Part shown: positions 1 through 51,203 of the stretch, piece by piece
How the letters are laid out: each line of letters starts with the position of its first letter
How positions within the stretch are numbered: position 1 is the stretch's first letter
Made by a program: the position numbers and the translations under genes
NCBI RefSeq assembly: GCF_001570945.1
Contig: NZ_BCSQ01000022.1
Span: 1 to 51,203, forward strand
Source: Janibacter anophelis NBRC 107843
Lineage (GTDB): Bacteria; Actinomycetota; Actinomycetes; Actinomycetales; Dermatophilaceae
DNA: 51,203 nt
Direction: 5' to 3'
The notes under the pieces: generated by a model
Seen by the model: the letters and a program-made list of their open reading frames with translations, nothing else
What the model was told of the DNA's origin: nothing
Database searches by the model: none

Positions 1-1
1 G

Positions 2-496
2 AGCCGGCGCTGCCTCGTCCCGGCCGCGGGCTGGTACGAGTGGCAGGTCTCGCCGGTGGCCAAGGACGCGAAGGGCAAGCCGCGCAAGCAGCCCTTCTTC
101 ATCCACCGCGAGGACGGGGCGCCGATCGCCTTCGCCGGGTTGTACGAGTTCTGGCGGGACAAGGCGATCGCCGACAACGACGACCCGGACGCGTGGCTGA
201 CGACCTTCACGATCATCACGACCGAGGCCGACCCGGGCATGGACCGCATCCACGACCGGCAGCCGCTCGTGCTCGAGCGCGAGGACTGGGCGCGCTGGCT
301 CGACCCCGACCTCACCGACCTCGCGGAGGTGGGCGAGCTGCTCGCCTTCGCCCAGCCGGGGCGCTTCGCCGCGTACCCGATCTCGACCGCGGTCAACGCG
401 ACCCGCAACAACGGCCCGCACCTGCTCGACCCGCTGCCCGCGGAGGAGCTGGTCGGTGTGGTCGACCCGGAGACGGGGGAGGTGCACGGTGGTTGA
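2..496 (+). CDS. SOS response-associated peptidase (SRAP/YedK/HMCES family), 5' truncated
   Basis: Partial gene cut by the window edge, so the catalytic Cys2 of the family is not visible. The open frame runs from base 2 to TGA. It shows the SRAP hallmarks VPAAGWYEW (with the conserved Glu), FTIITTEAD, and HDRQPLVL, which carries the conserved His. The C-terminal NATRNNGPHLLDPL segment also fits. Known role of the family: a thiazolidine DNA-protein crosslink is formed with abasic sites in single-stranded DNA, protecting stalled forks. The 3' end overlaps the start of the next gene by 8 nt if that gene uses GTG at 489. Family assignment is firm; the true start is unknown. Confidence 0.9.
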   Translation, partial: SRRCLVPAAGWYEWQVSPVAKDAKGKPRKQPFFIHREDGAPIAFAGLYEFWRDKAIADNDDPDAWLTTFTIITTEADPGMDRIHDRQPLVLEREDWARWLDPDLTDLAEVGELLAFAQPGRFAAYPISTAVNATRNNGPHLLDPLPAEELVGVVDPETGEVHGG

Positions 497-580
497 GGAA
501 GATCGGACGCTGGACGAAGAAGATCAGACGCTGGTTGAGGAGCGAGGCCGTCCACGGCCGAGCCTCGAAACCAGCGTCGA
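489..580. repeat. Dispersed palindromic repeat copy, inside the hydrolase 5' end
   Basis: Arms CGCTGGTTGAGG and CCTCGAAACCAGCG (529-576) form an inverted repeat around a GC-rich centre that is itself palindromic. A degenerate half copy, GGTTGAGGAAGATCGGACGCTG, precedes it from 489. It belongs to the repeat family seen at about a dozen sites in this window. This copy lies in an open reading frame and would encode the first ~30 residues of the hydrolase. Confidence 0.8.
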
Positions 581-1196
581 GACCGCGCAAGGTCCCGCCC
601 GCCTCCACCTGACGGAGCCGAAGGGGGAGACCCACGGCACCCTGCTGCTCACCCACGGCGCCGGCGGTGGCGTCGGCGCGGTCGACCTGGCCGCCATCGC
701 GAAGCGCCTCCCGGAGGCCGGCTGGCAGGTCGCGCTCGTCGAGATGCCGTGGCGGGTCGCGGGGAAGAAGGTGGCGCCCATGCCGCCGAAGCTCGACGCG
801 GCCTGGCGCGAGATCGTCGCGGCCGTGCGGGACCAGCTGGCTGAGCGGGTGGTCTTCGGCGGGCGCAGCGCGGGGGCGCGGGTGGCCTGCCGGCTCGCCG
901 CGGAGCTGGGCGCCGACGGCGTGCTCGCGCTGAGCTTCCCCCTCGTGCCGCCGGGCAAGGGCCCGGACAAGTCCCGCATCGGTGAGCTCGTCCTGCCGGT
1001 CGAGGCGGGACTGCCGGTGCACGTCGTCCAGGGCGCGCGGGACCCCTTCGGCACGCCGGACGACGTGCGTGAGGCGCTGCGAGCGGCGTTGGGGGACAAG
1101 GCCGCCGACGTGCGCGTCGACGAGGCCAAGGGCACGCACTCCTTCACCGGCGGCGGTGCCGTCGCCGACCTCGTCACGGACTTCTGGGCCCCCTGA
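489..1196 (+). CDS. Alpha/beta hydrolase, KANL3/Tex30-like (dienelactone hydrolase-like)
   Basis: 235 residues if started at GTG 489; the exact start is uncertain because the first ~30 codons are a palindromic repeat. The fold is visible from TLLLTHGAGGG (oxyanion-hole region, about residue 50). A nucleophile-elbow-like GGRSAGARV follows with Ser127, then HVVQGARDPFG before the acid strand and GTHSFTGGG with the probable catalytic His near the C-terminus. This matches small cytosolic KANL3/Tex30-type hydrolases of unknown substrate. It overlaps the SRAP gene by 8 nt in a different frame. It ends convergent with the PucR gene, with two palindromic repeats between. Function beyond a generic hydrolase cannot be inferred. 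Confidence 0.8.
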   Translation: MVEEDRTLDEEDQTLVEERGRPRPSLETSVETAQGPARLHLTEPKGETHGTLLLTHGAGGGVGAVDLAAIAKRLPEAGWQVALVEMPWRVAGKKVAPMPPKLDAAWREIVAAVRDQLAERVVFGGRSAGARVACRLAAELGADGVLALSFPLVPPGKGPDKSRIGELVLPVEAGLPVHVVQGARDPFGTPDDVREALRAALGDKAADVRVDEAKGTHSFTGGGAVADLVTDFWAP

Positions 1197-1198
1197 CC

Positions 1199-1266
1199 TG
1201 CATTTCCCCGGGCAAGTGCGCGTTCTCGACGTCAAGAGTTTGCATTTCCCCGGGCAAATGCGCGTT
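1199..1266. repeat. Two tandem copies of a GCATTT-CCCCGGGC-AAATGC palindrome
   Basis: Two 26-bp copies (1199-1224 and 1241-1266), 42 bp apart, differ at one base. The second contains GCATTTCCCCGGGCAAATGC, arms GCATTT/AAATGC around CCCGGG. They sit in the 90-bp gap between convergent genes (hydrolase and PucR), so a bidirectional terminator or a small dispersed repeat are both possible. There is no T-run after either copy. Confidence 0.7.
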
Positions 1267-1286
1267 TTGGCGATGAGGGGGGAGGG

Positions 1287-2480
1287 TCAGCGGCCGAGGG
1301 CGAGCAGGATCGCGAGGACTTCGTCGGGGTCGTTGAGGCGGTCGCCGAAGAGGTCGCGCACCTGGTTCATCCGGTACCGCACGGTCTGCGGGTGGACGTG
1401 GAGCGATTCGGCGACGAGCTCCCTTCGTCCCTGCAGCAGGAGCCAGGCCCGCAGGGTCTCGGCGAGGCGCTCGGCGGCACCCTCACCCACCTCGGCGAAG
1501 GGGGCGAGAGCCGCGTCCCGCAGATCGGCCAGTGCCGCGGGGTCGCCGTGCAGGACGAGCTCGGGCAGCGCGGCGTCGGTGTCGACGAAGCCGGCCCGCA
1601 ACGCCCGCCCGCGAACCGTCCGCGCGTAGGACTCGTGCGCGAGCAGCCACGGCCGCGCGGGCCCGAGGACGGCTTCGCGCTCGCCGAGCAGCTCGACGAG
1701 GCGCCGGCGTGACCGGCCGCCCGAGTCGGGGACGAGCAGGACGGCGTCGTCGGTGGGGCCGGGCTCGACGTCGGGTCCCGGGAGGTCCTCGGCGAGGGTG
1801 AGGGTGCGCGGGTCGAGCAGGCCGACGGTGCTGACGACGCGCTCGCGCGGCACGAGGACCGCGGTGAGCGAGCGCGGGGGAGTCCAGCCGGCGGCCGCCG
1901 CGGCGGCCTCGAGCTCGCTCGCGCCCTGCCCGGTGAGCAGGCCGCGGGTCAGCCGGTCGAGGTTGACGATCCGCTCGCGCTCGGCGCTGCTCGTCTGCTG
2001 GTTGTGGCCGGCGACGGAGGCCGCGGACAGCTCGTCGATGTAGGTGAAGACCAGCTCGGCGAAGCGCCCGAGCGTCGGTGCGTCGACGCCCGCGTGGATG
2101 GCTTCGACGGACAGCTCGCGCCACGCGGCTCCCGCCCCGACGCGGTAGGCGGACAGCAGTGCCTCGACCGGGCGGCCGTTGCGCGCCTCGGCCTGCCCGA
2201 GCTCGCTCGCCGCGGTGACGCCGACGCCGACGGGCGCCCCCTGCGGCGCAGAGCTGGAGGCCAGCGACACGAAGCTCTCGAGCGAGACCTGCACGGCCTT
2301 TTCGATGATCCGGCCCATCCGCCCCTGGAAGGGCACGTCGTACGCGGGGACCTGCTCCATGACCTCGGCGACGACGATCCGGGCGACCCGCGGCAGGTGG
2401 ACGCGAAGGGCGTCGACCGTCGCCTCGTCGAGGGCGAGGTCGACCGCCCGCTCCGCGGTGCGGCCCGTGGGCTCGGTCAT
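1287..2480 (-). CDS. PucR/CdaR-family transcriptional regulator
   Basis: 397 residues from ATG 2480 (MTEPTGRT). The open frame extends upstream only through a repeat, so the ATG is preferred. The N-terminal ~190 residues form an alpha-helical RsbT/GGDEF-like region. The C-terminus carries the PucR helix-turn-helix, running from LLLQGRRELVAESLHVHPQTVRYRM to the end. A long divergent central part with Arg/Leu-rich helices is typical of the family. It is divergent from the ferredoxin reductase/desaturase pair 155 bp away and is likely its regulator, by analogy with other actinobacteria in which a regulator gene adjoins a desaturase operon. The effector is unknown; the neighbour relationship is an inference. 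Confidence 0.85.
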   Translation of the reverse strand: MTEPTGRTAERAVDLALDEATVDALRVHLPRVARIVVAEVMEQVPAYDVPFQGRMGRIIEKAVQVSLESFVSLASSSAPQGAPVGVGVTAASELGQAEARNGRPVEALLSAYRVGAGAAWRELSVEAIHAGVDAPTLGRFAELVFTYIDELSAASVAGHNQQTSSAERERIVNLDRLTRGLLTGQGASELEAAAAAAGWTPPRSLTAVLVPRERVVSTVGLLDPRTLTLAEDLPGPDVEPGPTDDAVLLVPDSGGRSRRRLVELLGEREAVLGPARPWLLAHESYARTVRGRALRAGFVDTDAALPELVLHGDPAALADLRDAALAPFAEVGEGAAERLAETLRAWLLLQGRRELVAESLHVHPQTVRYRMNQVRDLFGDRLNDPDEVLAILLALGR

Positions 2481-2500
2481 GACGGCTCCTAGTGCTCGGG

Positions 2501-2551
2501 TGGCTTCGAGGCTGACGCTGGCTGAGGTGCGACGGAGGAGCCTCGAAGCCA
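2501..2551. repeat. Dispersed palindromic repeat copy
   Basis: Perfect 13-bp inverted arms TGGCTTCGAGGCT and AGCCTCGAAGCCA enclose CGCTGGCTGAGGTGCG-like sequence. It lies in the divergent gap between the PucR gene and the ferredoxin reductase, within 25 bp of the PucR start, so it may influence expression of either gene. Confidence 0.8.
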
Positions 2552-2635
2552 TTGTCTCCAGCGAACAAAAACCTGAACCCAAGCCTACTCGCCATGGACA
2601 GCGGGGCGCATTGGTTGAGGCGGGAGGATGGAGTC

Positions 2636-3784
2636 ATGACGACGACCGCATCACGCTTCGAGGCTCGCCCGCAGAGCGGACTCACACCTCAGCGAGCGGG
2701 GGGCAGCCCGTTCATCAAGGCCCGCGACGCAGCCGCCCGCATCGCCCGCGGCCTGGCCACGCCCGTCATCCCGGACGACTACCTGGACCTCTTCGCCCCC
2801 CTTCGCTCCGGCGCCGACCTGCGGGGCCGGATCGTCGCGATCACCCCCGAGACCCGCGATGCCGCGACGATCACCATCCGTCCCGGCCGCGACTGGCAGG
2901 GCCACGCGCCGGGACAGTACATCCGCGTCGGCGTCGACGTCGACGGCGTGCGCCACTGGCGCGCCTACTCCCTGACCTCCGACACCAGCGCCCGCGACGG
3001 CCTGATCTCGATCACCGTCAAGGCGATGCCCGACGGGCTCGTCTCGCGCTACCTCGTCCACGACGCCCGCCCGGGTGTCGTCATCCAGATCGACCAGGCG
3101 AGCGGTGACTTCGTGCTGCCGCAGTCGGTCCCGGCCAAGGTCCTCTTCCTCACCGGTGGCTCCGGCATCACGCCCGTCATGGGCATGCTGCGCAACCACG
3201 ACTTCGACGGGCTCGACGTCGTCCACGCGCACTCCGCGCCGACGGCCGACGACGTGATCTTCGCCCGGGAGCTGGCGGACGCCCCGACCGGCGTGCGCGC
3301 GATCGTGCGGCACACCGACGACGAGGGCATGCTCACCCCCGAGCAGCTCGACGAGGTCGTGCCGGACTGGCGCGAGCGTGAGACCTGGATCTGCGGCCCC
3401 ACCCCGATGCTCGACGCCTTCGAGGCGCACTACGCGGCCGCGGGCCGCACCGAGCTGCTCCACGTCGAGCGTTTCCGCCCGACGATCGTCGAGGCGGGCG
3501 AAGGGGGGACCGCCTCCCTTCGCGTCGGCGACGAGGAGAAGCACCTCGAGATCGACGGCGCCACAACGATCCTCGACGCCGCCGAGGACGCCGGCGTCCT
3601 CATGCCGAGCGGGTGCCGGATGGGCATCTGCTTCGGCTGCGTCCTGCCCATGACCGACGGTGCCGTGCGCGACCTGCGCACCGGCGACCTGACCACGACC
3701 ACCCCCGACGACCCGCCGGTGAAGGTGCAGACCTGCATCTCGGCCGTCGCCGGCACGTGCACCATCGACACCCAGGAGAAGTGA
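2636..3784 (+). CDS. Flavin/2Fe-2S ferredoxin reductase, electron donor to the desaturase
   Basis: 382 residues. ATG 2636 is preceded by GGGAGGA at a good distance, which decides the start over upstream in-frame codons. Domain order: a flavin domain (WRAYSLTS, about residue 106), an NAD-binding domain (FLTGGSGITPVMGM, and CGPTPML near residue 251), then a plant-type ferredoxin domain with cluster ligands Cys327, Cys332, Cys335 and Cys367. This is the layout of the mycobacterial Rv3230c protein that feeds electrons to DesA3. The partner desaturase starts 2 nt after the stop, so the two are cotranscribed and probably form one oxidase chain at the membrane. Oddity: residues 7-22 are encoded by a dispersed palindromic repeat. 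Confidence 0.92.
   Translation: MTTTASRFEARPQSGLTPQRAGGSPFIKARDAAARIARGLATPVIPDDYLDLFAPLRSGADLRGRIVAITPETRDAATITIRPGRDWQGHAPGQYIRVGVDVDGVRHWRAYSLTSDTSARDGLISITVKAMPDGLVSRYLVHDARPGVVIQIDQASGDFVLPQSVPAKVLFLTGGSGITPVMGMLRNHDFDGLDVVHAHSAPTADDVIFARELADAPTGVRAIVRHTDDEGMLTPEQLDEVVPDWRERETWICGPTPMLDAFEAHYAAAGRTELLHVERFRPTIVEAGEGGTASLRVGDEEKHLEIDGATTILDAAEDAGVLMPSGCRMGICFGCVLPMTDGAVRDLRTGDLTTTTPDDPPVKVQTCISAVAGTCTIDTQEK
2654..2700. repeat. Dispersed palindromic repeat half-copy inside the ferredoxin reductase
   Basis: GCTTCGAGGCTCGCC, then CTCACACCTCAGCGAGCG, match the repeat copies at 38559-38701 and 51014-51163. Here the copy is in frame and translated as residues 7-22 of the reductase, before the conserved domain starts. 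Confidence 0.75.
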
Positions 3785-3786
3785 CC

Positions 3787-5034
3787 ATGACCGCCACTCT
3801 CGAGCGCACCACGCCCCGCACGACCGACGCCCGCATCACGGGCGGGCGGTCCGAGACGATCCACACGGTCGTCAACATGCACGACTCGCCGATCTCCCAC
3901 CTCAGCCCGGAGCAGATCGAGGAGCTCGGCCGCGAGCTCGACGAGATCCGCGCGTCCGTCATGGACGACCTCGGCGAGACCGACGCCCGCTACATCCGCC
4001 GGATGATCGCCACCCAGCGCTACCTCGAGATGGGCTCGCGCGCGGTGCTGCTCTTCAGCGGCAACCCGATCGCGTGGGTCGCGGGCACCGCCGGCCTGAG
4101 CGTCGCCAAGATCCTCGACAACATGGAGATCGGGCACAACATCATCCACGGCCAGTGGGACTGGATGCGTGACCCCAAGATCCACTCCTCGACGTGGGAG
4201 TGGGACAACGTCACCCCGGCGGACCACTGGAAGAACAGCCACAACAAGGTGCACCACACCTACACCAACGTCGTCGGCCACGACAACGACCTGGGCTACG
4301 GGATCATGCGGGTCGACGACGCGCAGAAGTGGTACCCCGGCTACCTCATCCAGCCGTTCACGCAGTTCCTCAACGCGACCTTCTTCGAGTACGGCATCGC
4401 CGCGTACGACCTGGAGCTCGGCAAGAACTGGCCGACCCGCCACGACAACCCGCAGTGGCGCGCCGAGGCCGGCAAGGTCGTCAACAAGATCAAGAAGCAG
4501 GCCGCGAAGGACTACCTGCTCTTCCCGCTGCTCTCGGGCCCGAACTTCGCCTCGACCCTGGCGGCGAACTTCGTCTCGAACATCGCGCGCAACTACTGGA
4601 CGCACTCGGTCATCATGTGCGGGCACTTCCCGGCCGGGGTCAAGACCTTCACCAAGACCTCGATCGACGGGGAGACCCGCGGCGAGTGGTACCTGCGCCA
4701 GATGCTCGGCTCCGCCAACATCTCCGGGTCGAAGGCCATGCACATCATGACCGGCAACCTCAGCTACCAGATCGAGCACCACCTCTTCCCGGACATGCCG
4801 AGCCGCCGCTACCAGCAGATCGCCCCGCAGATCCGCGCGCTCTTCGACAAGTACGAGCTCGACTACGTGACGGGCCCGCTGCCCAAGCAGGTCGCCTCCG
4901 CGTGGAGCGAGATCATCCGCCTCTCCCTGCCCAACGACACCTCGCTGCTGCAGACGATCAACATCCTGCGGACGAAGGGGATGAAGGGCCTGAAGGCGCG
5001 CGCTCGCGCCACCCGCTTCCGCCTGGAGTCCTGA
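3787..5034 (+). CDS. Membrane fatty acid (acyl-CoA) desaturase, DesA3-like
   Basis: 415 residues from ATG 3787. The three histidine boxes that bind the di-iron centre are present: HNIIH (117-121), HNKVHH (152-157) and QIEHHLFP (His331, His332). Hydrophobic segments around residues 80-105 and 255-275 fit an integral membrane enzyme. Known role of the family: oxygen-dependent insertion of a cis double bond (usually delta-9) into saturated acyl chains, using electrons from the reductase encoded 2 nt upstream. The translational closeness and shared layout with Rv3230c/Rv3229c make the partnership convincing. Regulation by the divergent PucR protein is plausible. Two or more palindromic repeats follow the stop codon. 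Confidence 0.93.
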   Translation: MTATLERTTPRTTDARITGGRSETIHTVVNMHDSPISHLSPEQIEELGRELDEIRASVMDDLGETDARYIRRMIATQRYLEMGSRAVLLFSGNPIAWVAGTAGLSVAKILDNMEIGHNIIHGQWDWMRDPKIHSSTWEWDNVTPADHWKNSHNKVHHTYTNVVGHDNDLGYGIMRVDDAQKWYPGYLIQPFTQFLNATFFEYGIAAYDLELGKNWPTRHDNPQWRAEAGKVVNKIKKQAAKDYLLFPLLSGPNFASTLAANFVSNIARNYWTHSVIMCGHFPAGVKTFTKTSIDGETRGEWYLRQMLGSANISGSKAMHIMTGNLSYQIEHHLFPDMPSRRYQQIAPQIRALFDKYELDYVTGPLPKQVASAWSEIIRLSLPNDTSLLQTINILRTKGMKGLKARARATRFRLES

Positions 5035-5039
5035 CCGCA

Positions 5040-5231
5040 ACGTTGGTCGAGGTGTGAGTTCGCGCAGCGAGCGAGCCTCGAGACCCGGTGACCCAGCGTT
5101 GGTCGAGGTGTGAGTTCGCGCAGCGAGCGAGCCTCGAGACCCGGCGGCCGAGGGCTTCGAGCCTCGGGCGCGGACGCCCTCGCACCTCAGCCAGCGTGTG
5201 TGGGGCAGGGACGCCCTCACGCCTCAGTCAG
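5040..5231. repeat. Cluster of three to four palindromic repeat copies
   Basis: Copies at 5040-5085 and 5094-5142 are almost identical (GTTGGTCGAGGTGTGAG to GAGCCTCGAGACC). A third runs 5152-5199 in the opposite sense and a partial fourth covers 5202-5231 (CCCTCACGCCTCAGTCAGCG). They fill the gap between the convergent desaturase and galE, so they may act as bidirectional terminators. Confidence 0.85.
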
Positions 5232-5237
5232 CGCGCG

Positions 5238-6254
5238 TCACGCCGGGTACCCCTGCGGGTTGGCGGACTGCCAGCGCCACGTGTCGGCGCACATCTGCTC
5301 GATCGTGCGCGTCGCGCGCCAGCCGAGTTCGGCCTCGGCGCGTGACGGGTCGGCGTAGACGGCGGCGAGGTCGCCGGCGCGGCGGCCCACGATGTCGTAG
5401 GGGACCGCTCGTCCGCTCCCGGCCTCGAAGGCGGCGACCATCTCGAGGACGGACGTGCCGTGGCCGGTCCCGAGGTTCCATTCCCGCACCGGGACGTCCG
5501 GGTGGTCCTGGAGGTACTGGAGGGCTGCCACATGGCCCGCTGCGAGGTCCTCGACGTGGATGTAGTCGCGCAGGGCCGTACCGTCGGGGGTCGGGTAGTC
5601 ATCACCGAAGACCTGCAACCGCTCGCGCCGACCGACGGCAACCTGGGAGATGAACGGCATGAGGTTGTTGGGGACGCCCTGGGGGTCCTCGCCGATCCGC
5701 CCGGACGGATGGGCCCCGACGGGATTGAAGTACCTGAGCAGTGCCACCTGAGCCGCCCCCGTCGCGGCCACATCACGCAGGATCTGCTCCTGCATCACCT
5801 TGGTCCAGCCATAGGGGTTGGTCGAGCGGGTCTCGAGCTCTTCCGGCATGGGGACGGTGTCCGTCTCGCCGTAGACGGTGGCCGAGGAGGAGAACACGAG
5901 CCTGCACACCCCGTGCCGATCCATCGCTCGGAGCAGCGCGAAGGTCGTGCCCAAGTTGTTGTCGTAGTACTCCAACGGGATCTGGCTCGACTCGCCCACC
6001 GCCTTGAGGCCGGCGAAGTGGATGACGGCGTCGAAGCCCCCTTCGCCCAACAGCGCGGACGTCTTGTCGGCATCCCGCAGGTCGAAACTGTGGCTCTCGA
6101 TGCGTGTGCCGGTCAACTCCTCCAGCCGCGGCAGGACCGATGCGCGGGAGTTGACGTGGCTGTCGGCGACGACCGGCTCATGACCCGCGGCCGCGAGCTG
6201 GACGACGGTGTGGGAGCCGATGTACCCGGCTCCGCCGGTGACGAGGACACGCAT
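5238..6254 (-). CDS. galE: UDP-glucose 4-epimerase
   Basis: 338 residues, the normal family length. An N-terminal Rossmann motif GGAGYIGSH binds NAD. SSSATVYG carries the catalytic Ser region, and YGWTK gives the YxxxK catalytic pair. C-terminal RAGDLAAVYADPSRA matches GalE. It interconverts UDP-glucose and UDP-galactose in the cytosol, feeding galactose into surface polysaccharides such as the cluster further along. It stands alone between repeats. ATG 6254 has no clear ribosome-binding site but a TACGCT hexamer ends 6 nt before it, suggesting a leaderless transcript. Confidence 0.95.
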   Translation of the reverse strand: MRVLVTGGAGYIGSHTVVQLAAAGHEPVVADSHVNSRASVLPRLEELTGTRIESHSFDLRDADKTSALLGEGGFDAVIHFAGLKAVGESSQIPLEYYDNNLGTTFALLRAMDRHGVCRLVFSSSATVYGETDTVPMPEELETRSTNPYGWTKVMQEQILRDVAATGAAQVALLRYFNPVGAHPSGRIGEDPQGVPNNLMPFISQVAVGRRERLQVFGDDYPTPDGTALRDYIHVEDLAAGHVAALQYLQDHPDVPVREWNLGTGHGTSVLEMVAAFEAGSGRAVPYDIVGRRAGDLAAVYADPSRAEAELGWRATRTIEQMCADTWRWQSANPQGYPA

Positions 6255-6266
6255 GGGATCAGCGTA
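6255..6266 (-). promoter_or_regulatory. Possible leaderless promoter of galE
   Basis: Reading the minus strand, TACGCT is followed by six bases and then ATG, the TANNNT-N6-ATG layout typical of actinobacterial leaderless genes. No good -35 hexamer is visible. Confidence 0.4.
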
Positions 6267-6357
6267 GTCAGACGGAGTTCCGGCAGGTTTCCGGCCTGTC
6301 GAAGGGGGCTCCTCGCCTTCAATGCAGAGCCGTTCCTCAGGAGACGGAGCCCGGTGA

Positions 6358-6379
6358 CGAAATCAAATGCTTGATTTCG
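6358..6379. terminator. AT-rich hairpin between rsrA and galE
   Basis: CGAAATCAA and TTGATTTCG form a perfect 9-bp stem around a 4-base loop. It is strikingly AT-rich for its surroundings and lies about 80 nt beyond the rsrA stop codon on that strand. A terminator of the sigR-rsrA transcript is the simplest reading; there is no long T tail. Confidence 0.45.
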
Positions 6380-6380
6380 C

Positions 6381-6432
6381 CGAGGTTGGTCGAGGTGTGA
6401 GTTCGCGCAGCGAGCGAACCTCGAGACCTGGC
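6381..6432. repeat. Dispersed palindromic repeat copy
   Basis: GGTTGGTCGAGGTGTGAG to GCGAACCTCGAGACCTGG, nearly identical to the copies at 5040-5142. Located just beyond the rsrA 3' end next to the AT-rich hairpin. Confidence 0.8.
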
Positions 6433-6460
6433 GTTCACCCCGCGAAGGGAGCGCGCCTCG

Positions 6461-6763
6461 TCAGCCCTCGGTCGAGATCTGCCGGACCTGGGTGACCTCG
6501 CTCCACGACCCGTCCTCGCAGATCGTGGTGATGCGCTCCATGATCGTCGCGCGCAGGCGCGGGGGAGCGGGCTCACAGGCGCAGGAACGCTGGACGAGAT
6601 CCCGCAGGACCCGGTCGAGGTCGTGCTCGGCGAGGCAGGGTGCGCAGTTGGCCAAGTGTGCGGCCAGAGCCTTGGTGTCGTCGAAGGTCATCTCGCCGTC
6701 GACGTACTCCATCATCCGGTAGAGCGCCTGGGAGCAGTCCATGTGCGCGTCGTCGTGGCTCAT
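6461..6763 (-). CDS. rsrA: Mycothiol-system zinc anti-sigma factor (RsrA-like)
   Basis: 100 residues. Cys10, His36, Cys40 and Cys43 (HLANCAPC) correspond, one residue offset, to the zinc/redox centre described for Streptomyces RsrA. A second pair, Cys61 and Cys63, is also present. Known mechanism: the reduced zinc form holds SigR inactive; disulfide stress ejects zinc, forms a disulfide and frees SigR; thioredoxin resets it. The start ATG overlaps the sigR stop codon by 4 nt (ATGA), so the pair is translationally coupled and made in balance. Size and layout are normal for the family. Confidence 0.93.
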
Positions 6764-7410
6764 GACCCGCTCCCCTTCGCAGCGGCGACGCCCCGGTCGG
6801 CGGCGTAGTCGGTGAGCATCTCGCGCAGCTGGCGCCGACCGCGGTGCAGCCGCGACATGACGGTGCCGATGGGCGTGCCCATGATCTCGGCGATCTCCTT
6901 GTAGGCGAAGCCCTCGACGTCGGCGAGGTAGACCGCCATCCGGAAGTCCTCCGGCAGCTCCTGCAGGGCCCGCTTGACCTGCGTGTCGGGCATGCGGTCC
7001 AACGCCTCGACCTCGGCCGAGCGCAGGCCCTTGGAGGTGTGCTGCTCCGCCTTGTGCAGTTGGTAGTCCTCGACCTCGGGGGAGTCGGACTGCTTCGGCT
7101 CGCGCTGCTTCTTGCGGTAGCTGTTGATGTAGGTGTTGGTGAGGATGCGGTACATCCACGCCTTGAGGTTGGTGCCCGGCTTGTACTGGTGGAACGCCGC
7201 GAACGCCTTGGCGAAGGTCTCCTGGACCAGGTCCTCGGCGTCGGTCGGGTTGCGCGTGGTGCGCAGCGCGGCGGAGTACAGCTGGTCGAGCAGCGGCATC
7301 GCCTCGCGCTCGAACCGTGCGCGTCGCTCCTCGGTGGTCTCCTGGGCGACGTCGACGGCAGCGTCGGCCGCAGCCTGCGCGGCACTCTCGTCGGTCGTGG
7401 GATCAGTCAT
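6760..7410 (-). CDS. sigR: ECF RNA polymerase sigma factor SigR/SigH (thiol-oxidative stress)
   Basis: 216 residues from ATG 7410. Region 2 is visible as [17 protein letters not shown] with [16 protein letters not shown]. Region 4 is visible as [17 protein letters not shown], then [19 protein letters not shown] and HRGRRQLRE. This sequence is characteristic of SigR of Streptomyces and SigH of mycobacteria. It directs transcription of thioredoxin, mycothiol and protein-quality genes under disulfide stress. It overlaps rsrA by 4 nt. Its own SigR-type promoter lies about 95 nt upstream, giving positive autoregulation. The frame is open a further 47 codons upstream, but those residues do not look conserved, so the long SigR' form is not proposed. 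Confidence 0.95.
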
Positions 7411-7502
7411 CGCACTCCACCCTAGCGGGGTGGCCGTGCGCTCTCCGGCGTGCAGTACGAGCACGTGGACTCCTGTCCGTCGCAGTGGTTCTCCCGGAGT
7501 CC

Positions 7503-7528
7503 AACAGCCACCCCCGCCCCGCCATTCC
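7503..7528 (-). promoter_or_regulatory. SigR-dependent autoregulatory promoter of sigR-rsrA
   Basis: On the minus strand GGAAT (7528-7524) is followed by exactly 18 bases and GTT (7505-7503). This is the published SigR consensus GGAAT-N18-GTT without a mismatch. It lies about 95 nt upstream of the sigR ATG, as in the autoregulated sigR loci of other actinobacteria. Confidence 0.85.
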
Positions 7529-7556
7529 CGGCGGGCCCGACGTCGGGACATGCGAA

Positions 7557-7587
7557 GGGGGCCGCGCCCGTCACGGGTGCGGCCCCC
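7557..7587 (-). terminator. GC-rich hairpin after the bL37 gene
   Basis: GGGGGCCGC and GCGGCCCCC pair across an inner CCCG/CGGG stem with a TCA loop. It lies 20 nt past the bL37 stop and just upstream of the sigR promoter, so it probably separates the two transcripts. Confidence 0.7.
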
Positions 7588-7606
7588 TCGTCATGGTGCT
7601 GGGTGC

Positions 7607-7681
7607 TCAGGCGTTGGGCTTCTTGCCGTGGTTCGCGGCCTTGCCCTTGCGCGAGCGACGCTTGCGGGCGCGCTTGCTCAT
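7607..7681 (-). CDS. Ribosomal protein bL37 (24-residue actinobacterial large-subunit protein)
   Basis: A 24-codon gene. The peptide begins MSKRARKRRSRKG and ends ANHGKKPNA, with no acidic residue and half of it Lys or Arg. This closely matches bL37, the tiny protein seen in the Mycobacterium smegmatis 50S subunit (pattern KRGRKKR...ANHGKRPN). It binds 23S rRNA in the large subunit. AAGGAG sits 7 nt before the ATG, a strong ribosome-binding site, and a stable hairpin follows the stop, so it looks like a complete monocistronic gene. It is easily missed by gene callers because of its size. It is separate from the sigR transcript. Confidence 0.88.
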   Translation of the reverse strand: MSKRARKRRSRKGKAANHGKKPNA

Positions 7682-7777
7682 GGTGACTCCTTGGGTACGT
7701 CGCCCCGCCGGGTGGCGGCGGGGAGGTGAACAACGAGGCATTCTGTCACGAACGAGCAGATTGCCTTGCCTCGGGAC

Positions 7778-7806
7778 TTACCTCCCCTTGTGATTGGTGG
7801 CATCAT
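7778..7806 (+). promoter_or_regulatory. Candidate promoter of the SWDWA peptide gene
   Basis: TTACCT (7778-7783) and CATCAT (7801-7806) are separated by 17 bases. The proposed GTG start is 7 nt after the -10, so transcription may begin at or next to the start codon; AGGA at 7807-7810 is the only ribosome-binding-site-like sequence. Hexamer matches are moderate. Confidence 0.4.
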
Positions 7807-7813
7807 AGGACCC

Positions 7814-8032
7814 GTGAAGAAGATCATCGCGATGCTCGCAGCCTCTGCCGCAGCCCTGTCGCTCTCCGGCCTCCTCGGCCTGCAGACCGTCGCAAGTTGG
7901 GACTGGGCCGGGACCACAGCGGACAGCTGGGACTGGGCCAACCTGACAGCCGACAGCTGGGACTGGGCCGGATCGTCCGACGACAGCTGGGACTGGGCGG
8001 CACCTGAAGCGTCCACGACACTCGCCGGCTGA
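7814..8032 (+). CDS. Secreted Trp-rich repeat peptide (four SWDWA repeats), unknown function
   Basis: 72 residues from GTG 7814. Residues 1-27 are a clear Sec signal: MKKIIAML, a hydrophobic Ala/Leu core, then LQTVA, giving likely cleavage after Ala27. The mature part would start exactly at the first of four 10-residue repeats (28-67) of pattern SWDWAxxxxD; the last repeat ends AS and is followed by TTLAG. The mature peptide is about 45 residues with eight Trp, eight acidic and no basic residues, and no Cys, so it is not a lanthipeptide-like precursor. It matches no family I know. The stop codon overlaps the proposed CTG start of the next gene, so it heads an operon with two membrane HD-domain proteins. 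A signalling or cell-surface peptide sensed by them is an inference. Confidence 0.7.
   Translation: MKKIIAMLAASAAALSLSGLLGLQTVASWDWAGTTADSWDWANLTADSWDWAGSSDDSWDWAAPEASTTLAG
7895..8014 (+). repeat. Four 30-bp coding repeats of the SWDWA peptide
   Basis: Units at 7895-7924, 7925-7954, 7955-7984 and 7985-8014. The first half of each unit (AGCTGGGACTGGGCC or near) is almost invariant, while the second half varies (GTTAD, NLTAD, GSSDD, APEAS). Confidence 0.95.
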
Positions 8033-9276
8033 CGACCACCAAGAGGACGACACCCTCGGGAGCGACCGAACGACGGTCGACCCGGGGTTATGTCTTTGCC
8101 GTCGGCGCCCTGGCGCTCCTGTCGCTCCTGGCCGCACTCCTCTGGTCAGGGCCGCCCCAACGCTGGGGTTGGGTGGCCGCGCTGCTCGCGGTGGCCCTGA
8201 TCGCTGCCCTCGGCCGACCCCAGGCCATCGGGCCTCTCCAGGTGTCGACATCTGGCATCGTGCAGATCGCGTCCATACCGCTGCTCGGGCCCGTGGGGGC
8301 CGCTCTCGTCGGGGCCCTGCCGGTGGTCGTCGATCGCAACGAGCCGCTCAAACGTCTGTACAACGCCAGCCAGCGCGTGATCTTCCTCCTCGCGGGCGCG
8401 ACGGTCTACGTGGCCGTCGGGGGACGCACGCTCACTGCGGGGGCCGATGACATCGGCCCCCTGACGCTCGCCGTGGCCATGGGGTGCGCATCCATGTCCG
8501 TGGCCCTGGTCAATGTCGTCCTGCTCTCAGGGGTGCTGCAGCGCAGCAACGCCGGCTCGCTGCGGGCTATCGGCACCGATCTGTTGCGCCAGATCGTCCC
8601 GTCGTACGTGAGCTACGCCGTCGCCGCCTATCTCCTGGTCATCCTCTGGGCCCCGGGTGGCCTCGATTGGGCTTCGATCCTCTTCTTCCTCCCGTCGATC
8701 CTGTCGATCCAGTGGGGCCTGCACCAGCACGCGGACCTGTGGGCCACCCGCCACGAGCTGCTCACCCCCTTCGTCCGCGCGCTCGACCTGCGCCACCCGG
8801 GCGCCGCCGACGAAGCCCGCCTCGCAGCCGGTGCCGCCACCTCCGTGGCGACCGGCATCGGCCTCTCGCCGGACGAGATCGACCGGGTGACGACCGCCGC
8901 CCGCCTGCGCGACGTCGGCATGCTCGCCCTCGACGGGGCGCCCGCCGCGATCGTGCGCCGCGACCACTCGACGGCGGCGCGCGAGGTCATCGGGGCGGTG
9001 ACCTTCCTCGAGTCGACCCTGGCCGTCATCGACGGTCACCACGAGCGGATCGACGGCGGCGGGCAGCCCGCCGGCCTGAGCGGGCCCCACATCCCGGTCG
9101 GGGCCAAGGTCGTGGCCGTCGCCGACACCTGGGCCCACCTCGTGGCCGAAGGGTGGTCCGCACCCGACGCGGTCGACCACTGCGAGTCGGTGGCCGGCCG
9201 GATGCTGGACGGCGAGTGCGTCGCCGCGCTGCGGCGCGCGCTGGAGCGCGAACAACTGCCCGGGGGAGCGTCATGA
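8029..9276 (+). CDS. Membrane protein with degenerate HD-GYP domain (HHE half kept, HD lost)
   Basis: 415 residues if it starts at CTG 8029, which overlaps the peptide stop as CTGA. There is no ATG, GTG or TTG in frame until GTG 8173, and that later start would remove the first membrane helix. About seven hydrophobic segments fill residues 18-235. A cytosolic HD-GYP-like domain follows. The metal-binding HD is replaced by Arg294-Asp295 (LRDVGMLAL). The second half survives as HHERIDGGGQPAGLSG (His337, His338), with GGQP in place of GYP, followed by IPVGAKVVAVADTWAHL. Active HD-GYP enzymes hydrolyse cyclic-di-GMP; this one lacks the first ligands and may sense or pair with the next protein. 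It overlaps that gene by 4 nt. Confidence 0.8.
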   Translation: MTTTKRTTPSGATERRSTRGYVFAVGALALLSLLAALLWSGPPQRWGWVAALLAVALIAALGRPQAIGPLQVSTSGIVQIASIPLLGPVGAALVGALPVVVDRNEPLKRLYNASQRVIFLLAGATVYVAVGGRTLTAGADDIGPLTLAVAMGCASMSVALVNVVLLSGVLQRSNAGSLRAIGTDLLRQIVPSYVSYAVAAYLLVILWAPGGLDWASILFFLPSILSIQWGLHQHADLWATRHELLTPFVRALDLRHPGAADEARLAAGAATSVATGIGLSPDEIDRVTTAARLRDVGMLALDGAPAAIVRRDHSTAAREVIGAVTFLESTLAVIDGHHERIDGGGQPAGLSGPHIPVGAKVVAVADTWAHLVAEGWSAPDAVDHCESVAGRMLDGECVAALRRALEREQLPGGAS

Positions 9277-10535
9277 TCGCCGGGCTGCGCGCCCGCCCGG
9301 GCCTCGTCCTCTTCGGCATCGCCGTGATCGTCGGCTCGATCGCCGCGGTCCAGGCCGAGGTGACGGGGGAGATGGTCACCCCCTTCGCCGTCGTGGCACT
9401 CGTCGCGATCGTCCTCGGCGAACAGGTGCCGCTGCGCATCTCCCGACGCAACATCGCGCCCCTCACCACGGCCCCCGCGCTCGGCATGATCCTCTCGCCG
9501 CTCGGCGACAGCAGTGGTCAGGTGCCGTCCGCGTGGACGGTGCTCGCCGTCGTCTGGCTGAGCATCCTCGTCGGCGGGCTGCTCGCCCGGCTGCGCGGCA
9601 TCTCGGTCGTCGAGGGTTCGCTCGGCTCACGGTTCATCGCGATGGCAGTGACCACGTACTTCGCCCGGGGCATCGTCGTCGAGGGGCAGACCCTCGTGGA
9701 CTGGGCCTTCGCCGCCGACGTCCACCCGGGCATCGGCGCGACGGGCCTCTTCATCGCGGCCCTCGGCGGTGGCCTCGTGGAGCGCGTCGTCGACAACCTC
9801 GTCCAGCTCGTCGGCGAGGGACGCCCCCTCGCCCACATCGTCGCGGCCGAAGCCGGCCCGATCGCCGGCATCTCTGCCGCGACCGTGGCCTCCGGGCCGC
9901 TCATCGCGCTCGCCAAACCGGTGCTCGAGTGGGCGGCGATCCCGCTGCTGCTCGTGCCGGTGCTCGTCGCCTACTTTTCCGTCCGGCGGCTCGTCACCAT
10001 CCGCCAGGCGCTCGACGAGTCGCTGCTCGCGCTCTCGCGCCTGCCCGAGGTCGTCGGGCTCACACGCACCGGCCACGTGCGCCGGGTCACCGCCCTCGCC
10101 TGCGAGATCGGGCAGGAGATGGGCCTCGACGCCCATGGTCTGCACGACGTCGAGCGCACCGCGCTGCTCCACGACCTCGGCCAGCTCGCCCTCGACGAGC
10201 CCCTGCGCGGCGGCGCGACGATCCACTCCAGCGGCCACGAGGACGCGCAGATGGCCAGAGCCGCGCACCTGCTGCTCGACGACACCCCGCAGCTGGCGGA
10301 CCTCGCGCCGCTCGTCGCGCACGTGGGCACACCCTTCCGCCGCAGCCGGGAGTTCGGCGAGCACATCCCGCTCGCCTCACGCATCGTGCGCGTGGCCAAC
10401 GCGTGGGACGACATCACCGAAGGTGCCCGCTCGCCCCGCGCCCGCACCATCGCCCTCGAGCGGCTGCACCTCGGGCTCGGATACGACTACGACCCGGAGG
10501 TCGTCTCCGCGCTCGAGCGGGCGCTGGAGTTGTAG
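9273..10535 (+). CDS. Membrane protein with HD domain (HD kept, GYP half lost)
   Basis: 420 residues from ATG 9273, overlapping the previous stop (ATGA). The first ~245 residues hold six to seven hydrophobic segments. A cytosolic HD phosphohydrolase-like domain follows, with His300-Asp301 in LLHDLGQLALDEP and a downstream GHEDAQMARAA His. Where HD-GYP proteins have HHERxDGxGYP, this protein has AHVGTPFRRS, so that half is lost, although IPLASRIVRVANAWDDI is kept. The defect is the mirror image of that in the previous protein, which suggests a composite active site or a heterodimeric receptor. The pair plus the secreted SWDWA peptide form one transcription unit. Substrate is unknown. Confidence 0.8.
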   Translation: MIAGLRARPGLVLFGIAVIVGSIAAVQAEVTGEMVTPFAVVALVAIVLGEQVPLRISRRNIAPLTTAPALGMILSPLGDSSGQVPSAWTVLAVVWLSILVGGLLARLRGISVVEGSLGSRFIAMAVTTYFARGIVVEGQTLVDWAFAADVHPGIGATGLFIAALGGGLVERVVDNLVQLVGEGRPLAHIVAAEAGPIAGISAATVASGPLIALAKPVLEWAAIPLLLVPVLVAYFSVRRLVTIRQALDESLLALSRLPEVVGLTRTGHVRRVTALACEIGQEMGLDAHGLHDVERTALLHDLGQLALDEPLRGGATIHSSGHEDAQMARAAHLLLDDTPQLADLAPLVAHVGTPFRRSREFGEHIPLASRIVRVANAWDDITEGARSPRARTIALERLHLGLGYDYDPEVVSALERALEL

Positions 10536-10540
10536 GTCGC

Positions 10541-10584
10541 GTCCCTTCGAGACGCTTGCTGCGCAAGCTCCTCAGGGAGCGCTA
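10541..10584. repeat. Variant palindromic repeat between convergent genes
   Basis: CCCTTCGAGACGCTTGCTGCGCAAGCTCCTCAGGGAGCG, with the inner palindrome GCTTGCTGCGCAAGC. It is related to, but distinct from, the main repeat. It lies in the 46-bp gap between the HD gene and the protease and could terminate both. Confidence 0.6.
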
Positions 10585-12477
10585 TCGCCAGATCGTCGTC
10601 ATCGCCGTGGTCCGCGACCCCGTCGTGTAGCCGGTGCGGCGGGCGGTGACCTTGGCGTGGATCTTGTTGCCCCTGTCGCTGCTCGTCAGCCGGTAGGTCT
10701 TGGCCGTGCGGCCGGAGAGGGCGACGCCGTTGCGGTACCACTGGTACGAGTAGCGCTCGGGCTTCGGCGTCCACGCGCCGACCATGACGGTGAGCGTGTG
10801 GCCGGTGGTGGCGGTGCCGTGCAGGTAGGGCCGCTTCGTCGCGTAGATCGGGATGCCGACGCTCGCGCTCGTGCGCGAGCGGGTCGTGTATCCGGTGCGG
10901 GTGACCTCGACCCGCACCGAGATCTGCCGGCCGGCGTCGGCGGTCGTCGGGGTGTAGGTGCGGCTCGTGGCGCCGGGGATGTTCACGCCGTTGCGCTTCC
11001 ACCGGTACGTGTAGCGCGACGGCGTCGGCGACCACGTGCCGGTGGAGGCGGTGAGGCGCTGGCCGACCCCCTTCGTCCCCGTGATCCGCGGAGCCTGCGT
11101 GAGGGTGAAGCTGCCCAGCCGCGACGTGTTGTCGATCCGCACGACCGCCTGGCCGCTGCTCGTGGACTCGGTCGTGAACTTCACCCGGCCGTCGTAGCTG
11201 GTGAGGGTGGCGCCGGGCGCCAGCGCCACCCGTCGGTCGAGGGTGCCGGTGGGGGTGGGGTCGAGCACGACGGACCCGGACCACGAGCTCGTGCGCAGCA
11301 CCCGCACCCCGGTGTCCTGGCCGGCCGGGTTGGAGGCGTCGCGCCCGGTGGGGGTGCGGTACTCGACCCAGTAGCGCGCGTTGGTGTTGACGTTGGTCAC
11401 GACCGCGGCCCGGGTGCCCTCGCCACCGGAGAGCGGGCTGAGCGTCACCCGCGTCGTGCCGTGGCCCACCTGCACCGCGGACGAAGGGGGCAGCAGCCCG
11501 TGCCGCAGCGCCTGCGGGGTCGAGAGCATGGGCAGGTCGTCCTCGGAGGAGGGGCCCATGATGTCGAGCGAGTCGCCGTACTCGGCCTCGTCGCACGAGG
11601 TCCACCAGTCGGCGGAGGTGTCGTACGCCGAGTCGGAGCGGCCCGAGCAGACGAGCGCGCTGGCGTGCTCGAGCGACATGTTGTGGCCGAGCTCGTGGGC
11701 GAGCACGGGGGCGGCGATGTCGGCGACGTGCAGGACGCCGGCGGAGTTGGGGTTCTCACCGATGAGGCCGAGCCCGTAGCCGCACTCGGGGCCGGAGTCG
11801 AAGGGCAGCTTGAGCACGAGCGAGGCGTTGTCCCGCCACTCCCAGCCGGTGCGCAGGAGCGCTTCGTTCCACAGGTCGAAGGGGTCGTCCGAGCACCAGT
11901 ACGCCGACGTGTAGCGCGGGGCGAACGTCGGCGCCCCGATGCGCAGCTCGCCGCGGGACTGGTCGCGCCAGTAGGAGTCGGTCGCCGCGACCTGCGCGGT
12001 CGCCTGGGCCGTCGAGACCGCCTCACGGGGGTAGCCCTGCGGCGTGACCTCGACATAGGTGATCCGCCGGGTCGCGGGCACGTAGGTGGCGCTGCTCGCC
12101 TGCTGCGCCTCGACGACGCGGGTCACCTGCAGCGGCGCGGTGCCGGGAGCGACGGCGTGGGCCGTGGTCGCCGCGGCGAGGTCGGTGCCCGGCCGCGCCT
12201 TCGCGACGACGGCGCTCGGGGCGCGCACGTCGAGCTCGACGGTGGAGCCCGCCGGGGTGTCCGCCAGACCGGCGCCGGTCACGGGGACGAAGCGGTCGCC
12301 GGTGACCACGGCGAAACGCGGGGTGTCCCCCCTTCGCTCGACGGAGGTGCGCACGAGCTCACCGGTGAGGCGGACGCTGGCGTCCGTGGCGGTCGGCTCG
12401 TCGGCTGTCGCGACGGCGGTGGAGCCGACGACGAGGCCGGCGGCGAGCAGGGTGGGGAGGAGGCGACGAGCGCGCAT
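10582..12477 (-). CDS. Secreted zinc metalloprotease of the metzincin type with two C-terminal repeat domains
   Basis: 631 residues from ATG 12477 (a GTG lies one codon upstream). A signal peptide (MRARRLLPTLLAAGLVVG to ATA) is followed by a propeptide-like region. The catalytic zinc motif HELGHNMSLEH (His261, Glu262, His265, His271) and a later SLDIMGP Met-turn identify a metzincin. From about residue 450 come two ~85-residue repeats. Each begins with a GTxxxGxxLT-like stretch, carries a GTWSPTPSRYTYRWKRNG-type core and ends near GYTTxSRT; they are beta-sandwich repeats common in secreted actinobacterial proteins and probably bind the cell surface. It is likely an exported protease of peptides or proteins; the substrate cannot be told. 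It is divergent from the malic enzyme gene. Confidence 0.88.
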   Translation of the reverse strand: MRARRLLPTLLAAGLVVGSTAVATADEPTATDASVRLTGELVRTSVERRGDTPRFAVVTGDRFVPVTGAGLADTPAGSTVELDVRAPSAVVAKARPGTDLAAATTAHAVAPGTAPLQVTRVVEAQQASSATYVPATRRITYVEVTPQGYPREAVSTAQATAQVAATDSYWRDQSRGELRIGAPTFAPRYTSAYWCSDDPFDLWNEALLRTGWEWRDNASLVLKLPFDSGPECGYGLGLIGENPNSAGVLHVADIAAPVLAHELGHNMSLEHASALVCSGRSDSAYDTSADWWTSCDEAEYGDSLDIMGPSSEDDLPMLSTPQALRHGLLPPSSAVQVGHGTTRVTLSPLSGGEGTRAAVVTNVNTNARYWVEYRTPTGRDASNPAGQDTGVRVLRTSSWSGSVVLDPTPTGTLDRRVALAPGATLTSYDGRVKFTTESTSSGQAVVRIDNTSRLGSFTLTQAPRITGTKGVGQRLTASTGTWSPTPSRYTYRWKRNGVNIPGATSRTYTPTTADAGRQISVRVEVTRTGYTTRSRTSASVGIPIYATKRPYLHGTATTGHTLTVMVGAWTPKPERYSYQWYRNGVALSGRTAKTYRLTSSDRGNKIHAKVTARRTGYTTGSRTTAMTTIWR

Positions 12478-12699
12478 CACGGGGTCTCCGGGGGAGGCGA
12501 GGCGGCGGCACCGGCCGCAGTGACCGTCGTGACGAAGGGAGGTGGGCCAGTGCCCGAGATGCGGCGTAGGTGCATGGTGTCACCTCGGCGGGCGTGTGGG
12601 AAGATGCGTACCGGCTCACCAGCCGCCCGTCGTGACCACACCCGGTCTCCATAGGGCTGCCCGCTCCTGATCCACGATTCTTCCCGAGGTCTGACTGCC

Positions 12700-13860
<1,161 letters not shown>

Positions 13861-13863
13861 CCC

Positions 13864-13950
13864 ACGCTGGTCGAGGTGCGAGACGGCTACGTTGGTCGAG
13901 GTGCGAGGCCGCCCGCGGCCGAGCCTCGAGACCTGTCGAGACCTCGAGAC
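13864..13950. repeat. Palindromic repeat cluster (one and a half copies)
   Basis: A half copy CGCTGGTCGAGGTGCGAG at 13866 is followed by a full copy GTTGGTCGAGGTGCGAG to GAGCCTCGAGACC with a CCGCCCGCGG centre, then CTCGAGACC repeated twice more. It ends 25 bp before the PqqD-like gene, whose ribosome-binding site CGAAGGGAGCAGG follows directly. Confidence 0.8.
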
Positions 13951-13974
13951 CCCGAGCCCAACGAAGGGAGCAGG

Positions 13975-14244
13975 ATGACCCGCTGGCGCATCGCCGACGG
14001 CATCGCGTGGGTCGCGGCCGAGCCGCGTCGGGTCGCCCTCATCGACACGCGTGACCCGCTCGCTCAGCCGATGCTCGTGCCGTCACCCTTCGCCGAGCTG
14101 TGGGAGGCCCTCGCCGACGGGCCGCGCTCGGAGAGTGACCTGCTCGAGGTCGCGACCGGCCTCGTGCAGGACGAAGGGGAGGCCCTGCGTGACGAGTTCA
14201 TCCGCAGCATCGGCGGGGTCGGGTTGATCGAGCGCGCCGCATGA
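13975..14244 (+). CDS. PqqD-like small protein (RiPP-recognition-element fold)
   Basis: 89 residues from ATG 13975 with AAGGGAG 8 nt upstream. The sequence MTRWRIADGIAWVAAEPR, then DPLAQPMLVPSPFAELW with a predicted wHTH-like region, resembles the PqqD family seen in HPr-rel-A and related clusters. These proteins bind leader peptides or act as chaperones; here no precursor peptide or radical SAM enzyme is adjacent. It overlaps the next gene by 4 nt (ATGA), a pairing of PqqD-like protein and nucleotidyltransferase known near surface-polysaccharide genes. The family call rests on short-sequence resemblance. Confidence 0.6.
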   Translation: MTRWRIADGIAWVAAEPRRVALIDTRDPLAQPMLVPSPFAELWEALADGPRSESDLLEVATGLVQDEGEALRDEFIRSIGGVGLIERAA

Positions 14245-15083
14245 GTGAGCCCCTGACCCTCGCCGAGGCCGTCCCGCTGGGGACGGCGCACCTGCAGCGG
14301 CTCCTCGCTGACGCCGGTGTCCGGTCGTTGGTCATCAAGGGGCCGGCCTTCGTCGAGCTGGGGGTGCGACAGCCGAAGCAGAGCAATGACATCGACCTGC
14401 TCGTGGCACGGCATGATCAGGAGGCCGCGGTCGATGCTCTGGCGTCTGGCGGGTGGACGAGCCAGTCCTCTTGGTACCCGCGAGCGCTGGACGACGTCAC
14501 GTTCTCACGGACCTTCAGTCACACCCATTTCCCTGTGACGGTTGACCTGCATCATCACTTCTCTGGCCTGCTGGAGGCGGGTGCGTTCGAGGTGCTGTGG
14601 AAGGGGCAGACGACAGTTCAATTGGCGAACTGCCCTGTGGTGGCTCCCGCTCGGGTTGATGCACTCCTCATCGAAGCCCTCAACGCACTCAAGTCCCATC
14701 AGCCCGCCATGTGGAGGCACACGGCCGAGCGCGTGGTCAGCAATGCTGCGCCGGTGGAGCTCGATGCCGTCGTTCGTGCCGCGATCGACCTGGGGGCGCG
14801 AGAGACCGCGGCGCCGTTGATCGAGGCCATGGGCGGTGCAGCTCCAGACGGGCCGAGTTCGCGCCAGTACGCCCGCTGGGTGCGGGAGTCCGGCCGAGAA
14901 CGTCCCCGCCTTCTCGTGAGGCACTTGATCCTCCGCGCGCCGTGGGCGCTGCCTCGCGTCGTCTGGGATCGATTGACCCCCAAGGGAGTCCGAGCGGCCA
15001 GTGGCATACGGTCGAACGCTGGAGGCGTGTCGACCTACGTACGGTTGTTGGTCCGGCGTATCTGGAGAGTGCTCGCGCGCTGA
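14241..15083 (+). CDS. Nucleotidyltransferase family protein (uncharacterised NTase fold)
   Basis: 280 residues. The N-terminal half has SLVIKGPAF, then SNDIDLLVARHD, whose DxD-type pair is the metal-binding signature of the uncharacterised nucleotidyltransferase family (PF14907-like). DLHHHFSG follows. The C-terminus is helical and Arg-rich. It is translationally coupled to the PqqD-like gene by a 4-nt overlap. Substrate and role are unknown; in other genomes such pairs sit in polysaccharide or modified-peptide loci. It ends 13 nt from the convergent cysN stop. Confidence 0.7.
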   Translation: MSEPLTLAEAVPLGTAHLQRLLADAGVRSLVIKGPAFVELGVRQPKQSNDIDLLVARHDQEAAVDALASGGWTSQSSWYPRALDDVTFSRTFSHTHFPVTVDLHHHFSGLLEAGAFEVLWKGQTTVQLANCPVVAPARVDALLIEALNALKSHQPAMWRHTAERVVSNAAPVELDAVVRAAIDLGARETAAPLIEAMGGAAPDGPSSRQYARWVRESGRERPRLLVRHLILRAPWALPRVVWDRLTPKGVRAASGIRSNAGGVSTYVRLLVRRIWRVLAR

Positions 15084-15096
15084 GCCGTCACCTTGG

Positions 15097-16488
15097 TCAG
15101 ATGGAGTACTCGACTCCGTGCGTCCCAGATATCAGCCCGGCACCCACCGTGGCGCCGGAGGCCGGGTCGATGAGGATGAAGGACCCGGTCGTGCGGTGGT
15201 CGGTGTAGGCGTCGACGACGAGCGGCTGCGCGAGACGGAGCGAGACGGTGCCCACCTCGTTGAGCGAGAGCTCGCTGGCCTCACCATCGCGCTCCAGGGT
15301 GTTGACGTCGAGCTTCGCGCCGATGGCGTCCACGATGACCTTGGTGGTGCGAGTCGTGTGCTTGAGCAGCAGCTTTTGCCGACCATGCAGCGTGCCGGTG
15401 GTCATCCAGCAGACGGTCGCGGTGACCTCCTTGGTCACCGTGGGGGAGTGCTCGACGTCCGCGATCACGTCACCGCGGGAGACGTCGATGTCGTCGGTGA
15501 GCCGCACGACCACGGACTGGCCGCTCACGGCGTGCTTGTGGGTCGTCTCCAGGGTGTCGATGCCGGCCACGGTGCTGCGCACACCGCTGGGGAGGACGAC
15601 GACCTCCTGACCGACGGTGAGGGAGCCGGACTCGACGCGGCCGGCGTAGCCGCGGTAGTCGCGGTGCTCGCCCTGCTGCGGCCGGATGACGTACTGGACG
15701 GGGAAGCGGTCACCCTTGGTCTCGAAGAGGTCGGCGTTCTGCGCGGACTCGAGGTGGTCCAGCAGGCTCCCGCCGTCGTACCACGGCATCGCGTCGCTGG
15801 TCTCGACGACGTTGTCACCGACGAGCGCGCTGATGGGGAAGGCGCTGATCTCGGGGACGTCGAGGCGCTCGGTGAAGGCGACAAACTCGTCCCGGATCGC
15901 GGTGAAGACGGTCTCGTCGTAGTCGACGAGGTCCATCTTGTTCACGACGAGGGTGATGTGTGGGACGCGCAGGAGTGAGAGCAGCACGGTGTGACGGCGC
16001 GACTGCTCGGTGATGCCGTGGCGGGCGTCGACGAGCACCAGACCCAGGTCGGCGGTCGAGGCGCCGGTGACCATGTTGCGCGTGTACTGCGCGTGGCCGG
16101 GGGTGTCGGCGAGGATGAACTTGCGCCGCGGGGTGGCGAAGTAGCGGTAGGCCACGTCGATGGTGATGCCCTGCTCGCGCTCGCTGCGCAGTCCATCGGT
16201 CAGCAACGCCAAGTCGGTGTGGTCGTGCCCCTTGGCCTTGCTCGTGGCCTCCACAGCCTCGAGCTGGTCCTCGAAGATCGCCTTGCTGTCGAGGAGCAGT
16301 CGGCCGATGAGAGTCGACTTCCCGTCGTCGACCGACCCCGCGGTCGCGACCCGCAGCAGTCCGAGGTCCAGGTCAGTCCCAGCGGTCGCTTGCTCGTGCT
16401 CGACAACACGTTCCCTGAGGTGCGAGGAGCTCTGCGACGAGCCTCGAAGGGACTGGTCGGACTCGGTGATCTCAACGTCGGTGCTCAT
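15097..16488 (-). CDS. cysN: Sulfate adenylyltransferase subunit 1, regulatory GTPase
   Basis: 463 residues. P-loop GSVDDGKSTLIGRLL, switch region DTPGHAQYTRNM and NKMDLVDYDE mark an EF-Tu-like GTPase; two beta-barrel domains follow. With CysD it couples GTP hydrolysis to formation of adenylyl-sulfate from ATP and sulfate in the cytosol. The start ATG overlaps the cysD stop by one base (TGATG). There is no C-terminal APS kinase domain, and no cysC or cysQ is nearby. Oddity: residues 12-27 (SLRGSSQSSSHLRE) are encoded by a palindromic repeat inserted ahead of the conserved domain. Confidence 0.94.
   Translation of the reverse strand: MSTDVEITESDQSLRGSSQSSSHLRERVVEHEQATAGTDLDLGLLRVATAGSVDDGKSTLIGRLLLDSKAIFEDQLEAVEATSKAKGHDHTDLALLTDGLRSEREQGITIDVAYRYFATPRRKFILADTPGHAQYTRNMVTGASTADLGLVLVDARHGITEQSRRHTVLLSLLRVPHITLVVNKMDLVDYDETVFTAIRDEFVAFTERLDVPEISAFPISALVGDNVVETSDAMPWYDGGSLLDHLESAQNADLFETKGDRFPVQYVIRPQQGEHRDYRGYAGRVESGSLTVGQEVVVLPSGVRSTVAGIDTLETTHKHAVSGQSVVVRLTDDIDVSRGDVIADVEHSPTVTKEVTATVCWMTTGTLHGRQKLLLKHTTRTTKVIVDAIGAKLDVNTLERDGEASELSLNEVGTVSLRLAQPLVVDAYTDHRTTGSFILIDPASGATVGAGLISGTHGVEYSI
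16409..16455. repeat. Palindromic repeat copy inside the cysN 5' end
   Basis: CGTTCCCTGAGGTGCGAGGAGC, then GACGAGCCTCGAAGGGAC, with arms TCCCT/AGGGA. It is in frame and translated as residues 12-27 of CysN, before the GTPase fold begins. Confidence 0.8.
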
Positions 16489-17402
16489 CAGAAGTAGCCC
16501 TCCTTCTTGCGGTCCTCCATGGCAGCCTCGCTGAAGCGGTCATCGCCTCGGGTCGCGCCGCGCTCGGTGAGGCGGGCAATGGAGATTTCGTCGATGATCT
16601 CCTCGACGGTCCGGGCAGCCGACTCGACGCATCCGGTGAGCGTCAGGTCACCGACGGTCCGGAACCGGACGGTGCGCTCCTCGGCGTGCTCACCAGGACG
16701 GAGTGGGTTGTGCTCGCTCTCGGTCAGGAGCATGCCGTCGCGCTCGAAGACCCGGCGTTGGTGGGAGTAGTAGATCTCGGGGATGTCGAGCTGCTCGCGG
16801 CCGATGTACTGCCAGATGTCGAGCTCGGTCCAGTTGGAGAGGGGGAAGACCCGCATGTGCTCGCCCTCGTGGATGCGCCCGTTGTACAACGACCACAGCT
16901 CCGGGCGCTGGTTCTTGGGGTCCCACTGGCCGAAGTCGTCACGGTGCGAGTAGATGCGCTCCTTGGCACGCGCCTTCTCCTCGTCGCGTCGTCCGCCGCC
17001 GAAGGCAGCGGTGTAGCCGCGCTCCTCGATCGCGTGGAGCAGGGTGCCGATCTGCAACCGGTTGCGGGAGGTCTTGCCGTCGTCGATGACGATGCCGTCG
17101 GCGATGGCTTGCTCAACCGATGCCACGTGCAGCTCGATGCCGAGCCGGTCGACCCAACGGTCCCGGGTCGCAAGCACCTCGGGGAAGTCGAAGCCGGTGT
17201 CGACCTGTAGCAGGCCGAAGGGGATCTTGGCGGGGGCGAAGGCGCGCTCGGCCAGGCGGAGCATGACGATCGAGTCCTTGCCACCGGAGAACATCAGGAC
17301 AGGCCGCTCGAACTCCGCGGCGACCTCACGGATGATGTGGATCGACTCGGACTCGAGGACGTCGAGGTGCGTCAGGGCAGCCGTTGGGGCAGCAGTGGGC
17401 AC
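16488..17402 (-). CDS. cysD: Sulfate adenylyltransferase subunit 2, ATP-binding
   Basis: 304 residues from GTG 17402, chosen because AGAGAGG lies 7 nt upstream and the protein then begins just before THLDVLESESIHI. It carries the PP-loop FSGGKDSIVML, the loop AFGGGRRDEEKARAKER and FPLSNWTELDIWQYI, all typical of CysD. It forms the catalytic half of ATP sulfurylase with CysN. A probable promoter overlaps a CATAAC/GTTATG palindrome upstream. Its placement beside a polysaccharide operon might hint at sulfated sugars, but no sulfotransferase gene is seen, so assimilation is the safer reading. Confidence 0.95.
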   Translation of the reverse strand: MPTAAPTAALTHLDVLESESIHIIREVAAEFERPVLMFSGGKDSIVMLRLAERAFAPAKIPFGLLQVDTGFDFPEVLATRDRWVDRLGIELHVASVEQAIADGIVIDDGKTSRNRLQIGTLLHAIEERGYTAAFGGGRRDEEKARAKERIYSHRDDFGQWDPKNQRPELWSLYNGRIHEGEHMRVFPLSNWTELDIWQYIGREQLDIPEIYYSHQRRVFERDGMLLTESEHNPLRPGEHAEERTVRFRTVGDLTLTGCVESAARTVEEIIDEISIARLTERGATRGDDRFSEAAMEDRKKEGYF

Positions 17403-17433
17403 GAGGGAACCTCTCTTCGGACGGGACCCTCGG

Positions 17434-17461
17434 AGCATAACTGTCTGTTATGGATGTCCAA
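17434..17461 (-). promoter_or_regulatory. cysDN promoter overlapping a palindromic operator
   Basis: Minus strand: TTGGAC (17461-17456), 16 bases, TATGCT (17439-17434). A perfect inverted repeat CATAAC-TGTCT-GTTATG (17436-17452) covers the -10 and spacer, as expected of a repressor site. The regulator is unknown; a sulfur-responsive repressor is an inference. Confidence 0.6.
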
Positions 17462-17638
17462 AGTGGTGTTCAGGTGTTGGATGGAACCTGGATCCATCAC
17501 GGCTTCTAGAGTCATCCTGACGGCCCCAAGGCCATCGCTCTTGGCGGCACTGCCGCGAGCCTCTCCGCCTCCGAAACTGGCCGGCGAGGCGCAACCTGAG
17601 CATCTACACGAATCGCAACGCCTGTACGCGGACGTGCC

Positions 17639-20167
17639 TCACTCCTGATCCCACAGCACTTCTGCCGTCTCTGGTCTAAGCGCCTTCCGGAGCGGAGAAG
17701 TCAAGGTGCGTGAATACTCCGCCGTAATGTGATTTGAGTCACGAAAGGTGACCACACCATTCACGATTGCCGGGCATGTGCCCTCTTGGCAGATATAGCT
17801 TGTGAAGTCAAGTGCTGGAATTGATGGCAACTCTTCGAGAGCGCGCCTCTGAACGTCATTTCGTCTCAGAGAGGCCTTCTCTTGGCTAACAGAACACTCG
17901 CTCGCCGGACTCTTGCTCAGGCACGCTGTTTGGTCCCCCGAAACCGGTAGATCCAATATCTCCACAACAGGAGCCACTTCAGCCAAACGAGATCGAGCCT
18001 CCCGGTGACCCCGAACCGAGGCTTGGAAACCCTCAGCACCAGTCAACTTTCGGCCATTCTCTGAAAACGACGTGAAATATGTGGAGTTAGAAGTTAGAAC
18101 TAGGTCGATACCGGCCGACTCGACAACGTCCGGTAGTTGCTGATTCCATTCAGAGCACGAGGTATAGGGCCCCTCTTGCCCGGGCTGCGGAACGGCAGAC
18201 ATCGACACCGCACACGCTGACTTTGTGAAGGACACCGCGTTCCAGCCTTGGTCCATGGCCAAAAGCCGGAGCGCGTCGCTCCATTGTGCTGCGTGCGAGT
18301 CGCCGATCAAAGCGACAGTTGGCGCGTCCTCATCGGAAACAAATACCTTACAAGACACGGGTGTGCTCGACTGTTGATCCAAGTGGCACCCGTCGTCATA
18401 TGTGAAGGGAATATCGTTAGAGATCTCTTCCAGAGGGGGTCGGAATGAGGTGGACTTACCAGGGAAGACGCCTTGGTCGACTTGGGCAGCTCCGTCCCTT
18501 GGAATCCTTTTGGGCAGAACTTCCGTTGTGGCCGATGACGTAGACGAACGAGAATTCGGAGTCGATGGAGCCGCCGCGGACGGGTTGTAAGGAGGCGCGG
18601 AGGTGAAAACCTGATACGTCCAAAGGAGTGAGAGAGAAACGAAAATGGTGGCACCAGACAGTCCAATGACCCCAGAGCGCTGCGGACGTCCAGCGGAACC
18701 GCGGACTTCTCGAGACTTTCGTCGCACACGACGGCTTTTGATGCTGGGACCCGTCTTGACGTGGCTTGGCCGAACTGCCGCAGCAAGATGTCCTTGAGTC
18801 GCCAGAGCAGGAACAGCGGGAACTTCGAAAGACCGAGCAGCAGCGTCCCGCCGCGGCTCAATTGGCTGGTCGACCCTCCCGTCAGCGCCTGCGCGTGAGG
18901 CCAGCGACAGGAGGGTTATGATCACGAAACCCGTGGTCGTAAACCTGAGATCACGCAGATCTAGAATGAAAAAGTTTCCTAGCCCTCCGGCTACGATCAG
19001 TGCAATTGTAAAGAGGCCTGGCACGGAGCTAAAATCATTGCGGGCGCCACCGATACCAAATCGGATCAGCGTGAGCAGCAGTATCAGGACGATAGCGAAA
19101 TAGGGGATCCCACCGACAATCAGGGGATCCAACAGAAGGTGGTGCGCGTGCAAGGCTGGGAACCCAATCTCCCGTCCACTGTCCGCAAACCACCCGCGCC
19201 CCGCACCGAACGGTAGAAAATCTGAAACGTGAGTTCTTGCGTGTAGCCAAATTGCGCCACGTCCCGTCAGCGCATCCCGATTTGAAACAATTAGGGGCAA
19301 CAGACTCATTGCGACGAGCCCTATGGCGCTCGCAAATCCGAGTAGAGTCCCCTTAGAAGTAGGGGAAGGCACACACATGAGGATAAGGCCCACAGTGATG
19401 AGCACGCCAAGAGTTGCGATGCTGGTCTGCGACCCACCGAGGACAATAGGAAGAACTGTAAGAGTCGCACAGACGAGACGAAGAAGCTTGTTCCGTATTA
19501 GTGGAACGAACGGTAGTGCTAGAATAAGAACAGTGCCCAAATAGTTGCTGTTGTTGAACGGCCCAGCGAGCGCCTGACCCCCCTCCTCGATCGTGTAAGC
19601 GCTACTAGGTCGGTAAAGGGCCATCCCAAGACTAACGGCCCCTGTGGCTGCGCCAAGCGCTGCAATGATGCTGAGTTGGCGGATCCTCAGGCGATACGAG
19701 AATAGTGCCAAGGCCAACAGAAATGACACTGTTGCAGTAAAGAATTCATCGAGAGACCCGTCCCCGTTCAAGAGTCCGACGGTTGCGGGAAAGAAGATTG
19801 CGAAACCGAGAAGGATGAGCACCCCCAAGGGGCGCGAGGAAATGTCTGACGCTCTCTTCACAAGTATCAACAGAGACCATGCGAGGACGGACGCGATTAG
19901 GCCGTATCGAAGAACTTGCGTGCCGGGGGTGTAAGGCGTCACCTCCCCAAACACTCGCCCAGACTGCAGCATAAGAATGGTGCTGGGCAATGTGCACGCA
20001 GCCCAAAGCAAGACCGCCAAAATCCAAAAGGATCGTTCGTCCTCAACAAATCCGTCTCTCGAAGATGAAAACGACGAGGAACCGTTGTCGACAGGTTTGG
20101 CCTTAGAGTGTGGAGACCGAATGCCAGAGGAGGCGGCCATCGACGACTTCTGCACGGCGGTTGTCAC
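17639..20167 (-). CDS. O-antigen polymerase/ligase (Wzy-like) fused to a C-terminal SGNH hydrolase domain
   Basis: 842 residues. After a Ser/Lys-rich start come about ten membrane helices (residues 50-450). A large external loop holds LTGRGAIWLHA and GAGRGWFAD, as in O-antigen ligase/Wzy proteins. A basic linker (SRRVRRKSREVR) and one more helix near residue 515 lead to an extracytoplasmic C-terminal domain. That domain has VALIGDSHAAQWSDAL (Ser624) and DSNHITAEYS (Asp810, His813), the SGNH catalytic set found at the C-terminus of OafA-type O-acetyltransferases. It would polymerise repeat units and probably acetylate or trim them. The gene is last in the operon and overlaps wzx by 4 nt. GC is clearly below the flanks. 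The fusion is unusual; both halves are well supported. Confidence 0.82.
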   Translation of the reverse strand: MTTAVQKSSMAASSGIRSPHSKAKPVDNGSSSFSSSRDGFVEDERSFWILAVLLWAACTLPSTILMLQSGRVFGEVTPYTPGTQVLRYGLIASVLAWSLLILVKRASDISSRPLGVLILLGFAIFFPATVGLLNGDGSLDEFFTATVSFLLALALFSYRLRIRQLSIIAALGAATGAVSLGMALYRPSSAYTIEEGGQALAGPFNNSNYLGTVLILALPFVPLIRNKLLRLVCATLTVLPIVLGGSQTSIATLGVLITVGLILMCVPSPTSKGTLLGFASAIGLVAMSLLPLIVSNRDALTGRGAIWLHARTHVSDFLPFGAGRGWFADSGREIGFPALHAHHLLLDPLIVGGIPYFAIVLILLLTLIRFGIGGARNDFSSVPGLFTIALIVAGGLGNFFILDLRDLRFTTTGFVIITLLSLASRAGADGRVDQPIEPRRDAAARSFEVPAVPALATQGHLAAAVRPSHVKTGPSIKSRRVRRKSREVRGSAGRPQRSGVIGLSGATIFVSLSLLWTYQVFTSAPPYNPSAAAPSTPNSRSSTSSATTEVLPKRIPRDGAAQVDQGVFPGKSTSFRPPLEEISNDIPFTYDDGCHLDQQSSTPVSCKVFVSDEDAPTVALIGDSHAAQWSDALRLLAMDQGWNAVSFTKSACAVSMSAVPQPGQEGPYTSCSEWNQQLPDVVESAGIDLVLTSNSTYFTSFSENGRKLTGAEGFQASVRGHREARSRLAEVAPVVEILDLPVSGDQTACLSKSPASECSVSQEKASLRRNDVQRRALEELPSIPALDFTSYICQEGTCPAIVNGVVTFRDSNHITAEYSRTLTSPLRKALRPETAEVLWDQE

Positions 20168-21510
20168 TTCGCGAACCTTCTTAAGCCGAGAAGTAGGACG
20201 ATCCCTACTCCAAACGTTCCGATGACCGACGCGCCAACAAGATCACCTTGGGGAAAAAGCATAGTTGCGGTGCAATGTATGACCAAACTGGCGACGCCAG
20301 GTAGCGCCACCAGCGGTGCATTTCGTCCGAAGACGGCGAAACAACGAATGGCGGCAATTACTACCTTCCAGCTCGAGACAGCCAACGATACCAAGACTAT
20401 ATCACCGCCTAGTATGAGGCAGGCAGCTAGTGACGTTCCCACGATATCGCCACCATTGATCCAGAAACTATCAGAGACTCGCCCGGACGCTAAGAGTTGT
20501 GCCTCCAATATTGGAGTTAAGAGGCGCCCTGTGAGCGATCCCAGCAAAATAACTAATGGAGCCCCAGCTTGATCCCATGCCCCTGGAAAGTGTGGAGATG
20601 CGGCTAAGACCATGGCCCCACCCAGTGAACTGAGGAGTGCGACGTACAACGTTGTGTGCGTCGCCAAGACTTTTGCTGTGTGAAGGTCTGCTCCCTTGGA
20701 GTGCCCAAGTTCCACCAACCCGGACTTCAGTAAGGGCCCCGAAATGAGCGCACTAACCCCGACGGTGGCCTGATAAGCCAAAAAGTAAATACCTACCACG
20801 TGAGGCGTTGCGAGCAATGATAGAACCAAGTAGTCACACTGCGCACCAAAAAATTGGACTAGCGATTGCGCAGCCCAACGGATTCGATCGAAACGATCAC
20901 GAACTGCGACAACTGCATTATGGGAATACTCTTGATAGTCATCGCGCAACATCCATGCGGTAGCAGCAACATTTGCCGCGGCTCCTAGGCCGAGTGCCGT
21001 TGGCAATGCAATAGCAGATTCGGTAGTAGCGGCTACAGAAATGCCAACCACTAGCTTCGTGCCGGCACCAATGAACTGTCCAAGGACAGCGGCCCTAAGC
21101 TTCTGCGCTCGGATAGCGACGGCGTTCCAAGCCAGGGATAGTCCTGTGAGCGGGATCGTTGCAGCAACCGAAATCACCATGACCCCCAATTGCGGGCCAT
21201 TGAGTCCGAAGATTGCAACACCAACCAAGGCACCAAGAAGGCCCAAGCAGCAGTTGACTCGCAGGCTGGTTTTAAGAAGATCGCTGGTTCGAGCCAATTT
21301 ACCCGTCAAGTAGGCATTGATTTCCCCAAGGTTGGTGAGTGCGACGAAAACTATCAAAGTCGCACTCGCCGATGCGAAAAGGCCAAAATCGCCAGGAGAC
21401 AGCCAAGCTACCAGCAAGAACTGGCTGATTGCGCTCGTGCCTTGCGCACCAACCGAGCCCAGCGTAAGAATTCTGGTGTTGCGACCGATGGTCGCGACTG
21501 AAGACTTCAA
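20164..21510 (-). CDS. Polysaccharide flippase Wzx (MATE/MOP superfamily)
   Basis: 448 residues with about twelve to fourteen hydrophobic segments spread over the whole length and few charged loops. The N-terminus resembles RfbX/Wzx proteins: SVGAQGTSAISQFLLVAWL, then SPGDFGLFASASATLIVF. It would move lipid-linked repeat units across the membrane for the Wzy protein encoded next, with which it overlaps by 4 nt (ATGA). It also overlaps the upstream gene by 4 nt. Codon use and GC are lower than in the chromosomal flanks. Substrate specificity cannot be read from sequence. Confidence 0.85.
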   Translation of the reverse strand: MKSSVATIGRNTRILTLGSVGAQGTSAISQFLLVAWLSPGDFGLFASASATLIVFVALTNLGEINAYLTGKLARTSDLLKTSLRVNCCLGLLGALVGVAIFGLNGPQLGVMVISVAATIPLTGLSLAWNAVAIRAQKLRAAVLGQFIGAGTKLVVGISVAATTESAIALPTALGLGAAANVAATAWMLRDDYQEYSHNAVVAVRDRFDRIRWAAQSLVQFFGAQCDYLVLSLLATPHVVGIYFLAYQATVGVSALISGPLLKSGLVELGHSKGADLHTAKVLATHTTLYVALLSSLGGAMVLAASPHFPGAWDQAGAPLVILLGSLTGRLLTPILEAQLLASGRVSDSFWINGGDIVGTSLAACLILGGDIVLVSLAVSSWKVVIAAIRCFAVFGRNAPLVALPGVASLVIHCTATMLFPQGDLVGASVIGTFGVGIVLLLGLRRFAK

Positions 21511-22517
21511 GAGCGTGCGATGAACCGAACGTTGTCAAGATCGCTAAGAGAATGTTCGAAAATTCCCTTCAATTTATGGTATCCCGAGTCCACTAGCACG
21601 GTCTCCTTCCCGAGTAGAGCAGAGGGAATGGCGACGTGGAGACGATTTGTAAGCACTAGATTGGCATCTCCGATCCTTCTGCAGAACTGTTCGAAGTTGA
21701 CGAGGGATGTATCTGAAAGGTCCGTGCCCCAGATTCGGTCCAGGTGGGTGAACTTACTTCGAATGTCGCTCGGTGCTGCATCCAGGAGTTCTCGATTGGC
21801 GCGGTTGACACGCTGAAAGGTTGAGATTCGTCGGAGTGGCCTCAGTGCTCTAGGAGGTAGCGACCTAGCGCCCGTGACGATCATCCGCTTAAAATTGGAG
21901 CCAGCCCGATTCTCGTACGAATCGACGGTTGTCATCTCATTCCTAATATCGCGCGCCTCGACGCCTAACCGGCCTACCAAGAGTGACCTACCCCTGATGC
22001 CACCTGCTTGAGCGTTAGGGATATACCGCGGTACATGTTCTGCGCCAGAGATGACGACGTCGTGATCGAGAGCTAGTGTGACGCCTACATCACGTAAAGC
22101 ATTACCCCAGTCGCGCTCCAAGTGTTCCATTGAATAGGGCTCACGCAGGATCCACAACGTCGGAGCTTGCCGGTTGTCAAACATTCTCGCCGGGTTCTGC
22201 TTGAGGAACTGGGCCGAAGAAGGGAATATCAGGAGTGGCTTGCGTGTGTAGCGCTTAAGCTCCTTTGTGATCAGATCGGGAGCTTTGAACCGGTCCAGAA
22301 GGGCGCCATTTGGAGGGATGGCAACAAAGTCGAAGTCATGTTCCGGATTTCCAGTCAGCTGAACATTCTGCTGCCTGCAAATGTCGTGTAGGACGCTGCG
22401 CATGAGAATGTCGCCATTATTCGCCATCGGCCGGCCGCGCTCGTCGGATAGCGGCATCAGCCAACCAGATTTGTTTACGTACGGCTCGAGATAATGTGCG
22501 AGGTTGGTTTGCACCAT
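21507..22517 (-). CDS. Polysaccharide pyruvyl transferase family protein
   Basis: 336 residues from ATG 22517, chosen over TTG 22529 because GGAGA lies 5 nt upstream and the ATG overlaps the previous stop by one base (TGATG). Recognised by NNGDILMRSVLHDI near the N-terminus and the C-terminal block LVLTNRLHVAIPSALLGK. The latter is the family signature, GT-B-like and with a conserved Arg-Leu-His. Members transfer pyruvate from phosphoenolpyruvate to sugars as a ketal, adding negative charge to the polymer. Some relatives have other roles, so the acceptor is unknown. It is coupled to the flippase gene. Confidence 0.8.
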   Translation of the reverse strand: MVQTNLAHYLEPYVNKSGWLMPLSDERGRPMANNGDILMRSVLHDICRQQNVQLTGNPEHDFDFVAIPPNGALLDRFKAPDLITKELKRYTRKPLLIFPSSAQFLKQNPARMFDNRQAPTLWILREPYSMEHLERDWGNALRDVGVTLALDHDVVISGAEHVPRYIPNAQAGGIRGRSLLVGRLGVEARDIRNEMTTVDSYENRAGSNFKRMIVTGARSLPPRALRPLRRISTFQRVNRANRELLDAAPSDIRSKFTHLDRIWGTDLSDTSLVNFEQFCRRIGDANLVLTNRLHVAIPSALLGKETVLVDSGYHKLKGIFEHSLSDLDNVRFIARS

Positions 22518-24748
22518 CAGCGTCTCCAATTAGTGGCGAAAGTGACCGAATCTAGATAGTCGAGTTGTACGGCGGGTAAGGAGTAGTTTTCCAGTGCATG
22601 GTTCCGCGCATTCACGGACAGCCGTCGCCAAGTCGTCGTTCTGGACGTCTCCAGAATTGCACTTGCGATCAAGTGAGGGTCGCGGGGGGTCACGCGCCCA
22701 GCGTCTGCCTCTCGGATGACGTCGCCCATTGCTCCCACGTCTGTAACGATCGCGGGAAGTCCGGTGGCGAGTGCCTCAACCAGCGATCCCGGCAGGCCCT
22801 CTTGCCTTGACGGAAGAACAAAGATTGTCATTCTATGCATCTGCTCTAGTACAGATTGTGTGAATCCTACTACTTCGATTTGATTCTCTAGGCCAAGTTG
22901 AACTGCCGACTCATAAAACTCGCGTTCATAGTGCCGGTCGTAGAAGGGCCCAACGAAGAGGCCGCGAACATTCTCCCACCCAGGAGTCGCTTTCAGTATG
23001 GCTAGCGCTTTCAGCACAACGTCGGGCCCTTTGTTGTTGCTTAGTGCTCCGACAAACCCGATGGTTCGAAGCTCTACTCTTGAGTCGTTGGGCGGCGGGC
23101 AGTAGTAACTTGTGTCCACAGGGTTTCCGACAGTCCTTACCCGTCTGTTGTCCAGCCCGGCAGCAATCAGTTCGCGCTCGGTCAACTTTGAAAGTGCCAA
23201 TCCAATAGTGGCGCGTGCAATAATAGCCTTTCGGATGCGGACCAAGCGTTGACGACGGTTGGGATCGTTCGTGAAGCCGAGTTCCGCGTTGGACCCTAGG
23301 GGGACAAGTATTGTTGGAACTCTGCGTGCTTGGGCCGCGACAAGTGGGAGCAGATTAAATAGGTAGATCCCGTGAGCGTGGATGACATCGAAATTGGCGG
23401 AGTTCCGCCATAGCCATCGAGTGAGAGCGATCGTCCATTTGAGTTGCGCCACTCTTCCGGACCGATCGTATGTCGTCGGCGTTATCACCTTTGCCCAAGG
23501 GAATTCGGTTCGTGCCCCCACGTGTCCCGTTACGATGGAAACATCGAAGCTCTCATTGTTGGAGAACAGGCGTTCCATGAAGGTATTGGGTCCGCTGTAC
23601 AACTGACCGGTCGCATTAGGATTCAATACGGCGAGGCGTAATTTTGAGGGAGCGCTTGACAGAATTGCTCTCTCGATGAGATTGGCCTGTTGATCGGCTA
23701 CCCAGTGTTTTCCAAGGCTTTCCGCGCAGTGTCTGGTCACGGTGTCGGAATCATCTTTCATTCGATTACCCCACTCGTAGACGGCTTGCGCGAATGCCTG
23801 CAAGTCATCCTCGGGGACCAGCGATCCATTATATGCGGGGATTATGGCTTCAGTCTCTGGGCCTTGTTTCGACATCGTATTGTTGGTCACCACTGGTCGC
23901 CCGTGGGATAGGGCTTGCAGGATGCTGAGTCCCGCGGCCCCAGGGATCACGCAAACGTCGATTTCCGAATAGAAGCGGGCCAATTCGTGGGGCTTGTGAA
24001 TCTCGCCGTACATCCGTAAAGGCACCTTTACGGCCTCACTGGCTTCAAGTAGGTGGGGGACCTCAGATCCATCGCCTGCGAGGTGCACTTCGGTGGTGAT
24101 GCCCCGCTTGTTTAGGAGCTGAGCGATCTCAATGAGTTGCCCAGCCTTCTTGCTCGGAGTAAGGCGCATGACGGCGCCAAGTCGTAGGGTTGGTGAGGGG
24201 ATCTTGTCCACTCTCAACAAGCCCAAGTTTGCTGCGGCAACGTTACTGTTGCCGATGGCTGTGATGAAGTCAGGTGGAAAGCCTGCAGCGATGCCGTGAT
24301 TGCGAGCATGGTTGCCATACACGAATAGATGGTCAGCTAGTCTGTAAAAGGTTCGTCGAAAGCCCGCGCGCAAACCTGCTTCTTGATGTCTCCATCCTTG
24401 GGTCCAGAAGAATATGCGGGTTCCTCGTCTGCGCTCGGTGTACGCGGAGTACCAAGTGGTCAAGTAGCGGTAGTCGCCAAGAAAGATGATGACATCAGGT
24501 CGAATTTCTCGGATTTTGGATTGCAGCCCACGCTGAATTAGGAAGGGGCCAACCCATATGTTCCTTAGTGCATGGGTGTTTCTTAAGTTGCCAAAGGAAA
24601 TTGTTCTAATTCCGTTCTCGCCGACAGGTGAAGCCAAGAAGTGGTAGTTGATTCTTGTAGAATCGGCCATTAGCTGGAATACCGCATCCCGGTAGTGAGG
24701 TAGGTGCTGGTAAACAACGAGCACGGTAGGGCGGGCCGTGGGGTTCAT
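22517..24748 (-). CDS. Tandem glycosyltransferase, two GT-B (GT4-like) modules in one chain
   Basis: 743 residues, about twice the usual length. Module 1 (1-370) starts VLVVYQHLPHYRDAVF and contains RLTPSKKAGQLIEIAQLL and a late ALSHGRPVVTNN motif. Module 2 (375-743) starts RLAVLNPNATGQLYSGPNTF. It contains FDVIHAHG, TIGFVGALSNNKGPDVVLKA, and the classic nucleotide-sugar block PSRQEGLPGSLVEALATGLP with its Glu residues. No membrane segment is seen, so both act on the cytosolic face and would add two sugars in succession. In module 1 the usual EGxxxxxxE block is weaker (PGAAGLSILQALSHG), so it may be catalytically altered. It overlaps both neighbours. Confidence 0.85.
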   Translation of the reverse strand: MNPTARPTVLVVYQHLPHYRDAVFQLMADSTRINYHFLASPVGENGIRTISFGNLRNTHALRNIWVGPFLIQRGLQSKIREIRPDVIIFLGDYRYLTTWYSAYTERRRGTRIFFWTQGWRHQEAGLRAGFRRTFYRLADHLFVYGNHARNHGIAAGFPPDFITAIGNSNVAAANLGLLRVDKIPSPTLRLGAVMRLTPSKKAGQLIEIAQLLNKRGITTEVHLAGDGSEVPHLLEASEAVKVPLRMYGEIHKPHELARFYSEIDVCVIPGAAGLSILQALSHGRPVVTNNTMSKQGPETEAIIPAYNGSLVPEDDLQAFAQAVYEWGNRMKDDSDTVTRHCAESLGKHWVADQQANLIERAILSSAPSKLRLAVLNPNATGQLYSGPNTFMERLFSNNESFDVSIVTGHVGARTEFPWAKVITPTTYDRSGRVAQLKWTIALTRWLWRNSANFDVIHAHGIYLFNLLPLVAAQARRVPTILVPLGSNAELGFTNDPNRRQRLVRIRKAIIARATIGLALSKLTERELIAAGLDNRRVRTVGNPVDTSYYCPPPNDSRVELRTIGFVGALSNNKGPDVVLKALAILKATPGWENVRGLFVGPFYDRHYEREFYESAVQLGLENQIEVVGFTQSVLEQMHRMTIFVLPSRQEGLPGSLVEALATGLPAIVTDVGAMGDVIREADAGRVTPRDPHLIASAILETSRTTTWRRLSVNARNHALENYSLPAVQLDYLDSVTFATNWRR

Positions 24749-25230
24749 TTGGCGTATCTGCTTCGGAGTGGTCGGGCTGGGCGCCCAGCGTAAACGGTAT
24801 CAGCCTCTAAGTCGCCCGTGACGAGCGAGCCGGCGGCAACGATCGCACCGCGACCTATGTTGCTGGAGCCAATAACTATTGTTCCATAGCCAATCAGAGT
24901 GTCACCTTCAATGTGAACATACCCAGGTGGATTGGGGGGGATTTCCATCAAGGTCCTGGTGGGGTCGTCGAAAGGGTGGTCGTCACCGATGAATGCCACT
25001 TGGGTTGAGATCATTACATCTGGTCCAATATGCGCATTGCTCATACAGTGAAAATTGCTCCCGATGAAGGTTCGTTCGGCCACCCTCAGTGTTCGTCCTC
25101 GTCCCACGCGTATATGGGTGCCGAAAACGACGTTAGATTGGGCTGTTATTCTCCCGGGTGATGTCATGAGTGCGGCGAAGCGTCGACTGTGACGACTCGC
25201 CTGTCGGAATAGGTTCGTGGGGTGGGTCAT
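24745..25230 (-). CDS. Hexapeptide-repeat acyltransferase (LbH superfamily)
   Basis: 161 residues from ATG 25230, which overlaps the upstream stop as ATGA. Left-handed beta-helix repeats run from GRITAQSNVVFG through IGSNFHCMSNAHIGPDVMIS and IEGDTLIGYGTIVIGSSNIGRG to YAGRPARPLR. It carries the GDDHPFDD loop seen in WcaF/NodL-like O-acetyltransferases. It most likely acetylates a sugar of the repeat unit, using acetyl-CoA in the cytosol. It is short but complete. Its 3' end overlaps the tandem glycosyltransferase by 4 nt. Confidence 0.85.
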   Translation of the reverse strand: MTHPTNLFRQASRHSRRFAALMTSPGRITAQSNVVFGTHIRVGRGRTLRVAERTFIGSNFHCMSNAHIGPDVMISTQVAFIGDDHPFDDPTRTLMEIPPNPPGYVHIEGDTLIGYGTIVIGSSNIGRGAIVAAGSLVTGDLEADTVYAGRPARPLRSRYAK

Positions 25231-26402
25231 AGCGAAATCGCATCCTCGAGCGCATGGTTTAGCAGGTTGGCCATTGCGCTTCTCGATTGGTTTCTGGAGA
25301 TCCATGCTCGGCCGTTTATGCCCATCGCGATCAGGTCTTCGTTTGTCTGTGAACCTAGTTTGTCGAGGCCATGGCCGATCTCATTGGGTGAAACTGCAAG
25401 GCCTGCGTGCGAATCCATGACCAGGTCTGAGACGATACCGGGGCAGTTCGTTAGGGTCGCTCGGCCGGCAGCCATGTAGTCGAACACCTTATTTGGGCTT
25501 ACCGCGCTGCGGAAGAGCTCGACATCTGCGAGCACGTGCACCCCTATGTCGGCGGCCGCCAACAGGTCAGGAATTTCGGACTTCGGTACGGGGTCCATGA
25601 ACCGGACGTTCGTTAGTCCTCGCGCTTGCGCACTTTCCTGGAGGCCGTGTTTCAGCACGCCTCCACCGACTAGAACTACATCCACGTTGGGGGCCTGCTC
25701 AGCACCGTCCAGGAGCAGGTCAAGGCCGTTCGCCGGGCCGTGGGCCCCCGCATAGACGGCGGTCACCCGGTCGAACCCGTAGCGCAGTCGCAGGTCCTCG
25801 CGAGGTGCGCTGGCGACAAAGTCCTCCGGGTCAGCGCCATTGGGGATGTACACGATTTTGTGCGGTGCCACCCCGCGTGCCACAAGTTCTGTGCGGGACC
25901 CCTCGGCCATGATCACGATGGTTCGAGCCCGTGCGTACAGGAACTCTTCGAGCGCGGTCAGAACCCTGTAGATCGGTGAATTCGTGCTGAGGTGGTTCAT
26001 GTCGACGAGTACCTTGGGCCAGAGGTCACGGACCTCGAGGACGAATGGAACCCTCTTGATGATCGACAGCAACCACGCGGCCAATGCAGCTAGCAGGTGG
26101 GGTGACGACCCGTAGACCACGTCGACGCGGCCAACGCGCATTCCTCGGAGCATGGCGGCTGCGGCGTAACTGATCCAGTTCAGGATCCGCGAGATGCCGT
26201 TGCTCGAATACCCCATGACCGGCACGGTGACGAATCCCTCGGAGTCGCCGACCCGTCGACCGGTCTGCGGATTGAGATTGCTCGCGATGATGAGGTGCTC
26301 CCAGCCGTCGAGCCGTGAGAAGAGCTCGACGTGCCGTGTGCCACCGGCTTCACCGCGTGGAGCGGCGAAGTGGTTGAGGACGAGAACCCTGCGCCTACGC
26401 AC
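25227..26402 (-). CDS. Glycosyltransferase family 4 protein (WbuB/WcaI-like)
   Basis: 391 residues from GTG 26402, overlapping the upstream stop by 8 nt; an ATG ten codons earlier is possible but lies deeper in the neighbour. N-terminal RRVLVLNHFAAPRGEAGGTRH and VYGSSPHLLAALAAW mark the acceptor domain. YIPNGADPEDF, AVYAGAHGPANGLDLLLDG and SAVSPNKVFDYMAAGR form the donor-binding domain, as in WbuB/WcaI-type enzymes that add N-acetylated aminosugars. GC begins to rise back towards the flanks in this gene. Confidence 0.85.
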   Translation of the reverse strand: MRRRRVLVLNHFAAPRGEAGGTRHVELFSRLDGWEHLIIASNLNPQTGRRVGDSEGFVTVPVMGYSSNGISRILNWISYAAAAMLRGMRVGRVDVVYGSSPHLLAALAAWLLSIIKRVPFVLEVRDLWPKVLVDMNHLSTNSPIYRVLTALEEFLYARARTIVIMAEGSRTELVARGVAPHKIVYIPNGADPEDFVASAPREDLRLRYGFDRVTAVYAGAHGPANGLDLLLDGAEQAPNVDVVLVGGGVLKHGLQESAQARGLTNVRFMDPVPKSEIPDLLAAADIGVHVLADVELFRSAVSPNKVFDYMAAGRATLTNCPGIVSDLVMDSHAGLAVSPNEIGHGLDKLGSQTNEDLIAMGINGRAWISRNQSRSAMANLLNHALEDAISL

Positions 26403-28290
26403 GGGCCACCTCCACGGTGTGGAGAGTGCCATCAATCTCAAGGTCGATGGTCACAAGGTCGTCGTCCTCGCGGACCGTCAGGTGCTCGTCGTTGATGGTT
26501 CTCGTGTCGCCTGCGCCCCAGACAAACCACCCGGCGTCGGCGCGAGACTGTCGCCACGGTGATGGGGCCCATCGGCCGTAAGTCTCACTTATCCACCCGG
26601 CGAAGGGGGCCTCTTCAGCGATTGTCGATGTGCTCCCTTCGAGCACCAGGCGCTCACCGGCGTCGCCCTCAGGGGCCGTCATGACCCATCCGCGAGCGCC
26701 CTCTGGGAGCCGATCGATGACGGTGACGCCCGAGTCCTCAACGAGGACGAGGCGCAGACACCGGCCTTCGTCGAAGCCGTCATGCCAGACGGCCAGGATC
26801 GTCCCCAACGGCAGCTCTACCGCCGCACTGCCGGCCGGGACCGTCGAGCGCTGCCAGCGGAAGGCCCTGTGGGGTCCGAGCAGGTCGCCGCCGTCGGGTC
26901 GCCACACGGGGTGTGCGGCACTGGTGCGGAAACCATCGCGCACGTGGAGGGGGCCGTTGTACGTGCCCGTCCCCGGGTCGCGGGTGACCCAACTGCCATC
27001 GTGCTGGATCCAGACCGAGGTCAGGTCCGCGTGCTGGTGTGAGGGTGTGAGGGACCGCTTGAGCCAGACGGCCCAGAGGCCGCGTCGGACACCGCTGAAG
27101 TGGCCACTGGTCCAAGGTCCTTCGGGACGAGGGGGAGCAGGCTCCGCGGTGCCGGAGGCGGCTGCGTACCAAGCGAGTTCGTCGTAGATGTCCCAAGCGG
27201 ATGCTGGCGTCGAGCCACCAACCAGGTGTCGAGCCAGCAGGGCCGCACCAGCGACGTCGCCCGCAGGAGCTGAGTCGGCGAGGACCCTCCCTTCGTCCCA
27301 GTCGCCGTACTGCGGGACATCGCCGTCGAGGACACCCAAGGTGATGAGGTGCTCCGCCGCGGTCGACATCGCCCGTGCGACAGCATCGGGGGCGTCGCCG
27401 ATGAGCACCCGGACGATGAACATCTCGAGGACGAACCGGTGGTAGGACAACGAGTCCTCGATCATCGAGCCGTCGGGCAGCATGTGCCGGCCCAGCTGCT
27501 TGAGCATCAGGCGGTCACCCATCGACCGCCATCGCCCTGCTGCGGGATGGTCGGGGAACATCTTGCCGAGCACCATGAGCCCGAGGCCGTCGCCGAGGAG
27601 GTGGTTGTTCTTCATGCTGGTCATCGTGTAGGGCAGCTCGACCATGATGTGCCGCGCACTGGCGACGAGCTGGTCGTCGAGCTCGGCCCGCAGGCCGCCG
27701 TGCAGACGGTCGCCCACGAGGCGTAGCACCTGGCTCCACGCGATGGCCCGCAGGGCCAGCTCGAGGCTGGAGTACCAGTTGACCCCTTCCTCGGGGCGGC
27801 ACTCGCGGCACCATCTCACGAGCATGGACTCAAGGTGGGGGAACCACGGACCGTCGGGCTCCAGCACGCTTGCCCGGGCCAGGACCACGAGGTCACGGTG
27901 CCGTGCCGACTCCCAGGTGAATTTCACATCCGAGAGCCGCTGGTCGGTCCGGATGTCGATCTGCCACCACGGGGTGTCCTCCGGCCAGCACCGCCCGGTG
28001 AGCGGGTCCATGGCCCAGCTGGCGGAACTGCCAGTTGGCACCCGCTCCCCGAAGACCCGTGTGCCCTCCTCGACGATGAGCCGGGCGTCCTCGAGGCAGC
28101 GTCCACGTGCTCGCTCAGAGCTCGGGACGTGATGCCCGATGTCCAGCGGGGTGGAGGTGTACCCGCCGGGCACGGGGCGGAAGAGTCGGGCGTGGCCGTT
28201 GGTGCGTTTCGACGCCTCGTAGACCGCGCGAAGCGGTGCCGAGGCGCCGAGCGCCCGCACGTCCTTGACGACGCTGGAGATCGAGGGCAT
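26395..28290 (-). CDS. Heparinase II/III-like polysaccharide lyase
   Basis: 631 residues from ATG 28290, preceded by GAGGA. An N-terminal alpha/alpha toroid (about residues 90-340) contains VNWYSSLELALRAIAW, NNHLLGDGLGLMVLG, ending in LPDGSMIEDSLSYHRFVLEM. The Asn/Tyr/His set there matches heparinase II/III and alginate-lyase-like enzymes. A C-terminal beta-sandwich starts near HADLTSVWI, where a metal or catalytic His is expected. Such lyases cleave uronate-containing chains by beta-elimination. There is no signal peptide, so it may act in the cytosol or by an unknown export route. It lies 8 nt after the bi-domain dehydrogenase, a pairing known from other capsule clusters. Confidence 0.87.
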   Translation of the reverse strand: MPSISSVVKDVRALGASAPLRAVYEASKRTNGHARLFRPVPGGYTSTPLDIGHHVPSSERARGRCLEDARLIVEEGTRVFGERVPTGSSASWAMDPLTGRCWPEDTPWWQIDIRTDQRLSDVKFTWESARHRDLVVLARASVLEPDGPWFPHLESMLVRWCRECRPEEGVNWYSSLELALRAIAWSQVLRLVGDRLHGGLRAELDDQLVASARHIMVELPYTMTSMKNNHLLGDGLGLMVLGKMFPDHPAAGRWRSMGDRLMLKQLGRHMLPDGSMIEDSLSYHRFVLEMFIVRVLIGDAPDAVARAMSTAAEHLITLGVLDGDVPQYGDWDEGRVLADSAPAGDVAGAALLARHLVGGSTPASAWDIYDELAWYAAASGTAEPAPPRPEGPWTSGHFSGVRRGLWAVWLKRSLTPSHQHADLTSVWIQHDGSWVTRDPGTGTYNGPLHVRDGFRTSAAHPVWRPDGGDLLGPHRAFRWQRSTVPAGSAAVELPLGTILAVWHDGFDEGRCLRLVLVEDSGVTVIDRLPEGARGWVMTAPEGDAGERLVLEGSTSTIAEEAPFAGWISETYGRWAPSPWRQSRADAGWFVWGAGDTRTINDEHLTVREDDDLVTIDLEIDGTLHTVEVARA

Positions 28291-28298
28291 TGGGGTCC

Positions 28299-30434
28299 TC
28301 AGTTGTTGAAGGGCTGGCTGCCGACGCGGGGGTCGACGGGGATCACGGTGCGCTGCTCGAGGGACTGGACCGCGGCGAGCGCCGCGGCGGTGCTGGCGAT
28401 CGTGGCCCGGGTGTCGGCGTCGCCGGCCTTGCCGGCGATCGCGTCGGCGAAGAGGCGCAGGTTCTCCACGTGGCCCTTGCCTGGGGCCGAGAGCTTGACC
28501 TCCTTGCCGTCGATCGTCAGCTTGTGGAAGTCGTCGATCGTCACGGTGTGACCACGTCCGAGGATGTCGAGGTACTCCTTGGACGAGCTCGCGTGACCGT
28601 GCTCGGCATAGGTGATGGTGGCGATCGATCCGTCGGCGAACTTGGCGCTGATGACAAGGTCCTCCTGGAGGACGAGCTCGGCGCCGCCGGAGCCAAAGGC
28701 GACGATCTCGGCCACCGGCATGCCGACCACCCAAGAGGCGAGGTCGATGAAGTGGCACACCTCGCCGAGGAGCCGACCGCCCTGACGGCGGTCCTTGTAC
28801 CAGTGCGTCTCGGGCAGACGGCCGGCGCTCACGCGGTAGGTGATGACCAGCGGCTCCCCGGTCCCGCCGAGCGTCTTCCGTGCCTGCTGGATCGCCTCGG
28901 AGTGGCGACGGTTGAACCCTCCCCACAGGACACGCTCGGAGGCCTGCACGGCCTCGAGCACGGACTCCAGCTCGTCTTCGCTGAGCGCGAGGGGCTTTTC
29001 CACGAAGACGTGCTTGTCCGCGGCGAGTGCGTCGCGGGTGATCTGCGCGTGCGAGTCGTGGCGGCTGAGGACGAAGACAGTGTCGACGCTGTCCATGGCC
29101 AGCAGGGAGGGGACGTCCGCGACCACCTGCGCGACATCGTGCCTCTCAGCGAGATGACGCGCCGTCAGCCCGCTGTTGGACGTGACCGCCACCGCCGACG
29201 CCAGGCCGGCCTTCTTCATCGCCGGCAGGAAGGTCATCTTGGCGTAGTTGCCCGCCCCGACGATGCCGGAGCCGCGGTGACCGGCCTTGATCGGGCGAAG
29301 GGAGATGGGATCCCGACCGACACCTTGACGGCTGTAGGAGAACTGCACGGCGAGGGCCTTGGGGTCCTGCCCGATCGTCTCGTACGCCCGCTCGGACTCG
29401 TCGATGTCGAAGACGTGGGTGACCAGGTCGTCGACCTGGAGGCGACCGCCGGCAACCATGTCGAGGTAGGCCTCGATGTTTCGTCCCTCGGTCCACCGGA
29501 CGTGGCCGATGGGGTAGTCGATGCCGTACTCCTCGTACGTGCGGTCGTACCGTCCCGGGCCGTAGCTGCGGGCGAAGCGGACATCCACCTCCTTCATGTA
29601 GAAGGGGGTCCGGGCCAGCTCGACGCCCACATCACCCACGACGACGACGGCGCCACGGTCACGTACCCGCTCGACGGCGGCCATGACCGGGTCGGAGGAC
29701 TTGGTGGACGCGGTGACGAGGACGGCGTCCACGCCGCGGCCACGGGTGTGGGCCAAGATCGCATCGGTCGTGCCCTGGCCCTCCTCGATCAGGCCGATGG
29801 CACCGGCCTCGGCCGCGAGGTCGACAGTCCAGTCGCGGAGGTCGACGCCGATGACCCTCAACCCGGAGGCGAGGGCCAGGCGGGCCGTGAGCTGCCCCAC
29901 GAGCCCCAGTCCCACGACGGCGACGGTGCCTCCGAACTGCACATCTGCCTGGCGCAGGCCCTGCATGGCGATGGCAGCGACCGCTCCGAAGGCCGCGGCC
30001 TCGTCCGTGACCCCGTCAGGGATCGGTACGGCGAGCAGGGAGGGGACGACCTGTGCCTCGGCGTGCCCCGCCGAGGCTGTGGCCACCCGGGTGCCGGGAG
30101 TCAGGTCGTGAACCGAGGACCCCACCTCGAGGACGATGCCAGCGGCGCTGTACCCCAGAGGCATGTCCTCGTCGAGGCGGGTGCGCACCGCCTGGACCGT
30201 GTTGCGCAGACCCTCGGTGCGGGCCTTCTTCAGCACTTGGCGCACCAGGTCGGGTCGAGCCTTGGCTTTGTCGATGAGGCTGGCAGATGCCAGCTCTCGC
30301 ACGGCCTTCTCGGTCCCGGTCGAGAGCAGAGATCGCGTCGTGCTGACGAGGACCTCGGCGGGGCCACAGGTGGGGGTGGGGACCTCGACGACGCGGAGGC
30401 TTCCGTCACCGACGGACTGGACGACCTGCTTCAT
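28299..30434 (-). CDS. Bi-domain oxidoreductase: zinc-type alcohol dehydrogenase fused to Gfo/Idh/MocA dehydrogenase
   Basis: 711 residues from ATG 30434, overlapping the upstream stop as ATGA. Residues 1-365 form an MDR alcohol-dehydrogenase-like domain: GYSAAGIVLEVG, AAFGAVAAIAMQGLR, and the VVGLGLVGQLTARLA NAD motif. From about 375 to the end it is a Gfo/Idh/MocA domain (GSGIVGAGNYAKMTFLPA, ADKHVFVEKPLALSEDEL with the EKP motif, GGRLLGEVCHFIDL). Such two-domain proteins accompany heparinase-like lyases in polysaccharide clusters and probably oxidise and reduce a nucleotide sugar. The exact reaction is not established. Confidence 0.88.
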   Translation of the reverse strand: MKQVVQSVGDGSLRVVEVPTPTCGPAEVLVSTTRSLLSTGTEKAVRELASASLIDKAKARPDLVRQVLKKARTEGLRNTVQAVRTRLDEDMPLGYSAAGIVLEVGSSVHDLTPGTRVATASAGHAEAQVVPSLLAVPIPDGVTDEAAAFGAVAAIAMQGLRQADVQFGGTVAVVGLGLVGQLTARLALASGLRVIGVDLRDWTVDLAAEAGAIGLIEEGQGTTDAILAHTRGRGVDAVLVTASTKSSDPVMAAVERVRDRGAVVVVGDVGVELARTPFYMKEVDVRFARSYGPGRYDRTYEEYGIDYPIGHVRWTEGRNIEAYLDMVAGGRLQVDDLVTHVFDIDESERAYETIGQDPKALAVQFSYSRQGVGRDPISLRPIKAGHRGSGIVGAGNYAKMTFLPAMKKAGLASAVAVTSNSGLTARHLAERHDVAQVVADVPSLLAMDSVDTVFVLSRHDSHAQITRDALAADKHVFVEKPLALSEDELESVLEAVQASERVLWGGFNRRHSEAIQQARKTLGGTGEPLVITYRVSAGRLPETHWYKDRRQGGRLLGEVCHFIDLASWVVGMPVAEIVAFGSGGAELVLQEDLVISAKFADGSIATITYAEHGHASSSKEYLDILGRGHTVTIDDFHKLTIDGKEVKLSAPGKGHVENLRLFADAIAGKAGDADTRATIASTAAALAAVQSLEQRTVIPVDPRVGSQPFNN

Positions 30435-31078
30435 TGGGACTTGTCCCTCTCGAGTGGGTGTGCGGGTACACCGACCAGCGTGGCGCGGTCGGGGGCATCT
30501 TTGGTGAGGCAGGCGGCCGCACCGAGGGTGACCTCGGAGCCGACCGCCAGACCTTGGAGGACGGTGCTCGCAGCACCGAGCAGGGTCAACGACCCCACGG
30601 AGCATTCGCCGGAGACTGTGGCGTTGGGGTTGACGCTGACGAAGTCCTGGAGCCGGACGTCGTGGCCGACGACCGCATGCGCATTGAGGTGGACGTGGTC
30701 GCCCAACGAGACGTTGGTTCCCAAGGAGACCCCACCGAGGACGATGAGCCCCACCCCATGACGCAGCTCGCTGCCGCGGACGGTCGTGGGGTGCACCAAC
30801 GCCGGGAACGGGTGTCGTCCGCCCAGAGCGCCGACGACAGCTTGGCGGATCGAAGGGTCTCCGATGGCGACGGCAACCGCCGCGCCCTCGGGCGCTGCGG
30901 CCAAGCCTCCGAGGTGCGGGGTGCCGAGGGCTGAGAGGCGATCCGCATTGGCGGGGGAGAGGTTGTCATCGATGAACCCCAGGAACCGCCAAGTCGGCTC
31001 CTTGTCGTTGATGGCTCGAACGACGTCCAGGGTCTCGCGTCCGAATCCGCCGGCGCCGACGATGACGAGGTCCTCCAT
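30431..31078 (-). CDS. PglD-like sugar O/N-acetyltransferase (NeuD family)
   Basis: 215 residues from ATG 31078, overlapping the sugar-transferase stop by one base; GTG one codon upstream is the alternative. The N-terminal Rossmann-like part is VIVGAGGFGRETLDV, then GFIDDNLSP. The C-terminal left-handed beta-helix includes GVGLIVLGGVSLGTNVSLGD and the catalytic His in NAHAVVGHDVRLQDF. It ends GVPAHPLER. Together with the PglC, PglE and PglF homologues next to it, it would acetylate a 4-amino-sugar nucleotide using acetyl-CoA. NeuD-like O-acetylation is the alternative. Confidence 0.87.
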   Translation of the reverse strand: MEDLVIVGAGGFGRETLDVVRAINDKEPTWRFLGFIDDNLSPANADRLSALGTPHLGGLAAAPEGAAVAVAIGDPSIRQAVVGALGGRHPFPALVHPTTVRGSELRHGVGLIVLGGVSLGTNVSLGDHVHLNAHAVVGHDVRLQDFVSVNPNATVSGECSVGSLTLLGAASTVLQGLAVGSEVTLGAAACLTKDAPDRATLVGVPAHPLERDKSQ

Positions 31079-31683
31079 CACGCGGCGGGGCTACCCATGA
31101 ACTCGGACATCGTGGCCTCCCCTTCGGCGGAGATGCCGTCCCGGCGCAGGACCTGAACGACGGTCCGCGCGATGATGCGCAGATCGACAGTGAGTGAGTT
31201 GTGGTCCACGTACTCGACGTCCCGCGCGAACTTTTGCTCCCAGGACAGGGCATTGCGTCCAGAGACCTGAGCGAGGCCGGTCAGACCCGGCCGGACCGCG
31301 TGGCGCCGGGATTGCTCAGGTGTGTAGCGCTCGAGGTACTGCATGAGCAACGGCCGCGGCCCCACGATCGACATGTCACCGCGGATGATGTTCCACAGCG
31401 TCGGCAACTCGTCGAGACTGGTGCTGCGCAGGAAGGCCCCTGTGCGGGTCATCCGCTGCGCATCCGTCACCAGGCCGCGCTCGGGGTCCGGCAGGCGCAT
31501 GGTCCGGAACTTGAGCATCTCGAAGGGGGCACCGTCCAGCCCGGGTCGCTGCTGGCGGAAGAGGACCGGGCTGCCCATGGTGAACCGGACGGCTACCGCC
31601 GCAACGGCTTGTACGGGCAATGAGGCGACGAGTGCCGGGACGGTGAGAGCGAGGTCCAGCAGTCGCTTGCCGCGGTAGCTCAT
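31078..31683 (-). CDS. Undecaprenyl-phosphate sugar-1-phosphate transferase (PglC/WcaJ C-terminal type)
   Basis: 201 residues, the short PglC form lacking the N-terminal membrane bundle of WcaJ. One N-terminal re-entrant helix (LLDLALTVPALVASLPV) is followed by GSPVLFRQQRPG, FEMLKFRTM, LDELPTLWNIIRGDMSIVGPRP and RPGLTGLAQVSGRN, all family hallmarks including the catalytic Asp-Glu (DE). It starts the repeat unit by moving sugar-1-phosphate from a UDP-sugar to undecaprenyl phosphate. It overlaps the aminotransferase gene by 4 nt and the PglD-like gene by 1 nt. Confidence 0.93.
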   Translation of the reverse strand: MSYRGKRLLDLALTVPALVASLPVQAVAAVAVRFTMGSPVLFRQQRPGLDGAPFEMLKFRTMRLPDPERGLVTDAQRMTRTGAFLRSTSLDELPTLWNIIRGDMSIVGPRPLLMQYLERYTPEQSRRHAVRPGLTGLAQVSGRNALSWEQKFARDVEYVDHNSLTVDLRIIARTVVQVLRRDGISAEGEATMSEFMGSPAA

Positions 31684-32906
31684 GACGAGGTCACCTCGCG
31701 GGTGAGTGCGGAGATCACCTGATCGATCTGGTCGTCGGTCAGCGCGGGGCCACTCGGGAGGGTGACCCCGCGCTGGAACAAGTCTTCGCTGACGCCGGTG
31801 GTGAAGGCCGGGGACGACGCGAAGACGGGCTGGAGGTGCATCGGCTTCCAGAGGTGTCGGACCTCGATGTCCTGGGCGGACATGGCGGCGACGAGCTTGT
31901 CGGCGGGGGTGGTTTCGAGGCTCGTTCCTCGCTCCTCAACCACCGCGGAGTGCCCTCGTCGCTCCTGCACCACCGCGGGGTGCCCTCGTCGTTCCTCAAC
32001 CCACGACGGGTCCAGGACGACGGTGGTAAGCCAGCAGTTGTCCTCCGCGTCGTCCCTGCTCGAGCTTTCCCGGCCCAGGAAGCGCAGTGGTAGGTCGGCG
32101 AACGCGGCGGCGTAGCGGTCACGGATCTCGCGACGACGGGCGATCATGTCATCCAGGCGCTCAAGCTGCCCACGGCCCAGAGCAGCCAAGACGTTGGACA
32201 GCCGATAGTTGTAGCCGACCTCGGTGTGCTCATACCAAGGAAAGGGTTCCCGGGACTGCGTCGACAGCTTGCGAGCATGCGCGACGAGGTCAGCGTCATC
32301 GCTCAACAGCATTCCTCCACCCGAGGTGGTCATGATCTTGTTGCCGTTGAAGGACAACGCGGCAGCCGTACCGAACGAGCCGGCGGCACGGCCGTCGAGG
32401 TGGGCGCCGAGCGACTCCGCAGCATCCTCGAGCAGCGGCACACCGAGCTCCGCCAGGCCCGCCTCTAGAGTCGGGTACTCGCAGGCCCGGCCGAAGAGGT
32501 CGACCGGGATCGCGCCAACGACGTCTTCCCCTTCGTCCTTCAGCGTTCGGACAGCGTGCAGCATGAGCTCGACGTCCACGTTGCCGTCATCAGGTCGCGC
32601 ATCGACGAAGACGGGCTCGGCGCCGGTGTACACGACCGCGTTGGCGGTTGCGGCGAAGGTCATGCTCGACAGCACCACCTTGGTTCCCGGTCGCGCTCCG
32701 AGGTGGACCAGGGCCAAGTGGAGAGCGGCGGTCCCAGAGCTGAGGGCCAGGGCGTGGTCGACACCGACGCGTTCGGCGATTTCTCGCTCGAAGGCGTCGA
32801 CGTGGGGACCGAGAGGGGCCACCCACCCTGAGCGCAGGGCATCGAGGACGTACCTCTCTTCGGCCTCGCCCACGAGAGCTTGGGACATGAGGATGCGACC
32901 CGTCAC
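31680..32906 (-). CDS. DegT/DnrJ/EryC1/StrS aminotransferase (PglE-like)
   Basis: 408 residues from GTG 32906, which overlaps the upstream stop as GTGA. PLP-dependent fold: ALSSGTAALHLAL, DLFGRA, EDAAESLGA, and Lys190 in SFNGNKIMTTSGGG, which binds PLP. In the PglF-PglE order it would aminate the 4-keto sugar made by the upstream dehydratase. Oddity: residues 302-332 are an insertion made of two near-perfect 10-residue repeats (EERRGHPAVV and QERRGHSAVV) followed by EERGTSLET. The insertion is encoded by a palindromic repeat and falls in a loop between conserved blocks. The conserved C-terminus resumes, so the enzyme is probably active. Confidence 0.9.
   Translation of the reverse strand: MTGRILMSQALVGEAEERYVLDALRSGWVAPLGPHVDAFEREIAERVGVDHALALSSGTAALHLALVHLGARPGTKVVLSSMTFAATANAVVYTGAEPVFVDARPDDGNVDVELMLHAVRTLKDEGEDVVGAIPVDLFGRACEYPTLEAGLAELGVPLLEDAAESLGAHLDGRAAGSFGTAAALSFNGNKIMTTSGGGMLLSDDADLVAHARKLSTQSREPFPWYEHTEVGYNYRLSNVLAALGRGQLERLDDMIARRREIRDRYAAAFADLPLRFLGRESSSRDDAEDNCWLTTVVLDPSWVEERRGHPAVVQERRGHSAVVEERGTSLETTPADKLVAAMSAQDIEVRHLWKPMHLQPVFASSPAFTTGVSEDLFQRGVTLPSGPALTDDQIDQVISALTREVTSS
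31911..32002. repeat. Palindromic repeat plus 30-bp tandem duplication inside the aminotransferase
   Basis: GGTTTCGAGGCTCG to CTCCTCAACCA (31911-31949) matches the dispersed repeat. It runs into two 30-bp units (31931-31960 and 31961-31990), each ending GTGCCCTCGTC, and a partial third. All are in frame, multiples of three, so the reading frame is kept. Confidence 0.85.
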
Positions 32907-34717
32907 GCGTCGACCCCGAGGCTCTCCGGCGTGGCGACGTCCCGCATCCAACTTGCGGACTCGGCCGGGGAACTGTGCTGCGTGTGCTCCACTGCCGCGC
33001 TGTCGATGGTGGGGACATCCACACTGTTGACGAGTGGGTGGTCGGTACGCCGGATGTCCTCGCCTGGTGTGAAGAGTTCCTCCGACATCTTTTCTCCTGG
33101 ACGCAGGCCGGTGTAGATGATCTCGACGTCCTTGCGGCCGGATAGCTCGATGAGCGTCGTGGCGACGTCCTGGATCTTGGCTGGTTGCCCCATGTCAAGG
33201 ACCATGACCTCGCCGTCTCGCCCAATGGCAGCAGCTTGCAGGACCAACTGGCAGGCCTCGGGGATGAGCATGAAGTATCGCTCGACGTCCGGGTGCGTGA
33301 CCGTCACCGGCCCACCTTGCTCGACCTGGGCCGTGAAAGCCGTGATGACCGAACCCCGCGAGCCGAGGACATTGCCGAAGCGGACGCTGACGTACGTGTG
33401 CTCGTCCTTCTGCGCGAAGTCTGCAGTCAGCCGCTCGGTCACCCGCTTGCTGTAGCCGAGGACGCACGATGGGTTGGCTGCCTTGTCCGTCGAGACATTG
33501 ACGAAGGTCGACACGCCGACGTGTTGGGCAGCGCGCAAGACGTTGAGCGTGCCGAGCACGTTGGTCTTCCATGCCTCCTCCGGATACATCTCCAACAGTG
33601 GCAGGTGCTTGAGCGCTGCCGCGTGGAAGACGACCTCGGGACGGTGGTGCTTGAAGACCTCGATCATGCGACCGGCATCTCGGATGTCGGCGAGGACAAC
33701 GTCGTCCGACTCGAACAGCCCTTGGCCGGTCACGGACAGTTGCGTCCCGTGCAGCGCCGACTCGTCTCGGTCGAGCATCACGAGGTGCTTGGGACCGAAC
33801 TTGCTGATCTGACGGCACAGTTCCGACCCGATGGACCCGCCAGCACCAGTCACGAGGACCGTCCGACCGGAGATCGTGTCGGCGATCGCCGTGGCATCGA
33901 GCTCGATGGGACGGCGGCCGAGGAAGTCGGCGAGGTCAAGGCTGCGCAGGTCGCTGCCCCCGATGCGTCCGAGCATCTCGTGGGCCTGCGGCAGAATCAA
34001 CGTCTCGAGGCCCGCGCCCTGTGCGGCATCCCGCAACTTCTTCACCAGCTCTGGCTGGGCGCTGGGGACGGCGATGGCCAGTGTTGTGGCCTCGGTCTGC
34101 TCCGCCACGGCGACCACGTCGTCGCCGGTCCCGAGCACCTTGACGCCGTCGATGCGCATGCGACGCTTCGCCCGGTCGTCGTCCAGCAGGCCGACGGGAG
34201 TCATGGAAGACAACTGGTCGCGAACCAGTGCGCGAACCAACTGTCGCCCACCCTCCCCTGCACCAAAGACCAAAACCCTGGACGCCGCAGTTCCCCGTGG
34301 GTCCAAGCGGGTGCGGGTTGCCCGCAGCACATACCGGGCGCCGAACATGCCGAGCAGGGCGGTAGCACCGGACGCGAGTGGTAGGGATCGTGGCCCCAAG
34401 TCCCAGGGTCCCAAGGTCACGGCCTGCAGGGAGATCGACCAAATGAGAACTGTCTTCATGAGGTCGACGATTTCCTCGTAGGAACCTCGGTGGTGCCCCA
34501 CCGCGTAGGGCCCAACGAATGCCCCGATAAGCACATGTGCCGCTGCCGCCAGCACCGCCAATCGAACGACTGGGAGGGTCAAAATCTCTTCGATGCGGAA
34601 GTCATAGCGGAGGAGTCCGGCAAAAAACACTGCAACCGTCAAAGTGACGACATCCACCATCGCCCAGAGCCAACGGTTCGTCTGCGGATCGAAGGTCACG
34701 GCGGAACGCGTAGCCAT
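32903..34717 (-). CDS. Membrane nucleotide-sugar 4,6-dehydratase (PglF/CapD/FlaA1 long form)
   Basis: 604 residues. Four N-terminal helices (about 15-130), a first Rossmann domain (VLVFGAGEGGRQLVRAL) and the catalytic SDR domain (TGAGGSIGSELCRQ, ADIRDAGRM, HAAALKHLPLLE) follow in order. STDKAANP sits at the active site and is followed by LGYSKRVTERL, which carries the Lys; GNVLGSRGSV and GLRPGEKMSEEL complete the family signature. It would convert UDP-N-acetylglucosamine to the 4-keto-6-deoxy sugar at the inner face of the membrane, first step towards a diacetamido-trideoxyhexose. It is the first gene of the twelve-gene operon. Confidence 0.93.
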   Translation of the reverse strand: MATRSAVTFDPQTNRWLWAMVDVVTLTVAVFFAGLLRYDFRIEEILTLPVVRLAVLAAAAHVLIGAFVGPYAVGHHRGSYEEIVDLMKTVLIWSISLQAVTLGPWDLGPRSLPLASGATALLGMFGARYVLRATRTRLDPRGTAASRVLVFGAGEGGRQLVRALVRDQLSSMTPVGLLDDDRAKRRMRIDGVKVLGTGDDVVAVAEQTEATTLAIAVPSAQPELVKKLRDAAQGAGLETLILPQAHEMLGRIGGSDLRSLDLADFLGRRPIELDATAIADTISGRTVLVTGAGGSIGSELCRQISKFGPKHLVMLDRDESALHGTQLSVTGQGLFESDDVVLADIRDAGRMIEVFKHHRPEVVFHAAALKHLPLLEMYPEEAWKTNVLGTLNVLRAAQHVGVSTFVNVSTDKAANPSCVLGYSKRVTERLTADFAQKDEHTYVSVRFGNVLGSRGSVITAFTAQVEQGGPVTVTHPDVERYFMLIPEACQLVLQAAAIGRDGEVMVLDMGQPAKIQDVATTLIELSGRKDVEIIYTGLRPGEKMSEELFTPGEDIRRTDHPLVNSVDVPTIDSAAVEHTQHSSPAESASWMRDVATPESLGVDA

Positions 34718-34778
34718 CAGAGTGCGACTCGAGCCTGCACGGGTGAACTCCCCTTGAGGTGCTGGTGTGACTTTCCGA

Positions 34779-34806
34779 ACTATGGCACATGTCCGCTACC
34801 CGGCAA
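34779..34806 (-). promoter_or_regulatory. Candidate promoter of the polysaccharide operon
   Basis: Minus strand: TTGCCG (34806-34801), 16 bases, CATAGT (34784-34779), giving a leader of about 55 nt before the pglF-like ATG. Both hexamers are reasonable matches and this is the only likely promoter before twelve overlapping genes. Confidence 0.5.
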
Positions 34807-34873
34807 CCCGGGGTCCATGCGGTGCTCGAGACAGCACACGTCAGTGTGGCCGCAGTCCAGCAAGGCTCCCGCC

Positions 34874-34879
34874 TATACT
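34874..34879 (+). promoter_or_regulatory. Candidate -10 element of the first BY-kinase gene
   Basis: TATACT, an excellent -10 hexamer, 67 nt upstream of the GTG start. No clear -35 hexamer precedes it at 16-18 bp. Confidence 0.4.
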
Positions 34880-34945
34880 GGCGCGCGGCGTCCGCGACGG
34901 CGCCGGCCCGTGCACTTGCCTGGGCTTCGTCTGCGAGGAGCGTAC

Positions 34946-36424
34946 GTGACCCTGGAAGACCTGTGGAAGCTGACCCGCCGCCACGCCATCGCGATTGTGG
35001 CGTGCACCCTGGCTGGGCTCGCCATCGCGAATGCGTGGATGTTGCTGCAGCCCAAGGAGTACACCGCGAGGGCCGCCGGCTATGTCACCGCCGGTGGCGG
35101 GCAGACGATCGGGGAGTCGTTCTCATCACAAACCCTTGCCCAGCAGAAGGCGAAGGCCTATGTCACCCTCTTCAGTAACCGCAACGTTGCTGAGTCGGTC
35201 ATCAAGGACCTTGGGCTGAAGACGACGCCTCAAGAACTCGCGGGCAGGATCACGGCGACAGTGCCTGAAGACGGCGTGACGATCGACGTGACCGCGAAGG
35301 GACCGACGCCTCAGGAAGCACGCAACGTTGCGGATGCGGTTGTCTCCGCTGCTGCTGCGGAAGCGAAGCGGATGGAAGAAGCAGGACCGGACCGACGGAC
35401 TGTCGGGGCTGACGGCCAGACCCGCACGATCGAGTCGACCGCGCAGGTGGTCATCGAGCCCAGCGAGTCCGCGCTGCTGCCGACCTCGCCGTCCTCACCC
35501 GATCCCACGCGGATCCTTCCATTGGGCCTCCTCCTCGGGCTGCTCGTGGGGTATGCGGTGGCATACGTGCGCCACCGCAACGACACCAAGCTGCGGCACG
35601 TCGAGGACGTCGAGGAGATCACCGGGTCCGGGGTGCTCGGGATCCTGCCCCAGAGCCAGGACCTCGGCTCCGAGCGGGGCGACGCCCGCCGGGTCAAGTC
35701 GTTCCACGAGCGCGAGTCGCTGCGCAAACTGCGCACCAACCTCCGTTTCGTCGACGTCGACCACCAGCCTCGCTCGATCGTCGTGACGAGTGCCAACCAG
35801 GGCGAAGGGAAGTCGACCGTCGCCTCGAACCTGGCGACCGTCCTCGCGGAGTCCGGCGAGCAGGTCGTGCTCATCGACGCGGATCTGCGCCGATCGGCCG
35901 TGGCCAGGGCACTGGACGTCGACGGCAGCGTCGGGCTGACCCAAGTGCTCGCCGGCACCATCCCGCTGACCGAGGCACTGCAGCCCACGCAGGTGCCGGG
36001 TCTGGAGGTGCTCGTCGCTGGTGAGGTGCCACCCAATCCTTCGGAGCTCCTCGGCTCGCACCGGATGGAGTCCCTCATCAGCCAGCTGTCGTCGAGTCAC
36101 TTCGTCGTCCTTGACGCGCCGCCATTGCTACCCGTGACCGACGCGGCCTTGCTGTCCCGCAGCGCGGATGGCGCTGTCCTCGTCGTCGCCGCCGGCAAGA
36201 CGCACAAGGAGGAACTCGAGCGTGCGGCAGGAGCCCTCCGGGCGGTCGACGGCAAGGTGCTGGGCGCCATCCTCAACCAGGTCTCGACACGTAAGGTCGA
36301 TCGGATCAGGTACGGCGACGTCGAGTACGGCTACAGCAAGTCGTACTCAGCCGACGCCTACGAGGCTGATGAAGCAGGTACTCTCAGCCGCCGCGATCTC
36401 AAGGCGCGGCGCGCCAAGCGCTGA
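34946..36424 (+). CDS. Chain-length determinant/tyrosine autokinase (Wzz-BY-kinase)
   Basis: 492 residues from GTG 34946 with GAGGAG five bases upstream, which decides the start. A Wzz region comes first: one helix near residue 15-32, an external part, then a second helix (ILPLGLLLGLLVGYAVAYV). A cytosolic BY-kinase domain follows with Walker A GEGKST (Lys289), Walker A' VVLIDADLRR and Walker B FVVLDAPPLLPVTDA. It ends in a Tyr cluster (YGDVEYGYSKSYSADAYE) for autophosphorylation. Such proteins regulate polymer length and export. It is divergent from the polysaccharide operon and convergent with a second kinase. Confidence 0.92.
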   Translation: MTLEDLWKLTRRHAIAIVACTLAGLAIANAWMLLQPKEYTARAAGYVTAGGGQTIGESFSSQTLAQQKAKAYVTLFSNRNVAESVIKDLGLKTTPQELAGRITATVPEDGVTIDVTAKGPTPQEARNVADAVVSAAAAEAKRMEEAGPDRRTVGADGQTRTIESTAQVVIEPSESALLPTSPSSPDPTRILPLGLLLGLLVGYAVAYVRHRNDTKLRHVEDVEEITGSGVLGILPQSQDLGSERGDARRVKSFHERESLRKLRTNLRFVDVDHQPRSIVVTSANQGEGKSTVASNLATVLAESGEQVVLIDADLRRSAVARALDVDGSVGLTQVLAGTIPLTEALQPTQVPGLEVLVAGEVPPNPSELLGSHRMESLISQLSSSHFVVLDAPPLLPVTDAALLSRSADGAVLVVAAGKTHKEELERAAGALRAVDGKVLGAILNQVSTRKVDRIRYGDVEYGYSKSYSADAYEADEAGTLSRRDLKARRAKR

Positions 36425-36444
36425 TACCCGCTGCGCCGTCTCGC

Positions 36445-37863
36445 CTACTTGGACCGGACGAGGCGACGCTCACTCCGCCCACGACGGGTGGGTGCGTCCT
36501 GTCGGTTCTCCGGGTCGTAGTAGCCGTAGTAGCCGGCGCCGTAACCACCAGCCGACTTGTGGCCGACCCGGTTGAGCACGAGTCCGAGGAGCTTGTTGTC
36601 CACGGCACCGAGCGCCTCGAGGGTCGCGGAGAGCTGTTCCTTGCGGACGATCGTCGTGCCGACGAGCACGATGACCCCATCGACCTTCGTGCTGAGGACG
36701 ACGGCGTCGGTGACGGGCAGGACCGGCGGCGTGTCGATCAGGACGTAATCGAACCGGACGGACAGCCGCGCGAGGACCAGGCTCATCGCCTCCGACGCGA
36801 GGAGCTCGCTCGGGTTGGGTGGGATCGAGCCTGCTCCGATGACCTCGAGCTTGTCCCGACCGTACGGCTGGAGGACGTCGTCCAGGTCGGCCCGCTCGAT
36901 GAGCACATCCGTCAGCCCGGCGCTGCCCTCGAGACCGAGGTAGTCGAGGAGGCGCGGCCGGCGGAGGTCCCCCTCGATGAGGCAGACGCTGGAGCCGGAC
37001 TGGGCCAGGGTTAGCGCGAGATTGGCGATGGTCGTCGACTTGCCCTCGCCCGGGATGGAGGACGTGAGCAGGATCGTGCGGGGGTGGTTGGCTGCGTCGA
37101 CGAACATGAGGTTGGTGCGCACGGCGCGGAAGGCCTCGGCGCGAGGCGAGGATGGGTCGCTCTCCACGATGAGTGGTTCCTTGCCCGCCCTGGGGTCGTA
37201 ATGGACCGCTCCGATCACGGGCTCGTCGGTGATCTCCTCCACGTCGTCGTCCGTGCGCACGGTGGTGTCGAGGAGGTGACGGACGAGGGCCAGGCCGAAT
37301 CCAAGCGAGAGTCCGAGGATGAGTCCGAGTGCGAGATTGCGGATCGGCACGGGGCTCGTGGGGACGTCACTGGTCGAAGCCGGCTCCACGAGAGAAACCT
37401 TGATAGGAGACGCCTTGCTTGACCCCTCGGGTCGCTCAACCTCGGACACGACCTCGGGGAAGGCCTCGCCGATGGCTGTGGCGATCCGCTGCGCATGCTC
37501 TGGTGAGGCATCGGTTACCGATACCTCGAGGATCACCGTTTCCGGAGGCGTCGTGACCGTGATCTTCTCAGAGAGTTCTTTGACCTTGGTCTCGTCTCCG
37601 AGCTGGTCGACGACGGGGTTGAGCGCACGCGGAGTCTTGAGCAGCTGCGCGTATGACTTCACGCGCTCCTGTGTGAACGTGCTGCCTTGCTGCAGGGAGG
37701 CAGTGTTGGACCCCGACACGGAGACGAAGAACTGCGTGGTCGACGTGTACTGCTTCGTCTGCAACCCAGTGAAGAGGGCAGCCAGCCCCACGACCACGAG
37801 GGTGGTGATGACGATGGTCAACCACCGCTTCTTGAGGATCCTCAAGTAGTCCTGCAGCTCCAC
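36445..37863 (-). CDS. Second Wzz-BY-kinase polysaccharide regulator
   Basis: 472 residues from GTG 37863, where family similarity begins (ELQDYLRILKKRW); longer upstream starts would run into the divergent phosphatase promoter. Helices flank an external domain of about 140 residues. The kinase domain has Walker A GEGKST (Lys275), Walker A' VCLIEGDLRRPRLL and Walker B YVLIDTPPVLPVTDA. It ends with a Tyr cluster (YGAGYYGYYDP) and a basic tail. It shares only general family similarity with the first kinase, so it is not a recent duplicate. It is divergent from the cognate-looking phosphatase gene; the two kinase genes converge with 20 nt between stops. Confidence 0.92.
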   Translation of the reverse strand: MELQDYLRILKKRWLTIVITTLVVVGLAALFTGLQTKQYTSTTQFFVSVSGSNTASLQQGSTFTQERVKSYAQLLKTPRALNPVVDQLGDETKVKELSEKITVTTPPETVILEVSVTDASPEHAQRIATAIGEAFPEVVSEVERPEGSSKASPIKVSLVEPASTSDVPTSPVPIRNLALGLILGLSLGFGLALVRHLLDTTVRTDDDVEEITDEPVIGAVHYDPRAGKEPLIVESDPSSPRAEAFRAVRTNLMFVDAANHPRTILLTSSIPGEGKSTTIANLALTLAQSGSSVCLIEGDLRRPRLLDYLGLEGSAGLTDVLIERADLDDVLQPYGRDKLEVIGAGSIPPNPSELLASEAMSLVLARLSVRFDYVLIDTPPVLPVTDAVVLSTKVDGVIVLVGTTIVRKEQLSATLEALGAVDNKLLGLVLNRVGHKSAGGYGAGYYGYYDPENRQDAPTRRGRSERRLVRSK

Positions 37864-37964
37864 CCGGGCCTTGCCTTTCACCGATTCGTCAAGAGCACAT
37901 GTGAGTGCAACTTCTCTCGTGCGCGAGTGTTTCACAGGCCCCGCCATCAGGCAGGATGTGGGCC

Positions 37965-38552
37965 ATGAGCGTCCGTCTGCTGACCGTGTGCACCGGCAAC
38001 ATCTGCCGCTCCCCTTATGCCCAGCTGGCCCTGCAGCACGCGCTGGACACCGTTCGCCCGGGAGGGTTCGAGGTGACCAGCGCGGGAACCCAGGCCCTGA
38101 TCGGCAATGTGGTCGATGGCGGCAGCGCCGGCATCCTCACCTCGAGGGGCATCGCATCGGACACCTTCGCCGCGCGCCAGATATCCGAGCAGATCATGGG
38201 TGACGTCGACATCGCCCTGCCGCTCGAAGTGTCGCACCGCAAGATCGTCCTCAGCTATTCGCCGCGGCACTTGAAGCGCGCGTACACGCTCAAGGAGTTT
38301 GCCCGACTGCTCGACGCTGCGGGTGAGCGTGAGCCGTGGACAACTCGTCTCGCTGGACTGTCGACGGTGGAGGAGCGGTGGGCGGCGCTACCGGCGCACC
38401 TAGCGCGCGAGCGAGGGCTCAACCGGGTGCCCGATGGGGTCGACGACATCGCCGACCCGTATCGACAGCCGCAGGAGGTCTTCGACCGGATGGCTGCGGA
38501 GGTGGACGCCGCGATCGAGCGGATCGTGGCGTTCGAGCGGCAGTTCGACTGA
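37965..38552 (+). CDS. Low-molecular-weight protein tyrosine phosphatase (Wzb-like)
   Basis: 195 residues from ATG 37965. The active-site P-loop VCTGNICRSP (Cys9, Arg15) and the general-acid loop DDIADPYRQ (Asp164) are present. It would dephosphorylate the BY-kinases and so control polymer assembly. It is divergent from the second kinase over a 101-bp gap. The sequence is longer than classic LMW-PTPs (about 145-165), with an insert around residues 100-150 rich in Arg and Glu. The GTG of the next, broken gene follows the stop directly. Confidence 0.92.
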   Translation: MSVRLLTVCTGNICRSPYAQLALQHALDTVRPGGFEVTSAGTQALIGNVVDGGSAGILTSRGIASDTFAARQISEQIMGDVDIALPLEVSHRKIVLSYSPRHLKRAYTLKEFARLLDAAGEREPWTTRLAGLSTVEERWAALPAHLARERGLNRVPDGVDDIADPYRQPQEVFDRMAAEVDAAIERIVAFERQFD

Positions 38553-39841
38553 GTGACTTGGCTTCGAGGCTCGTCGCAGCCCTTCGAGGCTCCTTCGTCG
38601 CACCTCAGGAACCGCTCCTCACACCTCAGCGAGCGTGTGGGGATCACCTCGTGGCTTCGAGGCTCGTCGCAGGGCTCCTCGCGCCTCAGCCAGCGTTGGG
38701 TACCTGTCGCCGCGACATCCCTGTTGTGTGCGGTCCCATCGGCGACGAATGTCAGTCCGGGGCCGTGGGGGTATGGGCTCATCCTCGTCGTGCTGGCGGT
38801 GCTCACCCTGTGGCCGTGGGCACGACCGGCCGTGGTGGTTGCGCTGACGAAGCTCGAGTTGACCGCCGGCGTGGCACTCTTCGGCTGGATGACGCTTGGC
38901 GTCCTGCGTGCGGACCGGTTCTGGGATGTCGCACTCGTTGCCGCCCTGTTGGCCGCGAGCGCGGCCTTGGCCGCCCACGCTTTGGCCAACCGGCTCACCA
39001 GACGTCAACTCACAGACACTGTCGTTCGCATGGCTGGTGCGGCGGTGGCCGGCTCGCTCATCTCCGGCTGGTTGGTACCCCTTCTTGCCGGGGAGATGAT
39101 GCTGCGACCCGGCCTACCCATCGGCGGATCCTCGAACAACGCGGTGGGGCTGGTCCTGGCGGTTGCTGCGTGCCTCGCCGGAGCCAGAAGCTGGCCCGGG
39201 CAGCGCCACGTCTGGTTCGTGCTCGCAGCCTGCGGAGTCCTGCTCATCGCCCAGAGCCTCTCTCGCGCCGGGTGGCTGTTGCTCGTCCTGCTGCTGCTCG
39301 CGGTGGCCCAGCAGCGTCTTGGGTGGTCCTGGCGTCGGATCCTCACTGTCGGGACGCCAGTGACGCTCGCCGCCGTGACGCTGCTGGCCCTGCTACGTGG
39401 ACGTGGCGCGCGCATCGCCGCCGCCCGGTGGGACAACGCCGCAGTTGGTCTCGACGCCTGGTGGACCTCACCGGCCAGTGTCCTCTTCGGCGTCGGGCCG
39501 ATGTCGCTGTGGCCATGGCTGCCGCTGGAGCGGTATTGGGCCCGGCTGGGCTCCGCTGGCACGACGTTGTACGACAGTCCCTGGGGCGCCGTTCTATAAC
39601 ACGCGCACTCGACCTTCGTCTCTGCTCTCGTCTAGTACGGGATCGTCGGCCTCGGCCTGTTGCTCCTGGTGCTCGGGCTGGCTGCCCGGCGCTGCGTCCG
39701 GGAGATCCGAGCGCAGGGTGAGCTCTCGCTCGTGGCCGTCGCCCTGCTGCTCGCGCTACCGGCGATGCTCGTCGAGCTCTACCTCTTCCGCAGCTTCGTC
39801 TCCGCGTGGGCGTGGTGGGTGGCCGTCATGGCCGTCGGTCG
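38553..39841 (+). pseudogene. O-antigen polymerase (Wzy-like) pseudogene with two nonsense codons
   Basis: The frame encodes a hydrophobic Wzy-like protein with helices throughout (for example GYGLILVVLAVLTLW and QRHVWFVLAACGVLLI). It is interrupted by TAA at 39597 and TAG at 39642. Translation in the same frame resumes unchanged: HAHSTFVSALV, stop, YGIVGLGLLLLVLGLAA, then the C-terminal helices. HAHSTF is the conserved loop of Wzy/O-antigen ligases, so both stops lie in a conserved region. TAG is one C-to-T change from CAG. The first ~50 codons consist of palindromic repeats, and the 3' end runs into a second broken gene. It is almost certainly inactive. Confidence 0.85.
38559..38701. repeat. 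Two to three palindromic repeat copies at the 5' end of the wzy remnant
   Basis: TGGCTTCGAGGCTCGTCGC occurs at 38559 and again at 38652. Between and after them come TCCTTCGTCGCACCTCAGG, CTCCTCACACCTCAGCGAGCG and CTCCTCGCGCCTCAGCCAGCGTTGGG. This fills the junction between the phosphatase gene and the recognisable wzy sequence. Confidence 0.85.
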
Positions 39842-40199
39842 CGGCCCGCACGACGAAGCGGAGCGCGAAGGCCGCGACGAGGGTCCCGGCCGCGGCGAGC
39901 AGGGGGACGGAGCGCGGGACCCACAGGTTCGGGGAGAGGACTTCGATGCTGAACCCGAGCACGGCCACAGCGACCAGGGTGCGCGTCAGGTCCAGGACCT
40001 CGCCCACTGAGGAGCTGGGCCGTCCCGGTGCGTAGGGGCCCGAGGTAGCGCCGATGAGCAGGTGCAGGGCTGCGAGGACGAGGGCGAAGAGCCACGTCTT
40101 GGCCGTCAACGCTGATGGGTCGAGGTAGCGGGCGGCGGTGACGGTCGGGACGGCGAGGAAGAGGATTGCTGTGTCGGGGAGGGCCCAGAGCTTGGTCAT
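39756..40199 (-). pseudogene. Truncated pglF/capD-like gene: N-terminal membrane domain only
   Basis: The 147-residue frame from ATG 40199 encodes four helices homologous to the first ~130 residues of the intact PglF-like protein (HLLIGATSGPYAPGR here, HVLIGAFVGPYAVGH there; both continue to a VVRAAT/VLRATR stretch). Homology stops near 39834. From there the frame just reads the antisense of the wzy remnant (GHDGHPPRPRGDEAAEEVE), and the NAD-binding and dehydratase domains are missing. It is a 5' gene fragment joined to a 3' wzy fragment, the scar of a deletion or rearrangement. A surviving membrane-only protein cannot be excluded. Confidence 0.75.
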
Positions 40200-40225
40200 T
40201 GGGTTACTCGGTCACCCCGTGGCGT

Positions 40226-40270
40226 GGTCTCGAGGCTCGTCGCAGAGCTCCTCGCACCTCGACCAGCGTT
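40226..40270. repeat. Dispersed palindromic repeat copy
   Basis: GGTCTCGAGGCTCGTCGC, then CTCCTCGCACCTCGACCAGCGTTGG: the cleanest full copy in the window. It lies between the pglF fragment and the rmlA 3' end. Confidence 0.9.
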
Positions 40271-40282
40271 GGGAGCGTGGGG

Positions 40283-41146
40283 TCAGTCATTGAGCAGGTC
40301 GAGGAGGTAGGAGCCGTAGCTGCTCTTGACCAGCGGCTCGGCGCGGTCGCGGAGGGCGGCGTCGTCGATGTAGCCCATCCGCCAGGCGACCTCCTCGGGG
40401 CAGCCGATCTTCAGGCCCTGCCGGGCCTCGAGGGTGCGCACGTAGTTGCTCGCGTCGTTGAGCGAGGCGAAGGTGCCGGTGTCGAGCCACGCGGTGCCGC
40501 GGGGGAGGACCTCGACCTGCAGCCTCCCTTCGTCGAGGTAGGTGCGGTTGAGGTCGGTGATCTCCAGCTCGCCGCGCGCCGACGGGTGCAGCCCGCGGGC
40601 CCGCTCGACCACGGTGTCGTCGTAGAAGTACAGGCCGGGGACGGCAAACCGGCTCCGGGGAGAGGCGGGCTTCTCCTCGAGGTGCAGGGCCCTCCCTTCG
40701 TCGTCGAAGTCGACCACGCCGTAGTCCTGCGGGTTGACCACCTGGTACCCGAAGACCGCCGCCCCGTCGACCGACGCGAAGCGGCGCAGCTGCGTGCCCA
40801 GACCCGGCCCGTAGAAGATGTTGTCGCCGAGCACGAGCGCCGCCGGCCCACCCGCGAGGTGCTGCTCACCGATGAGGAAGGCCTGCGCCAGCCCGTCCGG
40901 GCTCGGCTGCTGCGCATAGGTGATCGAGACCCCCAGGCGCGACCCGTCACCGAGGAGCCGCTCGAACTGCGGCGCCTCGTGCGGCGTCGTGATGACGAGG
41001 ACCTCACGGATCCCCGCGAGCATCAACGTGCTCAGCGGGTAGTAGACCATCGGCTTGTCGTAGACCGGCAGCAGCTGCTTGGAGACACCGAGGGTGATGG
41101 GGTGCAGTCGCGACCCCGTCCCCCCGGCGAGGATGATCCCGCGCAT
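40283..41146 (-). CDS. rmlA: Glucose-1-phosphate thymidylyltransferase
   Basis: 287 residues, the usual length. N-terminal [16 protein letters not shown] binds the nucleotide. [42 protein letters not shown] and [17 protein letters not shown] are RmlA signatures. It makes dTDP-glucose, the first step of dTDP-L-rhamnose synthesis. It is divergent from rmlCD with only 35 bp between; a TATGCT hexamer ends 6 nt before the ATG, suggesting a leaderless transcript. Confidence 0.95.
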
Positions 41147-41181
41147 GTCGCGAGCATAGGTCGTGTGGCTAGGGTTCGACC
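41147..41181. promoter_or_regulatory. Divergent leaderless promoters of rmlA and rmlCD
   Basis: Only 35 bp separate the two ATGs. On the minus strand TATGCT (41158-41153) is followed by 6 bases and the rmlA ATG. On the plus strand TAGGGT (41170-41175) is followed by 6 bases and the rmlCD ATG. Both fit TANNNT-N6-ATG, and neither gene has a ribosome-binding site. The -35 regions are weak and would overlap the opposite gene's elements. Confidence 0.5.
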
Positions 41182-43624
<2,443 letters not shown>

Positions 43625-43695
43625 CCTCTCGCGCAGCTCATGGGCCGCGGTGGAAGCCAATCGTCCGCGCGGGTCGTCCGCCGCGGACTCAGCTC

Positions 43696-43938
43696 TCAGT
43701 GCCGTCGTCGCAGCTCGCGGATCACCCGGTGCTGCTCGATGAGCAGATCAGCCACGGACTGCCCCTGCGCCCCCTCCTGCAACCTCGCCAGGTTGAGCTG
43801 GTCCTCGGTGCGGGCCAGGCGGGCGATGAGCTCGCGCACGGTCAGGGCCTCGAGCGACGGTGCTTCGGCGCCGAACTGCGGCGGGTCCTGACCGTCCTCG
43901 TGAGGGACGGGCGAGGAGGGGAGTGCTCGAGTGTCCAC
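43696..43938 (-). CDS. Small hypothetical protein following the HspR-like gene
   Basis: 80 residues from GTG 43938, chosen because GGAAGG lies about 8 nt upstream. The first 30 residues are Pro/Glu-rich and low-complexity. The rest (LEALTVRELIARLARTEDQ onward to IRELRRRH) is a probable amphipathic or coiled-coil helix. It lies 23 nt after the MerR-type regulator gene on the same strand and is probably cotranscribed. No family recognised. Confidence 0.55.
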   Translation of the reverse strand: MDTRALPSSPVPHEDGQDPPQFGAEAPSLEALTVRELIARLARTEDQLNLARLQEGAQGQSVADLLIEQHRVIRELRRRH

Positions 43939-43961
43939 ATCCGTGTCCTTCCGTGATGGTG

Positions 43962-44249
43962 TCAGGGCCGCTTTGCCCGGGTGAGCTCCTCGCGCAGGTC
44001 GTCGACCTCGTCCTGCAGGTCGATGACCATGGCGATGCCGGCGGTGTTGAGCCCGGCATCGAGGAGGGCGTCGATGCGGCGCAGCCGCACCAGGTCGTCG
44101 TCGCTGTATCGCCGGGTGCCACCGGGCGTGCGGTCGGGCGTCAGCAGTCCCTGCGTCTCGTACCACCGCAGCTGCTGCGATCCCATGCCCACGAGGTCCG
44201 CTGCCACGGAGATCCCGTAGACGCCGCGTGCCGGGTCGGTCGCCGTCAT
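43962..44249 (-). CDS. MerR-family regulator, HspR-like
   Basis: 95 residues from ATG 44249. The winged-helix part reads [39 protein letters not shown] and [19 protein letters not shown]. It is followed by a short coiled coil ([18 protein letters not shown]). It resembles HspR, the repressor of chaperone genes in Streptomyces and mycobacteria, and is divergent from an Hsp20 gene, as expected. The classic HAIR operator (CTTGAGT-N7-ACTCAAG) is not found in the 106-bp gap, so its site may differ. Confidence 0.85.
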
Positions 44250-44266
44250 GTCTCTCCCGAGGGGTC

Positions 44267-44295
44267 TTGATCGTTGCGTGCGCTGTTGCTATAAA
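44267..44295 (+). promoter_or_regulatory. Promoter of the Hsp20 gene
   Basis: TTGATC (44267-44272), 17 bases, TATAAA (44290-44295), a good sigma-70-type promoter in an otherwise GC-rich gap. The spacer holds GTTGC twice (44273-44277 and 44284-44288), a possible regulator contact. The leader is about 55 nt and ends with AAGGAG before the ATG. Confidence 0.65.
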
Positions 44296-44355
44296 AAATC
44301 TATCACCACCACAACAGATGTGGATGGGACATCACGAGGGAAGGAGTTGGACACG

Positions 44356-44796
44356 ATGGCACAGATGCTGATGCGCACCGATCCGTTCCGAGAGCTCGAC
44401 CGGGTCACGCAGCAGCTGTTCCGAGGTGACGGCAGCCCGGCGCCCACGGCGATGCCCATGGACGCCTGGCGCGAGGGCGAGACCTTTTTCGTCGAGTTCG
44501 ACCTGCCCGGGCTGGTCTCGGAGGACATCGACCTGGACGTCGAGCGCAACGTCGTCACCGTGACGGCCGAGCGCCCGGTCAAGGAGGGCTCGGTGGAGAT
44601 GCTCGCCGCCGAGCGCCGCCGCGGGACCTTCAGCCGCCAGCTGGTCCTCGGGGACAATCTCGACACCGCGCACATCGAGGCCTCCTACGACGCCGGTGTG
44701 CTCACCCTGCGGATCCCCGTCGCCGAGCAGGCCAAGCCCCGCAAGATCGAGATCGCCGGCGGTCGCAGCGATGACCGCAAGGCGATCGACGCCTGA
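44356..44796 (+). CDS. Hsp20/alpha-crystallin small heat-shock protein
   Basis: 146 residues from ATG 44356 with AAGGAG 9 nt upstream. N-terminal [17 protein letters not shown] is followed by the alpha-crystallin domain: [43 protein letters not shown] and [13 protein letters not shown]. The latter carries the GVLxLxxP signature. These proteins hold unfolding proteins in the cytosol without ATP. It is divergent from the HspR-like regulator, which likely represses it. The gene lies in a 1.6-kb island bounded by an rmlB tail and its duplicate. Confidence 0.94.
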
Positions 44797-44808
44797 CCGA
44801 GGTGCGTC

Positions 44809-45159
44809 ATGCCCGCCCACATCGTCCAGCACGACGACCTCACCGAGGCCACGATCGAGCGCTTCCTCGAGATCGTCCTGGAGGACGACGAGCTGTTCCT
44901 CCTGGAGCTCGCGGCCGTCGCCGACTCCGACCTGCCTGTCATGACGACGGGCACCGAGGAGCGACGCGAGCGTCCGTGGCCGGACGTCGGCAGCGCCGAG
45001 CCTGGCGACCCCGAGGCGAGCGTGCACCCGCCGCCGATCGAACCCTGGGCCCGGGAACGCTCCCCTCCGGACGCACCGGTCGCTGTGCTGGAGGCCGCCG
45101 CCCCGCCCCCGTCCTTCACCCACCGGCGCTGGGACACCACGGCGCCAGGGTCACGATGA
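44809..45159 (+). CDS. Hypothetical protein after the Hsp20 gene
   Basis: 116 residues from ATG 44809, 12 nt after the Hsp20 stop, with GAGG upstream. The N-terminal 40 residues (LTEATIERFLEIVLEDDELFLLELAAVAD) form two acidic amphipathic helices. The rest is Pro/Arg-rich, low-complexity and probably disordered. No family recognised. It is likely cotranscribed with Hsp20; high-GC bias makes the C-terminal half less certain as coding. Confidence 0.5.
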   Translation: MPAHIVQHDDLTEATIERFLEIVLEDDELFLLELAAVADSDLPVMTTGTEERRERPWPDVGSAEPGDPEASVHPPPIEPWARERSPPDAPVAVLEAAAPPPSFTHRRWDTTAPGSR

Positions 45160-45196
45160 GACCACCGACCGCGGGGGCCGGGCCCGGCCTTCGGCG

Positions 45197-45340
45197 GAGC
45201 TGAGCTGGCAGCCGGTGTACCGCGACTTCCGCTCGGGCTGGCCGCGACGATCGACTGGTACCGCGACAAAGAGGAAGGGTGGCGTCCGCAGACGGCGGCC
45301 ACTGAGGCGCGGTACGCGACCGCGGAGCAGGGTGCTGTAG
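45197..45340 (+). pseudogene. Duplicated 3' fragment of rmlB
   Basis: These 144 bases closely match 43481-43624, the end of rmlB, including the stop. Shared stretches include GCGACTTCCGCTCGGGC and ACGATCGACTGGTACCGCG. One C is missing (CGGGCTGG against CGGGCCTGG) and one G is added before the stop, so no reading frame is kept. It is a remnant, not a gene. Confidence 0.92.
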
Positions 45341-45394
45341 GCCTGCTTGCACATCCCCACGCGCTCTCCCGGCGCGCGGCGCGTCTCGCGGGGC

Positions 45395-45400
45395 TAGCCT
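45395..45400 (+). promoter_or_regulatory. Possible leaderless -10 of the SGNH-like gene
   Basis: TAGCCT ends 6 nt before the ATG at 45407, the same TANNNT-N6-ATG layout as at galE, rmlA and rmlCD. No ribosome-binding site is present. Confidence 0.4.
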
Positions 45401-45406
45401 GCGACC

Positions 45407-46177
45407 ATGACTCGGTCACTGCGGCAAGCGGTCCTTCCCTTCGTCGGGCTGGCCGTGCTGTTCCTGCTGGTTGCCGGGCTGTGGGCCTTCGTCCTGACCG
45501 ACTTCCGGCAGGCGAGCGCCACCGACACCGGCACCGCCTCCCTTCCGCCCACGACGACGCAGGAGTCGACGCAGGCGCCCCGCTGGACCATGGACCAGGC
45601 GCGCGAAGCCGTCGCGGCCGACGACTCCCGGGTGCTCGTGCTCGGGGACTCGACGGGCAACGGCAACGACGAATGGGTGCACCTGTGGGCCGGCAGTCGG
45701 GAGATGCCGGTGGCGTCGTGGGACACCGACGGCGAAGCGGGTTATCGCGGCGAGGGCGAGGACACCCGGGTGTGGTCGGGCGCGATGTTCAGCGCCACCG
45801 CCGATTACCCGCTGGAGCACGAGGAGATCTGGCCGGGGCAGGCCCCCGATGTCGTTCTGCTGAGCTACGGGCACTTCGAGGGGTCGGGGCAGGAGGCCAC
45901 GCAGGGCCTCGAGGCACTCACGGCCGAGGTCGCCGACCGCTTCCCCGACGCACCAGTCGTCGTCATCCTGCAGAACCCGGCGCAGGATGACGCCGGCGCC
46001 TCCGTGCGCGAGGCGATCGCGGAGTGGGCGAAGGGCGAGGGCCTCCCGACGATCGACGTCGCCGCCGCGTGGGAGGAGTCCGGGCAGGCGCAGGCCGAGC
46101 TGCTCGCTGATGACGTGAACCCCTCGCCCGCCGGGTCGCAGGTGTGGGCGGAGGCTGTGGTCGAGGCGCTGGGGTGA
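45407..46177 (+). CDS. Membrane-anchored SGNH/GDSL-like protein
   Basis: 256 residues from ATG 45407. One N-terminal membrane anchor (AVLPFVGLAVLFLLVAGLW) is followed by a Thr/Gln-rich spacer, then an external domain with SRVLVLGDSTGNGNDEW (block I, Ser in GDS) and VVLLSYGHFEG. The C-terminal DDVNPSPAGSQVWAEA sits where DxxH is expected but lacks the His, so the esterase triad may be incomplete. It could be a surface sugar esterase or a binding relative. The next gene, convergent, is another SGNH protein. Confidence 0.75.
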   Translation: MTRSLRQAVLPFVGLAVLFLLVAGLWAFVLTDFRQASATDTGTASLPPTTTQESTQAPRWTMDQAREAVAADDSRVLVLGDSTGNGNDEWVHLWAGSREMPVASWDTDGEAGYRGEGEDTRVWSGAMFSATADYPLEHEEIWPGQAPDVVLLSYGHFEGSGQEATQGLEALTAEVADRFPDAPVVVILQNPAQDDAGASVREAIAEWAKGEGLPTIDVAAAWEESGQAQAELLADDVNPSPAGSQVWAEAVVEALG

Positions 46178-46209
46178 CGGTGGCCAGCGAGGCCGAGGGG
46201 GAGGAGCCC

Positions 46210-46869
46210 TCAGCCCATCCACTCGCCCCACCCGTGGTGCAGCACGAGCCAGGCGATCAGGCCGTAACCCGCTTGGCCGGGGTGCACACCATCGACCGAA
46301 GCAGCGATGTCGGACTCCCACTGGTCGTGACCGGCCAGGGGGGTGAAGGTGTCGACGAAGGTCACCCCGCGGCGGTCGCACACGTCGCGCTGGGCCTCGA
46401 CGACCTGGTACAGAGCGTCGTTGGTCTGGGGGTCGGCCGCCGGGGGAGGCCCGACGACGAAGGCCGCGACGCCCTGGCTGGAGGCCTCGTCGAGGATGTT
46501 GGCCAGGTTGAGCCGCAGGCGGGCGATCGAGGTGCCGGCCTCGACGTCGGCGTGACCGATCTGCACGACGAGCCGGCGCTCGCTGGCCCCGGCGAACCGG
46601 CGGGCGCCCTCGGTCTGCCAGCGCTCGGCCACGCCACCGGAGGTCTCGCCGCGCACGCCGAGGTTGTAGTGGGCGACGACGGCGCCGGGGACCTCGGTGC
46701 GGGCCATGACCCGACCGGTCCAGCCCAGCGCCTTGTCGTCACCCACACCCGCGACGAAGCTGTCGCCGATGAAGACGAGCGCGATCTCCCTTCGCCCGTC
46801 CTCCGTGCCGAAGGTCGCGCTGGGGGTGAACTCGTTGCCGGCCGCGTCCGTCATCGGGTGGGCGCTCAC
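46210..46869 (-). CDS. SGNH/GDSL-family lipase or acylhydrolase
   Basis: 219 residues from GTG 46869, with AGGAG upstream; ATG 46854 is an alternative. The four blocks are clear: FIGDSFVAGVGD (Ser), NLGVRGETSGG (Gly), IGHADVEAG in place of GxND, and DGVHPGQAGY (Asp and His). It has no signal peptide, so it is a cytosolic esterase of unknown substrate. GHAD rather than GxND at block III is a small departure from the norm. Confidence 0.85.
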   Translation of the reverse strand: MSAHPMTDAAGNEFTPSATFGTEDGRREIALVFIGDSFVAGVGDDKALGWTGRVMARTEVPGAVVAHYNLGVRGETSGGVAERWQTEGARRFAGASERRLVVQIGHADVEAGTSIARLRLNLANILDEASSQGVAAFVVGPPPAADPQTNDALYQVVEAQRDVCDRRGVTFVDTFTPLAGHDQWESDIAASVDGVHPGQAGYGLIAWLVLHHGWGEWMG

Positions 46870-46917
46870 GTCGGGGTACTCCTGAGGGTGGGTCTGTCCT
46901 GCTGGTCCTGACCGACG

Positions 46918-47103
46918 TTACTCGTCGTCGAGCTCGTCGTCGTCGAGGCGTGCCAGCCACGACGCGAGTCGCTCGATCGGAGTCTCGAACTCGGGGTTGA
47001 GGTCGACGAAGGTGCGGAGCTGGTCACTCACCCACTCGAGAGTGACCTGCTCCTCACCACGCCGATCCGCGAGCTCCTCGATACCGCGATCGGTGAAGTA
47101 CAT
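46918..47103 (-). CDS. DUF6104 family small protein
   Basis: 61 residues from ATG 47103, overlapping the kgd stop by one base (TGATG). The sequence [19 protein letters not shown], then LEWVSDQLRTFVDLNPEFET, with an acidic end DDDELDDE, matches the DUF6104 family found beside kgd in many actinobacteria. Function unknown; tight coupling suggests a link to 2-oxoglutarate metabolism. Confidence 0.85.
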   Translation of the reverse strand: MYFTDRGIEELADRRGEEQVTLEWVSDQLRTFVDLNPEFETPIERLASWLARLDDDELDDE

Positions 47104-50100
47104 CAGCGATCGAAGGCGCGGGCGATCAGGTCCGCCTGCTCCACCGCGTGCTTCTTGGCCGTGCCGGCCGCCGGGGAGGCGCTCGGCGGGCGGGTCACCG
47201 CACGCAGCGCGCGGGTCTCGCCGTGCTCGGCCATGTCGGCCGGCAGGTTCATGGCGAGGAAGGGCCATGCGCCCTGGTTCTCCGGCTCCTCCTGCACGAG
47301 GACCAGCTCCGCGTTGGGGTACTGGCGCAGCTCACGGGCCAGCTCCTCACCCGGCAGCGGGTAGAAGCGCTCGAGGTGCAGGATCGCGGTCTGCTCGTCG
47401 CCGCGCTTCTTGCGCTCGGCCTCGAGGTCCCACGTGACCTTGCCCGCGGCGAGGAGGACCCGGGTGACCTGCTCGCCCTTCACACCGGTCAGGTCCGGCA
47501 GGACCGGGCGGAAGGTGCCGGCCGTGAAGTCCTCCGGCTGGCTGCTCGCGGCCTTCAGGCGCAGCATCGACTTCGGGGTGAAGACGACGAGCGGACGGCG
47601 CGGACGGTGGTAGGCCTGACGACGCAGCAGGTGGAAGTAGCTGGCCGGCGTCGACGGGAAGGCGACCGTCATGTTGTTCTGCGCGCACAGCGCGAGGAAG
47701 CGCTCGATGCGCGCGGACGAGTGGTCCGGCCCCTGGCCCTCGTAGCCGTGCGGCAGGAGGAGGACGACCGAGGAGTTCTGGCCCCACTTCTGCTCGGAGG
47801 AGGAGATGAACTCGTCGATGATCGTCGCGGCACCGTTGGCGAAGTCACCGAACTGCGCCTCCCACAGCACGAGCGCGTCGGGGCGCTCGACGGAGTAGCC
47901 GTACTCGAAGCCCATCGCCGCGTACTCGGACAGCAGGGAGTCGTAGACCCAGAAGCGGGCCTGGCCGCCACCGAGGTAGTTCAGCGGCGTCCACTCCTCA
48001 CCGTTGTTCTTGTCGATGAGCACCGCGTGGCGCTGCACGAAGGTGCCGCGACGCGAGTCCTGACCGGTGAGGCGCACCGGGGTGCCGTCCATGAGGAGCG
48101 AGCCGACCGCGATCATCTCGGCGGTGCCCCAGTCGATGCCGCCCTCGTGCACCGAGGCGGCGCGCTTCTGCATCGCCTGCTGCAGCTTCGGGTGGATGGT
48201 GAAGTCGGCCGGCGGCGAGTCGAAGATGTCGCCGATGTGCTTCAGGTCGGTCTCGGAGATCGCCGTCTCGGTCGCCGAGCGCGTCGTCTGGTCGCTCGTC
48301 TGGGCGGCGGGCCGCTCCAGGCCGGCGTTGTCCGGCGCGTCGGTCGTGCCCGGCTTGTCCGAAGGGGAGTCCGCGCTGTCCTTGAGCGCCTCCTTGGTCT
48401 CGACGAAGACCCGCTCGAGCTGCGCCTGGTAGTCACGCAGCGCCGCGTCGGCCTCCTCCGTCGTGATGTCCTTGCGGCCGATGAGGTTCTCCGTGTACAG
48501 CTTGCGGACCGAGCGCTTGGACTCGATGAGCTTGTACATCAGCGGCTGGGTCATCGACGGGTCGTCGCCCTCGTTGTGACCGCGGCGGCGGTAGCACACG
48601 ACGTCGATGACGACGTCCTTGTGGAACTTCTGCCGGAACTCGAAGGCGAGCTCGGCGACCCGCACGCAGGCCTCCGGGTCGTCACCGTTGACGTGGAAGA
48701 TCGGCGCCTGGATCATCCGCGCGACGTCCGTGGAGTACACGGACGAGCGGCTGAAGTTCGGCGAGGTGGTGAAGCCGATCTGGTTGTTGACGACGACGTG
48801 GATCGTGCCGCCGGTGCGGTAGCCGCGCAGCTGGCTCTGCTGCAGGGTCTCCGCGACGACGCCCTGGCCGGCGAAGGCCGCGTCACCGTGCATGAGGATC
48901 GGCAGGACGGGGAAGTCCTCGCCGCCGTGGTTGAGCCGGTCCTGCTTGGCGCGCACGATGCCCTCGAGCACCGGGTTGACCGCCTCGAGGTGGCTCGGGT
49001 TGGCCGCGAGGTAGACCTTGGTCTTGTCGCCGCTCTCGGCGGTGAACTCGCCCTCGGTGCCGAGGTGGTACTTGACGTCACCGGAGCCCTGGACGGACTT
49101 CGGGTCGAGCTGACCCTCGAACTCGCGGAAGATCTGCCCGTAGGACTTGCCGGCGATGTTGGCCAGCACGTTGAGACGGCCACGGTGCGGCATGCCGATG
49201 CAGACCTCGTCGAGGCCCTCCTCGGCGGAGCGGGAGAGGATCCGGTCGAGCACGGCGATGACCGACTCGCCACCCTCGAGGGAGAAGCGCTTCTGCCCGA
49301 CGAACTTCGTCTGCAGGAAGGTCTCGAAGGCCTCGGCGGCGTTGAGGCGACGCAGGATGCGCAGCTGCTCGTCGCTCGTGGTCTTGGCGTAGCCGATCTC
49401 GACCCGCTCCTGCATCCAGCGCCGCTGCTCGGGGTCCTGGATGTGCATGTACTCGATGCCGGTGGTGCGGCAGTACGAGTCACGCAGGATGCCGAGGATC
49501 TTGCGCAGCTTGAGGAAGGGCTCGCCGCCGAAGCCGCCGGTGGCGAAGTGGCGCTCGAGGTCCCACAGCGTCAGGCCGTGCGACGTGATGTCGAGGTCCT
49601 CGTGGTGGCGCTGCTTGTACTCCAGCGGGTTGATGTCGGCCATGAGGTGGCCGCGCACCCGGTAGGAGTGGATGAGCTCCTGCACGCGCGCGACCTTGTT
49701 GATGTCGTCGTCGTGCGTCGTCGAGATGTCCTGGACCCAGCGCACCGGCTCGTAGGGGATGCGCAGGCTGGAGAAGATCTCGTCGTAGAAGCCCTCGGCG
49801 CCCAGCAGGAACTGGTGGACGACCCGCAGGAACTCGCCGGACTGCGCACCCTGGATGATGCGGTGGTCGTAGGTCGAGGTGAGGGTGAGGATCTTGGAGA
49901 CCGCGTTGCGGTTGAGGGTCTCGTTGCTCGCGCCCTGCCACTCGGCCGGGTAGTCGAGGGCGCCGACGCCGATGATCGCGCCGAGGCCCTTCATCAGGCG
50001 CGGGATCGAGTGGACGGTGCCGATGCCGCCGGGGTTGGTCAGCGACATCGTCGCGCCCTGGAAGTCCTCGACGGTCAGCTTGCCGTCGCGCGCCTTCTTG

Positions 50101-50909
50101 ACGACGTCCTCGTAGGCCCGCCAGAACTGCATGAAGTCCATGTCGTCGGCCGGCTTGACCACGGGCACCAGCAGCTGGCGGGTACCGTCGTCCTTTTGCA
50201 GGTCGATGGCGATGCTCAGCCCGATGTGCGCGGGCTGGATGACGACGGGCTTGCCCTTGTCGTTCGTCGTGTAGCCGACGTTCATCTCCGGCATCGCGCG
50301 CAACGCCTTGATGAGCGCGTAGCCGATGAGGTGGGTGAACGAGATCTTGCCACCGCGGCTGCGCTTGAGGTGGTTGTTGATGACGATGCGGTTGTCGATG
50401 AGCAGCTTCGCCGGGACGGCGCGCACGGAGGTCGCGACCGGGACCTCGAGCGAGGCCTCCATGTTGGTCACGACGCGGGCAGCAGCACCGCGAAGGGGGG
50501 TGTGCACGTCCTCGGGCTCGTCGGCCTCCTCGGCGGCCGGCTTGGCCTCCGCCTTCTTGGGCTCCGCCTTCTTCGGCTCGGCCTTGGCGGGCTCCGCCTT
50601 CTTCGCCTCTGCCGTCTTCGGCTCGGCCTTCTTGGCCTCGGCCGGCTCGGCCTTCTTGGGCTCAGCCTTCGGCTCGGCCTTCTTGGGCTCTGCCTGCGCC
50701 GGCTCGCTCTTCGCGGCGGGGGCATCCCCCTTCGCACTCACCCCGTTGCTGTCGCCCCCCTGGCCGGGCGTGTAGTCCTCGAAGAAGTCCCACCACGCCT
50801 TGTCGACGAGGTTTCGGTCCTTCTTGTACTGCTGGTACAGCTCGTCGACGAGCCACTCGTTCGGGCCGAAGTCGTTCAGGGACACGGAGCCATCCTGGGG
50901 GTCAGGCAC
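47103..50909 (-). CDS. kgd: Multifunctional 2-oxoglutarate metabolism enzyme (SucA/E2o fusion)
   Basis: 1268 residues from GTG 50909; GTG 50885 ([13 protein letters not shown]) with AGGA 9 nt upstream is a plausible alternative. A short N-terminal E1 segment ([17 protein letters not shown]) comes first, then an Ala/Lys/Pro/Glu-rich linker (residues 64-130, many KKAEP units). An E2o succinyltransferase-like domain follows (130-360, with [14 protein letters not shown]). The thiamine-diphosphate E1 domain fills the rest ([42 protein letters not shown]). It decarboxylates 2-oxoglutarate in the TCA cycle and also has carboligase activity in mycobacteria. Confidence 0.95.
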
Positions 50910-51013
50910 GGCGCATACGCCTCTTTCGTCACAGTCGCGATACGGGGCCCGAAGTCAGCGCGGACCCCTCTGGGCAAGCCTAACGTGACGAAGGCCATGC
51001 ACGGCCACCCGTC

Positions 51014-51163
51014 CCACGCCGGTCGAGGTGCGAGGGCGCCCTGGCTTCCCAACGCTGGTCGAGGTGTGAGGGCGTCCGCGCCCGAACCTCGAGACCTGGC
51101 TTCGAGGCTCGTTCCTCGCACCTCAGCCATCGTGGGCTCGTCGCACCTCAGCCAGCGTGTCAC
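51014..51163. repeat. Cluster of palindromic repeat copies upstream of kgd
   Basis: CCGGTCGAGGTGCGAGGGCG at 51019, a fuller copy CGCTGGTCGAGGTGTGAGGG to CGAACCTCGAGACC at 51053-51099, then CTTCGAGGCTCGTTCCTCGCACCTCAGCC and a further CTCGTCGCACCTCAGCCAGCG. They lie 100-250 bp upstream of kgd. Confidence 0.85.
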
Positions 51164-51176
51164 GACGACGGGACCG

Positions 51177-51203
51177 CCCCCCCCCCCCCCCCCCCCCCCC
51201 CCC
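51177..51203. other. Run of 27 C at the window end, probable assembly artefact
   Basis: The window ends in an unbroken C-run with no following sequence. Such a tract is unlikely to be stable in a high-GC chromosome and resembles a contig end or polymerase artefact. Confidence 0.7.

What the first reader, a model, noticed from the sequence alone, without database searches (positions are those of the whole stretch)
7814..10535. Secreted SWDWA-repeat peptide in an operon with two membrane HD-GYP-like proteins
Three coupled genes encode a signal-peptide-bearing Trp/Asp-rich repeat peptide and two multi-helix membrane proteins ending in cytosolic HD-type domains. The junctions are CTGA and ATGA overlaps. 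I know of no described family for the peptide or for this combination. Inference: the exported peptide is a ligand or surface partner, and the HD pair is its receptor or turns its presence into a nucleotide signal.
Basis: partly seen in the sequence, partly recalled or inferred. Interest (0 to 1): 0.9.

Follow-up and report, generated by a model that had tools for sequence, protein, structure and literature searches.

The report
Trp-tail peptide paired with membrane HD-GYP proteins
A tiny exported-looking peptide with a repeated tryptophan motif sits directly in front of a pair of membrane signalling proteins in this bacterium and in many relatives in its phylum, and its motif differs from species to species like a chemical password, which suggests an unrecognised peptide signalling system.

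Summary
In Janibacter the 72-aa peptide (signal-peptide-like start, four SWDWA units) overlaps HD1, which overlaps HD2. Of 15 genomes of the genus with upstream sequence, 14 carry an intact peptide of this kind and one has it interrupted by a stop; unit type is species-specific (SWDWA, NVDWA, NIDWA, GADWA...), 1-10 copies, near-identical within a genome. A short ORF with Trp in its last 8 residues precedes HD1 in 66 of 82 family and 39 of 48 order/class loci, against 10% and 18% in shuffles. Other classes have 24-29-aa forms. A probable Streptomyces group has the HD pair without the peptide (1 of 14).

HD1/HD2 match in layout the Streptomyces HdgA/HdgB pair, whose signal is unknown. HD1's membrane half resembles ECF S components, a ligand-binding fold, at weak E-values. 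The peptide matches no Pfam or NCBIfam family.

Best reading: the peptide is the cognate ligand or membrane partner of the HD pair. Export, binding and nucleotide output are inferred; the window's HD1 looks catalytically dead.

The parts
7814..8032 (+). Trp-motif repeat peptide gene, 72 aa: signal-peptide-like residues 1-27, then four SWDWA units 30 nt apart
   Evidence: relatives
7814..7894 (+). signal-peptide-like segment; a site that fits the (-3,-1) rule (TVA/S, by eye) falls exactly before the first SWDWA
   Evidence: sequence; similar position in relatives (QAA/SYDWA, SQA/NIDWA, RAA/SVDWA); no signal-peptide program was run
7895..7999 (+). repeat region with the four SWDWA units and their linkers (unit starts 7895, 7925, 7955, 7985)
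8029..9276 (+). HD1 (HdgA-like): membrane domain with predicted ECF S-component-like fold, C-terminal degenerate HD-GYP domain (R294 for the HD histidine, E262 for the GHS histidine, GQP for GYP); likely CTG start overlapping the peptide stop (CTGA)
9273..10535 (+). HD2 (HdgB-like): helical membrane domain, HD domain with H268, H300-D301 and D380 intact but no GYP in the sequence; ATGA overlap with HD1
7607..7681 (-). bL37-type ribosomal protein gene, 24 aa (name recalled), divergent neighbour; a strict pattern finds it near HD1 in 24 of 83 family loci
6760..7410 (-). SigR-like sigma factor (name recalled; RsrA-like reading frame next to it). In the 4 probable Streptomyces loci read, the HD pair lies downstream of sigR-rsrA on the same strand

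Best explanation
The operon is a peptide-partner/membrane-phosphohydrolase module. A small peptide gene, most often built as an export or membrane-insertion segment followed by a short tail with a tryptophan motif, is translated just ahead of two membrane HD proteins (HdgA- and HdgB-like). The peptide's Trp motif reaches the outer face of the membrane, either released (in Janibacter possibly as several units per precursor) or still tethered, and is recognised by the S-component-like membrane domain of HD1 and/or its HD2 partner. Occupancy changes the cytosolic HD domains and so a nucleotide second messenger, most likely cyclic di-GMP in lineages with an intact HD1. Because the motif differs between species and is near-identical among the copies of one precursor, the module probably discriminates self from non-self. 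Shown: gene order, conservation, motif, species-specific units, predicted folds. Inferred: export, processing, binding, nucleotide output, self-recognition.
For: Context conservation: a rule-based caller finds a Trp-ended short ORF in 66/82 family, 67/77 named (34 of the 80 named loci repeat a family locus), 39/48 order and class, 8/19 phylum loci, against 9.9%, 12.1% and 18.1% in shuffles and 9, 7 and 4 loci on the reverse strand (no such control was run for the phylum set). W-x-W within the last 12 residues: 44/82, 45/77, 23/48 against 0.24%, 0.52%, 0.94% and 0 on the reverse strand. Janibacter: 14 intact peptides in 15 genomes with upstream sequence; identical pentamers in 152 of 190 within-genome pairs and 97 of 2366 between-genome pairs, 0 of 5000 permutations as high (14 genomes). 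Pooled pN 0.15 against pS 0.30. Tandem precursor genes in L018, L024 and L153. HD2 follows HD1 in 81 of 83 family loci, and in 4 both lie in one open frame. S-component-like fold. In four Janibacter relatives the HD1 membrane domain is 47-67% and the HD2 membrane domain 42-79% identical to the window's while neighbouring SigR is 92-94%. HdgA/HdgB lack a known activating signal.
Against: No experiment. The probable Streptomyces group keeps the pair without the peptide (1 of 14 by the rule, background level). Outside the own family the HD2 type is rare in the order: 4 of the 11 matches below 1e-30 among 149 genomes. Peptides of the MKxIAKVLESML and GYHNWEPKA types have no evident signal peptide, so export is not general. 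4 of 19 phylum loci show no candidate and 7 have a similar peptide whose tail lacks Trp. One Janibacter (G788, draft) has a stop in the first unit of the peptide. The window's HD1 lacks key catalytic residues. Replacement change is not low everywhere: ratio 1.28 in one group of three, 0.92 and 0.81 in two others, and 4 replacement against 0 synonymous differences in an Actinomadura pair (15 hand-picked groups). Identical units could partly reflect recent tandem duplication. Genes around the module were not systematically annotated, so an exporter or protease was neither found nor excluded.
Confidence: 0.55

Rival explanations
1. Cis-acting leader peptide: the ORF is translated only to control expression of HD1 (translational coupling, or nascent-chain arrest as in SecM or TnaC), and the peptide has no function of its own.
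For: The ORF ends near the start of HD1, overlapping it in the window; HD1 of the window has no standard start codon and may depend on coupling; Trp and Trp-x-Pro near the C-terminus recall TnaC and SecM (recalled).
Against: In the window no terminator-like site, no Rfam match, RNA folding z-score 0.02. Multiple copies of one unit per precursor, several tandem precursor genes, unit type varying between species while staying nearly constant within a genome, and signal-peptide forms are not expected of a leader. In many loci the ORF ends tens of bases before the HD1 domain start, although true start codons of HD1 were not mapped.
Confidence: 0.17
2. Membrane-tethered small subunit: the peptide is never released but is a structural or regulatory micro-subunit of the HD1-HD2 complex, its Trp tail packing at the outer membrane face.
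For: Many forms in other families are 20-30 aa and consist of one hydrophobic or amphipathic helix with a short tail.
Against: Repeat arrays of 4-10 units and precursors without any hydrophobic helix (five GYHNWEPKA units, L022) do not fit a stoichiometric subunit.
Confidence: 0.22
3. Antimicrobial or toxic peptide for which the HD pair is an immunity or regulatory device.
For: Small, exported-looking, Trp-rich, variable between species.
Against: The window operon holds only the peptide and the HD pair, without an exporter or modification enzyme (other loci not annotated for this). Acidic DWA units are unlike typical cationic antimicrobial peptides (recalled). The lactococcin 972 model hit one signal peptide only weakly and below cut-off.
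Confidence: 0.05
4. Chance short ORFs in GC-rich DNA.
For: Trp-ended ORFs arise in 10-18% of shuffles.
Against: Observed rates are several times higher, and the genus-wide units are conserved.
Confidence: 0.01

Closest known systems
HdgA/HdgB of Streptomyces venezuelae (vnz24090/vnz24095)
   Same: Likely one operon, each 6TM plus HD-GYP, the first with intact motif, the second lacking GYP (passages of PMC6205966). The probable Streptomyces loci found here also hold an HD1-HD2 tandem.
   Different: No peptide gene seen upstream in the probable Streptomyces group.
MASE9 membrane sensor domain (PF20972)
   Same: 8 of 58 HD1 relatives match it; by its name a sensor domain in front of signalling enzymes.
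   Different: The window's own HD1 does not reach it; no paper in the held library uses the word MASE9.
ECF transporter S components (riboflavin, thiamin, folate, biotin)
   Same: Predicted membrane fold of HD1 aligns over roughly 160-200 columns, target TM-score 0.51-0.69, probability 0.94-1.00.
   Different: Foldseek E-values are weak (0.05-0.8) and identity is 11-18%; HD1 carries an HD-GYP domain.
Gram-positive peptide pheromone cassettes (ComX-ComP, AgrD-AgrC; recalled)
   Same: Precursor gene next to a polytopic membrane protein; species-specific peptide and fast-evolving membrane proteins.
   Different: Putative receptor is an HD-GYP-type protein, not a histidine kinase; no processing protease or response regulator in the window operon; repeat-array precursors.
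SecM/TnaC-type arrest leaders (recalled)
   Same: Short ORF just upstream, Trp near the C-terminus.
   Different: Repeats, species-specific units, no RNA switch detected in the window.

Membership tests
HD-GYP c-di-GMP phosphodiesterase (HD1) | HD domain profile and fold | tested here: met
   Pfam HD_5 4.4e-15; structural match to HD-GYP proteins 9rbz, 4mcw, 4r8z
HD-GYP c-di-GMP phosphodiesterase (HD1) | catalytic His/HD and GYP residues in the window protein | tested here: not met
   E262 for the GHS His, R294 for the HD His, GQP for GYP; His at the first two columns in 41/58 and 52/58 of the alignment; the five Janibacter rows shown all have R at the second
HD-GYP c-di-GMP phosphodiesterase (HD2) | H...HD...D core | tested here: met
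   H268, H300, D301, D380 present in 51/51
HD-GYP c-di-GMP phosphodiesterase (HD2) | GYP motif | tested here: not met
   no GYP in the window sequence
HdgA/HdgB pair | tandem membrane HD-GYP protein plus membrane HD protein lacking GYP | tested here: met
   as a family layout; in the window HD1 itself is also degenerate. Described in passages of PMC6205966
MASE9 sensor domain | PF20972 match by the window protein | tested here: not met
   8 of 58 relatives match, the window protein does not
ECF S component | S-component fold | tested here: inconclusive
   high-probability but weak-E Foldseek alignments; the VIA-align library was not available
Peptide pheromone system | precursor gene beside a membrane receptor candidate, species-specific peptide | tested here: met
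Peptide pheromone system | secreted peptide, receptor binding, density-dependent response | not testable with these tools
   needs experiment
Trp attenuator or arrest leader | terminator or alternative RNA structure between leader and gene | tested here: not met
   window locus only; arrest itself not testable
Known peptide families | Pfam or NCBIfam match above cut-off | tested here: not met
   window peptide plus 10 diverse members

The most novel reading that the evidence does not exclude
An actinobacterial peptide recognition system, spread over several classes, in which a ribosomal, apparently unmodified Trp-motif peptide is the direct ligand of a membrane HD-GYP pair, so that peptide signalling feeds a cyclic-dinucleotide phosphodiesterase without a histidine kinase; in Janibacter and relatives it has become a self-recognition code with multi-copy precursors and concertedly evolving, species-specific units.
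Probability: 0.4. Interest if true: 0.95.

Novelty: categorically new. Interest (0 to 1): 0.86.

Why it matters
It gives a concrete candidate input for HdgA/HdgB-type proteins; [quoted passage not shown] Peptide signalling is poorly known in this phylum: an abstract seen (PMC4748050) counts 25 of 342 genera with reported quorum sensing. If right, a simple, apparently unmodified peptide and its membrane partner can be tested in Janibacter by synthesis, deletion and cross-species addition.

Tried and rejected
Trp attenuator or riboswitch: disfavoured for the window locus. Shared promoter element upstream: the commonest k-mers look like the neighbouring bL37 gene, and CGAACG was present in 40 of 178 upstream stretches only; dropped. 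Plasmid collection search with the peptide: no match. Chance: rejected. Family membership of peptides: none above cut-off. Literature: ten searches listed no paper that I could recognise as describing a peptide paired with HD-GYP proteins; only the held open-licence library was searched, listings were capped (one search showed 20 of 24), and a review on HD-GYP distribution (PMC9017333) was not held. Papers: PMC6205966, PMC13232838 and PMC5472188 seen as passages only; PMC4748050 as a listing with start of abstract.

Limits of the counts: the caller used ATG/GTG starts, a Shine-Dalgarno-like word and W in the last 8 residues. The window itself fails this rule because its tail is longer. Of the loci that failed, I found a candidate by eye, post hoc, in 16 of 16 family loci, in 8 of 9 order/class loci, and a similar peptide with a tail lacking Trp in 7 of 11 phylum loci. 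Of the 10 failing named loci two were re-read and have the peptide (L096, L098). Of the 13 failing Streptomyces-like loci four were looked at without finding one. Loci skipped for lack of HD1 or upstream sequence: 1, 3, 2, 0 and 1. Rule-positive loci were not each checked, and some could be chance hits. The order, class and phylum loci were picked by me from the listed matches (4, 60 and 20 stretches), not at random. The 83 family loci come from 88 genomes with a match; five genomes with a match (G035, G062, G079, G085, G087) were not read.

Mended on checking: one search had looked at the wrong stretch of L359 (G788); one search read the right one and shows the interrupted peptide.
Full report
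What is in the window. The window lies in a genome of the Janibacter group: among the named records its nearest HD2 matches are Janibacter sp. Soil728 (68% identity) and J. terrae (61%). A 72-aa ORF at 7814-8032 begins with a lysine pair and a hydrophobic stretch and continues with four SWDWA units spaced 30 nt apart, separated by variable linkers. By eye, a plausible signal-peptidase site falls directly before the first unit; no prediction program was run. Its stop codon overlaps a CTG codon that opens HD1 (8029-9276). No ATG, GTG or TTG precedes GTG 8173 in that frame, and the CTGA junction is present in 4 of the 5 Janibacter loci compared; in the fifth (L078) the peptide ends in TAA. HD1 overlaps HD2 (9273-10535) by ATGA.

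The partner proteins. Both match Pfam HD_5. AlphaFold2 models are confident (pLDDT 92 and 94). The C-terminal half of HD1 matches HD-GYP phosphodiesterases. Its membrane half aligns with S components of ECF transporters (riboflavin, thiamin, folate, biotin) at high probability but weak E-value; HD2 gave HD-GYP matches only as credible hits. Eight of 58 HD1 relatives match the MASE9 sensor domain; the window's own does not. In the window HD1 has lost the HD histidine and others; the histidine of the HD pair is kept in 52 of 58 aligned sequences, and the five Janibacter rows shown all lack it. HD2 keeps H, HD and D in 51 of 51 but has no GYP. This layout, an HD-GYP protein followed by a GYP-less one, is that of HdgA and HdgB of Streptomyces venezuelae. 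Both were judged not involved in development from mutant phenotypes, and the authors think activating signals were likely missing (passages of PMC6205966; also passages of PMC13232838). HD2 follows HD1 in 81 of 83 family loci; the other two (L016, L028) are cut by contig ends. In four (L062, L066, L067, L072) both lie in one uninterrupted reading frame, so they probably work together.

Conservation of the peptide. HD1 was found in 88 of 99 genomes of the family. Beyond the family the pair is patchy: with the window's HD2, 23 of 149 genomes of the order match, but of the 11 matches below 1e-30 only 4 lie outside the own family. With an Actinomadura HD2, 115 of 296 genomes of the class match. 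With another class member, 213 of 296 genomes of the phylum match, many only through the HD domain. A mechanical rule (Shine-Dalgarno-like word, 11-130 aa, stop within 350 bases before to 60 bases after the HD1 domain start, Trp in the last 8 residues) is met in 66 of 82 family loci, 67 of 77 named loci, 39 of 48 order and class loci outside the Streptomyces-like group, 8 of 19 phylum loci and 1 of 14 Streptomyces-like loci. Dinucleotide shuffles (20 per locus) give 9.9%, 12.1%, 18.1% and, for the Streptomyces-like set, 10.0%; the reverse strand gives 9, 7, 4 and 1 loci; no such control was run for the phylum set. W-x-W within the last 12 residues is met in 44 of 82, 45 of 77 and 23 of 48, against 0.24%, 0.52% and 0.94% in shuffles and none on the reverse strand; in the Streptomyces-like set 0 of 14 against 1.07%. 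The named and family sets overlap: 34 named loci have an upstream region identical to a family locus. The Streptomyces-like group is an inference from genome size and neighbouring sigR-rsrA genes in the four loci read.

Forms of the peptide. In other classes: MKRVFAVLATLAAMFLAAGAHARW, MKTKIIVLLTSLAALVLGGGAGWRW and similar; one group ends without Trp (...AGGAGSRMG), and four of the loci read show no candidate. In the class: MKKITAAVERMLSAEAAWSWR, MSKLVSAVERFLSSGAGWSWH, MFASMFVAAMYGVFMASAFTGWTWW, and in Actinomadura ...SLMMTKGVSWV. In the family: signal-peptide forms, amphipathic forms without signal peptide, hydrophobic forms, and repeat precursors such as five GYHNWEPKA, four SVLTWRP, two FNGWLP and several AWSWGPQS. 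Some loci carry several precursor genes in tandem: L018 (three), L024 (four), L153 in Actinopolymorpha alba. In 15 hand-picked groups of relatives, synonymous change exceeds replacement change on pooling one pair per group (pS 0.30, pN 0.15). One group of three shows the opposite (1.28), two are near 0.8-0.9, and an Actinomadura pair has 4 replacement and no synonymous differences.

The Janibacter test. All 16 genomes of the genus, as the tool groups it, have HD1. Fifteen have the upstream sequence; 14 have an intact peptide of this type. In the fifteenth, the draft genome G788, the same kind of peptide (NHE-type units) is interrupted by a stop in its first unit. G792 is cut inside HD1. Unit counts run from 1 to 10; two units in G787 and G789 are deviant (SFDWR, SLDWG). 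Unit types are SWDWA/SYDWA, NYEWA/NWEWA/NFEWA, GADWA, GFDWA/GLDWA, SVDWA, NVDWA, NIDWA, NVEWA, NVDWV and GYDWA. Within a genome 152 of 190 unit pairs are identical; between genomes 97 of 2366; the best of 5000 permutations reached 21% against 80% observed. The permutation ignores kinship, and recent duplication may contribute, but linkers vary while units stay nearly constant. In four Janibacter relatives the membrane domains of HD1 and HD2 are 47-67% and 42-79% identical to the window's, while SigR next door is 92-94%.

Mechanism. The most economical reading is a peptide that reaches the outer face of the membrane and is sensed by the adjacent membrane pair, with a change in nucleotide hydrolysis as output. 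The species-specific, near-identical units, the multi-copy precursors, the fast membrane domains and the ligand-binding-type fold favour a recognition signal. The tiny forms in other classes leave a tethered regulatory subunit open. A purely cis-acting leader is less likely: no terminator-like site, no Rfam family and no unusual RNA folding was found in the window, and repeats would be superfluous. Peptides without an evident signal peptide are the main unexplained point for any export model; flanking genes were not systematically annotated for exporters or proteases. The Streptomyces-like pair without peptide shows that the HD pair can exist alone.

Novelty. Neither the window peptide nor ten diverse relatives match Pfam or NCBIfam above cut-off, and the listings of ten literature searches showed no such pairing. 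The HD-GYP family and its membrane sensor type are known; the peptide family, its wide attachment to this pair, and the species-specific repeat code were not found described.

Noticed in passing
window 8029-8032; L077, L096, L098: HD1 seems to use a CTG start that overlaps the peptide stop, present in 4 of 5 Janibacter loci compared; in L078 the peptide ends in TAA.
   Followed up: partly
L359 (G788), upstream of HD1: The Janibacter repeat peptide is interrupted by a stop in its first unit in this draft genome; real loss or sequencing error cannot be told.
   Followed up: partly
window 6760-7410: SigR/RsrA-type stress sigma locus lies divergently next to the module; in four probable Streptomyces loci the HD pair follows sigR-rsrA on the same strand.
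   Followed up: partly
L245, L248, L254: A shared motif around CGAACGTGCTAATCC (CGAATG in L254) lies before HD1 in Streptomyces-like loci without a peptide; possibly regulatory.
   Followed up: no
window 5032-5144 and about 10540-10590: 56-nt tandem repeat and a similar-looking stretch beside the end of HD2 (TCGAGACGCTTGCTGCGCAAGCT).
   Followed up: no
window 51177-51203: Run of 27 C at the contig end, possibly an assembly artefact.
   Followed up: no
G784:C1:75602-76813 and 3480283-3481494: Two hits with the same score, identity and query range in one 3.5-Mb contig, perhaps an unclosed circular overlap.
   Followed up: no
L153 (Actinopolymorpha alba): Several tiny ORFs ending in GGYEWG or GFDWG in tandem before HD1.
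   Followed up: no
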